Assembly: GCF_002261335.1 (NCBI RefSeq)
Contig: NZ_NEVL01000003.1
Span: 434,001-498,000 of the forward strand
Reading direction: 5' to 3'
DNA: 64,000 bases
Source: Bordetella genomosp. 1
GTDB lineage: Bacteria; Pseudomonadota; Gammaproteobacteria; Burkholderiales; Burkholderiaceae_B
Part shown: positions 1 to 64,000 of the stretch, piece after piece
Position numbering within the stretch: the first letter of the stretch is position 1
Layout: each line of letters begins with the position of its first letter
The notes under the pieces: model-generated
What the model saw: only the letters and a program-made list of their open reading frames with translations
Database searches by the model: none
What the model was told of the DNA's origin: nothing
Made by a program: the position numbers and the translations under genes

Positions 1-335
1 CCGATGATCCAGGTGCCCACATACAGAAAGCCGGTGCCGCCGGCCGAGCGCAGCAGGATGCCGGCGCCGATCACCACCAGCGCGCCGAACAGCGCGCGCT
101 CCAGGCCGTATTCGCGCGCCAGCAGCACGCTGAACGGCGACAGCAGCGCAAAGGCCAGCAGCGGCAAGGTGGTGAGCGCGCCGGCCGCCACGGTGTCCAG
201 CCCCAGGTCGCTCTGGAGCGTGTTGAGCAAGGGCGGCAGGCCGGTGACGGGCAGCCGCAGATTGGCGGCGATCAGCAGGATGCCGGCGATCAGCAACATT
301 GGATGGGCGGGAACACGAGAAGCAGAGGGAGTCAC
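1..335 (-). CDS. MFS transporter, CynX/NimT-like (partial, N-terminal part)
   Basis: The first ~111 residues of a major facilitator transporter; the rest lies beyond the left edge. I start it at a GTG (335-333). An in-frame ATG at 299 is possible, but the longer form has the usual short cytoplasmic lead. The first helix runs into LRLPVTGLPPLL, typical of the cyanate/2-nitroimidazole (CynX/NimT) branch, and a second hydrophobic block follows (TTLPLLAFALLSPF). It is divergent from an AraC regulator, the same arrangement as E. coli nimT/nimR. By analogy it would be an inner-membrane drug or anion exporter; the substrate is inferred. Confidence 0.8.
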   Translation of the reverse strand, partial: MTPSASRVPAHPMLLIAGILLIAANLRLPVTGLPPLLNTLQSDLGLDTVAAGALTTLPLLAFALLSPFSVLLAREYGLERALFGALVVIGAGILLRSAGGTGFLYVGTWII

Positions 336-424
336 GGAGATGAGGGCAAGGTGCGTGGAGCCCCCACTGTACGAACACCGGGCCGTGCTGTAATAGAGAG
401 GGATAGACAATTAATCGCTAAAAC

Positions 425-1219
425 ATGACAGCGCGTGCCTCGCTCACCGAATCGCTGTGCCGCTTCGACCCGGACGCCGACACCCGCGCGGCCGTGGCGC
501 TGCGCGTGGAGGTGCCGCAGCGCGAGGCGGAGCAACCGCTGCACCGCCATCGCAAGGGGCAGCTCGTGATGGCGCTGCGCGGCGGCGTGACCTGCTCCGT
601 GCCCAAGGCCATGTGGATGGTTCCGCCGCAGCATGCGGTGTGGATCCCGGGCGGCATGCCGCACAGCAACCGCGCCACGGATAACGCCAGCATCTGCTTT
701 CTGTTCATCGAGCCCGGCGCGGTCGCCCTGCCCGACGAGTGCTGCACGTTGTCGATCAGCCCGCTGGTGCGCGAGCTCATCCTGCACCTGGCCGACCAGC
801 CCACCGCGGCCGTGCCCGACGAGGCCGGCGCGCGACTGGCGCAGGTGCTGCTCGACCAGGTCGCGGCATGCCCGCTGGAGTCGCTGCACCTGCCCGTGTC
901 GGGGCATCCGAAGATCCGCCGCATGGTGGACGCGCTGGCGGAGGATCCGGCCAACCGCATGACGGTGGCCGACTGGGCCGCGCGGCTCGCGCTCAGCGAC
1001 CGCTCGCTCGCACGCCTGGTCAAGCGCGAGACCGGCCTGACCTTCGGGCGCTGGCGCCAGCAGTTGCACATGATCGTGGCCTTGCGCCAGCTCTCGGCCG
1101 GCATGTCCGTGCAGCAGGTGGCGGGCAACCTGGGCTACGACTCGGTCACCGCCTTCATCACGATGTTCAAGAAGGCGGTCGGCCAGCCGCCGGGGCAGTA
1201 CTTCGCGGCCCTGCGTTAG
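425..1219 (+). CDS. AraC-family transcriptional regulator, NimR-like
   Basis: A 264-residue regulator. The N-terminal cupin-like sensor (about residues 20-130) contains HRHRKGQLVMALRG and VWIPGGMPHSN. The C-terminal AraC domain (about 165-262) has two helix-turn-helix units, TVADWAARLALSDRSLARL and SVQQVAGNLGYDSVTAFI, and ends in the family-typical PPGQYFAAL. It is divergent from the NimT/CynX-like exporter across an 89-base gap that must hold both promoters. In E. coli NimR represses itself and nimT; the same local control is inferred here. The family call is firm; the inducer is unknown. Confidence 0.93.
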   Translation: MTARASLTESLCRFDPDADTRAAVALRVEVPQREAEQPLHRHRKGQLVMALRGGVTCSVPKAMWMVPPQHAVWIPGGMPHSNRATDNASICFLFIEPGAVALPDECCTLSISPLVRELILHLADQPTAAVPDEAGARLAQVLLDQVAACPLESLHLPVSGHPKIRRMVDALAEDPANRMTVADWAARLALSDRSLARLVKRETGLTFGRWRQQLHMIVALRQLSAGMSVQQVAGNLGYDSVTAFITMFKKAVGQPPGQYFAALR

Positions 1220-1240
1220 CGCCCGCGCGCCGCCCTGCCC

Positions 1241-2677
1241 TCAGCCCGCCGCGGCGTCGAGGTAGGCGGCAAGCCGGGCGCGAAAGGCCGGCTCCACGAC
1301 GGCGCCCACGTTGCAGCGCGACCAGGGCGAGCGCGCGGCCGGGTCGACGCTGAACACGCGCCCCGGCGCCATGATGACCTTGTGCGGCATCAGCCCCTCG
1401 GCCAGCGCCAGAGAATCGTCGAAGCCGGGATAGCGGCACCACAGATAGAGCGAGCTGGACGGTCGCGTGAACACCGTGGCGCCGAGGCCGTCGAGCACGT
1501 CGAGCGCCTGGGCCGTGGCCGCCTCGAGGCGCTGGCGCAGCCGCACCAGATGGCGCGCGTAGTGGCCCTCGCGCAGCATCACGTCGACCATGCGCTCGCT
1601 GTACTCCGAGCTGCTCACGTGGATGAGCGCCTTGAGATCGGCCAGGTCACTCGCCAGCGCCGTGCCGCAGGCGATGTAGCCCACGCGCAGCGCGGCCGAA
1701 AACGATTTGGAGAAGCTGCCCAGGTAGATCACCCGCTCGAGCTGGTCGAGCGCGGCGAGGCGCACGGCCGAGGTGGGCTTGAAGTCGGCCAGCGGGTCGT
1801 TCTCCACGATGGTCAGGTTGTAGCGCTCGGCCAGCTGCAGCAGCTTGTAGGCCTTCGCAGGCGACAGGTCGGAGCCGGTGGGATTGTGCGCGAGCGACTG
1901 GGTGAAGAACAGGCGCGGCTTGTGGCGCTGCAACTGCGCTTCGAGCGCGGCGAGGTCCGGCCCGTCGGGCAGGCGCGGCACGCCCACCATGCGCACGCCG
2001 GCCAGCTTGAGCTTGCCGAACAGCGGGTAATAGCCCGGGTCGTCGAGCAGCGCCACGGCGCCCGGCTGCAGGAAGTAGCGGATCACGAGGTCCATGGCCT
2101 CGTTGGCGCCGTGCGTGAGCACCAGTTGCGAGGGCGCGGCGCTGATGCCCACGTCGCCCAGCTTGCGCACCAGGCTTTCGCGCAAGGGCCGGTAGCCATA
2201 GCGGCTGCCGTAGCGGAACAAGGCGCCCAGGCCGGTGCGCGTCACGCGCTGCTGATAGCGGTCCATGCGCATGTCCGCCAGCCACGCCACCGGTGGAAAG
2301 CCATCGCCCGCGGCCACCGCGTCGGGCTGGGTCCTGAGCTGTTCGCGCATCAGCCACACGATGTCCATCGCGCGGCTCAGCTGGCCGCTCTCCTCGTCGG
2401 GGCGGGCCCGCGCGCCGGCATCCTGCGTGACGTAGAAACCCGCGCCGCGGCGCGGCGCCACCAGGCCCTGCGCCACCAGGATCTCGAACGCCACCACCAC
2501 CGTGTTCTTGGCGTAGCGGTGCAACTGCGCGAGCTCGCGCAGCGAAGGCAGCTTGTCGCCAGGCCGGTACACGCCCTCGGCGATCTGCCGGCCGATGAGC
2601 TGCGCCAGGCCCTCCGCGATCGGGGCGCCGCGGCGCGGGCGCGCGCCGGAATGCGGGGGTGTGGAGGTGTCGTCCAT
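1241..2677 (-). CDS. MocR-family (GntR/aminotransferase) transcriptional regulator
   Basis: A 478-residue fusion of a GntR winged helix (about 17-90, with the core LPSLRELAQLHRYAKNTVV) and a fold-type I aminotransferase-like domain (about 110-475). The PLP lysine is in YLGSFSKSFSAAL, and HNPTGSDLSP is the usual substrate/PLP loop. The usual EDDYDxEF segment reads ENDPLADF, so the catalytic half may only sense an amine or PLP adduct. It is divergent from the HMG-CoA reductase gene, with strong inverted repeats between them, and is the likely regulator of that operon. MocR proteins act as PLP-dependent activators or repressors; the sign is not visible here. Confidence 0.92.
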   Translation of the reverse strand: MDDTSTPPHSGARPRRGAPIAEGLAQLIGRQIAEGVYRPGDKLPSLRELAQLHRYAKNTVVVAFEILVAQGLVAPRRGAGFYVTQDAGARARPDEESGQLSRAMDIVWLMREQLRTQPDAVAAGDGFPPVAWLADMRMDRYQQRVTRTGLGALFRYGSRYGYRPLRESLVRKLGDVGISAAPSQLVLTHGANEAMDLVIRYFLQPGAVALLDDPGYYPLFGKLKLAGVRMVGVPRLPDGPDLAALEAQLQRHKPRLFFTQSLAHNPTGSDLSPAKAYKLLQLAERYNLTIVENDPLADFKPTSAVRLAALDQLERVIYLGSFSKSFSAALRVGYIACGTALASDLADLKALIHVSSSEYSERMVDVMLREGHYARHLVRLRQRLEAATAQALDVLDGLGATVFTRPSSSLYLWCRYPGFDDSLALAEGLMPHKVIMAPGRVFSVDPAARSPWSRCNVGAVVEPAFRARLAAYLDAAAG

Positions 2678-2701
2678 GGCGATGAATTGGTGCAGTGCAG
2701 C

Positions 2702-2748
2702 GGTACTGTTTGCGCAAACTGTACCTCTCTAGATTGGTACAGTCTACC
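2702..2748. promoter_or_regulatory. Candidate MocR operator: three GGTAC-TGT half sites
   Basis: Positions 2702-2725 form a near-perfect palindrome with arms GGTACTGTTTGCG and CAAACTGTACC, mismatched only at the symmetric T/A position. A third half site GGTACAGT lies at 2736-2743 and is followed by CTACC. The whole sits between the MocR gene and the HMG-CoA reductase gene. MocR regulators commonly bind repeated half sites in their divergent spacer, so this is the natural operator. Binding is inferred. Confidence 0.65.
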
Positions 2749-2789
2749 TAGAATCAGCCCCACGGATACCGATATGGAGACAACAAGCC

Positions 2790-4076
2790 GTGGCTGATTC
2801 CCGTTTGCCCAATTTCCGCGCCCTGGCGCCCGCCGAGCGCCTCGCGGCCCTCGCCGCCCGGTGCGACCTCACGCCGGACGAACAGGCCCTGCTGGCCAAC
2901 CCCGGCGCGCTCGACCCCGCACGTGCGGATGGCATGATCGAGAACGTGATCGGCACCTTCGAGCTGCCGCTGGGCGTGGCGGGCAACTTCCAGATCAATG
3001 GCCAGGACGTGCTGGTGCCGATGGCGGTGGAAGAGCCCTCGGTGGTTGCGGCCGCAAGCTATATGGCCAAGCTGGCGCGCGCCGGCGGCGGCTTCCAGAC
3101 TTCCAGCACGCGGCCGCTGATGCGCGCCCAGGTGCAGGTGCTCGGCCTGGGCGATCCGCGGGGCGCGCGGCTGGCGCTGCTGGCCGAGCGCGAGCGCATC
3201 GTGGCGCGCGCCAATGAGCGTGACCGCGTGCTGATCGGCCTGGGCGGCGGCTGCCAGGACATCGAAGTGCAGGTGTTTCCCGACACGCCGCGCGGCCCGA
3301 TGCTGGTGCTGCACCTGATCGTGGACGTGCGCGACGCCATGGGCGCGAACACCGTCAACACCATGGCCGAGGCCGTCGCGCCCCTGATCGAAGAGATCAC
3401 CGGCGGCCGCGTGCGCCTGCGCATCCTGTCGAACCTGGCCGACCTGCGCCTGTCGCGCGCCCGGGTGCGGCTCACGCCGCAGACGCTGGACACGCCCGAG
3501 CGCAGCGGCGCCGAGATCATCGAGGGCGTGCTCGACGCCTATGTGTTCGCCGCCGTGGATCCCTACCGCGCCGCCACCCACAACAAGGGCATCATGAACG
3601 GCATCGATCCGGTCATCGTGGCGACCGGCAACGACTGGCGCGCCATCGAGGCCGGCGCACACGCCTACGCCTGCCGCGACGGCCGCTACACCTCTCTCAC
3701 CCACTGGGAGAAGGACGCCAGCGGCGCGCTGGTCGGCACCCTCGAAATGCCGATGCCGGTGGGCCTGGTCGGCGGCGCCACCAAGACCCACCCGCTGGCG
3801 CGCCTCGCGCTCAAGATCATGGGCGTGCAATCGGCGCAGGCGCTGGGCGAAGTGGCGGTGGCCGTCGGCCTGGCGCAGAATCTGGGCGCGCTGCGCGCAC
3901 TCGCCACCGAAGGCATCCAGCGCGGCCACATGGCGCTGCACGCCCGCAACATCGCGCTGGTGGCGGGCGCCACCGGCAACGAGATCGACATCATCGCCCG
4001 CCGCATGGCCGAAGAGCACGACGTGCGCACCGACCGCGCGCTGGCGCTGCTGGAGGAGTTGCGCCAGCCCGCATGA
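2790..4076 (+). CDS. mvaA: Hydroxymethylglutaryl-CoA reductase, degradative (class II)
   Basis: At 428 residues it has the same length as the Pseudomonas mevalonii enzyme. The catalytic residues known there (E83, K267, D283, H381) appear here with a constant offset of one: E82 in [13 protein letters not shown]266 in HNKGIMNG, D282 in GNDWRAI and H380 in [22 protein letters not shown] and DAMGANTVN are the other class II signatures. In the catabolic direction it oxidises mevalonate plus CoA to HMG-CoA in the cytoplasm. It leads an operon-like run with two transporter genes and is divergent from the MocR regulator. No HMG-CoA lyase is in the window, so the next step must be encoded elsewhere. 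Confidence 0.95.
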
Positions 4077-4171
4077 GCAAGACCAGGGCAGCGGCGGCCG
4101 GCGCAGGAGCGGGCCGCCGCGCCCTTCCCGCGCCGCCTCGCAGAAGGCGTCCGTATAACTAGGAGACAGGC

Positions 4172-4690
4172 ATGAAGCAAGACAAGGGGACGCCCGAGTG
4201 GCGCCTCGCGGAGGTCTGGAACGACACCGTGGATCTGCGCCAGCTGGCGTGGGCCATCGTGATCGGGGTGGGCATCAGCGTGACCGCATTTTTTCTCGCG
4301 AGCCGCTGGCTGCGCGGCGTCGTCGCATCGCCCGAGCTGGCGCATGCCTATGCCATGCTGGCGGGGCTGGCCGGCTGCGTGCTGGCCGGCGTGATCTGCG
4401 CCAAGCGCTTTCCGCCCAAACGCGTGGTCAATGAAGAAGGCGCGGTCGACGACCGGGCCTGGCGCGCCGAGGTGCTGGCCGAACTGGCCGCGCAGCCGGG
4501 CGGGCTGGGCACGGTCGCCGACCTGCCCCCCGCCACCGTGCAGGAGCTCAAGGAACTGGGCCTGTACGCGCTCTTCGCCGAGCCGGCCGACGCGCCCGCG
4601 CCCGCCGCAGCGGCCGCACCCGGGGCCCGCGCCACGCCGCCGGCCCGCACTGCGCAGAATGCCAACCCGGTCCAGGAGGCCCTGACATGA
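4172..4690 (+). CDS. Small membrane protein in TctB position (unknown family)
   Basis: 172 residues. Two hydrophobic helices (about 25-45, WAIVIGVGISVTAFFLAS; and 58-78, AYAMLAGLAGCVLAGVICAK) are followed by a soluble C-terminal half rich in Ala/Pro/Glu. I do not recognise the family. Its stop overlaps the start of the large permease (ATGA at 4687), so the two are translationally coupled. It occupies the place of the small TctB subunit of tripartite tricarboxylate transporters, but TctB normally has four helices. A role as accessory subunit of the permease is inferred. It starts 95 bases after mvaA, behind AGGAGAC. Confidence 0.75.
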   Translation: MKQDKGTPEWRLAEVWNDTVDLRQLAWAIVIGVGISVTAFFLASRWLRGVVASPELAHAYAMLAGLAGCVLAGVICAKRFPPKRVVNEEGAVDDRAWRAEVLAELAAQPGGLGTVADLPPATVQELKELGLYALFAEPADAPAPAAAAAPGARATPPARTAQNANPVQEALT

Positions 4691-6072
4691 GCCCCGCCTT
4701 CATCGATACCTTTCTGGTCGCCCTGGGCATGGGCCTGCTCGGCGCCGTGGTGTTCGCCGCCATCGGTCTGGTGAGCGGCACCGACGAGACCACGACCCTG
4801 GCCCCGCTCACGCTGCTGGTGGTGCTGCTGGGCGTGCCGCCCGCCGGCGTCTTCACCTTCTTTCTCGCCGGTGCGGTCGCCAAGCACATGACCCATGCGG
4901 TGCCCACCGCCCTGCTCGGCATCCCCGGCGACACGCTGGCCACGCCGCTGCTGCAGGACGCCAACATGCTGCGCCGCCTCGGCGTGCCGCACATCGCGTT
5001 GCGCAAGATGGTGTCGGGCGCCATCGTGGCCGCCTTCGTGGCGGTGCCGCTCGCGGTGCTGTTCGCAGTGCTGCTGGCGCCGTTCGGCAGCTTCATCACG
5101 CAGACCGCGCCCTGGATCTTCCTGGTTGCGGCGATCCTGATCGCCTACTTCTCGGCCGGACGCTGGGCGGCCGTGGCCCTGCTGGTGCCGTTCGTGGTGG
5201 TGATCATCGCGCTCCAGAGCCTGACCGCCAAATACGGCGTGAAGCTGAGCATCAGCTACTTCCTGGGCATCGCGATCGGGCCGCTGATCGCGGATCTGTT
5301 CTCCGTGAGCTCGCCGCAGGGCCGCGACAAGATGCGGCGCGACAAGGTGCGCACGTTCTCGCTGGCGCCCGACGTCAAGAGCTGGTCGGGCTACTTCCCC
5401 AACCCGCTCAAGGTGATGGACGCGGCGCAGACCCGCTGGACGCTGGCCACGGCGACCATCTCGAGCGCGACCTTCGTGTTCAGCCCGGTGGCGATGACCG
5501 TGGTGCTGGGCGAGCTGGTGGGCTCGCGCATCAAGCATGCCTATCACCGCCTGACCACGGTGCTGAGCGCGCGCAACGGCGTGACCGAGGCGACCTACAT
5601 CGCCGAGGCCCTGATCCCGCTCATCGCCTTCGGCCTGCCGCTCAGCCCGGTGGCCGCCGGCCCCGCCGCGCCGCTCTTCAATGCCCCGCCGCGCTTCACG
5701 GTGGATGCCGCCACCGGCCAGACCCACAACCTGCACAACCTGCTGACGCACTGGGAATTCCTGGGCTACGGCATGCTGGCGGTGCTGCTGGCCGCGGTGG
5801 TGTCGTATCCGTTCGCCATGAACTTCGCGCGCCGCGCGGCGCTGTTCGTCTCGCGCCGCGTCAGCCACGAGGCGATCATCGCCACGTTCGTCGGCCTGAT
5901 CATCGTGATCAGCGTGTGGGAGGGCCAATTGCTGGGCCTGCTGGTGATTCTCACCATGGGCCTGTTCGGCGGCCTGCTGTCGCGCCGCTTCGGCTTCAAC
6001 ACCGGCGTGCAGTTCATGGGCTACTACACGGCCGTGCTGACCGTGCCCGCGCTCACCAGACTGTTTGCCTAG
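4687..6072 (+). CDS. TctA-like large permease of a TTT-type transporter (mevalonate uptake candidate)
   Basis: A 461-residue polytopic inner-membrane protein. The conserved TALLGIPGDTLATPLL segment near residues 75-90 resembles the small-residue substrate-loop signature of TctA (DUF112) permeases, and about 10-12 hydrophobic segments follow. A divergent later segment reads EALIPLIAFGLPLSPVAAGP. It is coupled by ATGA to the small membrane protein and sits downstream of degradative HMG-CoA reductase, so mevalonate or a related hydroxy acid is the inferred substrate. No periplasmic binding protein accompanies it. It could also be a distant stand-alone carboxylate permease. Confidence 0.8.
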   Translation: MSPAFIDTFLVALGMGLLGAVVFAAIGLVSGTDETTTLAPLTLLVVLLGVPPAGVFTFFLAGAVAKHMTHAVPTALLGIPGDTLATPLLQDANMLRRLGVPHIALRKMVSGAIVAAFVAVPLAVLFAVLLAPFGSFITQTAPWIFLVAAILIAYFSAGRWAAVALLVPFVVVIIALQSLTAKYGVKLSISYFLGIAIGPLIADLFSVSSPQGRDKMRRDKVRTFSLAPDVKSWSGYFPNPLKVMDAAQTRWTLATATISSATFVFSPVAMTVVLGELVGSRIKHAYHRLTTVLSARNGVTEATYIAEALIPLIAFGLPLSPVAAGPAAPLFNAPPRFTVDAATGQTHNLHNLLTHWEFLGYGMLAVLLAAVVSYPFAMNFARRAALFVSRRVSHEAIIATFVGLIIVISVWEGQLLGLLVILTMGLFGGLLSRRFGFNTGVQFMGYYTAVLTVPALTRLFA

Positions 6073-6509
6073 GGCTGCGGCTTGGTCCAGCGCATGCGGG
6101 TTTCGGGCTGGCGGGTGTGGGCTTCCACACTCTCGCCCGCCGGCTCGAAGCCGCACTTGCGATAAAAGCCCAGCGCGGCGGTGTTCTGCGTGAACACCGC
6201 CAGCTCGAGCCCGTCGTGGCGCGACTGCGCCTCGGCCAGCAGGCGCGTGCCGATGCCCTCGTCCTGCCAGCGCGGGTCCACGAACAGCGCCGCCACCACG
6301 CGGCCCTCGTCGACCAGGCTGCAGAAGCCTTTCACCTCGCCCTCGTGCTCCCACACGCGCGTCTCGGCCTGCGGCAGATAGATGTCGCGCATGGCGGGCA
6401 GCGCGTCGTGCCAGGATTGCTCGGGCACGAAATGATGCGCCTGGATCGAGGCACGCAGCCAGATATCCAGCACGGCATCGAAGTCGGAAGCTTGCAGCGG
6501 ACGGATCAT
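6069..6509 (-). CDS. GNAT-family N-acetyltransferase (YjaB/YiaC-like)
   Basis: 146 residues from the ATG at 6509, giving MIRPLQASDFDAV, the normal opening of these proteins; an upstream in-frame start at 6545 would only add an atypical leader. The acetyl-CoA loop is seen as ALFVDPRWQDEGIGTRLLAEA (RxxGxG-like), followed by ELAVFTQNTAALGFYRKCGF, the common C-terminal motif. It transfers acetyl from acetyl-CoA to an amine that cannot be predicted. It is tail-to-tail with the TctA-like gene, the two sharing a CTAG at 6069-6072. Confidence 0.88.
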   Translation of the reverse strand: MIRPLQASDFDAVLDIWLRASIQAHHFVPEQSWHDALPAMRDIYLPQAETRVWEHEGEVKGFCSLVDEGRVVAALFVDPRWQDEGIGTRLLAEAQSRHDGLELAVFTQNTAALGFYRKCGFEPAGESVEAHTRQPETRMRWTKPQP

Positions 6510-6644
6510 GAGACAGCCTGAAAGAAACGTGATGCCGTCGCTCACAGCGAATAGCGTGCCCGGACAGCGGCGCGTGATGGCGATCCACCCGGGCAGCGGC
6601 GCGCTGGCGTGCGGCGACGGTCCGGTCGCACGCGCGCACCCGCC

Positions 6645-7457
6645 TCAGTAGGTGCCGGGATACATGCCGCCGTCGATCAGCAGGTTCTGCCCCGTGATGT
6701 AGGAGGCGTGCGTGCTGCACAGAAAGGCGCACAGCGCGCCGAATTCCTCGGGCGTGCCGAAGCGGCGGGCCGGGATCTCACGCTTCTGGCCGTTGGCGAT
6801 CTCTTCCTCGCTCTTGCCCGTCTTCTTGGCCGCGAAGGCGCGCGACGAGGCCAGGCGGTCGGTGTCGAACTTGCCGGGCAGGATGTTGTTGATGGTCACG
6901 CCGCGCGCCGCGATGTCGGTGCGCGCGAGCCCGGCGACGAAGCCGGTCAGGCCGCTGCGCGCACCATTGGACAACCCGAGGATGTCGATCGGCGCCTTCA
7001 CCGAGCTGGAGGTGATGTTGACGATGCGGCCGTAGCCCCGCGCGGCCATGCGGTCGACGGTGGCCTTGATGAGCTCGATCGGAGTGAGCATGTTGGCGTC
7101 CACGGCCTTGACCCAGGCGTCGCGATCCCAGTCGCGGAAGTCGCCCGGCGGCGGGCCGCCCGCATTGGTGACCACGATGTCGAATTCGAAGCCCGGCCCG
7201 CCCTGCACCGAGAACACCGTCTCGCGGCCCTCGGGCGTGGTGATGTCGGCGGCCGCCGGGATCACGCGCGCCGGCGTGCCGCCCGCGGCCTTGGCCAGCG
7301 CTTCCAGCTTGGCGCAGGCGGCCGCCAGCGGCTCGGCGCTGCGCGCGTTCACCACCACGTTCACGCCGGCCTGCACCAGCGCAGCCGCGCAGCCATAGCC
7401 CAGGCCCTTGCTCGCGCCGCACACCAGCGCCCATTTTCCTGCGATTCCCAGATCCAT
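6645..7457 (-). CDS. SDR-family oxidoreductase with altered active site
   Basis: 270 residues with a Rossmann fold. The dinucleotide motif is GASKGLGYG (residues 14-22), NAG follows near residue 98, and the end is ASYITGQNLLIDGGMYPGTY, all standard for FabG-like reductases. The catalytic serine region is present (VNITSSSVKAP), but the usual YxxxK reads SNGAR, so both Tyr and Lys are replaced. This pattern recurs in one SDR subgroup whose reaction is uncertain. It is divergent from the semialdehyde dehydrogenase gene and may share the operator at 7657-7678. Substrate unknown. Confidence 0.9.
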   Translation of the reverse strand: MDLGIAGKWALVCGASKGLGYGCAAALVQAGVNVVVNARSAEPLAAACAKLEALAKAAGGTPARVIPAAADITTPEGRETVFSVQGGPGFEFDIVVTNAGGPPPGDFRDWDRDAWVKAVDANMLTPIELIKATVDRMAARGYGRIVNITSSSVKAPIDILGLSNGARSGLTGFVAGLARTDIAARGVTINNILPGKFDTDRLASSRAFAAKKTGKSEEEIANGQKREIPARRFGTPEEFGALCAFLCSTHASYITGQNLLIDGGMYPGTY

Positions 7458-7656
7458 GCGTCGTTCCTCCTTGGCATTGTGATGGCGCGCGGCCGATGCG
7501 CGCCTCTGACAAGGGGGATGGTACCGGGCTTTCGTCCCACCGGCGTGGCCGGGCCGACCGGGATTTCGCGTCCCGCCCGGGTCATAGGACGACTAGGCGC
7601 GGCCGGTTCTACTATGAAGTGAGCTTTTGCGCCGGCTGCAATGGTGATGGCTTGGC

Positions 7657-7678
7657 ATATGTTGTACGATGACATATC
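7657..7678. promoter_or_regulatory. Candidate FCD-regulator operator, site 1
   Basis: ATATGT (7657-7662) and ACATAT (7672-7677) form an inverted repeat around TGTACGATG. The stretch TGTACGATGACATATC matches the sites at 9501 and 10359. It lies in the 306-base divergent spacer (7458-7763) between the SDR gene and the dehydrogenase gene; I see nothing else in that spacer. Confidence 0.5.
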
Positions 7679-7763
7679 GGCGGCCACCAGCCGTTATTGC
7701 CTCATCACCGTCCTGTGCCCGGGCTCTCCGGGCGCACTCACGCATCCACCTCCGGAGAATTGC

Positions 7764-9344
7764 ATGCCCCTTACCGGCTCCATGTTGATCGGCGCCCAAG
7801 CCGTCACCGGCAGCGGCCCCGCCCTGCACGCCATCGACCCCGCGCGCCGCGCCAAGCTGGAGCCGGGCTACCCTGCCGGCACGCGCGACGACGTGGCCCG
7901 CGCCGCCGAACTGGCCCGCGATGCGTTCGACCGCTACCGCGCCGCGCCGCTGGAAACCCGCGCCCAGTTCCTCGAGACCATCGCTGAAGAGATTCTGGCC
8001 ATCGGCGACGAGCTGATCGAACGCGCTCACCAGGAAACCGGCCTGCCGGTGGCCCGCCTGCAGGGCGAACGCGGCCGCACCGTCGGCCAGCTGCGCCTGT
8101 TCGCCCGCGTGGTGCGCGATGGCTACTTCCTCGACGCCACGGTGGACCCCGCCCTGCCCGAGCGCCAGCCGCTGCCGCGCCCCGACCTGCGCCTGGCCAA
8201 TGTGCCGCTCGGCCCGGTCGCCGTGTTCGGCGCCAGCAACTTCCCGCTGGCGTTCTCCGTGGCGGGCGGCGACACGGCCTCGGCCCTGGCGGCCGGCTGC
8301 CCGGTGATCGTGAAGGCGCACAATGCCCACCCGGGGACCGCCGAGCTGGTGGGCCGCGCGGTGCAGAAGGCCGTGGCCAAGCACAAGCTGCCCGAAGGCA
8401 CGTTCTCGCTGCTGTATGGCGCCGGCGCCGAGATCGGCACCGCGCTGGTCGAGCACCCCGCCATCAAGGCCGTGGGCTTCACCGGCTCGCGTCGCGGCGG
8501 CCTGGCCCTGGTCGCCGCCGCCAACGCGCGTCACGAGCCGATTCCCGTCTACGCCGAAATGGCCAGCATCAACCCCGTGTTCGTCATGCCCGCGGCGCTG
8601 GCCGCGCGCGGCGAGAGCATCGCGCAGGGCTTCGTCGATTCGCTGGTGGTGGGCGTGGGCCAGTTCTGCACCAACCCCGGCCTTGTGATCGGCGTGGCCG
8701 GCCCGGACCTGGAGCGCTTCAGCGCGGCCGCCGGCAAGGCCGTGGCCGCCAAGGGGGCCGCGACCATGCTGACCCCGGGCATCTACGCCGCCTATGAAGA
8801 AGGCGAAGCGGCGCTGGCCAAGCATGCCAAGGTCAGCACCGTGGGCCGCGGCGAGGCCTCCAAGCCCGAGGCCTGCGCGGCCGGCGCCGTGGTGTTCGCC
8901 ACCACCGCCGAGGAATTCCTGGCGCACGACGAGCTCGAAGCCGAAGTGTTCGGCCCGGCCTCGCTGATCGTCGCGTGCAAGGACCTGGACCAGGTCCAGG
9001 CCGTGGCGGAACACCTCGAAGGCCAGCTCACGGCCACGCTGTTCGTGGACGACGCCGACGTGGCCGCCACCCGGGCGCTGCTGCCCGTGCTGGAACGCAA
9101 GGCCGGCCGCATCCTGGCCAACGGCTACCCGACCGGTGTGGAAGTGAGCCACGCGATGGTGCACGGCGGGCCCTTCCCGGCGACCTCCAATGCGGCCACC
9201 ACCTCGGTCGGCGCGATGGCGATCCGTCGCTTCCTGCGTCCGGTCTGCTACCAGAACCTGCCCGACGCGTTGCTGCCGCAAAGCGTGCAGGCGGCCAATC
9301 CGCTCGGCCTGCCGCGCATGGTCGACGGCGTGCTCGAGGCCTGA
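7764..9344 (+). CDS. Alpha-ketoglutaric semialdehyde dehydrogenase (NADP+-dependent aldehyde dehydrogenase)
   Basis: 526 residues from the ATG at 7764, which follows GGAG at 7754; the frame is open further upstream to 7641, but that part covers the operator. The aldehyde dehydrogenase fold shows [20 protein letters not shown] (about 155-174), the FTGSRRGG loop (239-246), catalytic Glu265 in YAEMASINP and catalytic Cys302 in VGQFCTNPG. This variant set ([15 protein letters not shown]) marks the KGSADH group, which oxidises 2-oxoglutarate semialdehyde to 2-oxoglutarate at the end of sugar-acid or hydroxyproline routes. No upstream pathway enzyme is nearby. The FCD regulator gene follows. Confidence 0.9.
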
Positions 9345-9460
9345 TGGCGCACGGCATGCGGCCCGCGCCTGAGGCGGGCCGCGTGTTGCGATGGGCGCCA
9401 CCCTGGGTACCGCGGGGCGCCGGATCGCAGCGCTGGGCCGTCGCAAGGCTCGACATCCAG

Positions 9461-9483
9461 ACGCCCTCCTTCATGGAGGGCGT
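9461..9483 (+). terminator. Hairpin, probable terminator
   Basis: A perfect 9-bp stem, ACGCCCTCC (9461-9469) against GGAGGGCGT (9475-9483), with a TTCAT loop and only a short T-containing tail (TTGTCC). It stands between the dehydrogenase and regulator genes. The weak U tract makes intrinsic termination likely but not certain. Confidence 0.55.
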
Positions 9484-9500
9484 TTGTCCTGGGGTAGACC

Positions 9501-9517
9501 TGTATGCTGTCATATCA
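9501..9517. promoter_or_regulatory. Candidate FCD-regulator operator, site 2 (autoregulation)
   Basis: TGTATGCTGTCATATCA, 60 bases before the FCD regulator start, matches site 1 (TGTACGATGACATATCG) at 13 of 17 positions. A site in front of its own gene suggests autoregulation. Confidence 0.5.
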
Positions 9518-9576
9518 ATGGCGCGGGTATCATAGGGGCTGGTCGCCTTCCGGCGCACCGCCTACCCAGAGACACA

Positions 9577-10311
9577 ATGGAAGAATCCCAGCGTCCCCGC
9601 CCACGTTCGCGCCTGACGGACGTCGTCATCGAAGCGCTTTCCAAACGCCTCGATGAACGCGTCTATCGTGCCGGGGACAAGCTGCCCTCCGAACATGCGC
9701 TCTGCGAGGAGTTCCAGGTCAGCCGCACCGTGGTGCGCGAGGCCGTGGCCTCGATGCGCCTGAGCGGGCAGCTCGTGAGCAAGCCCGGCATCGGCGTTTT
9801 CGTCACCGAAGATCGCGAGAAGCCGATCGACTTCGCCGTCGAGCCGACCACCGATGCGCGCTGGGCCCTGCACATCATGGAGCTGCGCGCCGGCCTGGAG
9901 GTCGAGGCCTGTGGGCTGGCGGCGGAGCGCCGCAGCGCCACCGACCTGAGCGCCATCATCGAGGCCTTCGACGCCTTCAATCGCGCCTCGCGCGACATGG
10001 GGGCCGCGGTCAAGGCCGATTACGAGTTCCACCTGGCCATCGCACGCGCGTCCAACAATCCGCACTTCGCCGCGCTGCTGCAGGCCGCGGTGCGCGACGT
10101 GATGCTCGACCTCAACATCAAGCACGGCGGCAAGACGCCCGACGAGCTCGAGGCCTACGAGCAGCGCAACGCCAACGAGCACGAGGCGATCCTCACCGCC
10201 ATCGTGCGGCGCGATCCGGGCGCCGCGCGCGCCGCCATGGCGCGCCATCTCGGCGACTCCATCGCCCGCTACCGCAAGCTGCTGTCCCAGCCCGGCATCG
10301 CCGGGGGCTGA
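9577..10311 (+). CDS. GntR-family regulator, FadR/FCD subfamily
   Basis: 244 residues from the ATG at 9577. The winged helix (about 12-80) has the typical DKLPSEHALCEEFQVSRTVVREA. The all-helical FCD domain (about 95-235) keeps the metal/ligand histidines in DYEFHLAIARASNN, NANEHEAILTAI and MARHLGDSI. FCD proteins usually repress carboxylate or sugar-acid genes and are released by a pathway metabolite. It lies between the semialdehyde dehydrogenase and the amino-acid ABC importer. Three similar palindromic sites flank these genes, so it probably controls both. Confidence 0.93.
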   Translation: MEESQRPRPRSRLTDVVIEALSKRLDERVYRAGDKLPSEHALCEEFQVSRTVVREAVASMRLSGQLVSKPGIGVFVTEDREKPIDFAVEPTTDARWALHIMELRAGLEVEACGLAAERRSATDLSAIIEAFDAFNRASRDMGAAVKADYEFHLAIARASNNPHFAALLQAAVRDVMLDLNIKHGGKTPDELEAYEQRNANEHEAILTAIVRRDPGAARAAMARHLGDSIARYRKLLSQPGIAGG

Positions 10312-10358
10312 GGCCCCCTGCCCGCTTATCGGATTCGGGTATCTACTTATATGCTCAC

Positions 10359-10383
10359 TTGTATGATGGCTGCCATCATATGA
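10359..10383. promoter_or_regulatory. Candidate FCD-regulator operator, site 3
   Basis: TATGATGGC-T-GCCATCATA (10362-10380) is a perfect 9-bp inverted repeat around one base, embedded in TTGTATGATGG and CATCATATGA, which match the half sites of sites 1 and 2. It is about 180 bases upstream of the AapJ-like gene. The rest of the 252-base spacer shows no gene. Confidence 0.6.
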
Positions 10384-10563
10384 ATTATGAGCTTGCAGCA
10401 CGACAGAGGCGCACCGCTTTTCCCAGGCGCGCCCCTCCAATCGGTCGCATCGCCATGTCGTACGAGTGCGGCGCACCGTAGGGCCTGCCCGGTCAGAGCC
10501 CCGTTTGCCGCCCTCCCCGGCCAACCCGTCATACAACCTCTGCCCAATCGGGAGATTCCCTCC

Positions 10564-11583
10564 ATGCGTAAGTTCCTCTGCACCGCCTTCGCGGCGGCCA
10601 TGCTGTGCGCGGCGTCCGGCGCCGCCCACGCCGGCGTGACGTTCGACAACGTCAAGAAGAAAGGCTTTTTGCAGTGCGGCTTTGCCGGCATCCCCGGCTT
10701 CTCGGTGCTCGACAGCAAGGGCGAGTGGACCGGTCTGGACGTGGACATGTGCCGTGCCGTCGCCGCCGCGATCTTTGGCGACGCCTCCAAGGTGAAGGGC
10801 AATGTGCTGACCGCGCAGGCCAAGTTCACGGCGCTGCAATCCGGCGAGATCGACATGCTCTCGCGCAACACCACCCAGACCCTGACGCGCGACACCACGC
10901 TCGGCCTGATCGGCGTGGGCGTGAACTTCTACGATGCCCAGGGCATCATCGTGCGCAAGTCCATGGGCGTGAAGAGCGTCAAGGACCTCGACGGCGCCAC
11001 GATCTGCGTGCAGCCCGGCACCACCACCGAACTGAACCTGGCCGACTTCTTCCGCGCCAACAACATCAGCTTCAAGCCGGTGCTGGTCGAGAACTACGAC
11101 GAGAACTTCCGCCTGCTGGAATCGGGCCGTTGCGACGCCTACACCAACGACAAGTCGAACACGGCCGCCAACATGCGCACGCGCCTGGCCAATCCCGACG
11201 ATTGGGTGATCCTGTCGGAGAACCTGTCGAAGGAACCGCTCGGCCCCATGGTGCGCCAGGGCGACGAGCAGTGGTTCAACGTGGTGCGCTGGACGCTCAA
11301 TGCGATGCTCGAGGCCGAGGAATACGGCATCACCTCGAAGAACGTGGACGAGATGCTCAAGAGCACCAACCCCAACGTGCAACGCATCCTGGGCGTGACG
11401 CCCGGCATGGGCAAGAACCTCGGCCTGGACGACAAGTGGGCCTACAACATCATCAAGCAGGTGGGCAATTACGGCGAGAGCTATGAACGCGCGCTCGGCA
11501 TGGGCAGCCCGCTCAAGCTCGAACGCGGCCTGAACGCCCAATGGAAGCAAGGCGGCCTGATGTACGGCTGGCCCGTGCGCTGA
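10564..11583 (+). CDS. aapJ: Amino-acid ABC transporter periplasmic binding protein (AapJ-like)
   Basis: 339 residues from the ATG at 10564, behind GGGAG; a longer frame upstream has no signal peptide. Residues 1-23 (KFLCTAFAAAMLCAASG, then AHA-G) are a Sec signal peptide. The mature part has the SBP family 3 fold: LQCGFAGIPGFSVLDSKGEW, LDVDMCRAVAAAIFGD and LDGATICVQPGTTTELNLAD. It binds amino acids in the periplasm for the AapQMP importer encoded at 12960-16029. A strong terminator directly follows, which would keep the binding protein at higher level than the permease genes. Confidence 0.93.
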   Translation: MRKFLCTAFAAAMLCAASGAAHAGVTFDNVKKKGFLQCGFAGIPGFSVLDSKGEWTGLDVDMCRAVAAAIFGDASKVKGNVLTAQAKFTALQSGEIDMLSRNTTQTLTRDTTLGLIGVGVNFYDAQGIIVRKSMGVKSVKDLDGATICVQPGTTTELNLADFFRANNISFKPVLVENYDENFRLLESGRCDAYTNDKSNTAANMRTRLANPDDWVILSENLSKEPLGPMVRQGDEQWFNVVRWTLNAMLEAEEYGITSKNVDEMLKSTNPNVQRILGVTPGMGKNLGLDDKWAYNIIKQVGNYGESYERALGMGSPLKLERGLNAQWKQGGLMYGWPVR

Positions 11584-11594
11584 TACCGCTACGC

Positions 11595-11633
11595 GGCTGT
11601 GCGTCGTCCAGGGACGCACAGCCGCTTTTTTTT
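11595..11633 (+). terminator. Rho-independent terminator after aapJ
   Basis: Perfect 11-bp stem GGCTGTGCGTC / GACGCACAGCC (11595-11605, 11613-11623), 7-base loop, then GC and eight Ts (11626-11633). Twelve bases after the aapJ stop codon. It should end or attenuate transcription before the aminotransferase and permease genes. Confidence 0.93.
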
Positions 11634-11747
11634 GGCCTGCGCGCGGCGCTTTGCAGCGCAATGGCGCCGGGCCGCGTTTCCGAAGGGCTGACCCGGCCGC
11701 GCGCCGCCGGTACGCCCCACGTCATTACCCGATACCCAGCCTCAATC

Positions 11748-12956
11748 ATGAACAGCATCGTCAATGCCCGCCTGAAACAGATCAAACCCTCCCCCAGCAT
11801 GGCCGCCAAGATCGTCGTGGACGAACTGCGCCGCGAAGGTCGGGAGATTGCCGACTTCACGCTGGGCGAGCCCGACATGAGCACGCCCGCCCACATCGCG
11901 CGCGCCGGCCAGCAGGCCATCGCCGACGGCGACATCCGCTACACCAGCCCCAACGGCACCGTGGGCCTGCGCCGCGCCATCGCGAAGTCGCTGCAGGACA
12001 CGCTCGGCGTGAGCTACGGCATGGACCAGATAACCGTCGGCGCGGGCGCCAAGCAGGTCATCGCGGCCGCGCTGACCGCCAGCCTGGAGCCGGGCGACGA
12101 GGTCATCGTGTGCGCGCCGTACTGGGTGTCGTACCCGGACATGGTGCTGCTCGGCGAAGGCAAGCCGGTGGTGGTGAGCTGCCCCGAATCGCAGGAGTTC
12201 AAGCTGAGCGCCCCGACACTCGAAGCCGCGATCACGCCGCGCACGCGCTGGCTGATCCTCAATTCGCCGAGCAACCCCAGCGGCGCGGTCTACAGCGCGG
12301 CCGAGATGCGCGAGATCACCGACGTGCTGCTGCGCCATCCGCAGGTCTGGATCCTGAGCGACGAGATCTACGCGCCCTTCTGCTACAGCGGCGAGGCCCA
12401 TGCCTCGCCGGTGCAGGTCGAGCCGCAGCTGGTCTCGCGCACGCTGGTGGTCAACGGCATGTCGAAGTCGTATGCGATGACCGGCTGGCGCGTGGGCTAC
12501 GGCGCCGGCCCGGCCGACCTCATCAAGGCGATGAGCACGGTGATGTCGCAAAGCACCAGCTGCCCGAGCGCGATCTCGCAGGCGGCGGCGCAGGCCGCGC
12601 TCGAAGGCGACCAGTCCAGCGTGGGCGAGATGGTTGCGATCTTCAAGGAACGGCGCGACCTGATCGTGCGCCGTCTCAACGCCATTCCCGGCATTTCGTG
12701 CGCGACGCCCGATGGGGCGTTCTACGTCTATGCCAACGTCAGCGGCCTGATCGGCCGCACGGGCCCGGCCGGCGAACTCAAGACCGACCTGGACGTGAGC
12801 CTGTTCTTCCTGCGCGAAGCCGGCGTGGCGGTGATCGACGGCGGCTCCTATGGCCTCTCGCCGTACGTGCGCTTCTCGTTCGCCACCTCGACCGGCATCA
12901 TCGAGCAAGGCATGGACCGCCTCGCGGCCGCGGTCGGCAAGCTGATGGCGGGCTGA
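11748..12956 (+). CDS. PLP-dependent class I aminotransferase (aspartate aminotransferase-like)
   Basis: 402 residues from the ATG at 11748 (MNSIVNARLKQIKPSPS), in line with subgroup Ib aspartate aminotransferases. It shows FTLGEPDMSTP, YTSPNGTVGLR, the LNSPSNPSGAVYS loop, LSDEIYAPF and the PLP lysine in NGMSKSYAMTGWRVGYG. The C-terminal arginine that holds the alpha-carboxylate is in YVRFSFATS. It moves the amino group of an imported amino acid to a 2-oxo acid. It lies between aapJ and aapQ and is nearly continuous with aapQ (3 bases apart), so it is likely the first catabolic step for the imported substrate. Confidence 0.92.
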   Translation: MNSIVNARLKQIKPSPSMAAKIVVDELRREGREIADFTLGEPDMSTPAHIARAGQQAIADGDIRYTSPNGTVGLRRAIAKSLQDTLGVSYGMDQITVGAGAKQVIAAALTASLEPGDEVIVCAPYWVSYPDMVLLGEGKPVVVSCPESQEFKLSAPTLEAAITPRTRWLILNSPSNPSGAVYSAAEMREITDVLLRHPQVWILSDEIYAPFCYSGEAHASPVQVEPQLVSRTLVVNGMSKSYAMTGWRVGYGAGPADLIKAMSTVMSQSTSCPSAISQAAAQAALEGDQSSVGEMVAIFKERRDLIVRRLNAIPGISCATPDGAFYVYANVSGLIGRTGPAGELKTDLDVSLFFLREAGVAVIDGGSYGLSPYVRFSFATSTGIIEQGMDRLAAAVGKLMAG

Positions 12957-12959
12957 GCC

Positions 12960-14141
12960 GTGAGCGCGCCCCTCTCCCGTCCGCCCGGCACCCGACGGCT
13001 CTCCTGGAACGACCCGCGCACGCGGGCCCTGATCTATCAGGCGCTCGCGCTCGGCGCGGTCGGCCTGATGATCTGGTTCCTCGTGCACAACACGCTGGTC
13101 AACCTGTCGCTGCGCAACATCGCCACCGGCTTCGGCTTTCTTGATCGCGAGGCCGGCTTTGCCATCGGCGAGAGCCTGATCAGCTATGGCCCGGCCGACA
13201 CCTACGGACGCGCCATCCTGGTCGGCCTGGTGAACACGCTGCGCGTGGCCCTGGTCGCGCTCGTGCTGGCCACCCTGCTGGGCGTGGTGATCGGCATCGG
13301 CCGGCTGTCGAAGAACTGGCTCGTGGCGAAGGTGACCTCGGTGTATGTCGAGGTCATGCGCAACGTGCCGTTGCTGCTGCAACTGTTCTTCTGGTATGCG
13401 CTCATCACCGAGAACATGCCTGCGCCGCGCCAGGCGCACCATCCCGTGGCCGGGGTGTTCATCTCCAATCGCGGCGTCAAGGTGCCGGGGCTGGAAGGCG
13501 CCTCGCTCGACTGGATGCTGGCGGGCCTCGCGCTCGCCATCGTGGCCATCATCGGGCTGGCGCACTGGGGCCGCAAGCGCCAGGACGCGACCGGCCGCGT
13601 GTTTCCGCTGGGCCGGGCGGCCCTGGGCCTGATCGTGGGCCTGCCGGTGCTGGGCTGGCTCGCGAGCGGCGCCTCGCTCACGCTCGACATGCCGGTGCTC
13701 AAGGGCTTCAACTTCCAGGGCGGCCTCACGCTGTCGCCGGAATTCGCCGCGCTGCTCGCCGGCCTGGTGATCTACACCTCGGCCTTCATCGCCGAGGTGG
13801 TGCGCTCCGGCATCCAGGCGGTGAACCAGGGCCAGTGGGAGGCCGCGGAGTCGCTGGGCCTCAAGCGCAGCCAGATGCTGCGGCTGGTGGTGCTGCCGCA
13901 GGCGCTGCGCGTCATCATCCCGCCGATGACCAGCCAGTACCTGAACCTCACCAAGAACAGCTCGCTGGCGGTGGCCATCGGTTATCCGGACATCGTGTCG
14001 GTGGTCAACACCACGCTGAACCAGACCGGCCAGGCCATCGAGGGCATTCTCATCATCATGGCCGCCTACCTCACGGTGAGCCTGTCGATCTCGATTTTCA
14101 TGAACTGGTACAACACGCGCATCGCGCTGGTGGAGCGTTGA
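12960..14141 (+). CDS. aapQ: Amino-acid ABC transporter permease (AapQ-like)
   Basis: 393 residues from a GTG at 12960, three bases after the aminotransferase stop. An inner-membrane permease of the His/Glu/Gln family: VEVMRNVPLLLQLFFWYALI (about 130-150), the large periplasmic insertion with SNRGVKVPGLEG seen in AapQ, and the ATPase-contact loop EAAESLGLKRSQMLRLVVLPQAL (about 295-317). It pairs with AapM, and the energy comes from AapP. The next gene starts one base after its stop. Confidence 0.93.
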   Translation: MSAPLSRPPGTRRLSWNDPRTRALIYQALALGAVGLMIWFLVHNTLVNLSLRNIATGFGFLDREAGFAIGESLISYGPADTYGRAILVGLVNTLRVALVALVLATLLGVVIGIGRLSKNWLVAKVTSVYVEVMRNVPLLLQLFFWYALITENMPAPRQAHHPVAGVFISNRGVKVPGLEGASLDWMLAGLALAIVAIIGLAHWGRKRQDATGRVFPLGRAALGLIVGLPVLGWLASGASLTLDMPVLKGFNFQGGLTLSPEFAALLAGLVIYTSAFIAEVVRSGIQAVNQGQWEAAESLGLKRSQMLRLVVLPQALRVIIPPMTSQYLNLTKNSSLAVAIGYPDIVSVVNTTLNQTGQAIEGILIIMAAYLTVSLSISIFMNWYNTRIALVER

Positions 14142-14142
14142 C

Positions 14143-15231
14143 ATGAGCAGTACGACGCAAACCCTGCCGCCACCCGCCGGCCAGACCGGCGCCTGGGCCT
14201 GGCTCAAGGCCCGGCTGTTTTCCTCGCCGGCCAGTACGCTGTTCACGGTGCTGCTCGCCTGGGCGGTGCTGATGGCGCTGCCCGCCGCGGTCGAATGGGC
14301 CTTCGTCAAGGCCAACTTCACCGCCACCTCGGCGCAGGAATGTCGGGCCTCCGGCGGCGCCTGCTGGGCCTTCATCGCCGAAAAGCATCGCCTGATCCTG
14401 TTCGGCACCTATCCCTACGACGAGCAATGGCGGCCGCTGATCGCGACCTTCATCCTCATCGCCGTGATCGTCATGAGCGGCATGCGCCGCTTCTGGAACA
14501 TGGGCCTGGCCGTGATCTGGACCGTGGGCCTCGCGGCCGTGGCGGTCCTGATGTGGGGCGGCGTGCTGGGCCTGACCTACGTCGAGAACGCGCGCTGGGG
14601 TGGCCTGCCGCTCACGCTGATCCTCGCCACCTTCGGCATCGCCTTCGCCTTCCCGTTCGGTGTGCTGCTGGCCCTGGGCCGGCGCTCGCGCATGCCGGCG
14701 ATCAAGGCGCTGTGCGTGGTGTACATCGAGCTGATCCGCGGCGTGCCGCTCATCAGCCTGCTGTTCATGTCGTCGGTGATGCTGCCGCTGTTCCTGCCCG
14801 AGGGTTTTTCGATCGACAAGCTGCTGCGCGCCCAGATCGCCATCGTGCTGTTTGCCGCCGCCTACATCGCCGAGACGATCCGCGGCGGCCTGCAGGCGAT
14901 TCCCAAGGGCCAGTACGAGGGCGCCGATTCGCTCGGCCTCTCCTACTGGCAGCAGATGCGCAAGGTGATCTTGCCGCAGGCGCTCAAGATCGTGATCCCG
15001 CCGCTGGTGAGCATCTTCATCTCCTTGTTCAAGGACACCTCGCTGGTGGTCATCATCGGCATCTTCGACCTGACGCTGGCCGCCAAGGCGGCGCTGTCGG
15101 ACGCGGCATGGCGCGGGTTCGGCGTGGAAGCCTATCTGTTCATCTCGCTCATCTATTTCGTCTTCTGCTATTCGATGTCCAAATACAGCCAGTCGCTCGA
15201 GAAGCGCCTGGCGCGCGGCCATCATCGCTGA
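14143..15231 (+). CDS. aapM: Amino-acid ABC transporter permease (AapM-like)
   Basis: 362 residues. The N-terminal half has extra membrane segments and a periplasmic region with two cysteines (QECRASGGACWAF). The C-terminal half carries the permease core IELIRGVPLISLLFMSSVML and the coupling loop EGADSLGLSYWQQMRKVILPQ. The ending KYSQSLEKRLARGHHR is characteristic of AapM. It forms a heterodimer with AapQ. Homologues are reported to move a broad set of L-amino acids, acidic ones especially. Confidence 0.93.
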   Translation: MSSTTQTLPPPAGQTGAWAWLKARLFSSPASTLFTVLLAWAVLMALPAAVEWAFVKANFTATSAQECRASGGACWAFIAEKHRLILFGTYPYDEQWRPLIATFILIAVIVMSGMRRFWNMGLAVIWTVGLAAVAVLMWGGVLGLTYVENARWGGLPLTLILATFGIAFAFPFGVLLALGRRSRMPAIKALCVVYIELIRGVPLISLLFMSSVMLPLFLPEGFSIDKLLRAQIAIVLFAAAYIAETIRGGLQAIPKGQYEGADSLGLSYWQQMRKVILPQALKIVIPPLVSIFISLFKDTSLVVIIGIFDLTLAAKAALSDAAWRGFGVEAYLFISLIYFVFCYSMSKYSQSLEKRLARGHHR

Positions 15232-15240
15232 GTACAACGG

Positions 15241-15268
15241 CCGCGCCGCCCGCCGGGCGGGCGCGGCG
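15241..15268 (+). other. GC-rich intra-operon hairpin
   Basis: CCGCGCCGCCCGCC is followed at once by GGGCGGGCGCGG between aapM and aapP, an imperfect stem with no T run. It may stabilise or attenuate the transcript. It sits 20 bases before the aapP start. Confidence 0.4.
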
Positions 15269-15288
15269 ACCTTTACAGGAGTCCAGGC

Positions 15289-16029
15289 ATGTCCAATGCC
15301 ATCATCCGCCTGCAGGGCGTGAACAAGTGGTACGGCCAGTTCCACGTGCTGCGCAACATCAATCTGGACGTGGCGCCGGGTGAACGTATCGTGGTTTGCG
15401 GGCCTTCGGGCTCGGGCAAGTCCACCATGATCCGCTGCATCAACCGGCTCGAAGAACATCAGCAAGGTCAGATCATCGTCGACGGCACCGAGCTCACCAA
15501 CGACCTCAAGCAGATCGAGACGATCCGCAAGGACGTGGGCATGGTGTTCCAGCACTTCAATCTGTTCCCGCACCTGACCGTGCTGGAAAACCTGACGCTG
15601 GGCCCGACCTGGGTGCTGAAAAAGCCCAAGGCCGAAGCCGAGGCCACGGCCATGAAGTACCTGGAGCGCGTGCGCATTCCCGACCAGGCCAACAAGTACC
15701 CCGGCCAGCTGTCGGGCGGCCAGCAGCAGCGCGTGGCGATCGCCCGCTCGCTGTGCATGCACCCCAAGATCATGCTGTTCGATGAGCCGACCTCGGCGCT
15801 CGACCCGGAAATGGTCAAGGAAGTGCTGGACGTGATGGTGACGCTGGCCCAGGAAAGCGGCATGACCATGCTGTGCGTGACCCACGAAATGGGCTTCGCG
15901 CGCAAGGTGGCCAACCGCGTGATCTTCATGGACCGCGGCGAGATCATCGAACAGAACACGCCCGACGCGTTCTTCGACAATCCGCAGAACGAGCGCACCA
16001 AGCTGTTCCTGAGCCAGATCCTGCACTGA
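15289..16029 (+). CDS. aapP: Amino-acid ABC transporter ATPase (AapP-like)
   Basis: 246 residues. Walker [10 protein letters not shown] (about 38-46), Q-loop [16 protein letters not shown], signature [15 protein letters not shown], Walker [15 protein letters not shown] and switch His in [16 protein letters not shown] are all intact. The length is normal for the GlnQ/AapP class. It powers the AapQM permease. The start follows ACAGGAG at 15276-15282. A terminator follows the gene. Confidence 0.95.
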
Positions 16030-16053
16030 TCGGCCACGTCGCACGCGCTGTCG

Positions 16054-16084
16054 CAGCCCGGCCCTGGCCGGGCTGTTTTTGTTT
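16054..16084 (+). terminator. Rho-independent terminator after aapP
   Basis: Stem CAGCCCGGC (16054-16062) paired with GCCGGGCTG, short CCTG loop, then TTTTTGTTT. It closes the Aap cluster 24 bases after the aapP stop. The remaining GC-rich spacer to 16313 shows no gene. Confidence 0.88.
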
Positions 16085-16313
16085 GGACGGGGCGGTTCGG
16101 GCGCCGTTTCGCGGCGGCGGTGCGCGCAGCGACCGGCAGGGTGTCCGCCCTGTGCGGAGGGTGCGCCCTGACGGGCAGGCCGCCGGCGCCGGCCCGGCGG
16201 CGCGCGCGCCGCCGGCGATTCCCGCGGGGCCGCAGGGAAGCCGGGCACGCTACGTGCTACGCAGCCAGGGTCTGGGCCGGCAACCGTCGGCCCACGTATT
16301 CAAGGAGACCTGC

Positions 16314-16763
16314 ATGGCTGACCATATCGTCAAGGTACTGAACCACCTGATCGAAACGTCGAAGAATGGCGAGCTGGGCTTCAAGGCCGCGGCCGACGAC
16401 ACGAAGGACCCGACCCTCAAGCAACTGTTTGGCCAACGCGCCCTGGATTGCGCCTCCGGCGCCGCCGAGCTGCAGCGCGTGGTGACCGAACTGGGCGGCA
16501 AACCCGAGGACAGCGGCACCGTTGCCGGCGCCGTCCATCGCGGCTGGACCAACCTGAAGGCCGCCGTGAGCAGCCGCACCGACCTGGCCATCCTGGAAGA
16601 GTGCGAGCGTGGCGAGGACGTGGCCAAGGCCGCATACGCCGACGCGCTGAAGGAAACGCTGCCGGAGAACATCCGCGTGATCGTGCAGCGCCAGCAAGAG
16701 GGCGTGATCCGCAACCACGATCAGATCCGCGACCTGCGCAATCGCTACAAAGCCGAGAAATGA
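16314..16763 (+). CDS. DUF2383 / PA2169-family four-helix-bundle protein
   Basis: 149 residues from the ATG at 16314, behind AAGGAGA. The sequence is all-helical with spaced acidic/His pairs (LIETSKNGELGFKAAADD, LEECERGEDVAKAAY, GVIRNHDQIRDLRN), which fits the ferritin-like DUF2383 family. No signal peptide or membrane helix. The reaction is not known; relatives often sit in stress-response clusters. Its stop overlaps the acyl-CoA dehydrogenase start (ATGA at 16760), so it leads a five-gene coupled operon. Confidence 0.85.
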   Translation: MADHIVKVLNHLIETSKNGELGFKAAADDTKDPTLKQLFGQRALDCASGAAELQRVVTELGGKPEDSGTVAGAVHRGWTNLKAAVSSRTDLAILEECERGEDVAKAAYADALKETLPENIRVIVQRQQEGVIRNHDQIRDLRNRYKAEK

Positions 16764-17872
16764 TCGCACCCGCACCGTCAACGCGCATGCAGCGCGTGGC
16801 CCCGGCCTGGACCGGGGCGGTGCTGGGGCCGGTGCGGCCGCCGGCCATCCCGGCCCCGGTCTGCACCGGCCCCGGACTCGACGCCCTGCTGGGGCGTTTT
16901 GTCTTGCCGCACGAGGGCCCGGCCGCCCTGCGCGAGCTGGTGAGCCAGGGCCACGGCGCCCTGCCCTTGCCGGGCCATGGCCAGACGCTGCTGCGCTGGC
17001 GCGTGTTTGCGCGCCTCGGCGCGCAGGATCTCGCGCTGGCCAAACTGTTTGAAAGCCATGCCGACGCGCTGGCGATCCAGGCGGAGCTCGGCGCCACGCC
17101 ACAGGGCGACGGCACCTGGGGCGTCTGGTGCGCCGAGCCGCCCGCGCACCGCGTGCATGCCACGATCGACCCCGACGACGCCGGCCGGCTGCGCCTCACT
17201 GGCGTCAAGGCCTGGTGTTCGGGCGCCGCGCACCTGAGCCATGCCCTGGTCAGCACCTGGGACGCCGAAGGCCGGCCGCAACTGGCCGCGGTCGCGCTGG
17301 ACCAGCCGGGCGTGCGCGTGACCGGCGAAGGCTGGCACGCCATCGGCATGGCCGGCACCGACAGTGTCAATGTCAGTTTTGAAGACGTCGTGGCCACGCC
17401 CGTGGGCGGGCCCGGCGAGTATGTGCACCGGCCGGGCTTTCTGCACGGCGCGGCGGGTGTGGCCGCGTGCTGGTACGGCGCGGCCGACCGCATCGCCCGC
17501 CACCTGCTGCAGGCCGCCCGCACCCGCGAAATCGACGCCCACGCCCAGGCCCACCTGGGCAGCATCGACGTGGCCCTGGTGCAGGCGCGTGCGCAGCTGC
17601 GCCTGGCGGCCGCGGAGATCGACGCGCACCCCGATATGGCCTGCGAGCTGCCGGTGCAGCGCGCCCGCCTCGCGGTGGAGCACGCCGCCAACATCGTGCT
17701 GGAGCATGCCACCCGCGCTCTAGGGGCCGGGCCGCTGTGCAAGGACGCCGGATTTGGCCGCCTGGTGGCGGACCTGCCGGTGTTCATGCGCCAGAGCCAC
17801 GCCGAACGCGACCTCGCCGTGCATGGCCGCGACGTCGCCCGCCTCGCCCCGGAGCTGCCGTGGACGCTGTAG
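16760..17872 (+). CDS. Acyl-CoA dehydrogenase-family protein
   Basis: 370 residues. The flavoprotein fold is recognisable from the middle domain (TGVKAWCSGAAHLSHALVS, VSFEDVVATPVG) and the C-terminal helical domain (GAGPLCKDAGFGRLVADLPVFM near the end). The N-terminal domain is shorter and more divergent than in beta-oxidation enzymes, and I cannot place the catalytic glutamate with confidence. Coupled by ATGA to the DUF2383 gene and overlapping the PIG-L gene by 13 bases. In this setting it may oxidise a carrier- or sugar-linked acyl group rather than degrade fatty acids; that is inference. Confidence 0.85.
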   Translation: MIAPAPSTRMQRVAPAWTGAVLGPVRPPAIPAPVCTGPGLDALLGRFVLPHEGPAALRELVSQGHGALPLPGHGQTLLRWRVFARLGAQDLALAKLFESHADALAIQAELGATPQGDGTWGVWCAEPPAHRVHATIDPDDAGRLRLTGVKAWCSGAAHLSHALVSTWDAEGRPQLAAVALDQPGVRVTGEGWHAIGMAGTDSVNVSFEDVVATPVGGPGEYVHRPGFLHGAAGVAACWYGAADRIARHLLQAARTREIDAHAQAHLGSIDVALVQARAQLRLAAAEIDAHPDMACELPVQRARLAVEHAANIVLEHATRALGAGPLCKDAGFGRLVADLPVFMRQSHAERDLAVHGRDVARLAPELPWTL

Positions 17873-18618
17873 GCGCGCGCCGTATCGTCGGCGCGGGCAC
17901 GCCCGAGGCCGCCTGGCAGGACTGGTTGCGCGCGCATCCGTTGCCCGCGCAATCGGCACGCGAGCTGGCCGGCGGCAGCCGCACCGTGCATGTACTGGCG
18001 CCGCATCCCGACGATGAGATCCTGGGCTGCGCCGGCATCATGCGCCAACTGGCCGGCCTGGGGCTGGACGTGCAGGTCTGGGCGGTGACCGACGGCGAGG
18101 CCAGCCATCCGGACTCGCCGCGCTATCCCGGCGATGCGCTGGCGGAGATTCGCACGCGCGAGAGCCGCCGCGCCCTGCGCGCGCTGGGCATTCCGGCGCG
18201 TCGGGCGCGCCTGCGCCTGCCCGACGGCGGCGTCAGCGCCAACGAAGCTGCCCTCACCGAGCGGCTCGCCGACCGTCTCGAGGCGGGCGACCTGGTACTC
18301 GGCACCTGGAGCCTGGATGGCCATCCCGACCACGAGGCCGTCGGCCGGGCCGGCCGTCGAGCGGCGCTGCGGGCCCGTTGCCGCTATTTCGACGTGCCGA
18401 TCTGGGGCTGGCACTGGGCCGCGCCCGAGCGCGGCGAGCTGCCGGCCGATCGTGCCTGCCGCATCCCGCTGGCGCCGGAAGACCTGCAGGCCAAACGTCT
18501 GGCCGTGCAGCGCTTTCGCAGCCAGCTCGAGCCCGATCCGGACACCGGGCGTCCGCCCATCCTGCCCGCCTTCGCGCTGGAACGGCTGCTGCGCCCCTTC
18601 GAGGTGCTGCTGCGATGA
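17860..18618 (+). CDS. PIG-L/LmbE-family N-deacetylase
   Basis: 252 residues from a GTG at 17860, which overlaps the preceding gene; no better start exists before the fold begins. The zinc-site motif HPDDE is at residues 49-53 (VLAPHPDDEILGCAG), and the second histidine pair is in DGHPDHEAVGRAG (155-158). This family removes acetyl groups from N-acetylglucosamine-type sugars, as in mycothiol, bacillithiol and GPI synthesis. The next gene is a NodS-like methyltransferase and then a glycosyltransferase, so it probably deacetylates an amino sugar intermediate. Confidence 0.9.
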   Translation: MDAVGARRIVGAGTPEAAWQDWLRAHPLPAQSARELAGGSRTVHVLAPHPDDEILGCAGIMRQLAGLGLDVQVWAVTDGEASHPDSPRYPGDALAEIRTRESRRALRALGIPARRARLRLPDGGVSANEAALTERLADRLEAGDLVLGTWSLDGHPDHEAVGRAGRRAALRARCRYFDVPIWGWHWAAPERGELPADRACRIPLAPEDLQAKRLAVQRFRSQLEPDPDTGRPPILPAFALERLLRPFEVLLR

Positions 18619-19199
18619 CGGATTTCGAGGCGATGTACCGCGCCGACCCGGATCCCTGGGACGTCGCCGACCGCTGGTACGAGCGGCGCAAGCGCGCCCT
18701 GATGCTGGCAGCCCTGCCCCGCGAGCGCTATCGCCAGGGCCTGGAGCTCGGCTGTGGCACGGGCTATGCAACCCTTGAACTGGCCACGCGATGCCAGGCG
18801 CTGCGCGCGGTGGACGGCGCGCCGACCGCCGCGGCTCATTGTCGCGATCTGCTGGCGCGGCACGGTCATCGCCATGCCGAGGTCGAGACCCGCACGCTGC
18901 CGGGCGACTGGCCGGAGGTGCCGGCGGCCGGATACGACCTGATCGTGGTCTCGGAGCTGGCCTATTACTTCGGCGCCACCGACCTGCGGCGCTGGCTGGA
19001 TCGATGCGTCTCCTCGCTGGCGGTCGGCGGCGACTGGGCCATGTGCCATTACACGCCGGCGTTCCATGACCGCCGCCAGGACACGGCCGCCGTGCATGCG
19101 CTGGTCGACGCGCTGCCCGCGATGCAGCGGCGCGTGTCGCACCTCGATCCCGAGTTCCGGCTCGACATCTGGCGCAAACAGGAAGGAGCCATGCCATGA
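18615..19199 (+). CDS. SAM-dependent methyltransferase, NodS-like
   Basis: 194 residues, coupled by ATGA to the PIG-L gene. The N-terminus (FEAMYRADPDPWDVADRWYE) matches the DPW...YE opening of NodS-type methyltransferases, and motif I is LELGCGTGYATLEL (43-56). NodS N-methylates the free amine left by NodB on chitin oligosaccharides. Following a deacetylase, methylation of the freed amine is a reasonable guess here. A general small-molecule methyltransferase remains possible. Confidence 0.88.
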   Translation: MTDFEAMYRADPDPWDVADRWYERRKRALMLAALPRERYRQGLELGCGTGYATLELATRCQALRAVDGAPTAAAHCRDLLARHGHRHAEVETRTLPGDWPEVPAAGYDLIVVSELAYYFGATDLRRWLDRCVSSLAVGGDWAMCHYTPAFHDRRQDTAAVHALVDALPAMQRRVSHLDPEFRLDIWRKQEGAMP

Positions 19200-19900
19200 T
19201 CGGCGTCTGTATTCCCGCCCATAATGAAGAAGCCGTGATCGACGCGTGCCTCGCGTCGGTATTGCGCGCGGCGCGCCATCCGGCGCTCGGCGGCGAGCCG
19301 GTGCGGATCGCCGTGGTGCTCGACGCCTGTACCGACGCGACCCCGCAGCGGGCGCGCCGCCATCCAGTTGCGCGCATCGTCACGCATCACCGCAACGTGG
19401 GGCTGGCCCGCGCGGCCGGCGCACGGCATCTGATCGAGGCCGGCGCGCGCTGGCTGGCCTTCACCGACGCCGACACGACCGTGGCGCCGCGCTGGCTCGC
19501 CGATCAGCTGGCGCTGCAGGCGGCGGTGGTGTGCGGCACGGTGGGCGTGAAGGACTGGCGCTGCCATGGCGCGAACGCGGCCGCGGCCCGCGCCGCGTTT
19601 CGCGCCGCCTACCAGGATCGCGACGGCCATCGCCACGTGCATGGCGCCAACCTCGGCATCAGCCGCGACGCCTATCTGCACATCGGCGGCTTCGAGGCGC
19701 TCGCATGCAGCGAAGACCAGGCGCTGGTCGACCGGCTCGAGCAGGCAGGCGTCGCGATCGCCTGGAGCGCCCGGCCGCGCGTCACCACCAGCGCCCGCCC
19801 CTATTCCCGGGTGGACGGCGGCTTCGCCACCACGCTGCGGCGCGCCTGGACGGACACGCCCCTCGCGCCGGTGGAGATGGCTCACACGGTGGCCGCGTAG
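19196..19900 (+). CDS. Family 2 glycosyltransferase
   Basis: 234 residues, coupled by ATGA to the methyltransferase gene. GT-A fold: VCIPAHNEEAVIDACLASVL at the N-terminus, DACTDATPQ, the metal-binding DAD at 91-93 (AFTDADTTVAP), and an acceptor-loop acidic pair in ACSEDQALVDRL. No membrane helix, so it acts in the cytoplasm on a soluble or membrane-bound acceptor. Last gene of the five-gene operon; it converges on the HD-Pnk gene with an overlap of 19 bases. Confidence 0.9.
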   Translation: MIGVCIPAHNEEAVIDACLASVLRAARHPALGGEPVRIAVVLDACTDATPQRARRHPVARIVTHHRNVGLARAAGARHLIEAGARWLAFTDADTTVAPRWLADQLALQAAVVCGTVGVKDWRCHGANAAAARAAFRAAYQDRDGHRHVHGANLGISRDAYLHIGGFEALACSEDQALVDRLEQAGVAIAWSARPRVTTSARPYSRVDGGFATTLRRAWTDTPLAPVEMAHTVAA

Positions 19901-21024
19901 CGCACCATGTGCGCCTCGGTCGGCACGGGCAGCTCCCAGCGGTGCAGCATGCCCAGCAAGGCCTTGTTGCTCAGCGTCGTGTCGCGGCGGCTGTTACGCC
20001 GCAGCAGCTCGGCGCGCGGCTGCTCCAGATACACGATCTCGACCTCGGCGCCATAGGCATAGCAGAGGTCGAGCGTGCGCGTGCGCATCTGGCGGCTCAG
20101 GTGCGTGGCGTTCCAGACGAAGGGTTTGCCTTCGCGCAGCAACGCACGCGCCAGGTCGGTGGCGTGATGTGCGGCCTTGCCGTCGTTCTCGCCATGCTTG
20201 AGCCCGAGGGCTTCACGCGCGTCGTCATAGGAGACGACCGGCAGGCCGGCCCGATGCGTGCGCACCCAACTATCCTTGCCCGACGCCGGCAGGCCGCACA
20301 TCAATGTGACCCGCGACCCCGGCTCCTGGAACAGCGCGTAGTCGGGATGGACGTCCGCGCCGCGGAAATAGCTGAGCCGGGTGTGCGCATCGGCGAAGGC
20401 GCGCGGCTCGCCGTAGCATCCTTCCTCGCGCGCCAGCTCGCGAAACAGCTCGATGCTGTCCAGCACCCGCGCCTGGTCGGCGCAGATGCGCCCGCGCATG
20501 TCGGCCTCGGCCAGCGCGGCCAGCAGGCGCAGATCGAGCTGCCACGACAGCTCGTGCAGCGTGAAGCTCGCCGTCTGCGCACGACGCGGGTCGTCGAGCA
20601 GGTAGAACGGCACCTGGTGCACCGCGATGAGCCGGCACACAGCCTCGCGCAGGGCGAACGGCATGCCCGCCTCCCACAACAGCACGCGCGCGTCCACCGC
20701 GCCCTTGCGCGAGTGGCCAGGCTGGCCGATGCGGCCGGTGACGGGGTCCACCACCGTGGTACGGTACTTCGCCACGTCGTGCAGCAACGCGGCAAAGAAC
20801 AGCACGCAACGCGCGTCGTCGTCCGCGTCGCGATAGTCCGCCGACTGCACCAGCGCGTCGATCACCATGCCGGTGTGCGTCCAGACGTCGCCCTCGCCGT
20901 GATAGCGCGGCTCCTGCGGCGTGCGCCTGGCATGCTCCAGCACCGGGAAGGCCGCCAGGCACGCCGCGGCGTCGAAGGCCGCGCCCGGCGCGGGCGGCAG
21001 CGTGTTCAGTTGATTCCAGTTCAT
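19882..21024 (-). CDS. HD-Pnk: HD phosphoesterase / polynucleotide 5'-kinase (RNA end-healing)
   Basis: 380 residues from the ATG at 21024, behind GGAGAA; the frame upstream belongs to the ligase gene's shadow. The N-terminal HD domain (about 20-220) keeps His50 (WTHTGMV), His82-Asp83 (LLHDVAKYRTT), His104 (GHSRKGA) and His136. The C-terminal kinase has the P-loop GLPASGKDS (244-252), SYDDAREALG and WNATHLSRQMR, as in T4 Pnk-type kinases. In characterised HD-Pnk proteins the HD part removes 2',3'-phosphates and the kinase phosphorylates 5'-OH ends. It is co-directional with an RNA ligase gene 29 bases upstream; together they can heal and seal cut RNA. Confidence 0.88.
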   Translation of the reverse strand: MNWNQLNTLPPAPGAAFDAAACLAAFPVLEHARRTPQEPRYHGEGDVWTHTGMVIDALVQSADYRDADDDARCVLFFAALLHDVAKYRTTVVDPVTGRIGQPGHSRKGAVDARVLLWEAGMPFALREAVCRLIAVHQVPFYLLDDPRRAQTASFTLHELSWQLDLRLLAALAEADMRGRICADQARVLDSIELFRELAREEGCYGEPRAFADAHTRLSYFRGADVHPDYALFQEPGSRVTLMCGLPASGKDSWVRTHRAGLPVVSYDDAREALGLKHGENDGKAAHHATDLARALLREGKPFVWNATHLSRQMRTRTLDLCYAYGAEVEIVYLEQPRAELLRRNSRRDTTLSNKALLGMLHRWELPVPTEAHMVRYAATV

Positions 21025-21053
21025 ATGATTCTCCTTGTCGGCGCCGGCGCGAT

Positions 21054-21953
21054 TCAGGCGGCGCGGCCGGATTTCCCGGCGGCATCGGCCTGCGCGCGCA
21101 GCGCGTCCAGTCCTTCGAGCGTGCGCAGACCCAGGTCTGCCCAGGTCATCGTCAGCATCGGCGCGAACAGATCCACGCCGGCTGCAAGGCCATTGGGCAG
21201 GATCGGGCGGCGCTGATGATGCGATCCGCTGTCGAGGATGGTCTGTACGAAGTCGGGCCGCACCAGCTTGTAGCGTGCAAGCACCCGGCCCTCGTCTTCG
21301 ACCTTGATGTAGAGCCCCTCCGCACGATCCGAGGTGTCGGTCTGCTGCCAGCACAGCGCGGCGGGCAGCCCTTCACGCGCCACCGTTTGCGCAAAGCCGT
21401 CACGCCAGTGCCGGCTCTTGGCCAGCGACGTGCGCACCAGTTGCCACAGCAACGCGGGCCGCGGGGGCATGGGGCCGGCATACAGCACCGGCACCGGCAG
21501 CACCGGCACGCCCGCCAGCAGCGCATGACGGCGCGGCGTGGACAGGAAGCAGTCGTCGCGCCGGTCGTAGATGTCGAACTCGTGGAAGTGATGCGGCAGG
21601 CAGTCGTAGAACACCGAATGCTTGCTGTACGTCCACTCGCCATACATCACGTAGCGGTCCTCGAGCGTCTCGAGCAGGCGCGCCTCGTGCGCGACGGCCC
21701 ATTGCTTGAGCAGGTTGAACTGGCGCTCGCGACCGCCACCGGTGAGATAGTGGCCGCGGGATTGCAGCAACAGCTCGGCGGCGCCGCTGAACGACACGCC
21801 GGTGTTGGCGCCGTCGAGCTTTTCTTCGATGACGACGTGGCATCCGGCGAGCGTCTTGAGCGCCACCTGATCGCTGGCGTCGTCGCCGGGTTGCAGCCGC
21901 GACCCTTCGACGTGGGGCGTGCGGGGGTATTTCAGAATGGAAAGGGAATGCAT
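21054..21953 (-). CDS. ATP-dependent RNA ligase family protein
   Basis: 299 residues from the ATG at 21953. The nucleotidyltransferase motifs are in order: motif I EEKLDGAN with adenylated Lys45, LLQSRGHYL, motif III VMYGEWTY (102-109), IIIa FHEFDIYDR (123-131), IV EGLYIKVE (212-219) and V ARYKLVRPDF. This is the Rnl2-like core plus a C-terminal helical extension. It should join 5'-phosphate and 3'-OH ends, which the HD-Pnk encoded just downstream can prepare. Both genes form a two-gene operon. No RtcR-type sigma-54 regulator is nearby. Confidence 0.9.
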   Translation of the reverse strand: MHSLSILKYPRTPHVEGSRLQPGDDASDQVALKTLAGCHVVIEEKLDGANTGVSFSGAAELLLQSRGHYLTGGGRERQFNLLKQWAVAHEARLLETLEDRYVMYGEWTYSKHSVFYDCLPHHFHEFDIYDRRDDCFLSTPRRHALLAGVPVLPVPVLYAGPMPPRPALLWQLVRTSLAKSRHWRDGFAQTVAREGLPAALCWQQTDTSDRAEGLYIKVEDEGRVLARYKLVRPDFVQTILDSGSHHQRRPILPNGLAAGVDLFAPMLTMTWADLGLRTLEGLDALRAQADAAGKSGRAA

Positions 21954-22490
21954 GTTCGTCGCCCGCTGCGTTATTGGCGCAGCCGGGCCCAAAGCCAGAG
22001 AGATGGCCGACGAACGGATCGGGCGCGAGTCGTGTCGTGCCGTGCTGCAGGTGCAGAACGGAGGGACGTCGCGAGAAGTGGGAGGCGGGAGCTTCGTGCC
22101 GCGCACAGCCTCATGGCAGGCTGTCGGGGAACGGAACCAGTACCGCAGCCAACACGGGCGCAGACTGCGCCGGATCGGGCTGCTTGCAGAGCAGTCGTCG
22201 GCGACTAGCGGAGGACGATCATGCGGGGCACTTGAGGCTCCAGAGAAAAGCGGTTGCTGATGAGAGCTCGAATTCTAGCGCGAGCAAGGGACGCGGTTCA
22301 AGTGTCGGCGCGTGCGCGCTGCGCGTGATGCGGCGGGATGGCAACACGAGGTCGAGGTGCGGCCGCACGCCAAGTCCGCACGCCGCCGATGTCGTGGCGG
22401 GTCCGGCGCTCGGCAAAGATTGCGATCGAACAAAGCCAGGTGCCCCGTCCCGCGTCGTCACCAGCGCGCTGCGCACCCCCGCCCCAAAAC
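21954..22490. other. Long spacer upstream of the RNA ligase, no gene supported
   Basis: About 540 bases. Short open frames exist on both strands, but their products are low-complexity and lack start signals. The ligase promoter must lie near 21960-22100. The right end runs into the REP-like block. I see no recognisable RNA gene. Confidence 0.5.
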
Positions 22491-22677
22491 AAAGGTGTCA
22501 GACGACATTTTTGAAGATGCGGTGTGCGCGGAACAAAGGTGTCAGACTGCATTTTTGAAGATGCGGTGTGCGCGGAACAAAGGTGTCAGACTGCATTTTT
22601 GAAGATGCGGTGTGCGCGGAACAAAGGTGTCAGACTGCATTTATCGCTGCGCGGGAAAATGCAGTCTGACACCTTTT
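22491..22677. repeat. REP-like block A1: 44-bp tandem repeat plus inverted pair
   Basis: Three head-to-tail units of exactly 44 bp start at 22491, 22535 and 22579. Each begins AAAGGTGTCAGACTGCATTT and ends GGTGTGCGCGGAAC; the first reads GACGACA in place of GACTGCA. A fourth copy at 22623 faces an inverted copy at 22656-22677, forming a long hairpin around TATCGCTGCGCGGG. No coding sequence overlaps. Confidence 0.9.
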
Positions 22678-22765
22678 CGGGGTATCGCCCCGTTGATCCG
22701 AGCTGGCGGGACGTTGTCCTCCCCCGTCCCGCCCCGACGCTCTCGGCGCACGGCCACGGCAGAAC

Positions 22766-22864
22766 AAAGGTGTCAGACTGCATTTTTGATGATGCGGTGT
22801 GCGTGGAACAAAGGTGTCAGACTGCATTTATCGCGAGGCGAAAAATGCAGTCTGACACCTTTTC
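22766..22864. repeat. REP-like block A2: 44-bp unit plus inverted pair
   Basis: One 44-bp unit (22766-22809; GATGATGC and GTGGAAC variants), then a copy at 22810-22830 facing an inverted copy at 22841-22864. The order is the same as in block A1, which suggests duplication of a whole module. Confidence 0.9.
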
Positions 22865-22915
22865 GGGTGACGCGACGGGGATGCGCAGGCCCGGTGAGGC
22901 CGGGCTAACAGGCGC

Positions 22916-23536
22916 TCAATAGTAGATGTCGACGTAGTCCGTCAGGCCGCCGCAGACCGTCATGTCTTGAAGGCGCCAGTACTTGCGTTTGCCCGTCGCT
23001 CGGAACTCGTGGTCACCGGTGCGTTCGCAGCGGCGGCCCTTCTCCGGCGCGTCCAGGATCAGGATCGTGCCGCGGAACGTGAAGCGGTCGGCCGAGATCG
23101 ACACCACCTCGCCCTTGATCGACACCGAGCCCGCGTCCGTTGCGTGACCGCCCTCCAGACGCACCACGCCGTTGTCGTCCACCGCGTTCAGTTTGCCGCG
23201 CGCATCGGTCCAGAGCCATTGCAGGCCGATGCCGCTGTTGTTCAGCAGCCGCTCGTAAGCGGCGCCCGCATCATCCTTGACATCCGTGCGCTGCACGGCC
23301 GAAGCGCTCTCCGCCTTCGCCATCGACGGCTGCGCCGCCGCGGGCGCCAGGCGATTCTCGTTCGCCGAGTGCGCCCGCATCTGCCCTTGCGCGCCGCCAC
23401 CGCCCTGCGGCGGCAGATCCGCCGCCGAAGCCAGCGACGCAAAGCCGCTCATCGCCACACCCAACGCCAGCGCGCGCAGGCCGGCCGAACACGTCTTTGC
23501 GGAACGGGACAGGAAACGATCAGTTTGGTTTTTCAT
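22916..23536 (-). CDS. Secreted protein of unknown function
   Basis: 206 residues from the ATG at 23536. A Sec signal peptide covers about residues 1-38 (LRALALGVAMSGFASLASA-ADL). A low-complexity linker follows, then a beta-rich domain from about residue 90 (GIGLQWLWTDARGKLNAVDD, VVSISADRFTFRGTILILD) and a tail with two cysteines (RRCERTG, TVCGGLTDYVDIYY) that could form a disulfide. I do not recognise the family. It lies directly beside REP-like block A2 and converges on nothing coding. Confidence 0.75.
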   Translation of the reverse strand: MKNQTDRFLSRSAKTCSAGLRALALGVAMSGFASLASAADLPPQGGGGAQGQMRAHSANENRLAPAAAQPSMAKAESASAVQRTDVKDDAGAAYERLLNNSGIGLQWLWTDARGKLNAVDDNGVVRLEGGHATDAGSVSIKGEVVSISADRFTFRGTILILDAPEKGRRCERTGDHEFRATGKRKYWRLQDMTVCGGLTDYVDIYY

Positions 23537-23757
23537 GGTGTTCTGTAAGTGAGAAAAGGCAGCGGCATCGACAAGCCCGAGCCACGCCTGGACCGCCGCA
23601 TCGCATCGCCGGACCCGCGACGCAGGCGCAGCGGTAACTTAGCACGCCACCCCGAGCCGATGAAACAGCGCCAGGTAACAGCGCGTATGCACGTCCGCGC
23701 GCTGAGCGGCGTCAAGCAACGATCGCAGACGTCGGCTCGACGGATGCGCGGGCGTGC

Positions 23758-24120
23758 TTATTGAAACGTGTCCCGGTTCGCGCGGAAGTGGTTCCAAAGC
23801 TCGTCCATATCCACCATTTCGAAGACGAACCATCCGGCAGTAAACAGCTGCTGATACTTCTTCGACGCGCTGGCGATCATTGCCGTCTCGTCGGCAGCTC
23901 TGGCGGCGGCGAGTTGATTGCCGGCCTCGGCAGACAAGGCTTGCAACGTGCCTTGGAGCGCGAGGATCGCCCCTCTGAATGGGTCTCGATCGACAGGATT
24001 GCCGGCGTATGCGTTCAGGGAGTCCTGCAATCGCTCGACACAATCCGGATAGTCCTCGAGCAGATCGCGCAAGGACTGAGGGACCGGGGGAGGACGAAGC
24101 GGCGGCGATGAACATGCCAT
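23758..24120 (-). CDS. Hypothetical protein, helical
   Basis: 120 residues from the ATG at 24120 (MACSSPPLRPPPVP); the upstream extension to 24237 is arginine-rich and overlaps the next gene. After a Pro-rich start, it is mostly amphipathic helix (LQDSLNAYAGNPVDRDPFRG, LSAEAGNQLAAARAADETAM). Cys3 is not in a lipobox. It lies 22 bases downstream of the 108-residue gene in the same direction, so the two are likely one transcript. Family not recognised. Confidence 0.6.
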   Translation of the reverse strand: MACSSPPLRPPPVPQSLRDLLEDYPDCVERLQDSLNAYAGNPVDRDPFRGAILALQGTLQALSAEAGNQLAAARAADETAMIASASKKYQQLFTAGWFVFEMVDMDELWNHFRANRDTFQ

Positions 24121-24142
24121 TTTCCAATACCCTGCCTGCGTT

Positions 24143-24469
24143 TCAGTGTTCCGCGCCGGCATCCTCGTCGCTGCGCGACGCCGCCGCGATCGCGGCCGCC
24201 AGCAGCGGGCCGACGATGCGTCGCGTCTTGTAGTCATCCACGAAGTAGTTGATGCGATTCGCGAGATGTTGCGCAGACAACCATCCCAGCCCGTGCATAT
24301 CGCGCAGTTCCGCCTCGTTGAGCTTCACCAGGCATTGGTAACTCACGAACGACGCCTCGCAGGCCACGAGCATGTAGCGCGCGCCCTTCTCGTCTTCGAA
24401 CAGATACCAGAACCGATCATCGGTGTGATACGGCGCCTTGCCCGGACGAAATGATTTCAAGTTGGCCAT
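24143..24469 (-). CDS. Hypothetical protein
   Basis: 108 residues from the ATG at 24469. Aromatic, soluble N-terminal part (YHTDDRFWYLFEDEKGARYM), then a helical region (LNEAELRDMHGLGWLSAQHL) and an alanine-rich C-terminus. No signal peptide. It precedes the 120-residue gene by 22 bases. The pair, both small and unrecognised, sits in the accessory stretch between repeat blocks. Confidence 0.65.
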   Translation of the reverse strand: MANLKSFRPGKAPYHTDDRFWYLFEDEKGARYMLVACEASFVSYQCLVKLNEAELRDMHGLGWLSAQHLANRINYFVDDYKTRRIVGPLLAAAIAAASRSDEDAGAEH

Positions 24470-24770
24470 CAGTAGATACGCGCTGAGAATCGGAAGATGG
24501 GAGTGATGATAACGGGCGGCGCATGACGCTTGCGAAGGCGAGCCTGCACATTATCGCCGTCCAAGGGAAAGGTACGGCGTTGAACGGCGGCGGGGTTGCA
24601 GGCGTCGGCGCCTGGCTCGGACCCAGGCGCCACGGGCTCCTGCGTTGGTGCGGCAGGTGCGCTTTGATATATTCGACCCCCCCGGGCGGCGGCCCCTGCA
24701 GTGGCACGGTACCGCCGTGCTGCCGCGGCACGCGGTCAGACGCACTCAATGTTCCCCAACAGAAGGTTCC
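24470..24770. other. Divergent spacer, no gene supported
   Basis: 301 bases between the hypothetical gene pair (minus) and the Sel1-like gene (plus). It must hold both promoters; TTTGATATATTCGA near 24663 is a locally AT-rich candidate. I see no ORF with a credible start and no structured RNA. Confidence 0.45.
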
Positions 24771-25142
24771 ATGTCCCGCAAAAGCCTGTTTGTCCCGCTG
24801 ATCGCCCTGCTGCTGTTTTCGCTGCTGACCGCCCTCGCCTGGCAGCATCACTTCGCTAACATGCGGCCCTTGTTGCGCGACTTGGTGGGCGACCAGCTCG
24901 GGCCGGACATGCAGATCTTCGGCGATTCGCCCAGCCACGACATCCAGGCCATGCAGGCGATCGAAGCGGAAGCGAAACGCGGCGACGCCGGCGCACAGTT
25001 CATGCACGCTTTGACGCTCGAGTCGTTCGACATGAAATCCGCGCTGCGCTGGCACCAGGCCGCCGCCGACCAAGGCTACGAACTCGCGATCGCCCGCCTG
25101 GAAGAAATCCGCCTCGAACGCACGGACGCCGCCAAGCGATAA
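24771..25142 (+). CDS. Membrane-anchored small Sel1-like repeat protein
   Basis: 123 residues from the ATG at 24771, behind AGAAGG. Residues 6-24 (LFVPLIALLLFSLLTALAW) form one N-terminal membrane helix or uncleaved signal. The C-terminal half has one Sel1/TPR-like pair of helices (AEAKRGDAGAQFMHALTLE, ALRWHQAAADQGYELAIARL). Such repeats mediate protein contacts. The stop codon is followed at once by REP-like block B. Confidence 0.75.
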   Translation: MSRKSLFVPLIALLLFSLLTALAWQHHFANMRPLLRDLVGDQLGPDMQIFGDSPSHDIQAMQAIEAEAKRGDAGAQFMHALTLESFDMKSALRWHQAAADQGYELAIARLEEIRLERTDAAKR

Positions 25143-25250
25143 AAAGGAGTCAGACTGCAATTTCGCGGGCAGCGATCGAACCAACAAAGGTGTCAGACTG
25201 CAATTTCCCGGCCGGCGCGACTCAAAACAATGGTGTCAGACTGCATTTTC
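25141..25250 (+). repeat. REP-like block B (three copies)
   Basis: Copies at 25141-25163 (variant AAGGAGTCAGACTGCAATTT), 25186-25207 (AAAGGTGTCAGACTGCAATT) and 25228-25250 (AATGGTGTCAGACTGCATTT), all in plus orientation and about 42-45 bases apart. They fill the spacer before the TetR gene. Confidence 0.9.
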
Positions 25251-25338
25251 TGAAGACGTCTGGCGTGAGAGACTCACGCTGGTCCACCCGAAAAATCTGA
25301 GTCGCGCCACAATCCAGTCTCTGGTTCCTCCCTCCGCC

Positions 25339-26055
25339 ATGTCCATTCCCTCCCCTGCCAAGCCGGCGCGCGGCCGTCCGCGCACCATCACGCGCGAGCG
25401 CATTGCCGACGCTGGCATCCAGATGGGTCTGCCGCAACTCACCTTCGTCGGCATCGCGGCGCAGCTCGGTGTGAGCCACGTGGCGCTGTACCAACATGTG
25501 CCGAGCCTGGACGCGCTGCGGCGGCTGGTGGCCGAAGCGATCTTCGAGCGCTGGCAGATGCCGATGGCGGCGCGCAGACAGGCCCTGCCCGATTACCTGG
25601 CCCGGTTCAGCGACTCCTTGCGCGGCCTGGTCGGCGCGCACCCCGGGGTGGCACCGTTCCTGATCCGTCGCGGCGCCAAGACGCCATCGATGGTGGCCAA
25701 GATCGATGCGCACCACGAACAGGTGGCGCGCACGCTCAGCCTGTCGCGACCCCGCACACATGGGTTGCCGTCGACCGTGGCATATCACTGCGTGGCGCTG
25801 GCGGATACGGTGTATGCGCAAGCAACAGAATCGCAGCCGCCGCCGCCAGCGGCATCGTCTGAAAACGTGCAAGCCGTCGAGGCGGCGATCGAAGCGGAAT
25901 TCACGCTGGGGATGCGGGCGCTGATCGTGGGTGCGTTGGCCTTGCTGCATGCCTGTCGGCACGATTCCAGTCCTGACGCCACGGTGGCGGTGCCACGCAG
26001 TTTTGCGTGTGAGTGCCGAGCGCTCGCCAAGTGGCCGGATGCTTTCGATGAGTGA
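25339..26055 (+). CDS. TetR-family transcriptional regulator
   Basis: 238 residues. The N-terminal helix-turn-helix (about 15-60) reads ITRERIADAGIQ, then LTFVGIAAQLGVSHVALYQHVPSLDAL. The C-terminal ligand domain is alpha-helical with an alanine-rich end. It overlaps the next gene, a methyltransferase, by 8 bases, so the two are coupled. Most such regulators repress the adjacent enzyme gene and themselves. Ligand unknown. Confidence 0.9.
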   Translation: MSIPSPAKPARGRPRTITRERIADAGIQMGLPQLTFVGIAAQLGVSHVALYQHVPSLDALRRLVAEAIFERWQMPMAARRQALPDYLARFSDSLRGLVGAHPGVAPFLIRRGAKTPSMVAKIDAHHEQVARTLSLSRPRTHGLPSTVAYHCVALADTVYAQATESQPPPPAASSENVQAVEAAIEAEFTLGMRALIVGALALLHACRHDSSPDATVAVPRSFACECRALAKWPDAFDE

Positions 26056-26878
26056 CCAATTTTCTTCCCCCAAGTTGTCGGCGGTTCCCTCGACATTGCG
26101 CATTCCGCTTGCGGCGCGCGCGCTCGGCGGCGCGTTGTTTCCGCAGATGGCGGTAGACGACGCCCACGCCGCGGCCGCACTGCAGCGGATGGGCGACGAT
26201 GGCAGCGTATGGTTACGCGACCGCCAGAGTATCTACGGCGTGTTGGCGCGCACGCAACGGTTCCGCAGCGAGGCGCAGGCATTTCTGCGTGCCGCGCCCG
26301 ACGCGCAGGTGGTAAACCTGGGCTGCGGACTGAGCGACTATCTGCAGTGGCTCGACAATGGTCACATGCGCATGACCGACGCGGATCTGCCCGAGGTGAT
26401 GCAGCTGCGCCGCGAATTCCTGCCAGCGCGGCATGAGCGCCATACCCTGTCGGAGCTGGACCTGACCGACCCGAGCTGGTGGGACGCGCTCGGCCTTCCC
26501 GCCACGCGGCAGGCCAGCCCGGTGTTCCTGATGAGCGAGGGGGTGTTCATGTATCTGCAGCCCGCCGAGGTGGAGCAGATCCTCGCGACCTTCGGTGAGC
26601 GCGCGCCCGCCGGATCGGTGTTCTGCTTCGACGTGATGTGCTGGCTCGCAATGGGCCGCGCCAAGATGCATCGCTCCGTCAAACAGACCGATGCCCAATT
26701 CAACTGGGGCCCACGCAAGCTGGCAGACCTCACGCGCCCGCATCCGCGCCTGCGCTTGCGCGCCGCGCATACGGTGATGGAAGGCTACAACCTGTTCTAC
26801 CGACTCATGGGCCCGTCGTTCCGCACCCTCTTCGGCGTGCCCTTCTACGCCGTCTACAGCCTGGGCGCGTCGGACTGA
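26048..26878 (+). CDS. Class I SAM-dependent methyltransferase, LCM/PPM1-TcmP family
   Basis: 276 residues from the ATG at 26048 (an ATG at 26039 is also possible). The leucine-carboxyl-methyltransferase-type fold shows VVNLGCGLSDYLQWL (SAM motif), a following acidic TDADLPEVM, and the family loop VFLMSEGVFMYLQPAEVEQIL. Relatives O-methylate polyketides or carboxyl groups; no biosynthetic partner is present here. Coupled to the TetR gene. Confidence 0.88.
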   Translation: MSDQFSSPKLSAVPSTLRIPLAARALGGALFPQMAVDDAHAAAALQRMGDDGSVWLRDRQSIYGVLARTQRFRSEAQAFLRAAPDAQVVNLGCGLSDYLQWLDNGHMRMTDADLPEVMQLRREFLPARHERHTLSELDLTDPSWWDALGLPATRQASPVFLMSEGVFMYLQPAEVEQILATFGERAPAGSVFCFDVMCWLAMGRAKMHRSVKQTDAQFNWGPRKLADLTRPHPRLRLRAAHTVMEGYNLFYRLMGPSFRTLFGVPFYAVYSLGASD

Positions 26879-26903
26879 CCCAGGTCGGCGCCAGTCGCCA
26901 AAC

Positions 26904-27129
26904 AAAGGTGTCAGACTGCAATTTTCCGTACGGCGGAATTCTGTTTTGTCGTCCGAAGGCCCTCGGGCCATGGACGAAGAAAATGCAGTCTGACACCTTT
27001 GATGCGATTGGTGCGGTCCAGGAAATTGCAGTCTGACACCTTTGATCCGGTTGGCGCGGCCCGGGAAATTGCAGTCTGACACCTTAAGTGCGGTTGCCAG
27101 CGCCTCGGAAATTGCAGTCTGACACCTTT
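26904..27129. repeat. REP-like block C (five copies)
   Basis: A plus copy at 26904-26925 faces a minus copy at 26980-27000. Three more minus copies start at about 27023, 27065 and 27108, 42-43 bases apart. It lies between the convergent methyltransferase and TonB-receptor genes. Confidence 0.9.
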
Positions 27130-27212
27130 GTTTAATGGGGCCGAACGCAGGTCGTTTAGCAGGGGCGCGACCTCGGGCGCTTCCCTGCTGGCGAGCCCGA
27201 CTCAAGCAGCCG

Positions 27213-29624
27213 TCACCACGTATATTCCATCGTCGCGTACATCGTCCGGCCCTGCCCGTACTGGCAGCCGACCATGCTGTAGCACGATGCCACATACTTT
27301 TTGTCGAACAGGTTCGATGCGTTCAAGGACAGCGCCAGCCCGCGGCCCGGCGTGAATTCATATCGCAGCATCGCGTCGAACACCGTGTACGACGGCACCT
27401 TGAATGCGTTCTCGCGATCGCCGTAGCTGTCGCCCACATAGCGCACGCCGCCGCCCATGCGCAGCCCGTACAGCGGTCCCGAGGCGGGCAGACGGTAATC
27501 CACCCACAGCGACGCCATGTGCTCCGGCACCCGCACCGGGCGGTTGCCCTGAATCTCGGGCTCGGTGGAGCGCTTCACCTTGACCGCGTTCCAGGTGTAG
27601 CTCGCCATCAGGTCCAGGTTCTGTGCCAGGCCCACCTTCGCTTCCAGTTCCACGCCGCGCGAGCGCGTCTGCCCTTCCTGGATGTTGAAGCCCGGGTTAG
27701 CCGGATCGGGCGTGCTGACGTTCTTCTTGGTCAGGTCGAACAGTGCGAGCGTGTACATCGCATTGGACTGCGGCGGCTCGTACTTCACCCCGATCTCGTA
27801 CTGCCGCCCCATCTCCGGCTTGAAGACGCGATTGTCGAAGGTGCGGCCGGTGGCGGGCAGGAAGGACTCGAAATAGCTGATGTAAGGCGCCAGGCCCGTG
27901 TCGCTCAGATAGACCAGGCCGGCGCGGCCGGTGAATTTCTCGTCGTTCTGCACCGGCGCCGAGGCCCAGGTGGCGGAGTTTTCGTTGCGCACCCAGTCGT
28001 ACCGCCCGCCCAGCAGCAACACCCACTTCTTGTCGATCTTCAGCTGATCCTGCAGGTAGAGGCCCGTCTGCTGCACGGTCTGACGGTATTCGCTGGCCGG
28101 GAACATCATCATGTCGGTGTTGCCATACACCGGCGAAAACAGGTCCAGCGGCGCGGCCAGGCCCAGCTGCTGCCATTGCGAATACTTGATCCGGCTGTAG
28201 TCCAGGCCGGTCAGCAGCGTGTGATCGACCGGACCGGTGGTGAACTTGGCCTGCACCTGGTTGTCGACCGCCAACACGTCTCCGCTGCCGCGCCGCGAGT
28301 CGGCGAACCGGTTGGCCAGTCGTTGGTCTGCGTCCGCCCAGCCGAGGATGAACAGCTCGTCGCTGCGGTGGCGCACGTGCGAGTAGCGCAGGTTCTGGCG
28401 CACCGTGAGGGTGTCGTTGAAGCGGTGCTCGAACAGATAGCCGACCGAGGTCTTCTCGTTGACCGAACGATCGAAGTCCGGCTCGCCGATATACCGGTGC
28501 CGCGGCAGCTTGCCATTCGGATTGTAGAGGACCGTCCCTTGCGCAGGCAGCGCGTTGGCGAAATTGCCCGTCTGCTTCTGGTATTCCGTCAGCAGCGTGA
28601 ATTCAGTCGCCGCGCTGGGCCGCCACGTGAAGGTCGGCGCGACGAAGCGGCGTTCGTTGCGGATCTCGTCGACCTGCACGTCATTGCTGCGGACGAGCCC
28701 CGTCAGGCGGTACGACCATACGCCCTCGGCGTCCATCGGCCCGCCGATGTCGAACGCCGCGTGCGAGTAGTCATGGGTGCCGCCCTGCACCTGCACCTGA
28801 TATTGCGGCGTGCGCGGCGCCCGTTTGGTCACCAGGTTGATCTGGCCGCCGGGATCCGAGGAGCCGTACAGCACCGAGCTCGCCCCGCGCAGCACCTCGA
28901 TGCGCTCCAGGCCATAGGGCTCGGGCGCGTCCCAGCCGAGGTAATCGCTCGGAAAGCCGCGCAGTCCGTCGCGCAGCAGACGGCCGGTGCCCTGCTGGAA
29001 GCCGCGAATGATGAGTTGATCGGCGATGATCTGGCCGCCCGCCACCTCGCTGGTGACGCCCGGCGTATAGCGCAGCGCCTGCGTGACGGTCTTGGGTTGC
29101 TGGGCCTGGATCTGCTCGCCGGTCACCACCGACACCGAGGCCGGCACCTCGATCAGCGGCGTATCCGTCTTGGTCGCCGTCGCGCTGCGGTACGCGATAT
29201 AGCCGTCCGCGGGGCCGTACGCCGTGGGCACGCTGCCCTCGACCTGGACGGGCGCCAGCTGGGTCGCGCTGCCGGACGCCGCCGGTAGCGGCCGGATCGT
29301 CACGACGTTGTTCGTGATGTCGTGCGTGAAGCCGCTGCCCGCCAGCAATTCGCTCAACGCACGCTGTGCGGGCATCTGCCCCCGCACCGCATTCGCCCGC
29401 GCGGCGCGGATCGATGCGCCGTCGACCGTGACCTGATAACCCGATTGCGCGCCGAAGATCACCAGCGCGTCGGCCAGCGACTGGGCCGGAATGTCGAACG
29501 ACGCCGTCTGCGCCGCCCGCGGCTGAGCTGCCGCCCCGCCCGGCAAACCCATGGTCAGGCTCGCAATGACGAGGCTGCTCGTCGCGACGCCTTGCGCCAG
29601 GCGCTTCCCCACTTTCTTCTTCAT
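27213..29624 (-). CDS. TonB-dependent siderophore receptor with STN signalling domain
   Basis: 803 residues from the ATG at 29624 (MKKKVGKRLAQ); a start at 29666 would put 14 residues before the signal peptide. Signal peptide to about residue 34 (AAA-QP), STN domain about 38-110 (FDIPAQSLADALVIFGAQSG), plug about 145-265 (EVPASVSVVTGEQI, GFQQGTGRLLRDGLRG, YGSSDPGGQINLVTKR), then a 22-strand-type barrel ending in Trp (YATMEYTW). This is the FhuE/FpvA class that imports ferric hydroxamate-type siderophores. The STN domain signals to the FecR and FecI homologues encoded upstream. Confidence 0.95.
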   Translation of the reverse strand: MKKKVGKRLAQGVATSSLVIASLTMGLPGGAAAQPRAAQTASFDIPAQSLADALVIFGAQSGYQVTVDGASIRAARANAVRGQMPAQRALSELLAGSGFTHDITNNVVTIRPLPAASGSATQLAPVQVEGSVPTAYGPADGYIAYRSATATKTDTPLIEVPASVSVVTGEQIQAQQPKTVTQALRYTPGVTSEVAGGQIIADQLIIRGFQQGTGRLLRDGLRGFPSDYLGWDAPEPYGLERIEVLRGASSVLYGSSDPGGQINLVTKRAPRTPQYQVQVQGGTHDYSHAAFDIGGPMDAEGVWSYRLTGLVRSNDVQVDEIRNERRFVAPTFTWRPSAATEFTLLTEYQKQTGNFANALPAQGTVLYNPNGKLPRHRYIGEPDFDRSVNEKTSVGYLFEHRFNDTLTVRQNLRYSHVRHRSDELFILGWADADQRLANRFADSRRGSGDVLAVDNQVQAKFTTGPVDHTLLTGLDYSRIKYSQWQQLGLAAPLDLFSPVYGNTDMMMFPASEYRQTVQQTGLYLQDQLKIDKKWVLLLGGRYDWVRNENSATWASAPVQNDEKFTGRAGLVYLSDTGLAPYISYFESFLPATGRTFDNRVFKPEMGRQYEIGVKYEPPQSNAMYTLALFDLTKKNVSTPDPANPGFNIQEGQTRSRGVELEAKVGLAQNLDLMASYTWNAVKVKRSTEPEIQGNRPVRVPEHMASLWVDYRLPASGPLYGLRMGGGVRYVGDSYGDRENAFKVPSYTVFDAMLRYEFTPGRGLALSLNASNLFDKKYVASCYSMVGCQYGQGRTMYATMEYTW

Positions 29625-29746
29625 TCTCGCTTGCTCCGATTGTGCGATATCACGCCGGTCGGACATCGGTCCGTCCAGGTTCTATCGAGACAACGAAGCA
29701 GCCCGCCGATTTTTCGGTAATTCCCTACGAAGCCTAGGGGAATGCC

Positions 29747-30721
29747 TCATGACGCCGGCGCATCCAGCGACACGACCAGCAGCCAGGGCGTGATCTGGCG
29801 CACCCGGCCGCCGTGCGGCTGCACGATCAGCGCCGCCGCCGCGGCCGGATCACGCGTGTCGAAAATGCCCGTCACGCTGAGGTTCTGCGACGCAGCGCCC
29901 AGCAGCAGGATGCGGCCGGCGTAGCGCCGGCGCAGGTCATCGATGACATCGGGCAAGGGGCGGTCCACGGCCACCAGCCGCGTTGGCGTCCAGCTGCCCA
30001 CCACCTCGGGCGCAATGGTGCCCTTGATGGCCGGCCCTTGAGCCGGCATCCGCACCCACTGCCCGCTGGTCAGCACCTCGCTCGAATCCTGCGGTTCGAT
30101 CTGCTGGACCTGCACCCGGCCATGCTTGACCGCGACGTCGGTCTGGTGGTCCCCGATGCGCACGTTGAACCCCGTGCCGAGCACCGTCACCTGGGTGCCT
30201 TCGGCCACGACGCGAAACGGCCGGCGTGCATCGGGCTCGACCTGGAAGAACGCTTCGCCGGCGTAGAGCGTGACCTGCCGGCCGGCGGCACCGATCTCGG
30301 CCCGCATGGCACTGCCCGGTGCAAGGCGCACGCGGCTGCCGTCCTCCAGGCGTATCTCGGCCTGGCTTTTCGAGTCGGTGATGAAGTCGGCGCGGACCTG
30401 CAGCAACACGACCGGAACGGCCAGCCAGGCCACGACCGCCAGGCCGAGGCCGGCCGCCACGTGCCGCAAGCGCGGCCGCAGAGGCCGCGCACGAACGGGC
30501 GGCGCGATGGCTTCGGTTGGCACAGCGGCAGACTCGCGGATCAGCGCGTCGACGTGGGCGGTCTGGCGCCAGGCGCCATCGTGCAAGGGATCGGCCGCGC
30601 GCCAGGCCTCGAAGCGCGTGCGCAGATCGGGATCGTCGGGGTCGTCGTCGAGCAGAATGCTCCAGTCAACCGCAGCGCGCAGCGCGGCATCCCAGGCGGT
30701 GTCGTGGTCTTCGTGCTTCAC
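29747..30721 (-). CDS. FecR-family anti-sigma regulator
   Basis: 324 residues from a GTG at 30721, overlapping the sigma-factor stop (GTGA). The cytoplasmic N-terminal DUF4880 domain is at about 12-60 (DWSILLDDDPDDPDLRTRFEAWRA shape), one membrane helix at about 86-106 (VAAGLGLAVVAWLAVPVVLL), and then the periplasmic FecR domain (RLEDGSRVRLAPGSAMRAE, VLGTGFNVRI). It passes the receptor's ligand signal to the sigma factor. A 122-base spacer with TAGGGAATTACCG (read on the minus strand) precedes the receptor gene and may hold the sigma-dependent promoter. Confidence 0.93.
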   Translation of the reverse strand: MKHEDHDTAWDAALRAAVDWSILLDDDPDDPDLRTRFEAWRAADPLHDGAWRQTAHVDALIRESAAVPTEAIAPPVRARPLRPRLRHVAAGLGLAVVAWLAVPVVLLQVRADFITDSKSQAEIRLEDGSRVRLAPGSAMRAEIGAAGRQVTLYAGEAFFQVEPDARRPFRVVAEGTQVTVLGTGFNVRIGDHQTDVAVKHGRVQVQQIEPQDSSEVLTSGQWVRMPAQGPAIKGTIAPEVVGSWTPTRLVAVDRPLPDVIDDLRRRYAGRILLLGAASQNLSVTGIFDTRDPAAAAALIVQPHGGRVRQITPWLLVVSLDAPAS

Positions 30722-31230
30722 AGGCGGCGCGACAAACGTTGGATGCAGTGCATCTTGGCTTCGGCGATCAATTGATGCGTGAAGGTCACCGACAGGCCCA
30801 GCCGCTCGGCGATTTCGCGCAGTTTCAGCCCGTCGACGGTGTGCAGCGTGAGGGCCACGCGGGAACGTTCGGGCAACTCGTCCAGGCTTTCGAGCACACG
30901 ATGCAGATCCCGGCGGGCCGAGACGGTCGCTTCCGGCGAGGGCGCGTGGTCCGGGAGGGTGGCGGCCAGCTCGTTGGGATCGCTGTCGGTCTCGACGCTG
31001 TGGCGCTTGCGCGCACGCAGCCAGTCGAGCGCCAGATTGCGAACGGTGCGGTAGAAATACCCGATCGGCTCGGCCAGCGAGCGTCCCTGCTCCACCGCCT
31101 GCACGCGCTCCCAGGCGTCTTGCACGATGTCTTCGGCGCTGGCGCGATCCCGCACGAAACTGTCGGCGTAGCTTATCAGATCGCTTCGGTGCAGCTTGTA
31201 GAAGCGCACGGACTCAAGTTCGGAGCTCAC
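30718..31230 (-). CDS. ECF sigma factor, FecI-like
   Basis: 170 residues from a GTG at 31230 (SSELESVRFYKLHRSDLISY). I prefer this start because it gives the normal FecI length and places the Fur-like box upstream of the gene; in-frame ATGs further upstream would put the box inside the coding region. Region 2 is YADSFVRDRASAEDIVQDAW and region 4 LPERSRVALTLHTVDGLKLR with the helix-turn-helix IAERLGLSVTFTHQLI. It directs transcription of the TonB receptor gene when FecR signals iron-siderophore binding. Confidence 0.92.
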   Translation of the reverse strand: MSSELESVRFYKLHRSDLISYADSFVRDRASAEDIVQDAWERVQAVEQGRSLAEPIGYFYRTVRNLALDWLRARKRHSVETDSDPNELAATLPDHAPSPEATVSARRDLHRVLESLDELPERSRVALTLHTVDGLKLREIAERLGLSVTFTHQLIAEAKMHCIQRLSRRL

Positions 31231-31273
31231 GTAACGGAAGCGGTCGGTAGGCCAACGGGCGGAAAGGTCGCCG

Positions 31274-31298
31274 ATTGTAAATGACAATGATTTCAATT
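31274..31298 (-). promoter_or_regulatory. Candidate Fur box upstream of the sigma-factor gene
   Basis: On the minus strand the region reads AATTGAAATCATTGTCATTT then ACAAT, a good match to the repeated NATWAT hexamers of Fur sites. It lies 44-68 bases upstream of the GTG start, where the promoter should be. It implies iron repression of the sigma and FecR genes. Confidence 0.65.
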
Positions 31299-31502
31299 TC
31301 CAGGGCGGGGCGATGTAGCCATAGGTGGGCATTGAGGCGGGATGACTTCGATCGATGGACCGGGATTGCGCGACCGGTGCTGCCGGATCGCGGGTCATGT
31401 CGCCACCGCGGCGCCGTTCAGCGTCAAGCCGTCGTCGCCCTCTTCCTCTGCCTTCAGTGCAGAACGGGCTGACCCTTCACGGCCATCCCCCAAAGCGCCC
31501 CT

Positions 31503-31640
31503 GAAAAGGTGTCAGACTGCAATTTTCCGATGCGCGGAATTTGATTCCGAGTCTCGCGGACCACGCTGACACGGCCGAGAAAATGCAGTCTGACACCTTT
31601 GTTTTGGTGCGGGCGAGCGGGGTAAATGCAGTCTGACTCC
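31503..31640. repeat. REP-like block D (three copies)
   Basis: A plus copy at 31503-31526 faces a minus copy at 31580-31600. A third, minus, variant copy ends in GACTCC (31624-31640). The block lies in the 462-base spacer between the sigma-factor and leucine-rich-repeat genes; no gene is supported in that spacer. Confidence 0.9.
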
Positions 31641-31692
31641 AGATTCTCAGATTCGACTCCAGATCCTCGACGCCAGATCGCCTGGCGCCGGG

Positions 31693-32565
31693 TCAGATGG
31701 TGGCGGCGATGTGGGTTTGGGGGATGCGGGCGGCGAGCTGGTGTTCGAGGGGGCCCAGGCCGATGTTGCGGCAGCCGACCAGGGTCAGGCTTTGCAGGGT
31801 GCGCAGGCGGTCCAGGGTGGTGATGTCGGTGATCTTGGGGCAGTACTGGATGTCCAGTTGCCTGAGCTGATCGAGGTTGGCGATGGCGGCGATGCGCTGC
31901 AGGGCATTCTGGTTCTTGATGCGCAGCGCGCGCAGGCCGGCGAGCGCCTGGATGCCGTCGAGTGACGCGAGGGTCCGGCCGCCGACCAGGCCGAGCGCTT
32001 CGAGCGGCAGTGCCGCGATGCGCGCGAACACGGCTTCGTCGAACGGCACGTTGAGGAGGTCGAGCTCGCGCAGCGGCAGCTGGAGCGCCCGGTCGAGCGT
32101 CGTGCCGCGCGCATCGGGGACGATGGCGAGCGACTGCAGGCTGGGGAAGTCCGCCGGGTCGAAGCGCAGCGGCCGGTCGATGAAGAGCGACAGCAGATGT
32201 GGCATCGCCCCGCCCTTCCAGGTGTGGCTGCCCTGGCCCGGCACCAGCGCGAGGTGGCGCAGCGACGGCGGGAACAGGTCTGCGCGCAAGGCGCCGATGA
32301 GGGCCGGGTCGACGCTGCCCGGGCCGATGGAGAGCGCCACCAGTGCGGGCATCTGCGCGATCAGTGCAGGGACCTCCGCGATACGCGCCAACGGCGGCGC
32401 CCACAGGTGCAGGGACCGGATCCGCGCCAGGGTCGCGGCGTCGGGCGGCGCGTCGTGGAACACCGTGGGGGTGCTGCCGGGGAACTGCGCCGCATGGCTG
32501 CTGTGCAGGCAGACCCAGCGTTCGTCATGGGCGGGCATCGGATCGGTGTACGCAATGGCCGACAT
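31693..32565 (-). CDS. Leucine-rich-repeat-like protein
   Basis: 290 residues from the ATG at 32565. From about residue 60 to the end the sequence is built of irregular LRR units: IRSLHLWAPPLARIAEVPAL, LPLRELDLLNVPFDEAVFAR, LPLEALGLVGGRTLASLDGI, LRQLDIQYCPKITDITTL and LQSLTLVGCRNIGL. No signal peptide, so it is cytoplasmic or exported by another route. LRR proteins of this kind are protein-binding; the partner is unknown. It stands alone beside REP-like block D. Confidence 0.82.
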   Translation of the reverse strand: MSAIAYTDPMPAHDERWVCLHSSHAAQFPGSTPTVFHDAPPDAATLARIRSLHLWAPPLARIAEVPALIAQMPALVALSIGPGSVDPALIGALRADLFPPSLRHLALVPGQGSHTWKGGAMPHLLSLFIDRPLRFDPADFPSLQSLAIVPDARGTTLDRALQLPLRELDLLNVPFDEAVFARIAALPLEALGLVGGRTLASLDGIQALAGLRALRIKNQNALQRIAAIANLDQLRQLDIQYCPKITDITTLDRLRTLQSLTLVGCRNIGLGPLEHQLAARIPQTHIAATI

Positions 32566-32750
32566 GCAAGATTCCTGAATGTGGGACGTGACAGTGTAGA
32601 GGAGGCGTGCGGCGCACCATCGCGGCGCATCTTGCCGCGCGTTTCCGCTTAAGCCAAATGGTTGTGAGCGCAGACATTCAAATGACAGCTCTGGGTGCTT
32701 ACAATACCCCTGTTGCATCGCAACATTCCGCTGTTTCTACCTCGCCTCAC

Positions 32751-33968
32751 ATGTCCCACTCTCCTACACAGCACCGGCCTGGCCTGGTGCTGCTCGCACT
32801 TGCTGTCGGCAGCTTCGCCATCGGAACCACCGAGTTCGCCACGATGAGCCTGCTGCCCTACTTTGCCCAGTCGCTGGGCATCGACGCCCCGACCGCCGGC
32901 CACGTGATCAGCGCCTATGCGCTGGGCGTGGTCGTGGGCGCCCCGGTGCTGGCCGTGCTCGGCGCACGCATGCCGCGGCGGCGCCTGCTGATCGCGCTGA
33001 TGGCGCTGTTTGCCGTCGGCAACGGCCTGAGCGCCATCGCGCCCGACTATCACTGGATGCTGGTGTTCCGCTTCATCAGCGGCCTGCCGCACGGCGCCTA
33101 TTTCGGCATCGCTTCGCTCGTCGCCAGCTCGCTGGTGCCGGCGAATCGCCGCACCATGGCGGTGGGCCGGGTGTTTCTCGGCCTCACCGTGGCCACCATC
33201 ATCGGCGTGCCGATGGCCAATTGGCTGGGCCAGGTCGTGGGCTGGCGCTGGAGCTTCGGCCTGGTGTCGCTGCTCGCCATCCTCACGATGACCAGCGTCG
33301 GCATCTTCGCGCCCGACACCCCGGCCGACCACAAGGCCAGCCCGCTGCGCGAACTTGGCGCGTTGAGCCGCGCCCAGGTCTGGATCACGCTCGCGATCGG
33401 CGCGGTCGGCTTCGGCGGCATGTTCTCGATCTACACCTACCTGGCCGACACGCTGACCGCCGTCACCCACGTCGACCCCACCACCGTGCCCTTCGTGCTG
33501 AGCGTGTTCGGCCTGGGCCTGACCGTGGGCAACATGGTGGTGCCGGTGTTTGCCGATCGCGCCGTCATGCGCACGGCGGGGGGGCTGCTGGTCTGGTCGG
33601 CCGTGATGCTGGCGCTGTTCCCGCTGATGGCCCACAACGTCTGGCTCATTTCGCTCAACGTGTTCCTGGTCGGCGTCGGCGGCGCGCTCGGCACGGTGCT
33701 GCAGACGCGCCTGATGGACGTGGCCGGCGACGCGCAAAGCCTCGCCGCCGCGCTCAATCACTCGGCCTTCAACGCCGCCAACGCGCTCGGCCCCTTCCTG
33801 GGCGGCCTCGCCATCGCGGCCGGTTTCGGCTGGACCTCGACCGGCTGGGTCGGCGCGCTGCTCGCGCTCGGCGCGATGCCGCTGTGGCTGTGGGCGGTGC
33901 TGCTCGAGCGCCACCACCGCGCCGCGCGCGCCGCCCGCCTGGTCGCGAGCACCGAGTCCGCGCGCTGA
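32751..33968 (+). CDS. MFS transporter, DHA1 family (AraJ/YdhP-like)
   Basis: 405 residues from the ATG at 32751; the upstream in-frame extension is not hydrophobic. Twelve membrane segments are expected. It has the DHA1 opening FAIGTTEFATMSLLPYFAQS and the motif-A loop GARMPRRRLLIALM. This branch exports sugars, purine nucleosides or drugs; the substrate cannot be told. A long inverted repeat 18 bases after its stop separates it from the convergent MFS gene. Confidence 0.92.
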   Translation: MSHSPTQHRPGLVLLALAVGSFAIGTTEFATMSLLPYFAQSLGIDAPTAGHVISAYALGVVVGAPVLAVLGARMPRRRLLIALMALFAVGNGLSAIAPDYHWMLVFRFISGLPHGAYFGIASLVASSLVPANRRTMAVGRVFLGLTVATIIGVPMANWLGQVVGWRWSFGLVSLLAILTMTSVGIFAPDTPADHKASPLRELGALSRAQVWITLAIGAVGFGGMFSIYTYLADTLTAVTHVDPTTVPFVLSVFGLGLTVGNMVVPVFADRAVMRTAGGLLVWSAVMLALFPLMAHNVWLISLNVFLVGVGGALGTVLQTRLMDVAGDAQSLAAALNHSAFNAANALGPFLGGLAIAAGFGWTSTGWVGALLALGAMPLWLWAVLLERHHRAARAARLVASTESAR

Positions 33969-33986
33969 GCGCCGCGCCACCGCGTC

Positions 33987-34031
33987 GCAAATGCAATCGG
34001 CCCAGGCAATGCCTGGGCCGATTGCATTTGC
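33987..34031. terminator. Bidirectional hairpin, perfect 22-bp inverted repeat
   Basis: The arms 33987-34008 (GCAAATGCAATCGGCC...) and 34010-34031 pair perfectly around one base. It lies between two convergent MFS genes, so it would serve both strands. The usual long T run is absent. Confidence 0.75.
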
Positions 34032-34053
34032 GCGCTCGCGCGACGCGGGCCGC

Positions 34054-35394
34054 TCAGCGCGCCGGCGCGGGTTCCGGGTCCGGCGCGGCCGACAACACCG
34101 GCTCGGCCACCTCGGTGTTCGGCACGACGTTGGTCAGGTCTTCGGTCATCTCGTGGTCGAGCGCGCCCTGCACCAGGTCGTCGGTGACGCGCAGCTCCAC
34201 CCCCACCGGCGACATCTGGGCCGCGGCGGCGAACGGCGCCACGGGCGCGGGCGCGGGACGTTCGCCGCGACGCCAGACGAAGAAGCTCACCAGCCCGAGA
34301 TTGAGCACCGCGAAGCTCCAGAACAGGCCCGCCGCGCCGAACTGCGTCATCACCGGCGAGATCACCAGCGGGCTGAGCGCCGAGCCGATGGAATTGATCA
34401 GCAGCAGGCCCTGGATCATGCGCACCAGCGCATCGGCCGGCGCGCGGTCGGCCGCGTGGCTGACGGCCACCGGGTAGATCGCGAACACCCCGCCGCCCAA
34501 CAGGAACAGCAAGGGCATCAGCAGCCAGGAGCCCGCCGGGATCAGCAGGATCAGGAAACTCAGCGCGGCGCAGAACACCGCCAGCGCGATCAGCACGACC
34601 TGGCGATCGCGCAGGTCCGACCAGCGGCCGACCGGGTACTGCAGCACCATCGCGCCCAGGATCACCGCGCTCATCATCTTGCCGACCTGCGCCACGTCGA
34701 GGCCGATGCGCTGCAGATAGAGCGGCAGCAAGGTGTAGATCGCGGCGATGGCCACGCCCGAACCGAAGCAGCCCATCACGCCGGTCGGCGTCATGCGCGC
34801 GAGATGGTGCGGCAGCAGAGGCTCGACGCGCTCGACCAGGGGGGACACGCGCGGGATCATCGCCATGGGCATCACCGACAGCGAGGCCAGCAACCCCGCC
34901 ACCATGAACGGCGCCATCTCGCCCAGCGCGGTGATGCTGCCGAGCTCGAGCTGGCCCAGCATGCCCGAGCCGTAGAGGGCGATCATGTAGAGCGCCAGCA
35001 GGCGGCCGCGCATCTTGGCGTCGCCGGCCAGCAGCATCCAGCTTTCCACCACGAGGAACACCCCGACGCTGGCCCAGCCGTTGATCAGGCGCAGCACGAA
35101 CCAGGCTTCGCGATTGAAGACCAGGCCCTGCAGCAGCACGGTGACTGCGATGAGCGAGGCGAAGCAGCTGTAGGCGCGGATGTGGCCGATGCGCAGGATC
35201 AGCCGATCATTGAAGATCGCGCCCAGCGTCAGGCCGATGAAGTAGGACGACGAAATGATGCCGATGACGGTGGCCGATTCGCCGGCCGCGTCCAGTTGCA
35301 ACGTCGTGAGGGAGGAGATGAAAGCGTTGCCGATGCAGACAACGAACAAGCCAAGTAAAGGCGCCAGCACCAGGGCCAGCAACTGCCGCGACAT
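34054..35394 (-). CDS. MFS transporter, YcaD-like
   Basis: 446 residues from the ATG at 35394 (MSRQLLALVLAPLLGLFVVC). Twelve hydrophobic segments; FNDRLILRIGHIRAYSCFA is the cytoplasmic loop after helix 2, and FLVVESWMLLAGDAKMRGR is typical of YcaD-like carriers. A hydrophilic acidic tail of about 60 residues follows the last helix (PAPVAPFAAAAQMSPVG...), longer than usual. Substrate unknown. It converges on the other MFS gene. Confidence 0.9.
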   Translation of the reverse strand: MSRQLLALVLAPLLGLFVVCIGNAFISSLTTLQLDAAGESATVIGIISSSYFIGLTLGAIFNDRLILRIGHIRAYSCFASLIAVTVLLQGLVFNREAWFVLRLINGWASVGVFLVVESWMLLAGDAKMRGRLLALYMIALYGSGMLGQLELGSITALGEMAPFMVAGLLASLSVMPMAMIPRVSPLVERVEPLLPHHLARMTPTGVMGCFGSGVAIAAIYTLLPLYLQRIGLDVAQVGKMMSAVILGAMVLQYPVGRWSDLRDRQVVLIALAVFCAALSFLILLIPAGSWLLMPLLFLLGGGVFAIYPVAVSHAADRAPADALVRMIQGLLLINSIGSALSPLVISPVMTQFGAAGLFWSFAVLNLGLVSFFVWRRGERPAPAPVAPFAAAAQMSPVGVELRVTDDLVQGALDHEMTEDLTNVVPNTEVAEPVLSAAPDPEPAPAR

Positions 35395-35972
35395 GAAAGC
35401 CTCGATTTCGAGTGAGCGCAATGCATCCGGTTCGGCCGGACTACCGATATGAAGGGTTCGAAGAAGGTGCAACGTGGCTGGCGCTGGGCCGCCTGGGCTG
35501 GGCGTGCACCGACCGTCCGGGTCGGGGATGGCGCCCTGGGTCTCCTGGGAGATGTCGGGGGTGGCAGGTCGCGCCGCGCGCGCCCGCGGGCACGGCTGTG
35601 GCCAGGGCGACGGCGCCGCGCGGTCCGCAGCGGACGGCAGCGCCTCGTTCGGACGGCCCCTGGCGCCGTGCGCCGCACGGCGGGTGGGCCTGCGTCGCGC
35701 GTCGGCGTGGCGATGAATGAAATCCGAGCCGGATTGTAGCGCCGCGCCGCGGGGCCCTGGCGCGACTGTCTCCCCTGCACGACAGACTCGAAGAGATGCC
35801 GATAATTATTGTTTCACGGTTACATCGTTTGCTACATCTGCGGACTACAGTCTTAGCATCTGCCTGCCGTTAGTAATAGCACTTGCCCGATCCTTGCACG
35901 CGCAACGATCGCCCCGCCCAGCGGGCCCCACGGCCCCTGTGCGTTTCCGGACTGGACGATGACCCGACCGCG
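35395..35972. other. Spacer without supported gene; AT-rich promoter-like patch
   Basis: About 580 bases. 35400-35780 is GC-rich with short, arginine-rich open frames that I do not accept. 35795-35885 is unusually AT-rich for this window (GATAATTATTGTTTCAC and GTTAGTAATAG) and may be the promoter of the membrane-protein gene that follows. Confidence 0.45.
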
Positions 35973-36377
35973 ATGACCCAACCGCTGCCCGCGCCCCTGC
36001 CCGGCCAACTGCACCGCCTGCAGCTGTGTTTCGCCGGCGCCTGCCTGTGCATCGCGGCGAGCTATCTGCTGGCGGCCGGCGCGCCGGGATTCAAGGCGCC
36101 CACCGCGCTTGCCGGCTGCCTGTTCCTGGTCACGTTCGCCCTGATCGGCGGCCACCTGTGGCTGCTGTACCGGATCGCCGCGCGGCTTGGCCGCGACGGC
36201 GCGCGCTGGCTGCTCGCCATCGTCGCCCTGCCCCTCGCGGCCCGCCTCACCGGCCACGACAACTTCTACACCCTGGTCTTGCTCCCGGCGACCCTGTGGG
36301 CCGCGGCGCACGTGATGGTGGTGCTCGCCGCGCGCGGCCGCATCGCCCACCGCGTCGGCGCTCAGCTACTGCGCTGA
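35973..36377 (+). CDS. Hypothetical membrane protein (four helices)
   Basis: 134 residues from the ATG at 35973. Four hydrophobic segments: LCFAGACLCIAASYLLAAG, ALAGCLFLVTFALIGGHLWL, WLLAIVALPLAARL and TLVLLPATLWAAAHVMVVLA. No recognised domain. It stands before another small membrane protein, but with about 200 bases between them. Confidence 0.65.
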   Translation: MTQPLPAPLPGQLHRLQLCFAGACLCIAASYLLAAGAPGFKAPTALAGCLFLVTFALIGGHLWLLYRIAARLGRDGARWLLAIVALPLAARLTGHDNFYTLVLLPATLWAAAHVMVVLAARGRIAHRVGAQLLR

Positions 36378-36576
36378 GCGGTCGGGCCGGCCCATCGCGC
36401 AGCGCGCCGCCGACGGTCCCTCCCGCGACGGGATGGTTGCGCCCGCAGCCATCGGCGCCCGGCGGCACGCGTGGCCGGCGCGCGCCCCGTAACAATTGCA
36501 GATCGCACGACCATTGACCGGGCGCGACCCGCGCGGATACAACCTCGTGCATCCGCCCACGCGCTCCAGGCCTTTC

Positions 36577-37095
36577 ATGTTCATTCTCGTCATTGCCATC
36601 CTCGTGCTGGTGCCAGCGGCAGCGCTCGCGTGGCGGGTGCGGCGGCGCGGCGCGGTCGATGGCGCACGTCGCATCCTGCTCGACCTCGCGGTGGGCGCGG
36701 CGCTGTTCGGCCTGGTCGGCCCGCTGGCAGGCCTGGTCGTGTTCCTCATGCTCGTCGGCATCTCGGAGCGGGAGTTGCAGTGGCTGCGTTATCTCGCGCA
36801 CTACGACATCGCCTACCAGTTCGGCGCGCTGCCGGCCGTGTTGACGGGGCTCGCCGCCGGCGCGCTCAAGCCCGCGCTCGCCGGCTGGAAGCGCTGGGCC
36901 GGCGTGCCGTTGATCGGCGCCGCGCTGGGTTTCGCCTGGCTGATCTGCCACGAGTACCTGCACTATCATCGCGGCGGCTTGCTCTCGCTGGCCGGGCCCG
37001 CCGGCCTGATCGGCGGCATCTCGCTGGTGTCCTCCTGGGCCTGCGTCATGCTCCAGGTGCGCCGCCCGCGCGCCGCGGCGCTGCCCGCGGGCTAG
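36577..37095 (+). CDS. Hypothetical membrane protein
   Basis: 172 residues from the ATG at 36577 (MFILVIAILVLVPAAALAW). About five hydrophobic segments, with HEYLHYHRGG in a loop; the His/Tyr-rich loop resembles metal or quinone sites but no family is recognised. The TauE/SafE gene follows in the same direction after 92 bases. Confidence 0.7.
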   Translation: MFILVIAILVLVPAAALAWRVRRRGAVDGARRILLDLAVGAALFGLVGPLAGLVVFLMLVGISERELQWLRYLAHYDIAYQFGALPAVLTGLAAGALKPALAGWKRWAGVPLIGAALGFAWLICHEYLHYHRGGLLSLAGPAGLIGGISLVSSWACVMLQVRRPRAAALPAG

Positions 37096-37187
37096 CCTGC
37101 CCGGACGGCGCGCTCGCACTGCATGCGGTCGCGCGCGCCGTCATTGGGTAAGATGGCGGCCCGTCCCGCGCTCCGCCTCTGCCCGCC

Positions 37188-37913
37188 GTGGTCTTCGTTC
37201 TGGTCTTCCTGGTCGCACTCGCCGCTGGCGGCGTGAGCGGTGTCATCGGCACCGGCTCGTCGCTGTTGCTGCTGCCGGTGCTGGTGCACGCCTACGGCCC
37301 GAAGGAGGCGATCCCCATCATGGCGGTCGCGGCCGTGCTGGGCAACCTGTCGCGCCTGCTGGTGTGGCGGCGCGAGATCGACTGGCGCGCCGCGCTGGCC
37401 TTCGCATTGGCGGGCATGCCCGCGGCCGCGCTCGGCGCCCGCACCATGCTGGCGCTGCCGGCCTGGATGGTGGACCTCGGGCTGGGCGTGTTTTTCTGGG
37501 CCATGATTCCCGGCCGGCGCGTGCTTCACGCGGGCGGCTATCGCCTGTCCCTGACCCACCTCGCCCTTTGCGGCGCCGCGATCGGGTTCCTGACCGGGCT
37601 GGTGCTGTCGACCGGTCCGCTGAGCGTGCCGGTGTTCATGTCGTACGGGCTTGCGGGCGGCGCCTTTCTCGGCACCGAGGCCGCCAGCTCGGTCCTGGTG
37701 TATCTCGCCAAGGTCGCGACCTTCGCGCTCCAGGGCGCGCTCACACCCGCCATCGCGCTGCAGGGGCTGCTGACCGGCGCCGGCATCATGGCGGGCACCG
37801 CGCTGTCCAAGCGCTTCGTGCTGGCGCTCGGCCCACGGGTGCACCTGCTGCTGCTCGATGGCCTGCTGCTCGTCGCGGGCGCCCTGTTCTTCTGGCTCGC
37901 CGTGTTTCGCTGA
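37188..37913 (+). CDS. TauE/SafE-family sulfite/organosulfonate exporter
   Basis: 241 residues from a GTG at 37188. The two-fold repeat of this family is seen: GGVSGVIGTGSSLLLLPVLV at the N-terminus and CGAAIGFLTGLVLSTGPLSV in the middle, each followed by three helices. About eight membrane segments. Members export sulfite, sulfoacetate or related anions. No sulfonate catabolic gene is beside it, so the substrate is open. Confidence 0.88.
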   Translation: MVFVLVFLVALAAGGVSGVIGTGSSLLLLPVLVHAYGPKEAIPIMAVAAVLGNLSRLLVWRREIDWRAALAFALAGMPAAALGARTMLALPAWMVDLGLGVFFWAMIPGRRVLHAGGYRLSLTHLALCGAAIGFLTGLVLSTGPLSVPVFMSYGLAGGAFLGTEAASSVLVYLAKVATFALQGALTPAIALQGLLTGAGIMAGTALSKRFVLALGPRVHLLLLDGLLLVAGALFFWLAVFR

Positions 37914-37948
37914 GCGCGCGCCGGCCGCGGCACGGCGCGCGCCCGGGT

Positions 37949-38944
37949 TCAGCCTTGCAGGGTGATGCCGCGCGCCTTGATCAGCTCGGCCCATTTGCGC
38001 CGCTCGTCGCGCATGAAGTCGGCGAAACGCTCGGCGCTGCCGCCACCGTCTTCGGCGCCGAAGCTCTCCAGCTGCGCCACCACGTCGGGCTGCGCCAGCG
38101 CGCGGTTGACGTCGGCGTTGATGCGCGTCACCAGCGCCGGGGCCATGTTGCCCGGCCCCACCAGGCCGAACCAGATGCTGGCCTCGTAGCCGGGATAGCC
38201 CGACTCCGCGATCGTCGGCAGGTCGGCAAACGCCTTGGCGCGTTGCGCGCCGGTCTGCGCGATGGCACGCAAGCGCCCCGCCTTCACGAAGCTCGACGTG
38301 GTGGTCATGCCCTCGATGGCGAAGTCGAGCTGGCCGCCGATCAGATCATTCATCACCGGCGCCGAGCCGCTGTATGGGACGTGCAGCGCGGAGACGCCGG
38401 CCGCCTGCTCGAACAGCGCCAGCGCGAGGTGCTGCGCCGAGCCGACGCCGGACGAGCCGAAGCTCACCTGGCCCGGCTTGGCGCGGCAGCGTGCCACCAG
38501 CGCGTCCAGCGTGGCCACCGGGCTGTCGGGCCGCGTCACCAGCAGCTGCGGGGTCTTGCCCACCAGCGCGATGGCGCTGAAATCCCGCTCTGCCGAGAAT
38601 TTCAGCCCCGGGTTCAGGCCGGGCGCGATGCCCAGCGCGTTGATGTGCCCCATCATCAGCGTGTTGCCATCGGGCGCGGCGCGGGCCACCTCGGCGGCCG
38701 CGATCAGGCCGGCGGCGCCGACCTTGTTCTCGACCACGATGGGCATGCCCCATTGCGCGCTCAACTTGTTGGCGACGATGCGGGCCAGCACGTCGGTGCC
38801 TCCGCCGGCCGGAAAGCCCACCACCAGCCGCACCGGCCCGGGCGGCAGGCCGGCGGCCGCCTGCGACGCCAACGCGGCGCGGGCGGGTACAGCGCAAGCC
38901 AGGGCCGATCCGGCCATGGCGGTCATGAAGCGACGGCGGTCCAT
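37949..38944 (-). CDS. Bug-family (TctC-like) periplasmic solute receptor
   Basis: 331 residues. Signal peptide about 1-26 with an RR near the start (MDRRRFMTAMAGSALACAVP), which could be Tat or Sec. The receptor fold shows VRLVVGFPAGGGTDVLARIV, VVENKVGAAGLIAAAEVA, FGSSGVGSAQHLALALF and VPYSGSAPVMNDLIGGQLDF, all Bug hallmarks. These bind carboxylates in the periplasm. It follows the enolase-superfamily gene by 42 bases and probably captures that enzyme's sugar-acid substrate. No TctA/TctB genes adjoin, as is common for Bug receptors. Confidence 0.93.
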   Translation of the reverse strand: MDRRRFMTAMAGSALACAVPARAALASQAAAGLPPGPVRLVVGFPAGGGTDVLARIVANKLSAQWGMPIVVENKVGAAGLIAAAEVARAAPDGNTLMMGHINALGIAPGLNPGLKFSAERDFSAIALVGKTPQLLVTRPDSPVATLDALVARCRAKPGQVSFGSSGVGSAQHLALALFEQAAGVSALHVPYSGSAPVMNDLIGGQLDFAIEGMTTTSSFVKAGRLRAIAQTGAQRAKAFADLPTIAESGYPGYEASIWFGLVGPGNMAPALVTRINADVNRALAQPDVVAQLESFGAEDGGGSAERFADFMRDERRKWAELIKARGITLQG

Positions 38945-38986
38945 GTCTGTCTCCTTGTCATGTTGTCATGGGACCCAATCGGACGC

Positions 38987-40111
38987 TCAGGACACAGTGG
39001 TCCAGCGTCCGTACTTCGACACCTGCTTCTCGTCGAATCCGAAGCCCAGGCCGGGCTCCTGGTGCAACACGACCCGGCCCTTGCTGTGCGCGAGCTGGCG
39101 GTCGATCAGGCGCCGGAAGTTCAGCACCTGGTCGTCCCAGAAGTATTCGACGTAGCGCGCGTTCGGCGTGGCGGCCACCAGCGGCGCGTGCACGTCGTGG
39201 AACCAGTGCGGGCACACCTGCACGCCGTAGCCGGCCGCCAGCGCGGCGATGCGCTTCCATTCGGTGATGCCGCCGCACACGGCGGCGTCGGTCTGCAGGA
39301 TGGCGGCCGCGCCCGCGTCCAGCAGCTGCTTGTGATACCAGCGGCCGTAGCCGATCTCGGCGGTCGCGACCGGGATCGACGTCAGGCGCGCCAGGCGGCC
39401 GTGGCTCTCGATGTCGTCGGGGCCGAACGGCTCTTCGATGAAGTACGGGCGGTACTGCTCGATGCGGCTCAGGTACTGCATGGCCTGCACGGTGTCGACC
39501 CAGCCGTTGTTGCAGTCGAGCATGAGCTCGACGTCGGGGCCGACCGCCTCGCGCGCGGCGCGCACGCGCGATTCCTCGCCCTGCGGCGACCAGCGCCCGG
39601 TCTTCATCTTGACCGCCTGGAAGCCGAGCTCGACGTAGCTCGCCATCTCCTCGCCCAGCATCTCGGCGGTCTTGCCCTCCACGTAGTAGCCGCCGCTGGC
39701 ATAGGCGGCCACGGTGTCGGTCTGCGCGGCGCCGAGGAACTTGTGCAGCGGCAGCCCGACGCTGCGGGCGTTCATGTCCCACAGCGCGATGTCGAGCGCG
39801 CTGATGGCGCGCATCACCGTGCCGGCGCGGCCCTGCAGCAGGCTTTCCTGGTACATCTCCTGCCACAGCGCCTCCACGGCCAGCGACTCGCGGCCCAGCA
39901 GCACAGGCGCCAGCAGCTGCTCCACGGCGACGCGGAACAGCTCGCCCGCGGCGCTGCCGACGTAGCAGAAGCCGATGCCTTCGATGCCGTCGGCGCTGCG
40001 CACCTTGACCAGGCCGTAGTGGCGGTCGGTCACGGTGCGGTTGGAAAACGAGGTCACCTTGTCGAGCGGCACGGTGGCGGCGCAGACGTCGATGGACTTG
40101 ATGATGGGCAC
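38987..40111 (-). CDS. Enolase-superfamily (mandelate racemase / muconate lactonizing enzyme) protein
   Basis: 374 residues from a GTG at 40111, behind AAGGAG; a longer form would add 19 residues with no homologous look. The capping domain is N-terminal, and the barrel has the KxK base in AVKMKTGRW, metal ligands in LDCNNGW, IEEPFGPDD and ATAEIGYG, and a later CPHWFHDVHAPL with possible base histidines. These enzymes abstract a proton next to a carboxylate and dehydrate or epimerise acid sugars, or cycloisomerise muconates. It pairs with a Bug receptor and is divergent from a LysR gene. Exact substrate unknown. Confidence 0.9.
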   Translation of the reverse strand: MPIIKSIDVCAATVPLDKVTSFSNRTVTDRHYGLVKVRSADGIEGIGFCYVGSAAGELFRVAVEQLLAPVLLGRESLAVEALWQEMYQESLLQGRAGTVMRAISALDIALWDMNARSVGLPLHKFLGAAQTDTVAAYASGGYYVEGKTAEMLGEEMASYVELGFQAVKMKTGRWSPQGEESRVRAAREAVGPDVELMLDCNNGWVDTVQAMQYLSRIEQYRPYFIEEPFGPDDIESHGRLARLTSIPVATAEIGYGRWYHKQLLDAGAAAILQTDAAVCGGITEWKRIAALAAGYGVQVCPHWFHDVHAPLVAATPNARYVEYFWDDQVLNFRRLIDRQLAHSKGRVVLHQEPGLGFGFDEKQVSKYGRWTTVS

Positions 40112-40222
40112 GGGCGATCTCCTTGATCGATGGCTGACAGTGAAAACAGCACCACTGTGCACCGCCACCGCACTTCAAGAAACCCGTGTTGAACGTCTTC
40201 AGACCGCGTAAAATCCGTGGTC

Positions 40223-41134
40223 ATGGATACGCGATTCCTGCAGAGTTTCGCGGCAGTGGTGGATCTCGGCTCGATTGCCGAGGCGGCCCGCCGTCTCGAC
40301 CTCGCACCCACCACCGTCACGCAGCAGATCCGCGCCCTCGAGGCCGACCTGGGCGCGCGCCTGCTGATGCGCGCCGGCCGCACGGTCAAGCCCACCGCGG
40401 TCGGCTCGCGCATCCTGGCCCACGCGCACGACGTGCTGCGCGACGTGCGCGACCTGCGCTCGGCCGCCACCGAAACCGGGCTGCCGGCCGGGCCGCTGCG
40501 CCTGGGCGCCACGCCCAGCGCGTTGATGGGGCTGCTTCCGCCCATGCTGCGCGCCTGGAAGCAGGCCTATCCGGCGATCCCGATCTACATCGAGCCAGGC
40601 ACCTCGGTGCGGCTGCTCGACCGGGTCAATGCCGGCGAGCTCGACGCCGCGATCCTGGTGCACCCGGCCTACGAGCTGCCCAAGACCTGCGGCTGGCGCC
40701 TGCTGCGCGAAGAGGCGCTGGTGCTGCTGGCGCCGCGCCGGCTGCGCGTCACCGATGCCCTGCAGACCGCGGCGCGCGAACCCTTCATCCGCTACGACCG
40801 CAACGTGGTGGCCGGCAAGCTCGCCGACGAGTACCTGCGGTCCCATGGCGTGCGGCCCAAGGTGCAGTTCGAGCTCGACGGCATCGAGCACATCGCCAAG
40901 CTGGTGGCCGAAGGATTCGGGGTGTCGGTGCTGCCCGACTGGCCGGTGATCGGGGCGCCCGACCCGCAACTGCGACGCTGGCCCCTGCCCGCGCCCTGCC
41001 CCTCGCGCCAGGTCGGCATGGCCTGGCTGCGCACGTCGGTGCGCTGCGCGCTGGCCGAAGAGTTTCTGCGGGTCATCCTGCGCGACACGAACTCGGACAC
41101 CGACAGGCCGGCGCGGCGCGTCGCCCGCCGCTGA
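40223..41134 (+). CDS. LysR-family transcriptional regulator
   Basis: 303 residues from the ATG at 40223 (a GTG at 40217 is two codons upstream). Winged helix about 1-60: RFLQSFAAVVDLGSIAEAAR, LAPTTVTQQIRALEADLG. Effector domain about 90-295 with PLRLGATPSALMGLLPPML and AEGFGVSVLPDWPV. Divergent from the enolase-superfamily gene with 111 bases between, which must hold its operator. It should activate that gene in response to its substrate or product. Confidence 0.93.
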   Translation: MDTRFLQSFAAVVDLGSIAEAARRLDLAPTTVTQQIRALEADLGARLLMRAGRTVKPTAVGSRILAHAHDVLRDVRDLRSAATETGLPAGPLRLGATPSALMGLLPPMLRAWKQAYPAIPIYIEPGTSVRLLDRVNAGELDAAILVHPAYELPKTCGWRLLREEALVLLAPRRLRVTDALQTAAREPFIRYDRNVVAGKLADEYLRSHGVRPKVQFELDGIEHIAKLVAEGFGVSVLPDWPVIGAPDPQLRRWPLPAPCPSRQVGMAWLRTSVRCALAEEFLRVILRDTNSDTDRPARRVARR

Positions 41135-41164
41135 CGGCAAGCCTGTCTGCGCGCAGAAGACGGG

Positions 41165-41974
41165 TCAGCCGGGCATTTGCCGCCGCGCGCCCTGTTCGAC
41201 CTGGGCCTGGCGCGCGGCGATCGCCGCCGCGGTCTCGCGCATGCGCGCGATCACCGTGTCGAAGCGCTGCGGCGCAAGCCGCTCCGCCATGGCGGTGACG
41301 GTCACCGCGCCGAGCGCGCCGCCGTCCGCGGCCAGGATCGGCACGGCCACCGCGCTGGTGCCCGGCATCAGCCCGGCGGGCGCATGGGCCAGCCCCTGCG
41401 CGCGGGCGGCCTCGACGCGGGCCAGCACCTCGTCCACGCCCTCGCCCAGCACCGCCAGCCGCGCCGCGTTGTCGTGCACCAGCGCGGCGCTGTCGGCCGG
41501 CGCGAGGTTGGCCAGCAACGCCACCCCGGACACGCCCACGCCCAGCGGACGCCGCACGCCCACCTCGATGGACAGCACCTGGATCGGATGATGGCCGGTG
41601 CGCCGGCCGATGCAGATCGAGTCGTGGCCATGGCGGATGCTGAGGAACACGGTGTCGCCCACCTGGTCGGCCAGCTCGGCCAGATAGGGATCGGCCAGCG
41701 TCAGCAGCGGAAAACGGCGAGTGCGCGCCAGCCCCAGCAGGCTGATCTCCGGGCCGATCAGATAACGGCGGGTCGCGGCGTCCTGCTCGACCGCACCCTC
41801 CTGGATCAGGGTCTTGAGCAGCCGGTGCACCGTGGGCCGGTTCAGGCCCGACATGCGCTCCAGGTCCACCAGCCGCACCCCGCGCTCCTGGCCACAGGCC
41901 ACCAGGCGCAGCAGCGCCAGTGCGCGGCGCACGGTCTGCGCACCGCCGCCCGCGTCGTCGGCCGGCACGCTCAT
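41165..41974 (-). CDS. IclR-family transcriptional regulator
   Basis: 269 residues from the ATG at 41974. HTH about 14-75 (VRRALALLRLVACGQERGVR, MSGLNRPTVHRLLKTLIQEG) and an IclR effector domain about 90-260 (FLSIRHGHDSICIGR, LGVGVSGVALLANL, GLMPGTSAVAVPIL). Its start overlaps the stop of the flavin-reductase gene (ATGA at 41971-41974), so both are one transcript. The likely regulator of the divergent catabolic operon from 42846. Confidence 0.93.
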   Translation of the reverse strand: MSVPADDAGGGAQTVRRALALLRLVACGQERGVRLVDLERMSGLNRPTVHRLLKTLIQEGAVEQDAATRRYLIGPEISLLGLARTRRFPLLTLADPYLAELADQVGDTVFLSIRHGHDSICIGRRTGHHPIQVLSIEVGVRRPLGVGVSGVALLANLAPADSAALVHDNAARLAVLGEGVDEVLARVEAARAQGLAHAPAGLMPGTSAVAVPILAADGGALGAVTVTAMAERLAPQRFDTVIARMRETAAAIAARQAQVEQGARRQMPG

Positions 41975-42603
41975 GGCGCCTCCGCGTTCATCACGGATTT
42001 CGGCGTCTGGCGGATCGCCCGTTTGGTGACGATGGGGCCGAGCGTGGCGTAGTTGGGCCCGCCGATGCGGCACACCGGGCGCAACCGGGTGGTGTCGATC
42101 TTGCCGTCCTGCAGCAGGCCGTCGCGGATATGGAAACGCACGACCTCGCCCACGAAGAACTCCGCGCCGGTGGCGCCGAAGGGCGTGACGCTGTGATAAC
42201 GGCACTCGAGACTGATCGGCGCGTCGACCAGGCGCGGCGTGGCGATGAGGTCGCCCGGCGTCACGGCCAGGCCGAGCAGGTCGGCTTCGCTGATCTCGGG
42301 CGGATGCTCCTCCGCGCTGGCGTGGATGGCGTCGAGCAGCGACTCGTCGCCGATGTTCACCACGAAGTGGCCCTGCGCCAGGATGTTGCTCGCGGTGTCC
42401 TTGCGCTGGCCGGCCTTGCGGCCGATGTTCACGCCGATCATGGGCGGCGTATTCGACACGAAGGTGTAGCAGCTGAACGGCGCCAGGTTCACCCCGCCGT
42501 TCGGGTTGAGGCTGCTGATCCACGCGATCGGCCGCGGCACCACGATGCCGCTCATCAGCCGGTAGGTCTGTTCGGGGTTCAGGTCGTGTGCGTCCAGGTG
42601 CAT
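41971..42603 (-). CDS. Flavin reductase-like (FMN-binding split-barrel) protein
   Basis: 210 residues from the ATG at 42603. Typical flavin_reduct domain: YRLMSGIVVPRPIAWISSLN, GVNLAPFSCYTFVSNTPPMI and KDTASNILAQGHFVVNI. It binds FMN and may supply reduced flavin to a monooxygenase or act directly on a small substrate. No monooxygenase component is in the window. It is co-transcribed with the IclR regulator and divergent from the Bug receptor gene. Confidence 0.9.
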   Translation of the reverse strand: MHLDAHDLNPEQTYRLMSGIVVPRPIAWISSLNPNGGVNLAPFSCYTFVSNTPPMIGVNIGRKAGQRKDTASNILAQGHFVVNIGDESLLDAIHASAEEHPPEISEADLLGLAVTPGDLIATPRLVDAPISLECRYHSVTPFGATGAEFFVGEVVRFHIRDGLLQDGKIDTTRLRPVCRIGGPNYATLGPIVTKRAIRQTPKSVMNAEAP

Positions 42604-42732
42604 GGCTGTCTCTTGGTAGTCCGGATATTGAACCATCGTTGCGCGCGGCCGCCGACGCGGACGCACGAACACAGCCTTATTTTGCGTTCCGCAGCCACGA
42701 TCCGCATGCCCGTCCGCCAAGGCTTTGCCGAC

Positions 42733-42756
42733 AAAAGTCCAACATCCGGAACTTTT
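42733..42756. promoter_or_regulatory. Candidate IclR operator (inverted repeat)
   Basis: AAAAGTCC (42733-42740) and GGAACTTTT (42748-42756) form an inverted repeat around AACATCC in the spacer between the flavin-reductase and Bug-receptor genes. IclR proteins bind such palindromes in divergent promoters; the assignment is inference from position and symmetry. Confidence 0.45.
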
Positions 42757-42845
42757 ACTCAAATCGGCATTGTCCGGCCGCCGCCATGTTCCTAGAGTTT
42801 CATCACACAAGAAAAAACGTGATTCACCGATCCAGGAGACAAACC

Positions 42846-43814
42846 ATGAAACGCAATCCGCTGCGGCTGTGCGCCGCGCTGGCGCTCAGCGCCTTTGCCA
42901 CCCTGGCCCAGGCGGCCTGGCCCGAGAAGCCCGTCAAGATCGTGGTGCCCTACCCGCCCGGCGGCAACGTGGACGTGGCGGCGCGGCTGATCGCGCCCGG
43001 CCTGCAACAGGCGCTGGGCCAGCCCTTCATCGTGGAGAACAAGCCCGGCGCCGGCGGCATGATCGCCGGCGAACAGGTGGCGCGCAGCGATCCCGATGGC
43101 TACACGCTCTTCATGGCGGCCAATGGCCCGTTGCTGTTCTCGCCCCTGATCTTCAAGCGCGAGGCCTACAAGTGGGACCGCGATTTCGCGCCCATCAGTT
43201 CGATCTCGTACACCCCGCTCGTGCTGCAGGTCAAACCCGATCTGCCCGCCAAGTCGCTCAGCGACCTGATCGCACTGGCAAAGAAGGAACCCGGCAAGCT
43301 CAACATGGCGTCGCCGGGCGCCGGGACCACCAATCACCTGGTGAGCGAGCTGCTGCAATCGCTCACCGGCGCGCGCTGGACGACGGCGCAGTACAAGGGC
43401 AACGCGCCCGCCACCACGGACCTGCTGGGCGGCCAGGTGGACTTCAACTTCGACCAGATCTCGGTTGCGCTGCCCTACGTGAAGGAAGGCCGCCTGCGTG
43501 CGCTGGCCGTCACGACCGCCAAGCGCGTGCCCTCGATGCCGGATGTGCCGACCTTCGCCGAGGCCGGCGTCCAGGGCATGGAGGCGGCCACGTTCACCGG
43601 CCTGCTGGCGCCCAAGGGCACGCCGCCGGAGATCCTGGCGAAGCTGAGCGAGGCGCTGACCCGCATCCTGGCCGAGCCCACCATCATCAAGCGCTTCGAG
43701 GAACTCGGCGCCGAAGCCCGCGGCAGCTCGCCCGAGGCGTTCACCCGCTATCTGGCCGCCGAAGACGCGCGCTGGACCCCGATCATCAAACGCGCCGGCA
43801 TCACCGCCAACTGA
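42846..43814 (+). CDS. Bug-family (TctC-like) periplasmic solute receptor
   Basis: 322 residues from the ATG at 42846, with CAGGAG at 42832-42837. Signal peptide 1-23 (LRLCAALALSAFATLAQA-A). Fold markers: VKIVVPYPPGGNVDVAARLI, FIVENKPGAGGMIAGEQVA, MASPGAGTTNHLVSELL and YKGNAPATTDLLGGQVDF. It should deliver a carboxylic acid, probably aromatic or a ring-cleavage-type diacid judging from the five catabolic genes that follow. Orphan of TctA/TctB. Confidence 0.94.
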   Translation: MKRNPLRLCAALALSAFATLAQAAWPEKPVKIVVPYPPGGNVDVAARLIAPGLQQALGQPFIVENKPGAGGMIAGEQVARSDPDGYTLFMAANGPLLFSPLIFKREAYKWDRDFAPISSISYTPLVLQVKPDLPAKSLSDLIALAKKEPGKLNMASPGAGTTNHLVSELLQSLTGARWTTAQYKGNAPATTDLLGGQVDFNFDQISVALPYVKEGRLRALAVTTAKRVPSMPDVPTFAEAGVQGMEAATFTGLLAPKGTPPEILAKLSEALTRILAEPTIIKRFEELGAEARGSSPEAFTRYLAAEDARWTPIIKRAGITAN

Positions 43815-43846
43815 GGCCGCGCGCCTCCCTCACCACGGACATCGCC

Positions 43847-44227
43847 ATGAGCAGACGCAGCATCTATGCCGAAGGCTTCAGCCACAAGAACCCCATCCCC
43901 GCCGCGTGCCGCATCGGCCCGATGCTGTATTCGGGCAGCATCCAGGGCACCGATCCCGCGACCGGCGCCTATGGCGACACGCTCGAACGCCAGTGCCGGC
44001 TCATGTTCGACCACGTGCGGCGCATCGTCGAGGCAGGCGGCGGCACGGTGGCGCACATCGCCAAGATGACGGTGTGGATGCGCGACCGCAGCCAGCGCGC
44101 CGCGCTCAACGCCGTGTGGCTGGAGCTGTTTCCCGATCCGGCCGACCGCCCCGCGCGCCACACCATGCAGGCCGATCTCGACGGCGACAAGCTGATCGAG
44201 TGCGACTTCGTCGCCGTGATCGGATAA
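43847..44227 (+). CDS. RidA/YjgF-family protein
   Basis: 126 residues from the ATG at 43847. RidA fold with CRIGPMLYSGSIQGTDPATG, GGGTVAHIAKMTVWMRDRSQ and a tail near PARHTMQADLDGD. The arginine that holds the substrate carboxylate in deaminases is plausibly in the RPARHT segment. Relatives hydrolyse enamines/imines or act as 4-oxalocrotonate-type tautomerases in catabolic operons. It lies between the receptor and amidohydrolase genes. Confidence 0.88.
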   Translation: MSRRSIYAEGFSHKNPIPAACRIGPMLYSGSIQGTDPATGAYGDTLERQCRLMFDHVRRIVEAGGGTVAHIAKMTVWMRDRSQRAALNAVWLELFPDPADRPARHTMQADLDGDKLIECDFVAVIG

Positions 44228-44237
44228 GGAGACCCCC

Positions 44238-45110
44238 ATGACGCAGTACCAGGCCTTCCAGCCCAATCCCAGCGTGCCGGCCACGCGCCTGCCGCCCGGC
44301 GCCTGCGACAGCCAGTTCCACGTGTTCGGCCCGGCCGAGCGCTATCCGGTCCGCGCCGGCGCGGCCTACGAGATGCCGACCGCCACCATCGAACGCGCGC
44401 TCGCGCTGCACCGCCTGCTCGGCATCGAACGCGGCGTGATCGTGCAGGCGACCACCTATGGCGCCGACCATCAGGTGGTGCTCGACGGCCTCGCCGCCGC
44501 CGGCCCGAACTATCGCGGCTGCGCCAACGCCGTGGTGCTGGCCGAGCGCGACGACGCCTATATCGCCCGGCTGCACGACGCCGGCGTGCGCGGCGCGCGC
44601 TTCACGCGCCAGGGCCTGGGCATCAGCATGGCGCCCGCGGTGTTCGAGCGCGCCATTGCGCGGCTGCGCGAGCTCGGCTGGTACGCCAAGTTCCAGCCCG
44701 AGCCCGACGGCATGATGGCGCAGGCGGCGCAGTTCGAGCGGCTCGACATCCCGGTGCTGCTCGACCACATGGGCCGCGCCGATCCGGATAAAGGCGCAAG
44801 CGATCCCACCCGCACCCTGCTCGAGTCGCTGCTCGGGCGCGGCAACTTCTGGGTGATGCTGTCGCTCACCGAAAAGATCTCGAAGCACGGCCCGCCCTGG
44901 GACGACGTGACGCCCCTGGCGCAGGCGCTGATCGCGGCCAATCCCGATCGCGTGGTCTGGGGCAGCGACTGGCCGCACCCCGTGTCGGTGAAGGCCACGC
45001 CCGACGAGGGCCGCCTGGTGGACCAGCTCGCGCGCTATGCGGGCGACGCCGCCACCCTCAAGAAAATCCTGGTCGACAACCCGGCCCGCCTGTTTGGATT
45101 CGACGCATGA
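44238..45110 (+). CDS. Amidohydrolase-family protein (2-pyrone-4,6-dicarboxylate lactonase-like)
   Basis: 290 residues. TIM-barrel amidohydrolase of the LigI group: ACDSQFHVFGP (where the canonical HxH is reduced to one His), GVIVQATTYGADHQVVLDGL, VLLDHMGRADPDKG and the catalytic Asp in VVWGSDWPHPV. LigI-type enzymes hydrolyse a pyrone lactone to an open-chain tricarboxylate. Here it may open a lactone related to the pathway intermediates. It overlaps the next gene by ATGA (45107). Confidence 0.9.
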   Translation: MTQYQAFQPNPSVPATRLPPGACDSQFHVFGPAERYPVRAGAAYEMPTATIERALALHRLLGIERGVIVQATTYGADHQVVLDGLAAAGPNYRGCANAVVLAERDDAYIARLHDAGVRGARFTRQGLGISMAPAVFERAIARLRELGWYAKFQPEPDGMMAQAAQFERLDIPVLLDHMGRADPDKGASDPTRTLLESLLGRGNFWVMLSLTEKISKHGPPWDDVTPLAQALIAANPDRVVWGSDWPHPVSVKATPDEGRLVDQLARYAGDAATLKKILVDNPARLFGFDA

Positions 45111-45994
45111 AGCTGCTCACCTACACCCATGATGGCCGCGAGCGCTTCGGCGCCCTGCGCGGCGAGCACGAGATCGTGGCGCTCGACGGCCTGGGCCACG
45201 CCAGCCTGCAGGCCGCGATCGCCGCCGATGCGCTTGCGGCGCTGGCACGGCAGGCCGAGACGCTGCCGGTCACCCATGCGCTCGCCGACGTGCGCCTGTT
45301 GCCGCCGATTCCCGCGCCCGAGAAAATCATCTGCGTGGGCGTGAACTACGGCAAGCGCAACGAGGAATACCGCGATGGCAGCGCGCCGCCCGCCTATCCC
45401 AGCGTATTTCCGCGCTTTCCGGGCTCGTTCGTGGGCCACGGCGCGCCGCTGTTGCGCCCGCCCGAATCGGAACAGCTCGACTACGAGGGCGAGATCGCCA
45501 TCGTGATCGGCCGGGCCGGCCGCCGGATCGCCGCCGCCGACGCCTGGCGCCACGTGGCCGGCCTCACCTGCCTCAACGAGGGCACGGTGCGCGACTGGCT
45601 GCGGCACGGCAAGTTCAACGTGACGCAGGGCAAGAACTTCGACGCGAGCGGCAGCATGGGCCCGTGGCTCGTGACGGCGGACGCGTTCGATCCGGCCGCG
45701 CCGCTCACGGTGCGCACCCGCGTCAACGGCGAGCTGCGCCAGGAGGACAGCACCGACAACCTGATGTTCCCGTTTGCCGAGCTGATCCGCTACATCTCGA
45801 TCTGGACCACCCTCAAGCCCGGCGACGTGATCTCGACCGGCACCCCGATCGGCGCCGGCGTGCGCTTCGACCCGCCGCGCTTTCTCAAGCCCGGCGACGT
45901 GGTCGAGGTCGAGGTGCCGGGCATCGGCGTGCTGTCGAACCCGGTCGCCGACGAACCCACCGCACGCCACTCCGGAGCCCGCCATGCTGAATGA
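45107..45994 (+). CDS. Fumarylacetoacetate hydrolase-family protein (HpaG/HpcE-like isomerase or hydrolase)
   Basis: 295 residues. FAH fold: IICVGVNYGKRNEEYRDGS, the metal ligands in LDYEGEIAIVIGRAGRRI, GLTCLNEGTVRDWLRHG, GPWLVTADAF and ISTGTPIGAGVRF. This family includes the decarboxylase/isomerase of homoprotocatechuate breakdown and acylpyruvate hydrolases. It lies before the hydratase and aldolase genes, which supports the isomerase role. It overlaps the hydratase gene by 11 bases. Confidence 0.92.
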   Translation: MKLLTYTHDGRERFGALRGEHEIVALDGLGHASLQAAIAADALAALARQAETLPVTHALADVRLLPPIPAPEKIICVGVNYGKRNEEYRDGSAPPAYPSVFPRFPGSFVGHGAPLLRPPESEQLDYEGEIAIVIGRAGRRIAAADAWRHVAGLTCLNEGTVRDWLRHGKFNVTQGKNFDASGSMGPWLVTADAFDPAAPLTVRTRVNGELRQEDSTDNLMFPFAELIRYISIWTTLKPGDVISTGTPIGAGVRFDPPRFLKPGDVVEVEVPGIGVLSNPVADEPTARHSGARHAE

Positions 45995-46766
45995 TGCCGA
46001 GCGCGATCGCGCCGCCGCCCTGCTGCTCGAGGCCGAGCGCAGCGGCGTGCCCACCACCCAGCTCGACCAGGTATTTCCCGCCATCGAGATCGCCGACGCC
46101 TACGCGATCCAGCAGCGCAACATCGACCTCAAGCTGGCCGCCGGCGCGCGCCTGCGCGGCCACAAGATCGGCCTCACCTCGAAGGCCATGCAGAGTACCG
46201 TGGGCATCGACGAGCCCGACTACGGTCATCTGCTCGACAGCATGTTCTTCCAGGACGGCGAGACGATTCCCACCGACAGGCTGATCGTGCCGCGCGTGGA
46301 GGTGGAGCTGGCATTCGTGCTGGGCAAGCCGCTGCGCGGCCCGGGCGTGAGCCTGTTCGACGTGCTGGACGCCACCGATTACGTGGTGCCCGCGCTGGAG
46401 CTGATCGATGGCCGCAGCAAGTATCCGCGCCGCATCGTCGACAACATCGCCGACAACGCGGCCTGCGCCGGCATCGTGCTGGGCGGCCGGCCGGTGCGGC
46501 CGCTCGACATCGACCTGCGCTGGGTCGGCGCGCTGCTGTTCAAGAACGGCGTGATCGAGGAGTCGGGCGTGTCGGCCGCGGTGCTCGGCCACCCGGCCCT
46601 GGGCATCGCCTGGCTGGCCAACAAGCTCGCGCTGCACGACACCGGGCTCGAGGCCGGCCACATCGTGCTGGCCGGCTCGTTCACCCGCACGGTCGCGGTG
46701 GCGCGCGGCGACACGCTGCACGCGGACTACGGCAAGCTCGGCAGCATCTCGGTGCATTTCTCCTAG
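45984..46766 (+). CDS. 2-oxo-hept-4-ene-1,7-dioate hydratase-like (HpaH/HpcG family)
   Basis: 260 residues. Hydratase signatures: [34 protein letters not shown], the metal ligands in [16 protein letters not shown] and [20 protein letters not shown]. It adds water to a 2-oxo-4-enoic diacid, giving the 4-hydroxy-2-oxo acid that the next enzyme cleaves. The monocarboxylate relative (2-oxopent-4-enoate hydratase) is a possible alternative, but the length and partner favour the dioate. Eleven-base overlap with the FAH gene. Confidence 0.92.
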
Positions 46767-46776
46767 GACGCGACGG

Positions 46777-47544
46777 ATGGATCTCCCGATCAATACCTTC
46801 AAGCGCGCGTTGCGCGCGCAACGACACCAGACGGGGCTGTGGGTCACGCTGGGGCACGCCAACAGTACCGAGATGGTCGCGGCCAGCGGCTTCGACTGGC
46901 TGCTGCTCGATACCGAGCACACGCCGGTGGTGCTGCCGACGGTCATGGCGCAGCTGCAGGCCGCGGCCGCCTACGGCAGCCATGCCGTGGTGCGGCCGTC
47001 GTGGAACGACAAGGTCCAGATCAAGCAGTACCTGGACATCGGCGCCCAGACGCTGCTGCTGCCCTACGTGCAGAATGCCGAGGAGGCCGCCAGCGCGGTG
47101 GCCGGCATGCGCTATGCGCCGCGCGGCATGCGCGGCGTGAGCGGCACGATGCGCGCCACCCGCTACGGCCGGGTCGCCGACTACATGCGCCGCTGCGAAG
47201 ACGAGCTGTGCCTGCTGGTGCAGGCCGAGACCGGCGAGGCGCTGGAGAACCTCGACGCCATCATTGCCGTGGACGGCGTGGACGGGGTATTCATCGGTCC
47301 GGCCGACCTGGCGGCCAGCCTGGGCCATCCGGGCGAGCCGGGCCATCCGAAGGTGGTGGCGGCGGTCGAGGGCGCGATCGCGCGCGTGCGCGCCGCCGGC
47401 AAGGCGCCCGGCGTCCTCACGCCGGACGAAACGCTGGCGCGGCGCTACATGGCGGCCGGCAGTCTCTACACCGCCGTGGGCGTGGACGCCGCCATCCTGG
47501 TGAAGCACTGCGACCAGCTGGCGCATCGCTTTCGCGCCGGCTGA
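46777..47544 (+). CDS. HpaI/HpcH-family pyruvate aldolase
   Basis: 255 residues. Class II pyruvate aldolase: DWLLLDTEHTPVVLPTVMAQ with the catalytic His, AVVRPSWND with the pyruvate-binding Arg, LVQAETGEALENLD with metal Glu and FIGPADLAASLGHPG with metal Asp. It cleaves 4-hydroxy-2-oxoheptanedioate (or a similar acid) to pyruvate and a semialdehyde. Ten bases after the hydratase; last gene of the operon. No semialdehyde dehydrogenase follows. Confidence 0.94.
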   Translation: MDLPINTFKRALRAQRHQTGLWVTLGHANSTEMVAASGFDWLLLDTEHTPVVLPTVMAQLQAAAAYGSHAVVRPSWNDKVQIKQYLDIGAQTLLLPYVQNAEEAASAVAGMRYAPRGMRGVSGTMRATRYGRVADYMRRCEDELCLLVQAETGEALENLDAIIAVDGVDGVFIGPADLAASLGHPGEPGHPKVVAAVEGAIARVRAAGKAPGVLTPDETLARRYMAAGSLYTAVGVDAAILVKHCDQLAHRFRAG

Positions 47545-47722
47545 GCGGGGGTCGCACCCCGGCCGTGGGCGGGCCCCGCGCAGCGTCGCGGCGGCCCGCG
47601 ATTTGCTTCTTGACGATCCACACGAATCCTCACAAACTTATGTCCATGCGACCCCCGTCGCTTCGCTTGTGCCCATCAATAAGCTTGTTGGCAGTACGAA
47701 CGCAAGAAACGAGGTCGGTCGC

Positions 47723-48697
47723 ATGTCTTTGCTACGTCGTGGTTCGTCGTCTGTTTGCCTCGCGGCCCTGTGTGCGCCGGCCGCGCTACTCCCGCTCTCT
47801 GCCCACGCCACCGAAGGCGCGCTCGGCCGCCAGGTCTCCGGCGCCTCGGTGCAGCCGAACATCGGCGTCGTCTCCCCCGAACCCATCACCGTCATCAATC
47901 TGAGCGAGATCTATCTCGACGGCAAGATCAAGGGCGGGCGCGAGACGCCGGTGGGCGGCAACACCACGCTCGGGCTCGACGGCAAGGTGTCGTTTACGCT
48001 CGCCACGCTGATGAAGACCTGGGACACCGGCGAAGGCCGCTGGAATTTCGCGTCCAGCGTCACCGTGCCCTACGTCTGGACCAAGGTCTCGGCCACGCTG
48101 ACCGGCCCGCGCGGCGCCTCGGGCAAGACCAGCGATACCGCGTCGAATCTGTTCGACCTGTATTTCACGCCGCTGATCGCGGGCTATCACTTCTCCAAGA
48201 CCCAGCACATGGCATTGAGCCTCAACATCTGGGCGCCCACGGGCAAATACGATGAGAACCGGCTCGCCAATCCCAGCCTGAACAACTGGACCTTCGTGCC
48301 GCAGGTGGCCTACACCGGCATCTTTCCGGACTCGGGCCTGCAGCTCGACGCGGTGGGCAGCGTGCAGTTCTACACGCGCAACCGCGCCACCGACTACCGC
48401 AACGCCCCGATCTTCGGTCTGGACGTGATGGGCCGCAAGATGTTCGGCAACGGCGTCGGGCTCGGCCTGGTGGCCGGCACGCAGGTGCAGCTGGGCGACG
48501 ATAAGGGCCCCACCGCCGACCGCCTCGACGGCTTTCGCGGCCATGACTTCGCGCTCGGGCCCATCCTGACATATGACCGCAAGCTGGCCGACAAGCGCTC
48601 GCTGTCGTTCAGCCTGCGCTGGGTGCCGACCGTGGCCAGCACGCGCCGGCTCGACAGCGACACCACCTTCATGGGCACCGCCGCCCTGATCTTCTGA
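47723..48697 (+). CDS. Outer-membrane channel-like protein, phenol-degradation MetA family
   Basis: 324 residues from the ATG at 47723; an open frame from 47603 lacks a signal peptide. Signal peptide about 1-29 (LPLSAHA-TEG). The rest is a predicted beta barrel with alternating hydrophobic strands (FASSVTVPYVWTKVSATLTG, HMALSLNIWAPTGKYDE, FVPQVAYTGIFPDSGLQLDA) and a C-terminal Phe. The family sits in operons for aromatic or terpene catabolism and is thought to pass hydrophobic substrates. It may serve the catabolic operon just upstream or the envelope cluster downstream. Confidence 0.85.
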   Translation: MSLLRRGSSSVCLAALCAPAALLPLSAHATEGALGRQVSGASVQPNIGVVSPEPITVINLSEIYLDGKIKGGRETPVGGNTTLGLDGKVSFTLATLMKTWDTGEGRWNFASSVTVPYVWTKVSATLTGPRGASGKTSDTASNLFDLYFTPLIAGYHFSKTQHMALSLNIWAPTGKYDENRLANPSLNNWTFVPQVAYTGIFPDSGLQLDAVGSVQFYTRNRATDYRNAPIFGLDVMGRKMFGNGVGLGLVAGTQVQLGDDKGPTADRLDGFRGHDFALGPILTYDRKLADKRSLSFSLRWVPTVASTRRLDSDTTFMGTAALIF

Positions 48698-48711
48698 CCG
48701 GAGCCCGGCGC

Positions 48712-49497
48712 ATGCGTATCTCGCTCTCGGCGGGCGTGGGTCTGGCGGGCATGGTCGTGGCGGCCGCGGCCGGCGCGCAATCGGCGGAAGATGCCAACAA
48801 GGCCAACAATCCGCTCAACCTGGCGCCCTCGCTCGGCCTGCAGAATTACTACACGCCGCGCCTGTTCGGCACCCGCGCGCACACCAATGATTTCCTGTTG
48901 CGGCCGACCTTGCCGATCGCGCCCGGCGACTGGGTCGGGGTGCCGCAGATCCTGCGCCCCACGGTGCCGATCTCCACGCGGCCCCGCGCCGACGGGGGCT
49001 ACCGCAGCGGCCTGGGCGACATCAGCGTCTTCGACATCTTTCTGCTCTCCGAGGGCGAGGTCAATCTCGGCGTGGGGCCGATGCTGACCCTGCCGACGGC
49101 GACCGACGCCGAACTGGGCGCGGGCAAATAGTCGGGCGGCCTGTCGGCCGTCGCCGTGCACAGCAGCCCGCGCGGCCTGTTGGGTGGCCTGGTGCAGTGG
49201 CAGCACTCGTTCGCGGGCCAGAGCCAGCGCGAAACCGTGCATTCCGCCACGCTCCAGCCCTTCCTGATCCACAACCTGCCGGGCGGCTGGTATCTGCGCT
49301 CGACCGCCACCTGGACCTTCGACCTGCAGCACGGCCAGTACTACATTCCCCTGGGCGCCGGCGCGGGCCGGGCCTGGCGCGTAGGCAAGACCATCGTCAA
49401 CGCCTTCGTCGAGCCGCAATGGACCGTGGCCCACCGGGGCGACGGCCTGCCGCAGTTCACGGTATTCGCCGGTTTGAATTTCACGTTCGGGCACTGA
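48712..49497 (+). pseudogene. Outer-membrane protein gene interrupted by an in-frame TAG
   Basis: Begins with a signal peptide (LAGMVVAAAAGAQS) and reads as a barrel protein. A TAG at 49129-49131 follows AELGAGK, yet the same frame continues without break as SGGLSAVAVHSSPRGLLGGL through a normal barrel end (FAGLNFTFGH) and stops at 49497. Restoring one codon gives about 261 residues. TGG to TAG (Trp) is the simplest change, since related proteins often have GKW or GKF here. Fourteen bases after the MetA-family gene; probably a partner of it. Nonsense mutation, readthrough or sequence error are all possible. Confidence 0.75.
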
Positions 49498-49564
49498 ACG
49501 CGGCCACCGCCGTGGCCGTGCCCGCTCCGTCGTCGCATCGCTCGTGTTTCCGGAGCCTCACGTC

Positions 49565-50887
49565 ATGCAACCGAATCGCCGCACCCTGATTGCCTTGCTC
49601 GGCGCCGCCGCGCTTCCCGTGCGCTGGGCCGCCGCGGCGTCGGGCGCGCCCGACGCGCGCACGATCGAACAGGCCTACCTCTATCTGCTCGGCCGCATGC
49701 TGGTGCTGCGCCAGGAGCATGCCGACCGCGCGGTGCCCGACTTCGCCTACAACCAGATCCGCTACAACCCGCTGGGCTCGGCGGACTTCGTCAACCCCAA
49801 TTTCGACGTGGCCTACCTGGAAGCGTGGGTCGCCGTCGACGAGCGCACTCCCGTGCTGCTCACGGTGCCGCCGGTCAGCGGGCGCTATTACACCGCGCAG
49901 ATCCTGGACGAATGGGGCGAGGTGATCGCCAACATCAACGAACGCAATTTCGCCTCCCAGCCTTCGGGCACGTACGCACTCGTCGCGCCGGGCTGGCAAG
50001 GTGACCTGCCGGCCGGCGCCGCCCGCATCGTGCTGCATTCGCGCAAGGCCAAGCTGCTGGGTCGCATCGAGCTCAAGGACGATCCGGAGGGCGCCGTCAA
50101 ACTGCAGCGCGCCTTTGCGCTGCGCGCGCTCGGCACGCCGCTCATCGCGCCGCCGCCTGCCGTGCCCGCGTTCGACAACAAGACGCTGCTGGGCGCGGAA
50201 ATCTTCGACGCCGCCGACGCCTGGATCGCGAGCGCGTTCGACGTGTCTCCGGTCGCAGCGCAGATGCAGCAGCAGGTGCGCGCCGTGGCGGCCCATGTGG
50301 CCGCGTCGCGCGAGGCACGGGCCGCCGTCGACACCCAGCTGCGCGATCAGGTGGTGCCGCGCTTCATCGAGTACGCCTTCACCAAGAGCGCGCCCTACCG
50401 CAATCACTGGGTCGGCGGCAGCGCCACCGGCAACTACGGCAGCAACTACCTGCTGCGCACGGTGGTCAACTACGCCGGCATCTGGGCCAACACGGTCGAC
50501 GAAGTGATCTACTTCGTGGCGACCCGCGACGCCGACGAGGCGGTGCTGAACGGCAGCAACAGCTACGTGATCCACTTTCCCGCCGACCGGCTGCCGCAAG
50601 CCGCGGTCGACGCCTACTGGTCGGTCATTCTCGTGAGCGTGCCGGATTACCGCGTCGTGCCCAACGACCTGAAACGCTACAACTTCAACAACCATTCCGG
50701 CCTCGCGCCCGAGGCGGATGGCTCGCTGAAGATCGCCATCGGCCCGCAGGCCGTCTCCGGCGTGCCCGCGTCGAACTGGCTGCCGGCGCCGCCGGGCAAG
50801 GCCTTCTCCCTGACCTTCCGCACCTACGTGCCGAAGGACAGCGTGAAGAACGGGACCTGGACGCCGCCGCCCGTGACCCGTCTCTGA
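49565..50887 (+). CDS. DUF1254/DUF1214-domain protein, exported
   Basis: 440 residues from the ATG at 49565; a GTG at 49544 would add seven residues. The N-terminus NRRTLIALLGAAALP has a twin-arginine look, with cleavage near AAAA-SGA. DUF1254 covers about 60-190 (FAYNQIRYNPLGSADFVNPN, YYTAQILDEWGEVIANIN) and DUF1214 about 320-425 (NGSNSYVIHFPADRLPQAAV, YWSVILVSVPDYRVVP). Function is not established; homologues are common secreted proteins. It lies inside the plus-strand envelope gene cluster. Confidence 0.88.
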   Translation: MQPNRRTLIALLGAAALPVRWAAAASGAPDARTIEQAYLYLLGRMLVLRQEHADRAVPDFAYNQIRYNPLGSADFVNPNFDVAYLEAWVAVDERTPVLLTVPPVSGRYYTAQILDEWGEVIANINERNFASQPSGTYALVAPGWQGDLPAGAARIVLHSRKAKLLGRIELKDDPEGAVKLQRAFALRALGTPLIAPPPAVPAFDNKTLLGAEIFDAADAWIASAFDVSPVAAQMQQQVRAVAAHVAASREARAAVDTQLRDQVVPRFIEYAFTKSAPYRNHWVGGSATGNYGSNYLLRTVVNYAGIWANTVDEVIYFVATRDADEAVLNGSNSYVIHFPADRLPQAAVDAYWSVILVSVPDYRVVPNDLKRYNFNNHSGLAPEADGSLKIAIGPQAVSGVPASNWLPAPPGKAFSLTFRTYVPKDSVKNGTWTPPPVTRL

Positions 50888-50931
50888 TCGCGCTCCCCAC
50901 TTTGCACCATGCCGACCACCGAGGTTCGTCC

Positions 50932-51057
50932 ATGAAGATCCGTTCCGCCTTGCTCGCCCTGAGCTGCATCGCCTCCGCGCAAGCCCACGAGGCCCTGGCG
51001 CGAGCGCGTGATCCAGCAGGAGCCGGTCTATCCACGACAAGCAATGGAAGCCGGTGA
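50932..51057 (+). pseudogene. Possible frameshifted small secreted protein
   Basis: ATG at 50932 opens a signal peptide (KIRSALLALSCIASAQA-HEALA), but the frame ends after 41 residues. Immediately after the signal peptide another frame reads ERVIQQEPVYPRQAMEAGDF..., which looks more natural than the actual tail. A one- or two-base indel near 51000 is suggested. It is 44 bases downstream of the DUF1254 gene. Weak evidence; it could also be a genuine micro-protein. Confidence 0.35.
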
Positions 51058-51125
51058 TTTCGAACGGCAGTCGCGTTGAACCGCGCCGAAGCCTCGGCGC
51101 GAGATCCCTTTGTGAGAGGTGCCTC

Positions 51126-51749
51126 ATGAACGATCGCAGTGCAGGTCTCACGCAGTCGCGCCGCGGCGCGCTGCCCCTGGCCATGGCACTGACCGCCGCG
51201 CTCGCCGCCGCGCTCGCGCTGGGCGGCTGCGCCGGCTCGCCGTCATCCCAGCGCAGCACGGGCGCGCAAGGCAGCAGCGCGGCGCAGATGACGCGCGAGG
51301 CCGAGACGGCGTTGCGCCAGCTTTACGCACAGACACCCAGCGCGCGCACGCTCGGCGACCGCGCCGTGGCCGTGCTGGTGTTCCCGTCCATCGTGAAGGC
51401 CGGCGTGCTGGTGGGCGGCGAGCACGGCACGGGCACCCTGCTGCGCAAAGGCAAGGAGCTGGGGCATTACGACATTTCGGCCGGCTCGTTCGGCCTGCAG
51501 GCAGGCATGCAGACCTTCAGCTACGCGCTGTTCTTCATGAACGAGGCCGCGCTGCGATATCTCGACCAGAGCGACGGCTGGGCCATCGGGGCCGGGCCCA
51601 GCGTGGTGGTCTGGGACCAGGCCGCGGCCGCCAGCGTGACCAGCACCACGCTGTCGCAGGACGTCTACGCCGTGCCGTTCGGACAAAAGGGGCTGATGGC
51701 CGGCATCGGGCTGGAAGGCTCGAAGATCACCCGGATCCACCCGCAATGA
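51126..51749 (+). CDS. SYLF (YSC84)-domain lipoprotein
   Basis: 207 residues from the ATG at 51126, behind GAGAGG. Lipobox LALGGC-A near residues 36-42, so it is a lipoprotein. The SYLF lipid-binding domain spans about 75-205 (AVAVLVFPSIVKAGVLVGGE, GHYDISAGSFGLQAGMQTFS, DVYAVPFGQKGLMAGIGLEG). In eukaryotes this domain binds phosphoinositides; in bacteria its role is unclear. Plus-strand neighbour of the DUF2092 and Pro-rich genes. Confidence 0.92.
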   Translation: MNDRSAGLTQSRRGALPLAMALTAALAAALALGGCAGSPSSQRSTGAQGSSAAQMTREAETALRQLYAQTPSARTLGDRAVAVLVFPSIVKAGVLVGGEHGTGTLLRKGKELGHYDISAGSFGLQAGMQTFSYALFFMNEAALRYLDQSDGWAIGAGPSVVVWDQAAAASVTSTTLSQDVYAVPFGQKGLMAGIGLEGSKITRIHPQ

Positions 51750-51820
51750 GCGCGGTGCCCCTGGTTGTGTGCGCAAGCAATCCGGCGCGCCCGCGCCCGC
51801 CCGTCCTCGGAGGAATCGCC

Positions 51821-52624
51821 ATGTTCAGACTGGCTTGCACCGCCGCGGCGCTGACCCTCGCGCTGCTCGGCGCCGCGCAGGCGCAGCCGGCCGTGCCCGA
51901 GGCGCGGGCACCGGCGGCCGAGGCGCGCGCGGTGGACCCGGCCGCCGTGCAGGCGCTGGCCCGCATGGGCGCGGCCCTGCGCGCGCTGCCCGCGTTTCAT
52001 GTGCACGCGCAATCATCGACCGACGCCGTGCTCGACACCGGCCAGAACGTGGCGGTGATCCACCGGACCGACCTCGACGTGCGCCGCCCGGACCGCGCCC
52101 GCGCCCGCATCCAGGGCAATGGCGCCGACAAGGGCATGGTGTACGACGGGCGTCACTTCACGCTCTACACCGCGGGCGCACCGGGCCGGCCCGGCTACTT
52201 CAGCACCCTGCCCGCGCCGCCCGACCTGGAGGCGCTGGTCGACTGGCTGGCGCGCGACTACGGCATCGAGCCGCCGCTGGCCGATCTGGTCTACTGGGGC
52301 CGATCGCCCGACGACGCCAGCCAGCTGGTCGACGCGCAGGCGCTGGGCGTGGACCGCATCGGCGGCCAGCTGTGCCATCACTATGCGTTCCGCCAGCCCG
52401 GGGTGGACTGGGAGCTCTGGGTGCAGGCGGGCGCGCGGCCACTGCCCTGCCGGCTGGTGTTGACCGACCCCTCGATGGTGTCGCGGCCGCGCCATCAGGT
52501 CGACTACACCTGGACCCTCGCGCCCGGCTTCGCCCCGGGCGCGTTCACCTTCCGGCCCGAGCCCGGCGCGCGCGCGTTGCCGCTGGAGGGCCCGACGCCG
52601 TCCGAACCGGGAGCGCCGCAATGA
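51821..52624 (+). CDS. DUF2092-domain secreted protein
   Basis: 267 residues from the ATG at 51821, behind GGAGGAATCGCC. Signal peptide 1-19 (AALTLALLGAAQA-QPA). The DUF2092 body resembles LolA/LolB-type half barrels: LPAFHVHAQSSTDAVLDTGQ, RPDRARARIQGNGADKGMVY, FYTAG-like strands and HHYAFRQPGVDWELWVQAGA. A periplasmic lipid- or lipoprotein-handling role is inferred only from that fold. Coupled by ATGA (52621) to the Pro-rich gene. Confidence 0.88.
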   Translation: MFRLACTAAALTLALLGAAQAQPAVPEARAPAAEARAVDPAAVQALARMGAALRALPAFHVHAQSSTDAVLDTGQNVAVIHRTDLDVRRPDRARARIQGNGADKGMVYDGRHFTLYTAGAPGRPGYFSTLPAPPDLEALVDWLARDYGIEPPLADLVYWGRSPDDASQLVDAQALGVDRIGGQLCHHYAFRQPGVDWELWVQAGARPLPCRLVLTDPSMVSRPRHQVDYTWTLAPGFAPGAFTFRPEPGARALPLEGPTPSEPGAPQ

Positions 52625-53352
52625 AGAAACCGGCCCTGATGCTTTGCGCCGCCAGCGTGGCGGCGGGCGCCCTCAGTCCGGACGCGGCTGCGTTCCGGGT
52701 GGTGGGCGGCGCGCGCAGCAGCCTGCACGGCGCGGGCGGCTATCACCACTTCGAGGGCGGCGGCGCCCATTTCAACGGCGCGAGACCGGCGCATTTCGGC
52801 GGTGGCGGCGCACAGCCGCATCCGGGTTTCCAGCCCGAGCCGCGCCCCATGCCCACGCCCGGCCCGCATCCCACGCCGCAGCCGGGACCTCACCCCGGCC
52901 CGCATCCGGAACCAGGCCCGCATCCCGGGCCGCATCCTGGGCCGCATCCTGGGCCGAATCCCGGCCCGCATCCTGGCCCGCATCCTGGCCCAAATCCGGG
53001 CCCGCCGCCCGGCCCGCATCCGGGCCCCCAGCCCGGACCGCCGCCCGGACCAGGACCGGGACCGCACCCCGGCCCGCCGCCCGGGCCCGGGCCGCACCCG
53101 CCGGGTCCCTATCCGTACTATCCGCCTCCGCCGCCCGACCCCTGGGGCTGGGGCTGGTACGACCCGGTGGCGGTGGGCGTGACGGTCGGCGTGACTGCGG
53201 CCGTGATCGGCGCCATGGTGGCGTCGCTGCCGCCCGGGTGCACGAGCGTGCAGGTCAACGGCATCGCCTACCAGCAATGCGGTTCGACCTGGTACCAGCC
53301 GGTCTATGTGGGCACGACCGTGCAGTTCAAGGTGGTGGCCGCACCGCGCTGA
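52621..53352 (+). CDS. Secreted Pro/Gly/His-repeat protein with DUF6515-like C-terminus
   Basis: 243 residues. Signal peptide about 1-24. A His/Gly-rich segment (GGYHHFEGGGAHFNGA) precedes about 100 residues of PGPHP-type repeats (66-173). Then come a hydrophobic stretch (VAVGVTVGVTAAVIGAMVAS) and a C-terminal domain with two cysteines (GCTSVQVNGIAYQQCGSTWY, VGTTVQFKVVAAP) as in DUF6515 proteins. The repeat may cross the cell wall or bind metal through its histidines. Coupled to the DUF2092 gene; it converges on the barrel protein gene. Confidence 0.85.
   Translation: MKKPALMLCAASVAAGALSPDAAAFRVVGGARSSLHGAGGYHHFEGGGAHFNGARPAHFGGGGAQPHPGFQPEPRPMPTPGPHPTPQPGPHPGPHPEPGPHPGPHPGPHPGPNPGPHPGPHPGPNPGPPPGPHPGPQPGPPPGPGPGPHPGPPPGPGPHPPGPYPYYPPPPPDPWGWGWYDPVAVGVTVGVTAAVIGAMVASLPPGCTSVQVNGIAYQQCGSTWYQPVYVGTTVQFKVVAAPR
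52846..53139 (+). repeat. Coding tandem repeat (Pro-Gly-Pro-His units)
   Basis: Units such as GGGCCGCATCCTGGGCC recur head to tail, with CATCC and AATCC variants. They encode PGPHPGPNPG runs of the preceding entry. Near-identical copies around 52920-52990 are prone to slippage in multiples of six bases or more, all in frame. Confidence 0.85.
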
Positions 53353-53379
53353 GCGATGCGGCGCGCAACGGGCAGCGCG

Positions 53380-54528
53380 CTAGCGCCAGGCGCTGCCCAC
53401 CTGGATGTAGAAGGCGTTCTGCTGGCTGCTGTGCGCCACGTCCACGCCCACCGACAGCCCGAGCTTGCGCGCGATCAGGTAGCGAAAGCCGGCGCCCACG
53501 CTCGACACGCTGGAGGCCTCGCCGAAGGTCTTCCAGTTGCCATAGGCCTTGCCCACGCCCGTGAAGCCCAGCAGCGACCAGCGCGGCGTGAGGGCGTAGC
53601 GCAGCTCCACTTCGCCGGTGAGCACGCTGCGATCCTGGTAGCGGCCGCGCGCCACGCCGCGCAGGTCGATGTAGGGCTGCGCGTAGAACGGCACCGTGCC
53701 CGAGGTGGTCTGGCCGTCGCCGCGCAGCCCCAGCGTCCATTTCTGCGCGATCGGCAGCCAGGTATAGGCGCGCAGCCGGTAGCTTTCGTAGTCCTGGTCG
53801 CTGCCGGCCCAGCCGCGCGCGAACTGGGCCTCGAACTCGCCGTAGCTGCCGCGCGTGGGATAGAACATGTTGTCGCGGTTGTCGTAGTCGATCACCAGGC
53901 CGGCCTTGCCGATGTGCTTGTCGAGCTCGGCGCGCGACAGCTCGGTGGCGCGCTCCCCGGTGAAGCGGGTCTCCGAGCGCATGTAGGTGTAGCGCGGGCC
54001 CACGTACCAGTGGCTGTCGCCGATCCGCGCCAGCAGCTGCTGCACCAGGAACGTGCCCTTGATCTCGTAGCTGCGGCCGCGGTTGAGCATGCCGTAGTAG
54101 TCCAGGTTCATGCGGCCCTGTGCCAGCGCGCCGAGATAGCGGTAGCGATCGCCATCCCAGGTGTGGAAGTGGAACAGGCCGCCGCCGCGCGAGCCGTTTT
54201 CGGTCATCATGCCGCCCACGCCGGTGATGTTGGGCGGCGCGACCGACTCGCCGCGCGCCTTGGCCTGCGCGCCCGCCTCGGCCATGGATTCGGAGAAGTA
54301 CAGCAGCATCAGGCCGCCGCCATAGCCGACCGCGGGCTCGGTGATGAGCGCCGGCACCGGCATCACGCCGCGGTGATGCAGCAGGAAGTCGCTGATGTCG
54401 AAGGCGCCATCCTCCGGATCGCGCCACGACAGGCCTTCCGCCGCGGCGCCTTGCACGGCCAGCGCGGCCATCAGCGCGGCGACGCGCCGTGCCCGCCGCG
54501 CGGCCGGCCGCCCTGCCCGCGCCGTCAT
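53380..54528 (-). CDS. BamA/TamA-family outer-membrane barrel protein without POTRA domains
   Basis: 382 residues from the ATG at 54528. Signal peptide about 1-30 (VAALMAALAVQGAAA-EG). The body is a 16-strand-type surface antigen barrel: VPALITEPAVGYGGGLMLLY, AGLVIDYDNRDNMFYPTRGS, TWLPIAQKWTLGLRGDGQTT, VGAGFRYLIARKLGLSVGVD, ending VGSAWR. There is no room for POTRA repeats, so it is not an assembly factor of the BamA type. It overlaps the fused spermidine-synthase-like gene by 4 bases and ends the minus-strand operon. Confidence 0.88.
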   Translation of the reverse strand: MTARAGRPAARRARRVAALMAALAVQGAAAEGLSWRDPEDGAFDISDFLLHHRGVMPVPALITEPAVGYGGGLMLLYFSESMAEAGAQAKARGESVAPPNITGVGGMMTENGSRGGGLFHFHTWDGDRYRYLGALAQGRMNLDYYGMLNRGRSYEIKGTFLVQQLLARIGDSHWYVGPRYTYMRSETRFTGERATELSRAELDKHIGKAGLVIDYDNRDNMFYPTRGSYGEFEAQFARGWAGSDQDYESYRLRAYTWLPIAQKWTLGLRGDGQTTSGTVPFYAQPYIDLRGVARGRYQDRSVLTGEVELRYALTPRWSLLGFTGVGKAYGNWKTFGEASSVSSVGAGFRYLIARKLGLSVGVDVAHSSQQNAFYIQVGSAWR

Positions 54529-57044
54529 GGCGCCTCCCGGCGCGACTGCCCGGCCAGGAACCAGTTCACGTAGGGGTTGTCGCCGGCGCCCCGCCCCAGC
54601 GCCACCGCGTCGCGCGCCCAGGCCTCGCGGTCGCCGCGGTAGGCGGACAGCGCGGCGCGATACAGCAGGTCCAGCACCGCGCGTTCGCGTTGCATCGCCG
54701 TGTCCAGCGCCGGGTCCGCGCCCAGCAGCGGCGGCGGCTCGCGCAGGGCCAGCAGCGCCGGCAGGCTGCGGGTCAGCTCGCGCGGCCGGACCCAGGTCGC
54801 GTATTCGATGGCGGGCCGGTCGTCGGTCACGGCCGCCGTGCCGGCGGCGAATCGCTCGAGCCCCGCGCGGCCCGTGACCCAGGTGGCCAGCAGCCCGGCC
54901 GCGCCGTTCACGCCCACCTCCGCGAGCGCGTCGCGCAGCGCCGGCTGCGCCATGCGGGCCGCGATCCGCCGTGCGTCCAGCGGCATCGGCTGCATCGATC
55001 CGACCAGCAGCATCTCGTGCACCTCGGTACTCCACAGCGTGGCGTGCGGGAACACGGCAAGAAAGCTGGCGACCAGCGCCTGGGTGTCTTCGAGGTTCTG
55101 CGTGGGCAGGGGCAGCCACTGCGCCACGATGCCGCCGGGCTGCAGGCGTTGTGCGGCCAGCGCGTAGAAATCCTGTGAATACAGGTTCACCACGCCTGCG
55201 GCCGAGGGCGGCGGCGGCTCCAGCGTGATGAGGTCGTAGCGCTCGCGGCTCGCCAGCAGCTCGCGCCGGCCGTCGCGCAGCCGGATCTCCAGCCCGGGAT
55301 CCTGGCTCGCCCCATAAGTGCCCTTGAACAACGGCCCGGCCGCCACCACGCCGGGCAGCAGCTCGGCCACCACGCGCTTGCGCAGATCGGGATGGCGCGA
55401 CAGCGCGCCCGCGGTGATGCCGGTGCCATAGCCGATCACCAGCGCCGAGCGCGGCTCGCCCGTGTGCACGATGAGGGGCAGCAGCGCCTGCAGCCGCATG
55501 TAGCGCAGCGACGGCATCGCGTCGCCCGAGTTCGACACGCCCTGGATGTAGAGGCGGCGGAAACGCCGATCGCCCTCGCCGCGCTCGACCACGGCCACCG
55601 TGCCGCCGTGCGTCTCCTGGTAGAACAGCAGCGCCGCGCCCTGCCCGCCCGGCAGCAGCCGCGCCAGATGATCCGGCGGCAGGGTCCAGCCGATCATGGC
55701 GACGGCGGGCACCAGCGCCAGCGCGATGCCGCGCGCCTGGGCCGCCGTGCCGCCGGCGCGCCAGACCGCCGCGGCGCCGACCAGGCAGGCGGCCAGCGCC
55801 AGGCCGGCCAGCGTGCGCACCACGCCGAACACCGGCAGCAGCACGAAGCCGGTGAGCAGCGAGCCGGCGATGCCGCCCAGCGTGTTGGCGGCCAGCAGCG
55901 CGCCGGCCGCCCGGGCCGCGCTGGCGCGCGCGGCCACGATGCGCAGCACCGCCGGAAACGCGGCGCCCAGCAGGAAGGTGGGGACGAACACCACCACCAG
56001 TCCCGCCAGCGCGAAGCGCGCGCTCATGCCGGCCATCCGGCTGTCGGTGGCGCGCCACGCGGCCATCTCAGCCCAGGTCTGCGCCTGCACCAGCCAGCGG
56101 CCCAGCAGCGCGACTTCGACCAGCGCCACCACCCCGGCGAGGGCGACCAGGAAGCCGAACACGCGCCATGGATCGCCCAGGCGGTGGCCGACGCGCGCAT
56201 GCACGGCCGCGCCCAGCGCCAGCCCGGCCAGGTAGACCGCCAGCACGATAGAGAAGGCAAAGGCGCGGGTGCTCATGAACGGCACCACCATCTGCGACCA
56301 CAGGATCTCGTAGCCCAGCGCGAGCGCGCCGGCCGCGCCGTACAGGGCGATCGCGAACCGCGCCTCGCCGTCCAGCGGCCCGACCGGCGCGGCGGGCGCT
56401 GCCTCCGCGGCCTGCGCCCGCCGGCTCCAGAGCCAGGCGCCGGCGCCGGCCGCCAGGTTGAACGCCGCGGCCGCCCAGGCGGTGCCGGACACGCCGAGGG
56501 CCGGGATCAACACGAAGGCGGGCAGCAAGGCGCCCGCGATGGCGCCGGCCGTGTTGGCCGCGTACAGCGTGCCGCCGGCACGCGCGGCCGCCGCGCCGCC
56601 CACCGCGCGCAGCATGGCGGGCACGGTCGCGCCCATCAGCAGCGGCGTGATGCCGACCACCACGAACAGCAGCACCCAGGCCAGGATGCCGTCGTAGGCC
56701 GCAAAGGCCGGGGCGGCGCGCGCCAGCACCGCCGTCACGACGACGCCCAGCCCGGCCGCGCCCAGCTCGAGCGCGGCAAAGAAGCGCAGCGGCCGGGCGC
56801 TCGCGGCGGCGCGGCGGCCGAGCCGCCACGCGCCCAGCGCCAGGCCGAGAAAAAAGGCGCTCACGGCGACGGCGATGGCATGTGCCTCGACCCCGACGAT
56901 GAGCGAAAGCTGCTTGATCCAAAGGATCTGGAAGATCAGCGACGCGGTGCCCGACAGGGCCAACAGGCCGCCTGCCACGACCATCCCGGCCCCGGCCCGG
57001 TCATGCCGCAACGCCGTGCCACTCATGATGCTCGCACCCTGCAT
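54525..57044 (-). CDS. Fused membrane transporter-like / spermidine-synthase-like protein
   Basis: 839 residues from the ATG at 57044, with AGGGGA just upstream. The N-terminal ~450 residues hold about 12 membrane helices (GLLALSGTASLIFQILWIKQ, VLLFVVVGITPLLMGATVPA, ANTLGGIAGSLLTGFVLLPV). The C-terminal domain has the spermidine-synthase Rossmann fold (ALVIGYGTGITAGALSRHPD, NLYSQDFYALAAQRLQPGGI). The usual acidic site reads LITLEPPPPSAAGVVNL, so aminopropyl transfer is doubtful. It may modify a membrane or exported substrate. It lies between the arylsulfatase and barrel genes in one operon. Confidence 0.9.
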   Translation of the reverse strand: MQGASIMSGTALRHDRAGAGMVVAGGLLALSGTASLIFQILWIKQLSLIVGVEAHAIAVAVSAFFLGLALGAWRLGRRAAASARPLRFFAALELGAAGLGVVVTAVLARAAPAFAAYDGILAWVLLFVVVGITPLLMGATVPAMLRAVGGAAAARAGGTLYAANTAGAIAGALLPAFVLIPALGVSGTAWAAAAFNLAAGAGAWLWSRRAQAAEAAPAAPVGPLDGEARFAIALYGAAGALALGYEILWSQMVVPFMSTRAFAFSIVLAVYLAGLALGAAVHARVGHRLGDPWRVFGFLVALAGVVALVEVALLGRWLVQAQTWAEMAAWRATDSRMAGMSARFALAGLVVVFVPTFLLGAAFPAVLRIVAARASAARAAGALLAANTLGGIAGSLLTGFVLLPVFGVVRTLAGLALAACLVGAAAVWRAGGTAAQARGIALALVPAVAMIGWTLPPDHLARLLPGGQGAALLFYQETHGGTVAVVERGEGDRRFRRLYIQGVSNSGDAMPSLRYMRLQALLPLIVHTGEPRSALVIGYGTGITAGALSRHPDLRKRVVAELLPGVVAAGPLFKGTYGASQDPGLEIRLRDGRRELLASRERYDLITLEPPPPSAAGVVNLYSQDFYALAAQRLQPGGIVAQWLPLPTQNLEDTQALVASFLAVFPHATLWSTEVHEMLLVGSMQPMPLDARRIAARMAQPALRDALAEVGVNGAAGLLATWVTGRAGLERFAAGTAAVTDDRPAIEYATWVRPRELTRSLPALLALREPPPLLGADPALDTAMQRERAVLDLLYRAALSAYRGDREAWARDAVALGRGAGDNPYVNWFLAGQSRREAP

Positions 57045-57095
57045 GTGTTCCCCTGGATGGTGCGCGCCCGGGCCGGGCCCGGACGCGCGTGCCGC

Positions 57096-58733
57096 TTACT
57101 TGGCCTGCTTGGCCTGTTTTTCCTGCTCTTCGAAGTGCTTTTCCATCGACTTCTTCACGCGTTCCTGCACCTGGTCCACGCTGAAGCTGGCCGGCCGCTG
57201 GCTGGGCGGATAGGTCACGAAGGTCTCGAGGAATTCCGAGGCCTTCATGGTCGCGATCGCGGTCAGGTAGGAGTTGGTGGCGAGCCAGTCGTTGTACTGG
57301 TCGGACGTGATGTCGGCCCGCTCATACGGGTCCATGCGCAGGTTGAAGATCTTCGGCACCCGCAGGCACACGAACGGGTCCTGCCAGATGTTGAAGTTGC
57401 CGGGCGCGCGCTGTTCGCAGAACACCGCCTTCCAGTTGCCCCAGCGCATCCCCACCAGCATGCCGTCGTCGTTGAAGTAGAAGAACTCGTCGCGCGCGCT
57501 CTTCTCGCTCTTGCCCTTGAGGTAGTCGAGCTGGTTGAAGCCATCGAGGTGGACGCGGAAGTTGGTCTTGCCCCCCTGCGGCGTCCAGCCCTTGAGCAGA
57601 CGATCCTTGATGTCGGTATCGCCCACCGCGGCCAGCAAGGTCGGGAACCAGTCCATGCCCGAGACCATCTCGTTCTTCACCACCCCGGCCGGGATCTGGC
57701 CCGGCCAGCGCACCATGGCCGGCACCCGGAACGCGCCCTCCCAGTTCGAGTCCTTCTCGCTGCGGAACGGCGTGGTCGCGGCATCGGGCCAGGTGAACGC
57801 ATTGGGCCCGTTGTCGGTGGTGTAGATCACGATGGTGTTGTCGGCGATGCCCATGTCGTCGAGCTTCTTGAGCAGCTTGCCCACGTCCTGGTCATGCTCC
57901 CACATGCCATCGGCGTAGTCGTTGCCCGGCATGCCGCTCTTGCCCTTGTGCTCGGGCCGGATGTGCGTGTAGATGTGCATGCGCGTGGTGTTCATCCACA
58001 CGAAGAACGGCGTGTCGCTCTTGCCGTGCTTGTCGATGTAGTCGAGCGCGGCGCCCACGGTCTCGTCGTCGATCGTCTCCATGCGCTTCTTGGTGAGCGC
58101 GCCGGTGTCCTCGACCTTTCCGTCGGCGCTGGCCTTCACCACGCCGCGCGGCGAGAAGTTCTTCACGTAGGGATCGTTGGGGTCCTTGGGCCAGTACGGC
58201 CGCTCCGGCTCTTCCTCGGCGTTCAGGTGGTACAGATTGCCGAAGAACTCGTCGAAGCCGTGGTTGGTCGGCAGGTACTCGTCCTTGTCGCCGAGGTGGT
58301 TCTTGCCGAACTGCGCGGTGTTGTAGCCGTGCGATTTCAGGGCCTGGGCGATCGTGATGTCGCCCTTCTGCAGGCCGACCGAGGCGCCGGGCGCGCCCAC
58401 CTTCGACAGGCCGGTGCGCAGCGGCGACTGGCCCGTGATGAACGACGAGCGCCCCGCCGTGCAGCTGTTTTCCGCGTAGTAGTCGGTGAACATCGCCCCT
58501 TCCTTGGCGATGCGGTCGATGTTGGGCGTCTTGTACCCCACCAGGCCGTGGGTGTAGGCGCTGATGTTCGACTGGCCGATGTCGTCACCGAAGATGACGA
58601 GGATGTTGGGCTTCTTGGCCGGGCCGCCGTCCTTGGCGGCGGGTTGCGTCTGCGATTGGGCGTGCGCCGCGCAGGCCAGCATGGCCCCGCCCAGCGCAAG
58701 CACGGTCTTGCCTATCAAGTGTCTGACTCTCAT
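57096..58733 (-). CDS. Periplasmic arylsulfatase
   Basis: 545 residues. Signal peptide 1-25 (LALGGAMLACAAHA-QSQ). Sulfatase fold with metal Asp pair in NILVIFGDDIGQ (50-51), the formylglycine site Cys91 in NSCTAGRSSFITG, Lys/His in FGKNHLGDKDEYLP and the second metal site in IYTTDNGPNAFTWP. The site is C-x-A-x-R rather than the commoner C-x-P-x-R; both are known substrates of formylglycine-forming enzymes, and none is encoded in the window. It hydrolyses sulfate esters or possibly phosphonate/choline esters. Gap of 51 bases to the next gene downstream and 41 to the HAD gene upstream. Confidence 0.94.
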   Translation of the reverse strand: MRVRHLIGKTVLALGGAMLACAAHAQSQTQPAAKDGGPAKKPNILVIFGDDIGQSNISAYTHGLVGYKTPNIDRIAKEGAMFTDYYAENSCTAGRSSFITGQSPLRTGLSKVGAPGASVGLQKGDITIAQALKSHGYNTAQFGKNHLGDKDEYLPTNHGFDEFFGNLYHLNAEEEPERPYWPKDPNDPYVKNFSPRGVVKASADGKVEDTGALTKKRMETIDDETVGAALDYIDKHGKSDTPFFVWMNTTRMHIYTHIRPEHKGKSGMPGNDYADGMWEHDQDVGKLLKKLDDMGIADNTIVIYTTDNGPNAFTWPDAATTPFRSEKDSNWEGAFRVPAMVRWPGQIPAGVVKNEMVSGMDWFPTLLAAVGDTDIKDRLLKGWTPQGGKTNFRVHLDGFNQLDYLKGKSEKSARDEFFYFNDDGMLVGMRWGNWKAVFCEQRAPGNFNIWQDPFVCLRVPKIFNLRMDPYERADITSDQYNDWLATNSYLTAIATMKASEFLETFVTYPPSQRPASFSVDQVQERVKKSMEKHFEEQEKQAKQAK

Positions 58734-58774
58734 GACTGCTCTCTCCTTGCCCCGCGGGCATCACCTTCCAACAA

Positions 58775-59800
58775 TCATTGCTGCTCAAACGCGTAAACAC
58801 GACTCCATGCTTCTTGCATATCGACCACCAGCCAACCCTGCTGGCGTGCCAGATCCAATGCCTTGTCCAGGCGGCCGATCTTCGACTCGCGGTCATAGGC
58901 CCATTCGCGCGCCGCGTCGGTGTGGTGCACCAGCGCGGCCAGGCGCTTGCCCGAGCCGCCCATCGTCCACTGCAGCATCTCCAGGTCGCCGTCGGAGTTG
59001 CCGAAGGCCAGGATGGGCCGCTTGCCGATGTGGCGCTGGATCGCCACCGGCTTGCCGGGGCCATCGTCGTTGAAGTCCAGGCGCGGCTGGCGCGTCAGGG
59101 TGGGCACGCCGTTCTCCACCGAATACGCCAGGCCGAAGTGGCTGCCGATCACCTGTTGCGGCGGGATGCCATAGGCCTGCTGGGTCCAGGCCCGCATGAA
59201 GTCGGTGTCGCCGCCCGACACGATGTAGGTCTGGAATTGATGCGCGCGCAGGTAATCCAGCAGCGCGTGCATTGGCGCGTACGTCATCTGCGTGTAGGGC
59301 TGGCCGGTGCGGGGATGGCGCGCGCTGGCGGTCCAGTGCTGCACCCGCTGCGTGAAGACCTCGGTGCTCATGCCCGAGTGCGTCACGCCCACGATCTGCA
59401 TCAGCCCCTTCTCGCCGCTGCGCGCCACGCCCGCCATGTCGCCGGCCAGCACGCTCTTGAAGGGCTCCTGCGTGGTCCAGGCGGGATGCTCGGGCGCCAT
59501 GCGCCGCACCTCGTCCAGCGCGAACTGGACCTGGAAGTACACCGGCTGCTCCGACCACAGCGTGCCGTCGTTGTCGAACACCGCGATGCGGTCGGCCGGC
59601 GCGACATAATCGGGCCCCGGCGTGGTGACGGCCTGCACGAACGCCACCAGCGTGCTGCGCGCGGGGCCGGGCTTCCAGCCCTCGAGCGCGCTCTCCGGGG
59701 TGTCGGAGGGTTTGCTGGCGCCGCATGCGGCCAGCAGCAGCAGGCTGGCGAGGGCCAGCGTGGCGGCGGCGCGCTGCGCCAGGGAGCGGACAGGGGTCAT
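58775..59800 (-). CDS. HAD-superfamily phosphatase, lipoprotein
   Basis: 341 residues from the ATG at 59800. Lipobox LLLAAC-G at about 21-26 anchors it in the envelope. HAD motifs: I AVFDNDGTLWSEQP, II YIVSGGDTDFM, and III/IV ILAFGNSDGDLEML, all with the catalytic acids present. The insertion between I and II is long (APEHPAWTTQEPFKSVL...). It would remove phosphate from a periplasmic substrate. It overlaps BatD by 4 bases and precedes the arylsulfatase. Confidence 0.92.
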   Translation of the reverse strand: MTPVRSLAQRAAATLALASLLLLAACGASKPSDTPESALEGWKPGPARSTLVAFVQAVTTPGPDYVAPADRIAVFDNDGTLWSEQPVYFQVQFALDEVRRMAPEHPAWTTQEPFKSVLAGDMAGVARSGEKGLMQIVGVTHSGMSTEVFTQRVQHWTASARHPRTGQPYTQMTYAPMHALLDYLRAHQFQTYIVSGGDTDFMRAWTQQAYGIPPQQVIGSHFGLAYSVENGVPTLTRQPRLDFNDDGPGKPVAIQRHIGKRPILAFGNSDGDLEMLQWTMGGSGKRLAALVHHTDAAREWAYDRESKIGRLDKALDLARQQGWLVVDMQEAWSRVYAFEQQ

Positions 59801-61119
59801 GAGCGGTCTCCAGGGGCCGGCGCGGCGGCCGGATTGAGGTCGGGCAATGCCGGGGTCGGCGCCGCGTGACGGCGCCATGCGCGGCGCCATCGCGGTGTCT
59901 GCGCCCGCAACAATGCGAGCGCACCGGCCGGATCGGGCCGAGGCCCGAAGTCGGCCGCCAGTATCTGGTCGCCGGCGGCGGTATCGTTCACCGCGGCGGC
60001 GGCCTGGCGCAGGCTGCCGAAGGCGCCGGCGCGCGCCAGCCAGCGATACAGCGCGCCGTAGCGATCCGGCGCCTGGCCGCGCAGCGCGTGGCGCAGGCGG
60101 CCCCAGGCATAGCGCTCGCTGGCGCGCCAGCGCGCCAGCCGCCGGCGCGTGGCCGCCCGCAGGCCCATGGCCGCGCGCCGCAGCGCCGGCCAGCCCAGCC
60201 AGGCCGCCAGCGCCAGCAGCAGCCCGGCCGCGCCCGCATGGAGCCAGGCGCGCGGTACGTGCAACCCGCCCGCCCCGGCTTGCGGAGCCGACGCCAGCGG
60301 AAACGGATCGGCCCGTGCGGGTGCGGCCGTCACTTCGAAGCTGGCGCCGGCCAGCGTCAGCGTGCGGGGCTGCCCGGCCGCGTCGCGCCATTGCACGCTG
60401 AGCGGCGGCAGCGTCACGGTGCCGGCCCGTTCGGCCACGTAGTCGACGCTGTCCGTGCGCTCGCCGCCATTGAAGCCGCCGTGCCCGTCGGTCAGGTTGC
60501 GCACCTCGGCCTCGCGCGGATAGCGCCGCAGGCCGGCGATGTCGCCGAACACCGTGGGCGGGATCAGCATGGCCTGGGCGCCGTCGGCCCGCAGCGTGAC
60601 GCTGCGGCGGATGCGCCCGCCCTGCGGCAGCGGTTGCGCCGAGGGCGTGAATGACTGCGTGGCGTGCAGCGTCTGCGCCACCACGCCCGTGCCCGCCGCG
60701 GCCCCGACGCGCAGCGTGAGCGGCGCGCTGCTCGCCGTGACCGGCGCGCTGGCCTGCCCCAGCCCCGCCGTGACGGCCAGCGCCGGAATCGTGAATTCGC
60801 CGGCCTGCGTGGGCGAAAGCACATAGACGTACTGCAGCCCGTTGAGCGCGACCCCGTCGGCCTCGCCGCGCACGATGCGCGCCTGCCCGCCGGGCGGCGT
60901 CACGAGCACGCCGGGCAGCGTGAGCGCGGGCAGCTGCGGCGGCTGCACGAACCAGGTGGAGGTCATCACGTCCAGCGTCAGGCGCACCGTGCCGCCGGCC
61001 ACCACGGCGCCATCGAGGCTGGCGCGCACCTGCAGGCGGGGCGCGGCGTCCTCCGCACGCGCGCCAGACGGCCCGGCCACTGCGACGCAGAGCAGGAGCA
61101 GGATGGCGAGTCGCATCAT
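59797..61119 (-). CDS. BatD-like membrane protein
   Basis: 440 residues from the ATG at 61119 (MMRLAILLLLCVAVAGPSG). Signal peptide, then beta-rich BatD-type domains (VRASLDGAVVAGGTVRLTLD, VYVLSPTQAGEFTIPALAVT, DSVDYVAERAGTVTLPPLSV), one membrane helix at about 280-300 (LHAGAAGLLLALAAWLGWPA) and a cytoplasmic helical tail. Bat proteins form envelope complexes of unclear function, often with MoxR AAA ATPases. It overlaps the HAD gene by 4 bases and the VWA-TPR gene by 4. Confidence 0.9.
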   Translation of the reverse strand: MMRLAILLLLCVAVAGPSGARAEDAAPRLQVRASLDGAVVAGGTVRLTLDVMTSTWFVQPPQLPALTLPGVLVTPPGGQARIVRGEADGVALNGLQYVYVLSPTQAGEFTIPALAVTAGLGQASAPVTASSAPLTLRVGAAAGTGVVAQTLHATQSFTPSAQPLPQGGRIRRSVTLRADGAQAMLIPPTVFGDIAGLRRYPREAEVRNLTDGHGGFNGGERTDSVDYVAERAGTVTLPPLSVQWRDAAGQPRTLTLAGASFEVTAAPARADPFPLASAPQAGAGGLHVPRAWLHAGAAGLLLALAAWLGWPALRRAAMGLRAATRRRLARWRASERYAWGRLRHALRGQAPDRYGALYRWLARAGAFGSLRQAAAAVNDTAAGDQILAADFGPRPDPAGALALLRAQTPRWRRAWRRHAAPTPALPDLNPAAAPAPGDRS

Positions 61120-62693
61120 GGCGTCGCTCCCGCCGGCGCGTTGCCTCGGTGCGCGGCCTCGATCGCGAACTTGTCGCGCAGGAACTGGGCCGGCGACACC
61201 GAGAGATTGCGCAGCCAGTCGGCCTCCGACGGCGCGCCGGCGCCCGCGGCCGCGATGGGCTTGCCCTTGGCGGCCGCCGCGTCGGCAATGGTCTGGTCGG
61301 GCGGCTCGGCGCCCTGCTGGGTGTCCTCCTGCTGCATGGCGTCGATCAGGCCGTCGACGATGCTCAGGTTGAAGCGGGCCGGCGCCCACTCGGGCCGCAG
61401 CCGCAGGGCCTCGCGGTAGGCCGCGCGCGCCGCGTCGTAGTGATGCAGCCGCACCTGGGTATTGCCCTGGTAGAAGTAGCCCTCGGCGGTGCGCAGCCGG
61501 GCGAAGGCGGCCAGGGCGGTGGCGTAGTCGCCAGCGGCATAGGCGGCGCGCCCCTTCCAGTACGGATCCTGGAAATGCGCGGCCGCCTCGCCGTAGGCGC
61601 CCCGGTCGTAGGCGATGCGGCCTTGCTGGTCGGGCGTGAGAAAGGCGTCGGCGAGCGGACCCGCGCGCACCGGCGTGGGCAGGCCGCCCGCGCATGCCAG
61701 CAGGAGCGCCGCGCCCGTCACGCTCCAGGCCACCGTGTAGCCGCGCCGCACGCAGGCCAGCGCCAGCAGCGCGAGCGGCAGGCACAGCCAGTAGCCCGCG
61801 TCCTTCCACTGCGCCGCGCCGCTGTCCTGCACGCTGGCGAAATGTTGTTGCGCGTGCAAGCGTATCCAGCGCAGGTCGGACGCGTCGCCGGCCAGGCTGC
61901 CCAAGGGCGCATCCAGGGCCTGCGCCATGGTCTTGAGCGCCGCCGCGTCGAAGTCGTCGGCCACCGGATTGCCGCGCGCGTCCAGCCGCGGTCGGCCGGC
62001 GCCGTCGAGCACGGCGCCCACGTTCTGCTGCCCGACCGCCAGCACCAGCACCTGCGGCCCGGCCGCGTTGCGGCGTACCGGGCCGGCGCCATCGGTGAGC
62101 AGCAGCACGGTGCCCGCGCGCGCGGCGTCGCCGAACAGCGAGGCCGCCAGCGCGACTACGCCGTCCACGTCGCGGCCCGGCGCGGCGATCATGCCGGGTG
62201 CCAGCGCATCGATGAACACGTTCAGCATGTCGCTGTCGTCGGTGGGGGGCAGCACCAGATGGGCCGTGCCGGCGTAGGCGACCAGGCCGGTGCGGGCGCC
62301 GCGCCGCTCGGCGACCAGGTCGCGCAGCTTGTGCTGCACCGCTTCGAGACGGCTCGGCGCCACGTCGGTGGCCGCCATCGAGGGCGAGAGATCCACCGCG
62401 GCCACGAGCGGCGCGCGGTTCTCCTGGAAGTCGGGCGCGTCGCGCTGCCACGCCGGGCCGGCCGCCGCGACGCCGCCCACGATGAGCAGCAAGGCGGCCG
62501 CGTCGATGGGCCGCATGCCGCGGCTCGCCGGACCATCCACCCGCAGATACGGCAGCAGCGCGGCGTCGATGGCCGCGTGCGCATCGCGGGCGCGACGCCG
62601 CATCCGCCAGGCCAGCCATAGCAGCGCGCCGGTCAGCGACACGAGCAGCCAGGCCGGGCGCAGCAGGTGCAGCGCGCTCAGGTCGAGGTCCAT
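61116..62693 (-). CDS. VWA-TPR fusion protein (BatB/BatC-like)
   Basis: 525 residues from the ATG at 62693. Two membrane helices near the start, a VWA domain about 85-300 with the metal-site motif in AAVDLSPSMAATD (DxSxS-type), another helix pair at about 320-355, and TPR repeats from about 370 (YDRGAYGEAAAHFQDPYWKG, YYQGNTQ-like, YDAARAAYREALRLRPEW). In other genomes BatB (VWA) and BatC (TPR) are often separate. It overlaps the BatA gene by 16 bases. Confidence 0.92.
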   Translation of the reverse strand: MDLDLSALHLLRPAWLLVSLTGALLWLAWRMRRRARDAHAAIDAALLPYLRVDGPASRGMRPIDAAALLLIVGGVAAAGPAWQRDAPDFQENRAPLVAAVDLSPSMAATDVAPSRLEAVQHKLRDLVAERRGARTGLVAYAGTAHLVLPPTDDSDMLNVFIDALAPGMIAAPGRDVDGVVALAASLFGDAARAGTVLLLTDGAGPVRRNAAGPQVLVLAVGQQNVGAVLDGAGRPRLDARGNPVADDFDAAALKTMAQALDAPLGSLAGDASDLRWIRLHAQQHFASVQDSGAAQWKDAGYWLCLPLALLALACVRRGYTVAWSVTGAALLLACAGGLPTPVRAGPLADAFLTPDQQGRIAYDRGAYGEAAAHFQDPYWKGRAAYAAGDYATALAAFARLRTAEGYFYQGNTQVRLHHYDAARAAYREALRLRPEWAPARFNLSIVDGLIDAMQQEDTQQGAEPPDQTIADAAAAKGKPIAAAGAGAPSEADWLRNLSVSPAQFLRDKFAIEAAHRGNAPAGATP

Positions 62694-63682
62694 GCGCCCT
62701 CCTCCCCGCGTGCACGCGCCGGGGCCCGCCCGGCCAGCAGGTAGGCCAGCCCCTGGCCCGCCGCCAGCAACAGCAGCGCCAGCCCCAGCGGCACCCAATA
62801 GAACTCGTGCTGCACCTGGTGCCGCAGCACCTGCACCGCGCGCGGCGTGATGCGGTCGAGCTCGGCATAGACCTGCGCCAGCGCGCCGCGGTCGGCGGCC
62901 GCGTAGAAGCGGCCGTGCGTGGCGGCGGCGATGGCGCGCAAGGCGTCGAAGTCGACCTTGTCCTCGCCGCTGGCCTGCGGGTCGCCGATGCCGATGGTGT
63001 GTATGGTGATGTGATGCGCCGCCGCCAGCGCGGCCGCGCGGTCGGGCGGCACCACGCTCGCGGTGTCGTTGCCGTCGGTGAGCAGGATCAGCAGCTTGTC
63101 GGGGCCCGGCGCGGCATCGAGCAGGCGGATGCCCAGGCCGATCGCGTCGCCGATGGCGGTGTGCGGCCCGGCCATGCCCGGCTCGACCTGCGCCAGCAGC
63201 CGTTGCAGCGTGGCGTGATCGAGCGTGGGCGGCGCCTGCGGATAGGCGCCGCTGCCGAACACGATCAGGCCGAGCCGGTCGTCGGCGCGCTGCCGCAGAA
63301 AGCCCGCCACCACGTCCTTGACCGCGTCCAGGCGGGACTGGACCCGGCCCTGCGGATCCTTGAAGTCGGTGGCCTCCATCGACTGCGACAGGTCGATGGC
63401 CACCATCAGGTCGCGCAAGGGGCGCTCGCGCGTGGTCGGCGGCTCGACGAACTGCGGGCGCGCGAGCGCGAGCACCAGCAGCAGCCAGACGAGCAGATTG
63501 AGCCAGCGTTGCAGGCCGTGTCCGCGCGGGCGGCCCGGCCGCAGGCCGGTCGCGCGCAGCAGCTCGGGGAAGAACGGCACGCGTAACGCGCCCTGTGCGT
63601 TCACGTAGGCGGGCAGGTAGCGCCAGGCCGCGAATGCGAGCGGCGCGAGCAACAGCAGCCAGGGGTACTCAAGCCGCCACAT
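62678..63682 (-). CDS. VWA-domain membrane protein (BatA-like)
   Basis: 334 residues from the ATG at 63682 (MWRLEYPWLLLLAPLAFAAW). N-terminal helix, second helix about 62-80 (LLVWLLLVLALARPQFVEPP), VWA domain about 90-290 with intact MIDAS (MVAIDLSQSMEATDF; LLILLTDGNDTASV), and a final helix (WVPLGLALLLLAAGQGLAYL). Paired with the VWA-TPR protein, it likely forms the membrane part of a Bat complex. It overlaps the partial DUF4381 gene by 14 bases. Confidence 0.93.
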   Translation of the reverse strand: MWRLEYPWLLLLAPLAFAAWRYLPAYVNAQGALRVPFFPELLRATGLRPGRPRGHGLQRWLNLLVWLLLVLALARPQFVEPPTTRERPLRDLMVAIDLSQSMEATDFKDPQGRVQSRLDAVKDVVAGFLRQRADDRLGLIVFGSGAYPQAPPTLDHATLQRLLAQVEPGMAGPHTAIGDAIGLGIRLLDAAPGPDKLLILLTDGNDTASVVPPDRAAALAAAHHITIHTIGIGDPQASGEDKVDFDALRAIAAATHGRFYAAADRGALAQVYAELDRITPRAVQVLRHQVQHEFYWVPLGLALLLLAAGQGLAYLLAGRAPARARGEEGAWTST

Positions 63683-64000
63683 GATGTCGCTCCATCCAGC
63701 GGCGGCTGGCGCCGAACAGGCCAGCCAGCGTCTCGCGCGGCAGCGCGGCGGCGGCCGGCGGCGCATAGGCCAGCGCGCGCAGGCCTTGCGCGCTGCCCGT
63801 CGCGAAGGCCGGCGCCGGCACCTGCGCGTTGAGCCAATCGACCCAGGCCTGGCCCTCGAGCGCGGCGACCCGGCTGCGCGCCGCTGCCGGCAGGGCCGCG
63901 AGCGCGGTGCGCTTGAGCAAGGCGGGCAAGGCGCGCGCCGCGGCGGCGTCGGCGCCGGCCTGGCGCTCGAGCGCGTCGAGCGCCGCGAGCGCGGCGCGGC
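63669..64000 (-). CDS. DUF4381-like protein (partial, C-terminal part)
   Basis: The frame is open to the right edge, so only the last ~109 residues are present. They are helical and Ala/Leu-rich (ALPALLKRTALAALPAAARS, GQAWVDWLNAQVP, ALPRETLAGLFGASRRWMER), as in the small DUF4381 protein that regularly stands before BatA. MoxR and DUF58 genes would be expected further right. Overlaps batA by 14 bases. Confidence 0.78.
   Translation of the reverse strand, partial: RAALAALDALERQAGADAAAARALPALLKRTALAALPAAARSRVAALEGQAWVDWLNAQVPAPAFATGSAQGLRALAYAPPAAAALPRETLAGLFGASRRWMERHHVAA

Follow-up and report, generated by a model that had tools for sequence, protein, structure and literature searches.

Two routes to the formylglycine of type I (S1) sulfatases are known, namely the formylglycine-generating enzyme (FGE, or SUMF1), which uses Cu and O2, and the radical-SAM enzyme anSME; the modified residue lies in a C/S-x-P/A-x-R motif, of which CxPxR is the form with proline. 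A third sulfatase maturation system was reportedly postulated by Benjdia in 2007 from E. coli aslB ydeM mutants. Concerning MoxR ATPases with VWA partners, mxaRSACKL is thought to load Ca2+ into the periplasmic methanol dehydrogenase. MoxR/VWA pairs are associated with client remodelling and metal insertion (PMC13036017; PMC7159879), and the enzyme behind the third maturation activity in E. coli has been described as elusive (PMC6189696).

The cluster described in this study lies at the end of the 64,000-nucleotide stretch that was analysed (the window, C4:434001-498000 of its genome) and runs past its edge. As in the described pairs of FGE/SUMF1 and S1 sulfatases, a true FGE, as judged by its sequence, is found beside a Cys-type sulfatase, whereas the motif here is CTAGR, with alanine in the place of the proline of CxPxR, a full MoxR-Bat set is attached, and the loci of other species exchange the FGE for an octaheme cytochrome with TPR repeats. 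The adjoining MoxR, DUF58, TPR, BatD and two VWA genes are shared with the aerotolerance-type BatABCDE/MoxR-VWA operons, but the MoxR here is of a type tied to the sulfatase. The cluster would also resemble mxaRSACKL and the NorQD of NO reductase in providing a MoxR ATPase and VWA partners for one exported or membrane metalloenzyme, a likeness of role; in contrast, the present cluster would serve a formylglycine sulfatase and includes the oxidase of that sulfatase. Common to the third E. coli system would be the maturation of a Cys-type sulfatase without a known enzyme, although the cytochrome is known here from other bacteria and E. coli may use something else. No description linking MoxR-Bat with a sulfatase, or a cytochrome with formylglycine, was found in the titles and abstract beginnings of the mostly open literature covered, and an earlier description is possible.

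Layout of the sulfatase cluster

The gene content was directly observed (Table 1). Pfam matches confirmed all eight minus-strand genes and families of the preliminary description, and the four plus-strand genes that it had named (DUF1254, SYLF, DUF2092 and Pro-rich) are also present. Neighbouring minus-strand genes overlap by 4–16 bases, except for a gap of 41 bases between the HAD and sulfatase genes and one of 51 or 69 bases between the sulfatase and membrane protein genes, the value of 51 being given by an earlier ATG of the membrane protein at 57044. The operon continues beyond the window edge on the same strand with DUF58, MoxR and FGE genes; one cluster consequently holds an exported Cys-type sulfatase, a HAD lipoprotein, an MFS/spermidine-synthase-like protein, a barrel, a complete MoxR-Bat set and an FGE. 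The FGE beyond the edge argues for an enzyme-activation system rather than a polymer-processing envelope system.

Table 1. Genes of the cluster and plus-strand genes beside it, in window positions; the coordinates of DUF58, MoxR and FGE are approximate, the start codons of these three being chosen, not fixed.
Gene product	Position	Strand	Domain match
FGE, formylglycine-generating enzyme (outside window)	about 66309-67460	-	PF03781 2.7e-77
MoxR ATPase (outside window)	about 65101-66075	-	Pfam PF07726 2.9e-60
DUF58 (outside window)	about 64160-65110	-	Pfam PF01882 2.2e-34
DUF4381	63669-64163, cut by window end at 64000	-	Pfam PF14316 1.1e-30
BatA-like membrane VWA protein, with DLSQS	62678-63682	-	Pfam VWA 1.6e-17
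VWA-TPR protein (BatB/BatC-like), with DLSPS	61116-62693	-	VWA_2 2e-13, TPR_2 1e-7
BatD-like exported membrane protein	59797-61119	-	PF13584 1e-9
HAD-family hydrolase, predicted lipoprotein (LLLLAACG)	58775-59800	-	PF12710 2e-14
Exported type I (Cys-type) sulfatase	57096-58733	-	PF00884 2.5e-51
Membrane protein fused to spermidine-synthase-like domain	54525-57026	-	PF01564 7.5e-6; NCBIfam MFS_SpdSyn 5.5e-26
Omp85-type outer-membrane barrel	53380-54528	-	PF01103 4.7e-8
DUF1254/DUF1214 exported protein	49565-50887	+	PF06863 1.4e-25, PF06742 2.3e-29
SYLF/Ysc84	51126-51749	+	
DUF2092 exported protein	51821-52624	+	PF09865 1.4e-52
DUF6515 Pro-rich exported protein	52621-53352	+	PF20125 4e-6

The sulfatase, whose closest solved structure is 7aj0 (2.5e-56), combines the sulfatase domain with a motif of the type I form, CTAGR, at residues 91–95 (58463–58449). 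An alignment of three relatives showed D50, D51, C91, R95, K144, H146, D307, N308 and K327 to be invariant, and some of these presumably correspond to the Ca ligands of other sulfatases. CTAGR was also present in the relatives wherever the stretches covered the site, which was missed at four loci; the exception was one sulfatase (31% identical) with CTPGR at locus L065.

The FGE-sulfatase domain spans the whole FGE protein (260 bits against a cut-off of 23.3), and alignment with 6s07 revealed the paired active-site cysteines (GGSFLCSDTYC versus GGSFLCHESYC), which form the Cu site of FGE. By these sequence features, the protein is a true FGE, a known sulfatase activator. The gap of approximately 235 bases between the FGE and MoxR genes holds a 14-base tandem repeat and is a point against a common transcript, so co-transcription of FGE is putative. 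Another PF03781 protein of the genome resembled the cluster FGE weakly (29% over 217 residues) and was rejected as a second FGE. Among seven FGE-like proteins from genomes G347, G353, G428 and G487 of the order, two lack the Cys pair in the C-terminal stretch that was read, and the other five gave no reading with the pattern, which also missed two closer FGE relatives.

MoxR, DUF58, VWA, VWA/TPR and BatD genes lie side by side, as in a MoxR-Bat operon. The BatA-like protein matched the NCBIfam BatA model, which was built for Leptospira, at 5.1e-37 and 127.6 bits, below the cut-off of 380; we take its DLSQS to be a MIDAS pattern.

Conservation of the sulfatase with the MoxR-Bat set

The conservation of the cluster was observed directly in relatives: both MoxR and BatA were present in the fetched stretch of 56 of 80 sulfatase relatives of other species. 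A survey of 300 genomes from the order found the sulfatase type (at least 65% identity) in four, three of them from one family, and the MoxR type (at least 59% identity, the next match being 53%) in the same four. Bat genes and the sulfatase thus co-occur well beyond close relatives, and the outcome that the preliminary description had named as refuting its idea, co-occurrence confined to close relatives, did not appear; its suggestion of the sulfatase as a Bat client was a good guess, whereas the barrel, another client that it suggested, is not a regular partner, with a relative at 2 of the 80 loci. Of the 24 stretches that lacked MoxR plus BatA, four (L084, L132, L145 and L146) reached a contig end at which other Bat genes were seen; of the other 20 genomes, in which no Bat gene adjoins the sulfatase, 18 encode the MoxR type (at least 54%) elsewhere, and it was not found in two. 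The gene order varied, with 21 arrangement strings in 60 loci, some of them ended by contig ends; the gene order of the window recurs at loci of the L079 and L085 type.

As a control, 20 DUF4381/Bat loci of the order were read over 4 to 20 kb each, and 19 of them, unlike the present locus, had no relative (1e-4) of the sulfatase, FGE, HAD or membrane protein; their MoxRs were 46–53% identical. In the MoxR tree, the sulfatase-linked MoxRs formed one side of a branch (61 versus 19 rows) with an SH-aLRT support of 87, or 73 in another run; the sulfatase has its own MoxR type. The BatA tree gave no single clade for the sulfatase-linked proteins (2 changes).

More distant sulfatases had no Bat genes beside them at any of 17 and of 10 further loci (L179–L188), several of these contigs being short, and most carried CTAGR where the motif site was read. 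Because of these loci, Bat is not required for CTAGR as such, and the motif was discarded as the cause of a need for Bat.

The HAD and spermidine-synthase-like proteins are conserved partners. The former, which matched PDB 4ovy at 3.9e-101 and for which no relatives were found in viral contigs, occurred at 59 of the 80 sulfatase loci and also at sulfatase loci without Bat; the latter occurred at 53 of the 80 and was missing from several Bat-sulfatase loci (e.g. L136, L141, L143, L151 and L158). Barrels were also near the sulfatase or cytochrome at L039, L186, L188 and L204. Occasional partners were DUF1254/DUF1214 (16/80), DUF2092 (9/80) and the DUF6515 Pro-rich protein (6/80), which was often paired with DUF2092.

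An octaheme cytochrome in place of FGE

Of 60 sulfatase-Bat loci, FGE was found in 22, an octaheme cytochrome with TPR repeats in 30 and neither in eight, and no locus contained both; Paraburkholderia xenovorans LB400 (L091) is of the FGE type. With the cytochrome as the entry point, a sulfatase was located within 9 kb in 12 of 14 plasmid loci read. Loci of the cytochrome type were found in Pseudomonas, Silvimonas, Vibrio, Rhizobiales, Rhodobacterales and Aureibacter; alpha-L-rhamnosidase and alpha-L-fucosidase genes lie near two cytochrome loci.

Neither FGE nor anSME was detected in 13 of 15 genomes with a cytochrome locus; P. jessenii DSM 17150 (L108), a soil Pseudomonas, is an example with such a locus, without an FGE match and without anSME above its cut-off. 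Across 33 genomes of the FGE and cytochrome types, TIGR03942 (anSME) exceeded its cut-off in one (G593) and matched more weakly in 22 others; one such radical-SAM match that was checked (G601) proved to be TIGR03906, the quinohemoprotein amine dehydrogenase maturase, and was rejected as anSME. The cytochrome itself exceeded the cut-off of no NCBIfam model and matched no named enzyme, its Pfam content consisting of heme, TPR and repeat domains only.

The cytochrome is a candidate for the third system of sulfatase maturation, hitherto missing. We tentatively suggest, as a possibility of somewhat less than even weight, that it is a sulfatase maturase whose TPR part binds the unfolded chain, while the motif cysteine is oxidised to formylglycine and the electrons pass through the hemes to the respiratory chain, which would be a third, non-homologous route.

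Proposed mechanism and alternatives

From gene content and distribution, the cluster is probably a sulfatase-activation operon, in which a MoxR-Bat complex is dedicated to the activation of one kind of sulfatase. The sulfatase would be exported as an inactive chain, in which Cys91 must be oxidised to formylglycine by the FGE at the head of the cluster. MoxR, DUF58, DUF4381, the two VWA proteins and BatD would form an inner-membrane chaperone complex, dedicated to this kind of sulfatase, that at the cost of ATP holds the exported enzyme or remodels it, allowing the cysteine to be oxidised, the active-site Ca2+ to be inserted, or both. We infer the sulfatase as client, the order of these steps and the one needing ATP.

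A sub-case of this explanation, which we consider rather unlikely, is that MoxR-Bat only loads Ca2+ into the sulfatase, as proposed for mxaRSACKL, and has no part in cysteine oxidation. The invariance, in the three sulfatase relatives, of residues that are Ca ligands in other sulfatases is consistent with this, but the frequent oxidase in the cluster, be it FGE or cytochrome, would be left unexplained, and other sulfatases of the family occur without Bat. Points in favour of the analogy are that MoxR/VWA systems insert metals (PMC13036017), that mxaR-S-A-C-K-L share a gene-number block with the methanol dehydrogenase genes, and that MxaFI carries Ca with PQQ (PMC6414531). Equally doubtful is a Bat client elsewhere in the pathway, namely the membrane/spermidine-synthase-like protein, the HAD lipoprotein or the barrel, with the sulfatase as a mere metabolic partner. 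The frequency of the first two at the sulfatase loci and the existence of Bat loci without this sulfatase, one of them (L178) with a barrel relative, agree with such a client, whereas the HAD protein also accompanies Bat-less sulfatases, and several loci that combine Bat with the sulfatase lack the membrane protein.

The preliminary description had proposed a trans-envelope system that desulfates and dephosphorylates an external or envelope polymer, a reading that now appears improbable. Although the exported sulfatase, exported HAD protein and barrel adjoin, and the rhamnosidase and fucosidase genes mentioned above could fit, the barrel is irregular, FGE was overlooked, no recurring polymer genes were seen, and none of the findings suggests that the substrate is a polymer bearing sulfate and phosphate. 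Chance clustering in a mobile island is highly improbable: some relatives are on plasmids, but the many gene orders, the matching genome-level profile and the distinct MoxR type speak against it.

MoxR-Bat complexes are widespread, and few have a known client; under the sulfatase-activation reading, this sulfatase would be a client that is simple to assay. With the cytochrome that replaces FGE, a route of sulfatase maturation would likewise gain a specific gene and, if the proposed role is true, a new Cys-to-aldehyde enzyme of interest for formylglycine-tag protein labelling.

Sulfatase operon and its continuation past the window

All eight minus-strand and four plus-strand genes listed in the preliminary description were present as stated. 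The window stops inside the DUF4381 gene, and the same strand then carries DUF58, MoxR and a formylglycine-generating enzyme (FGE), with approximate starts and a gap of about 235 bases between FGE and MoxR. A 14-base tandem repeat (7.2 copies) runs across the stop codon of FGE and over part of this gap, and may split transcription. The FGE matched PF03781 at 2.7e-77, its nearest relatives were solved FGEs (6s07, 7.2e-69), and the Cys pair of the solved enzymes is kept. The window genome encodes two PF03781 and seven PF00884 proteins; the other PF03781 protein shares just 29% identity with the FGE described above, over 217 residues.

The Cys-type sulfatase (CTAGR at residues 91–95) has a signal-like N-terminus, as read from the sequence, and is predicted to be exported. 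In an alignment of three sulfatases, D50, D51, C91, R95, K144, H146, D307, N308 and K327 were invariant, which we take to be catalytic or Ca-binding positions. The HAD protein carries a lipobox-like LLLLAACG, and its solved relative, 4ovy, is named merely as a HAD hydrolase; the membrane protein resembles members of the fused MFS/spermidine synthase family. The two VWA proteins contain DLSQS and DLSPS, the MIDAS pattern. The DUF6515 gene, which encodes Pro-Gly-Pro-His repeats, comes after DUF2092 both here and in the vicinity of several other sulfatases.

Features of the window genome and of plasmid loci
Feature	Position	Description
DUF6515 gene	window 52621-53352	Pro-Gly-Pro-His repeats
Sulfatase gene	window 57096-58733	CTAGR type
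Tandem repeat	L002:16215-16314 (window 66215-66314, outside the window)	FGE stop codon and FGE-MoxR gap
Alloyangia locus		sulfatase-HAD-MoxR-DUF58-DUF4381-VWA-VWA-hypothetical-cytochrome
Vibrio sp. THAF190c locus		sulfatase-cytochrome-MoxR-Bat
Aureibacter (Bacteroidota) plasmid locus	L208:7084-11178	sulfatase (annotated in two pieces), cytochrome b, Rieske protein and octaheme cytochrome in a row
R. leguminosarum WSM1689 region	L216, 7799-19764	two sulfatase units back to back, two-component system between; HAD and cytochrome versus FGE

Linkage of the sulfatase with MoxR and Bat genes

A genome collection of 84,980 species was scanned with the alignment of three sulfatases, and the best 80 of a larger number of loci were taken. 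Using tblastn with the window's proteins, and with several loci ending at contig ends, these best 80 contained MoxR in 56, DUF58 in 56, DUF4381 in 57, BatA in 57, VWA-TPR in 60, BatD in 57, HAD in 59, the membrane protein in 53, FGE in 24 and the barrel in 2; the plus-strand genes were found less often (DUF1254 16, DUF2092 9, DUF6515 6). The loci were spread over Achromobacter, Bordetella, Pandoraea, Paraburkholderia, Caballeronia, Cupriavidus, Silvimonas, Pseudomonas, several Rhizobiales and one Stieleria contig. Sixty loci combining the sulfatase with BatA (57 from the best 80, the window, L072 and L172) showed 21 arrangement strings, in which the MoxR-Bat placements include divergent from FGE-HAD-sulfatase, downstream of it, and between FGE and HAD. 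In the sulfatase tree, one clade of 83 rows takes in all 60 of these Bat-linked sulfatases; two plasmid-found loci with Bat (Alloyangia and Vibrio), found later and not covered by the DUF4381-locus, 300-genome and MoxR-elsewhere controls, fall outside it. Beside more distant sulfatases, read through genomes, Bat was found in 0 of 17 and 0 of 10 cases.

MoxR plus BatA was missing from 24 of the 80 best relatives; in four of these, other Bat genes stand where the contig ends. For the other 20, MoxR of at least 54% identity was present elsewhere in 18 of the 20 genomes searched and was not found in a Bradyrhizobium MAG (L133) and Rhizobium chutanense (L150). Of the DUF4381 loci in 300 genomes of the order, the 23 strongest include four sulfatase loci (G000, G390, G429 and G526). 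Twenty DUF4381 loci of 4 to 20 kb each were read, namely the 19 non-sulfatase ones and that of G526; the 19 held no relative of the sulfatase, FGE, HAD or membrane protein at 1e-4. The sulfatase (at least 65% identity) and MoxR (at least 59%; next MoxR, 53%) occurred in the same four of the 300 genomes, which are not independent because three share one family. The sulfatase-linked rows formed one side of a branch against the 19 unlinked rows in the MoxR tree (support 73, or 87 with two rows added) and likewise in the DUF58 tree (support 80), and the BatA tree needed two changes.

Several individual loci are recorded here. L178, from a genome of the window genome's family (G409), is a different Bat locus (MoxR 51%) on the same stretch as a 73% barrel relative and weak DUF1254 relatives; therefore, the barrel may go with Bat instead of the sulfatase. 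In the same genome (L065), an FGE (79%) adjoins a HAD (62%), and the sulfatase nearby, on the opposite strand, is just 31% identical, so that FGE and HAD may form their own pair. In each of two Pseudomonas strains there is a further close sulfatase, a lone paralogue with no Bat beside it (L115 and L121; L104 and L124). A contig of the planctomycete Stieleria tagensis (L152) bears a sulfatase-Bat locus, and its sulfatase clusters with Rhizobiales sequences; this reflects either transfer or contamination.

FGE or octaheme cytochrome at sulfatase loci

The search for an FGE stand-in in Pseudomonas, performed by clustering unassigned ORFs from MoxR-bearing loci, yielded a recurring protein, hereafter the cytochrome. 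It is 785 residues long, has a hydrophobic stretch at its N-terminus and combines eight CxxCH motifs with TPR repeats. Of 19 aligned relatives, 16 showed eight motifs and three showed seven, including one truncated where its contig ends. The 60 sulfatase-Bat loci divide into 22 with FGE only, 30 with the cytochrome only, none with both and 8 with neither. Two of the last, L084 and L139, run into contig ends; the genome check for FGE covered five of the other six (all but L106), with FGE elsewhere in the genome for L082, L130 and L158 and none at 1e-30 for L128 and L152. For all 114 sulfatase loci (L073, whose contig equals that of L098 in length, being taken as the same locus and left out of the tree), the counts were 29, 36, 0 and 49, and for loci without Bat 7, 6, 0 and 41; the Fisher p was 3.5e-6 over all 114, 8e-10 with Bat and 1.0 without, values that are just a guide because the rows are related. 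The sulfatase tree (FastTree) required at least four swaps between FGE and cytochrome. The cytochrome lies after the membrane protein in 26 loci, before MoxR in 3 and before HAD in 1, and is therefore not one inherited neighbour.

Of 20 genomes searched, 15 carry a cytochrome locus (14 Pseudomonas and Silvimonas). FGE at 1e-30 was present in 4 of the 20 and was not found in 14 of the 15; in P. chlororaphis 14D6, the one that did match, an FGE with GGSFLCAANYC adjoins another sulfatase. The anaerobic sulfatase maturase (anSME) was above cut-off in 1 of 33 genomes, Pseudomonas sp. GL-B-19, also one of the 15; therefore, 13 of the 15 are without either, by these tests.

A plasmid search with the cytochrome alone matched 146 of 72,556 records, most from Rhizobium and Sinorhizobium. 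Fourteen loci were read: 13 matches picked for organism spread, and the WSM1689 region, picked because both the FGE and cytochrome searches named it. In 12 of the 14, the cytochrome has a sulfatase, annotated or found by tblastn, no more than 9 kb away; the Alteromonas and Pseudoalteromonas loci show none. The 13 spread-chosen loci gave no FGE match at 1e-4. At L071, from a genome of the order, the cytochrome adjoins HAD, and the stretch holds no relative of the window's sulfatase.

Possible roles of the cytochrome and MoxR-Bat

The simplest account is one slot, that of an oxidase for the sulfatase Cys, which would be occupied by either FGE or the cytochrome, with HAD as a regular companion and MoxR-Bat serving some of the sulfatases as chaperone machinery. 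The Aureibacter gene row suggests a path between the octaheme cytochrome and quinones, in either direction. Alternatively, the cytochrome might transfer electrons in a pathway using the sulfatase product, which is hard to square with the absence of FGE from cytochrome-bearing loci. FGE and the cytochrome occur together on single plasmid records (NZ_CP007047.1 and NZ_CP140299.1), and can therefore share a cell, which counts against strict replacement of FGE by the cytochrome. According to PMC6189696, the Cys-modification machinery of E. coli has been elusive, and a third maturation system is cited there.

MoxR-Bat probably acts in sulfatase activation in the broad sense, which could mean either holding the chain or inserting Ca. 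MoxR-VWA sets that serve a single client enzyme are a kind already known, and no description of a sulfatase as such a client was found in the open-access literature searched. We consider it possible, at somewhat below even chances, that the cytochrome is a sulfatase maturase, which would be a new kind of enzyme; the WSM1689 region offers a natural side-by-side test of cytochrome and FGE.
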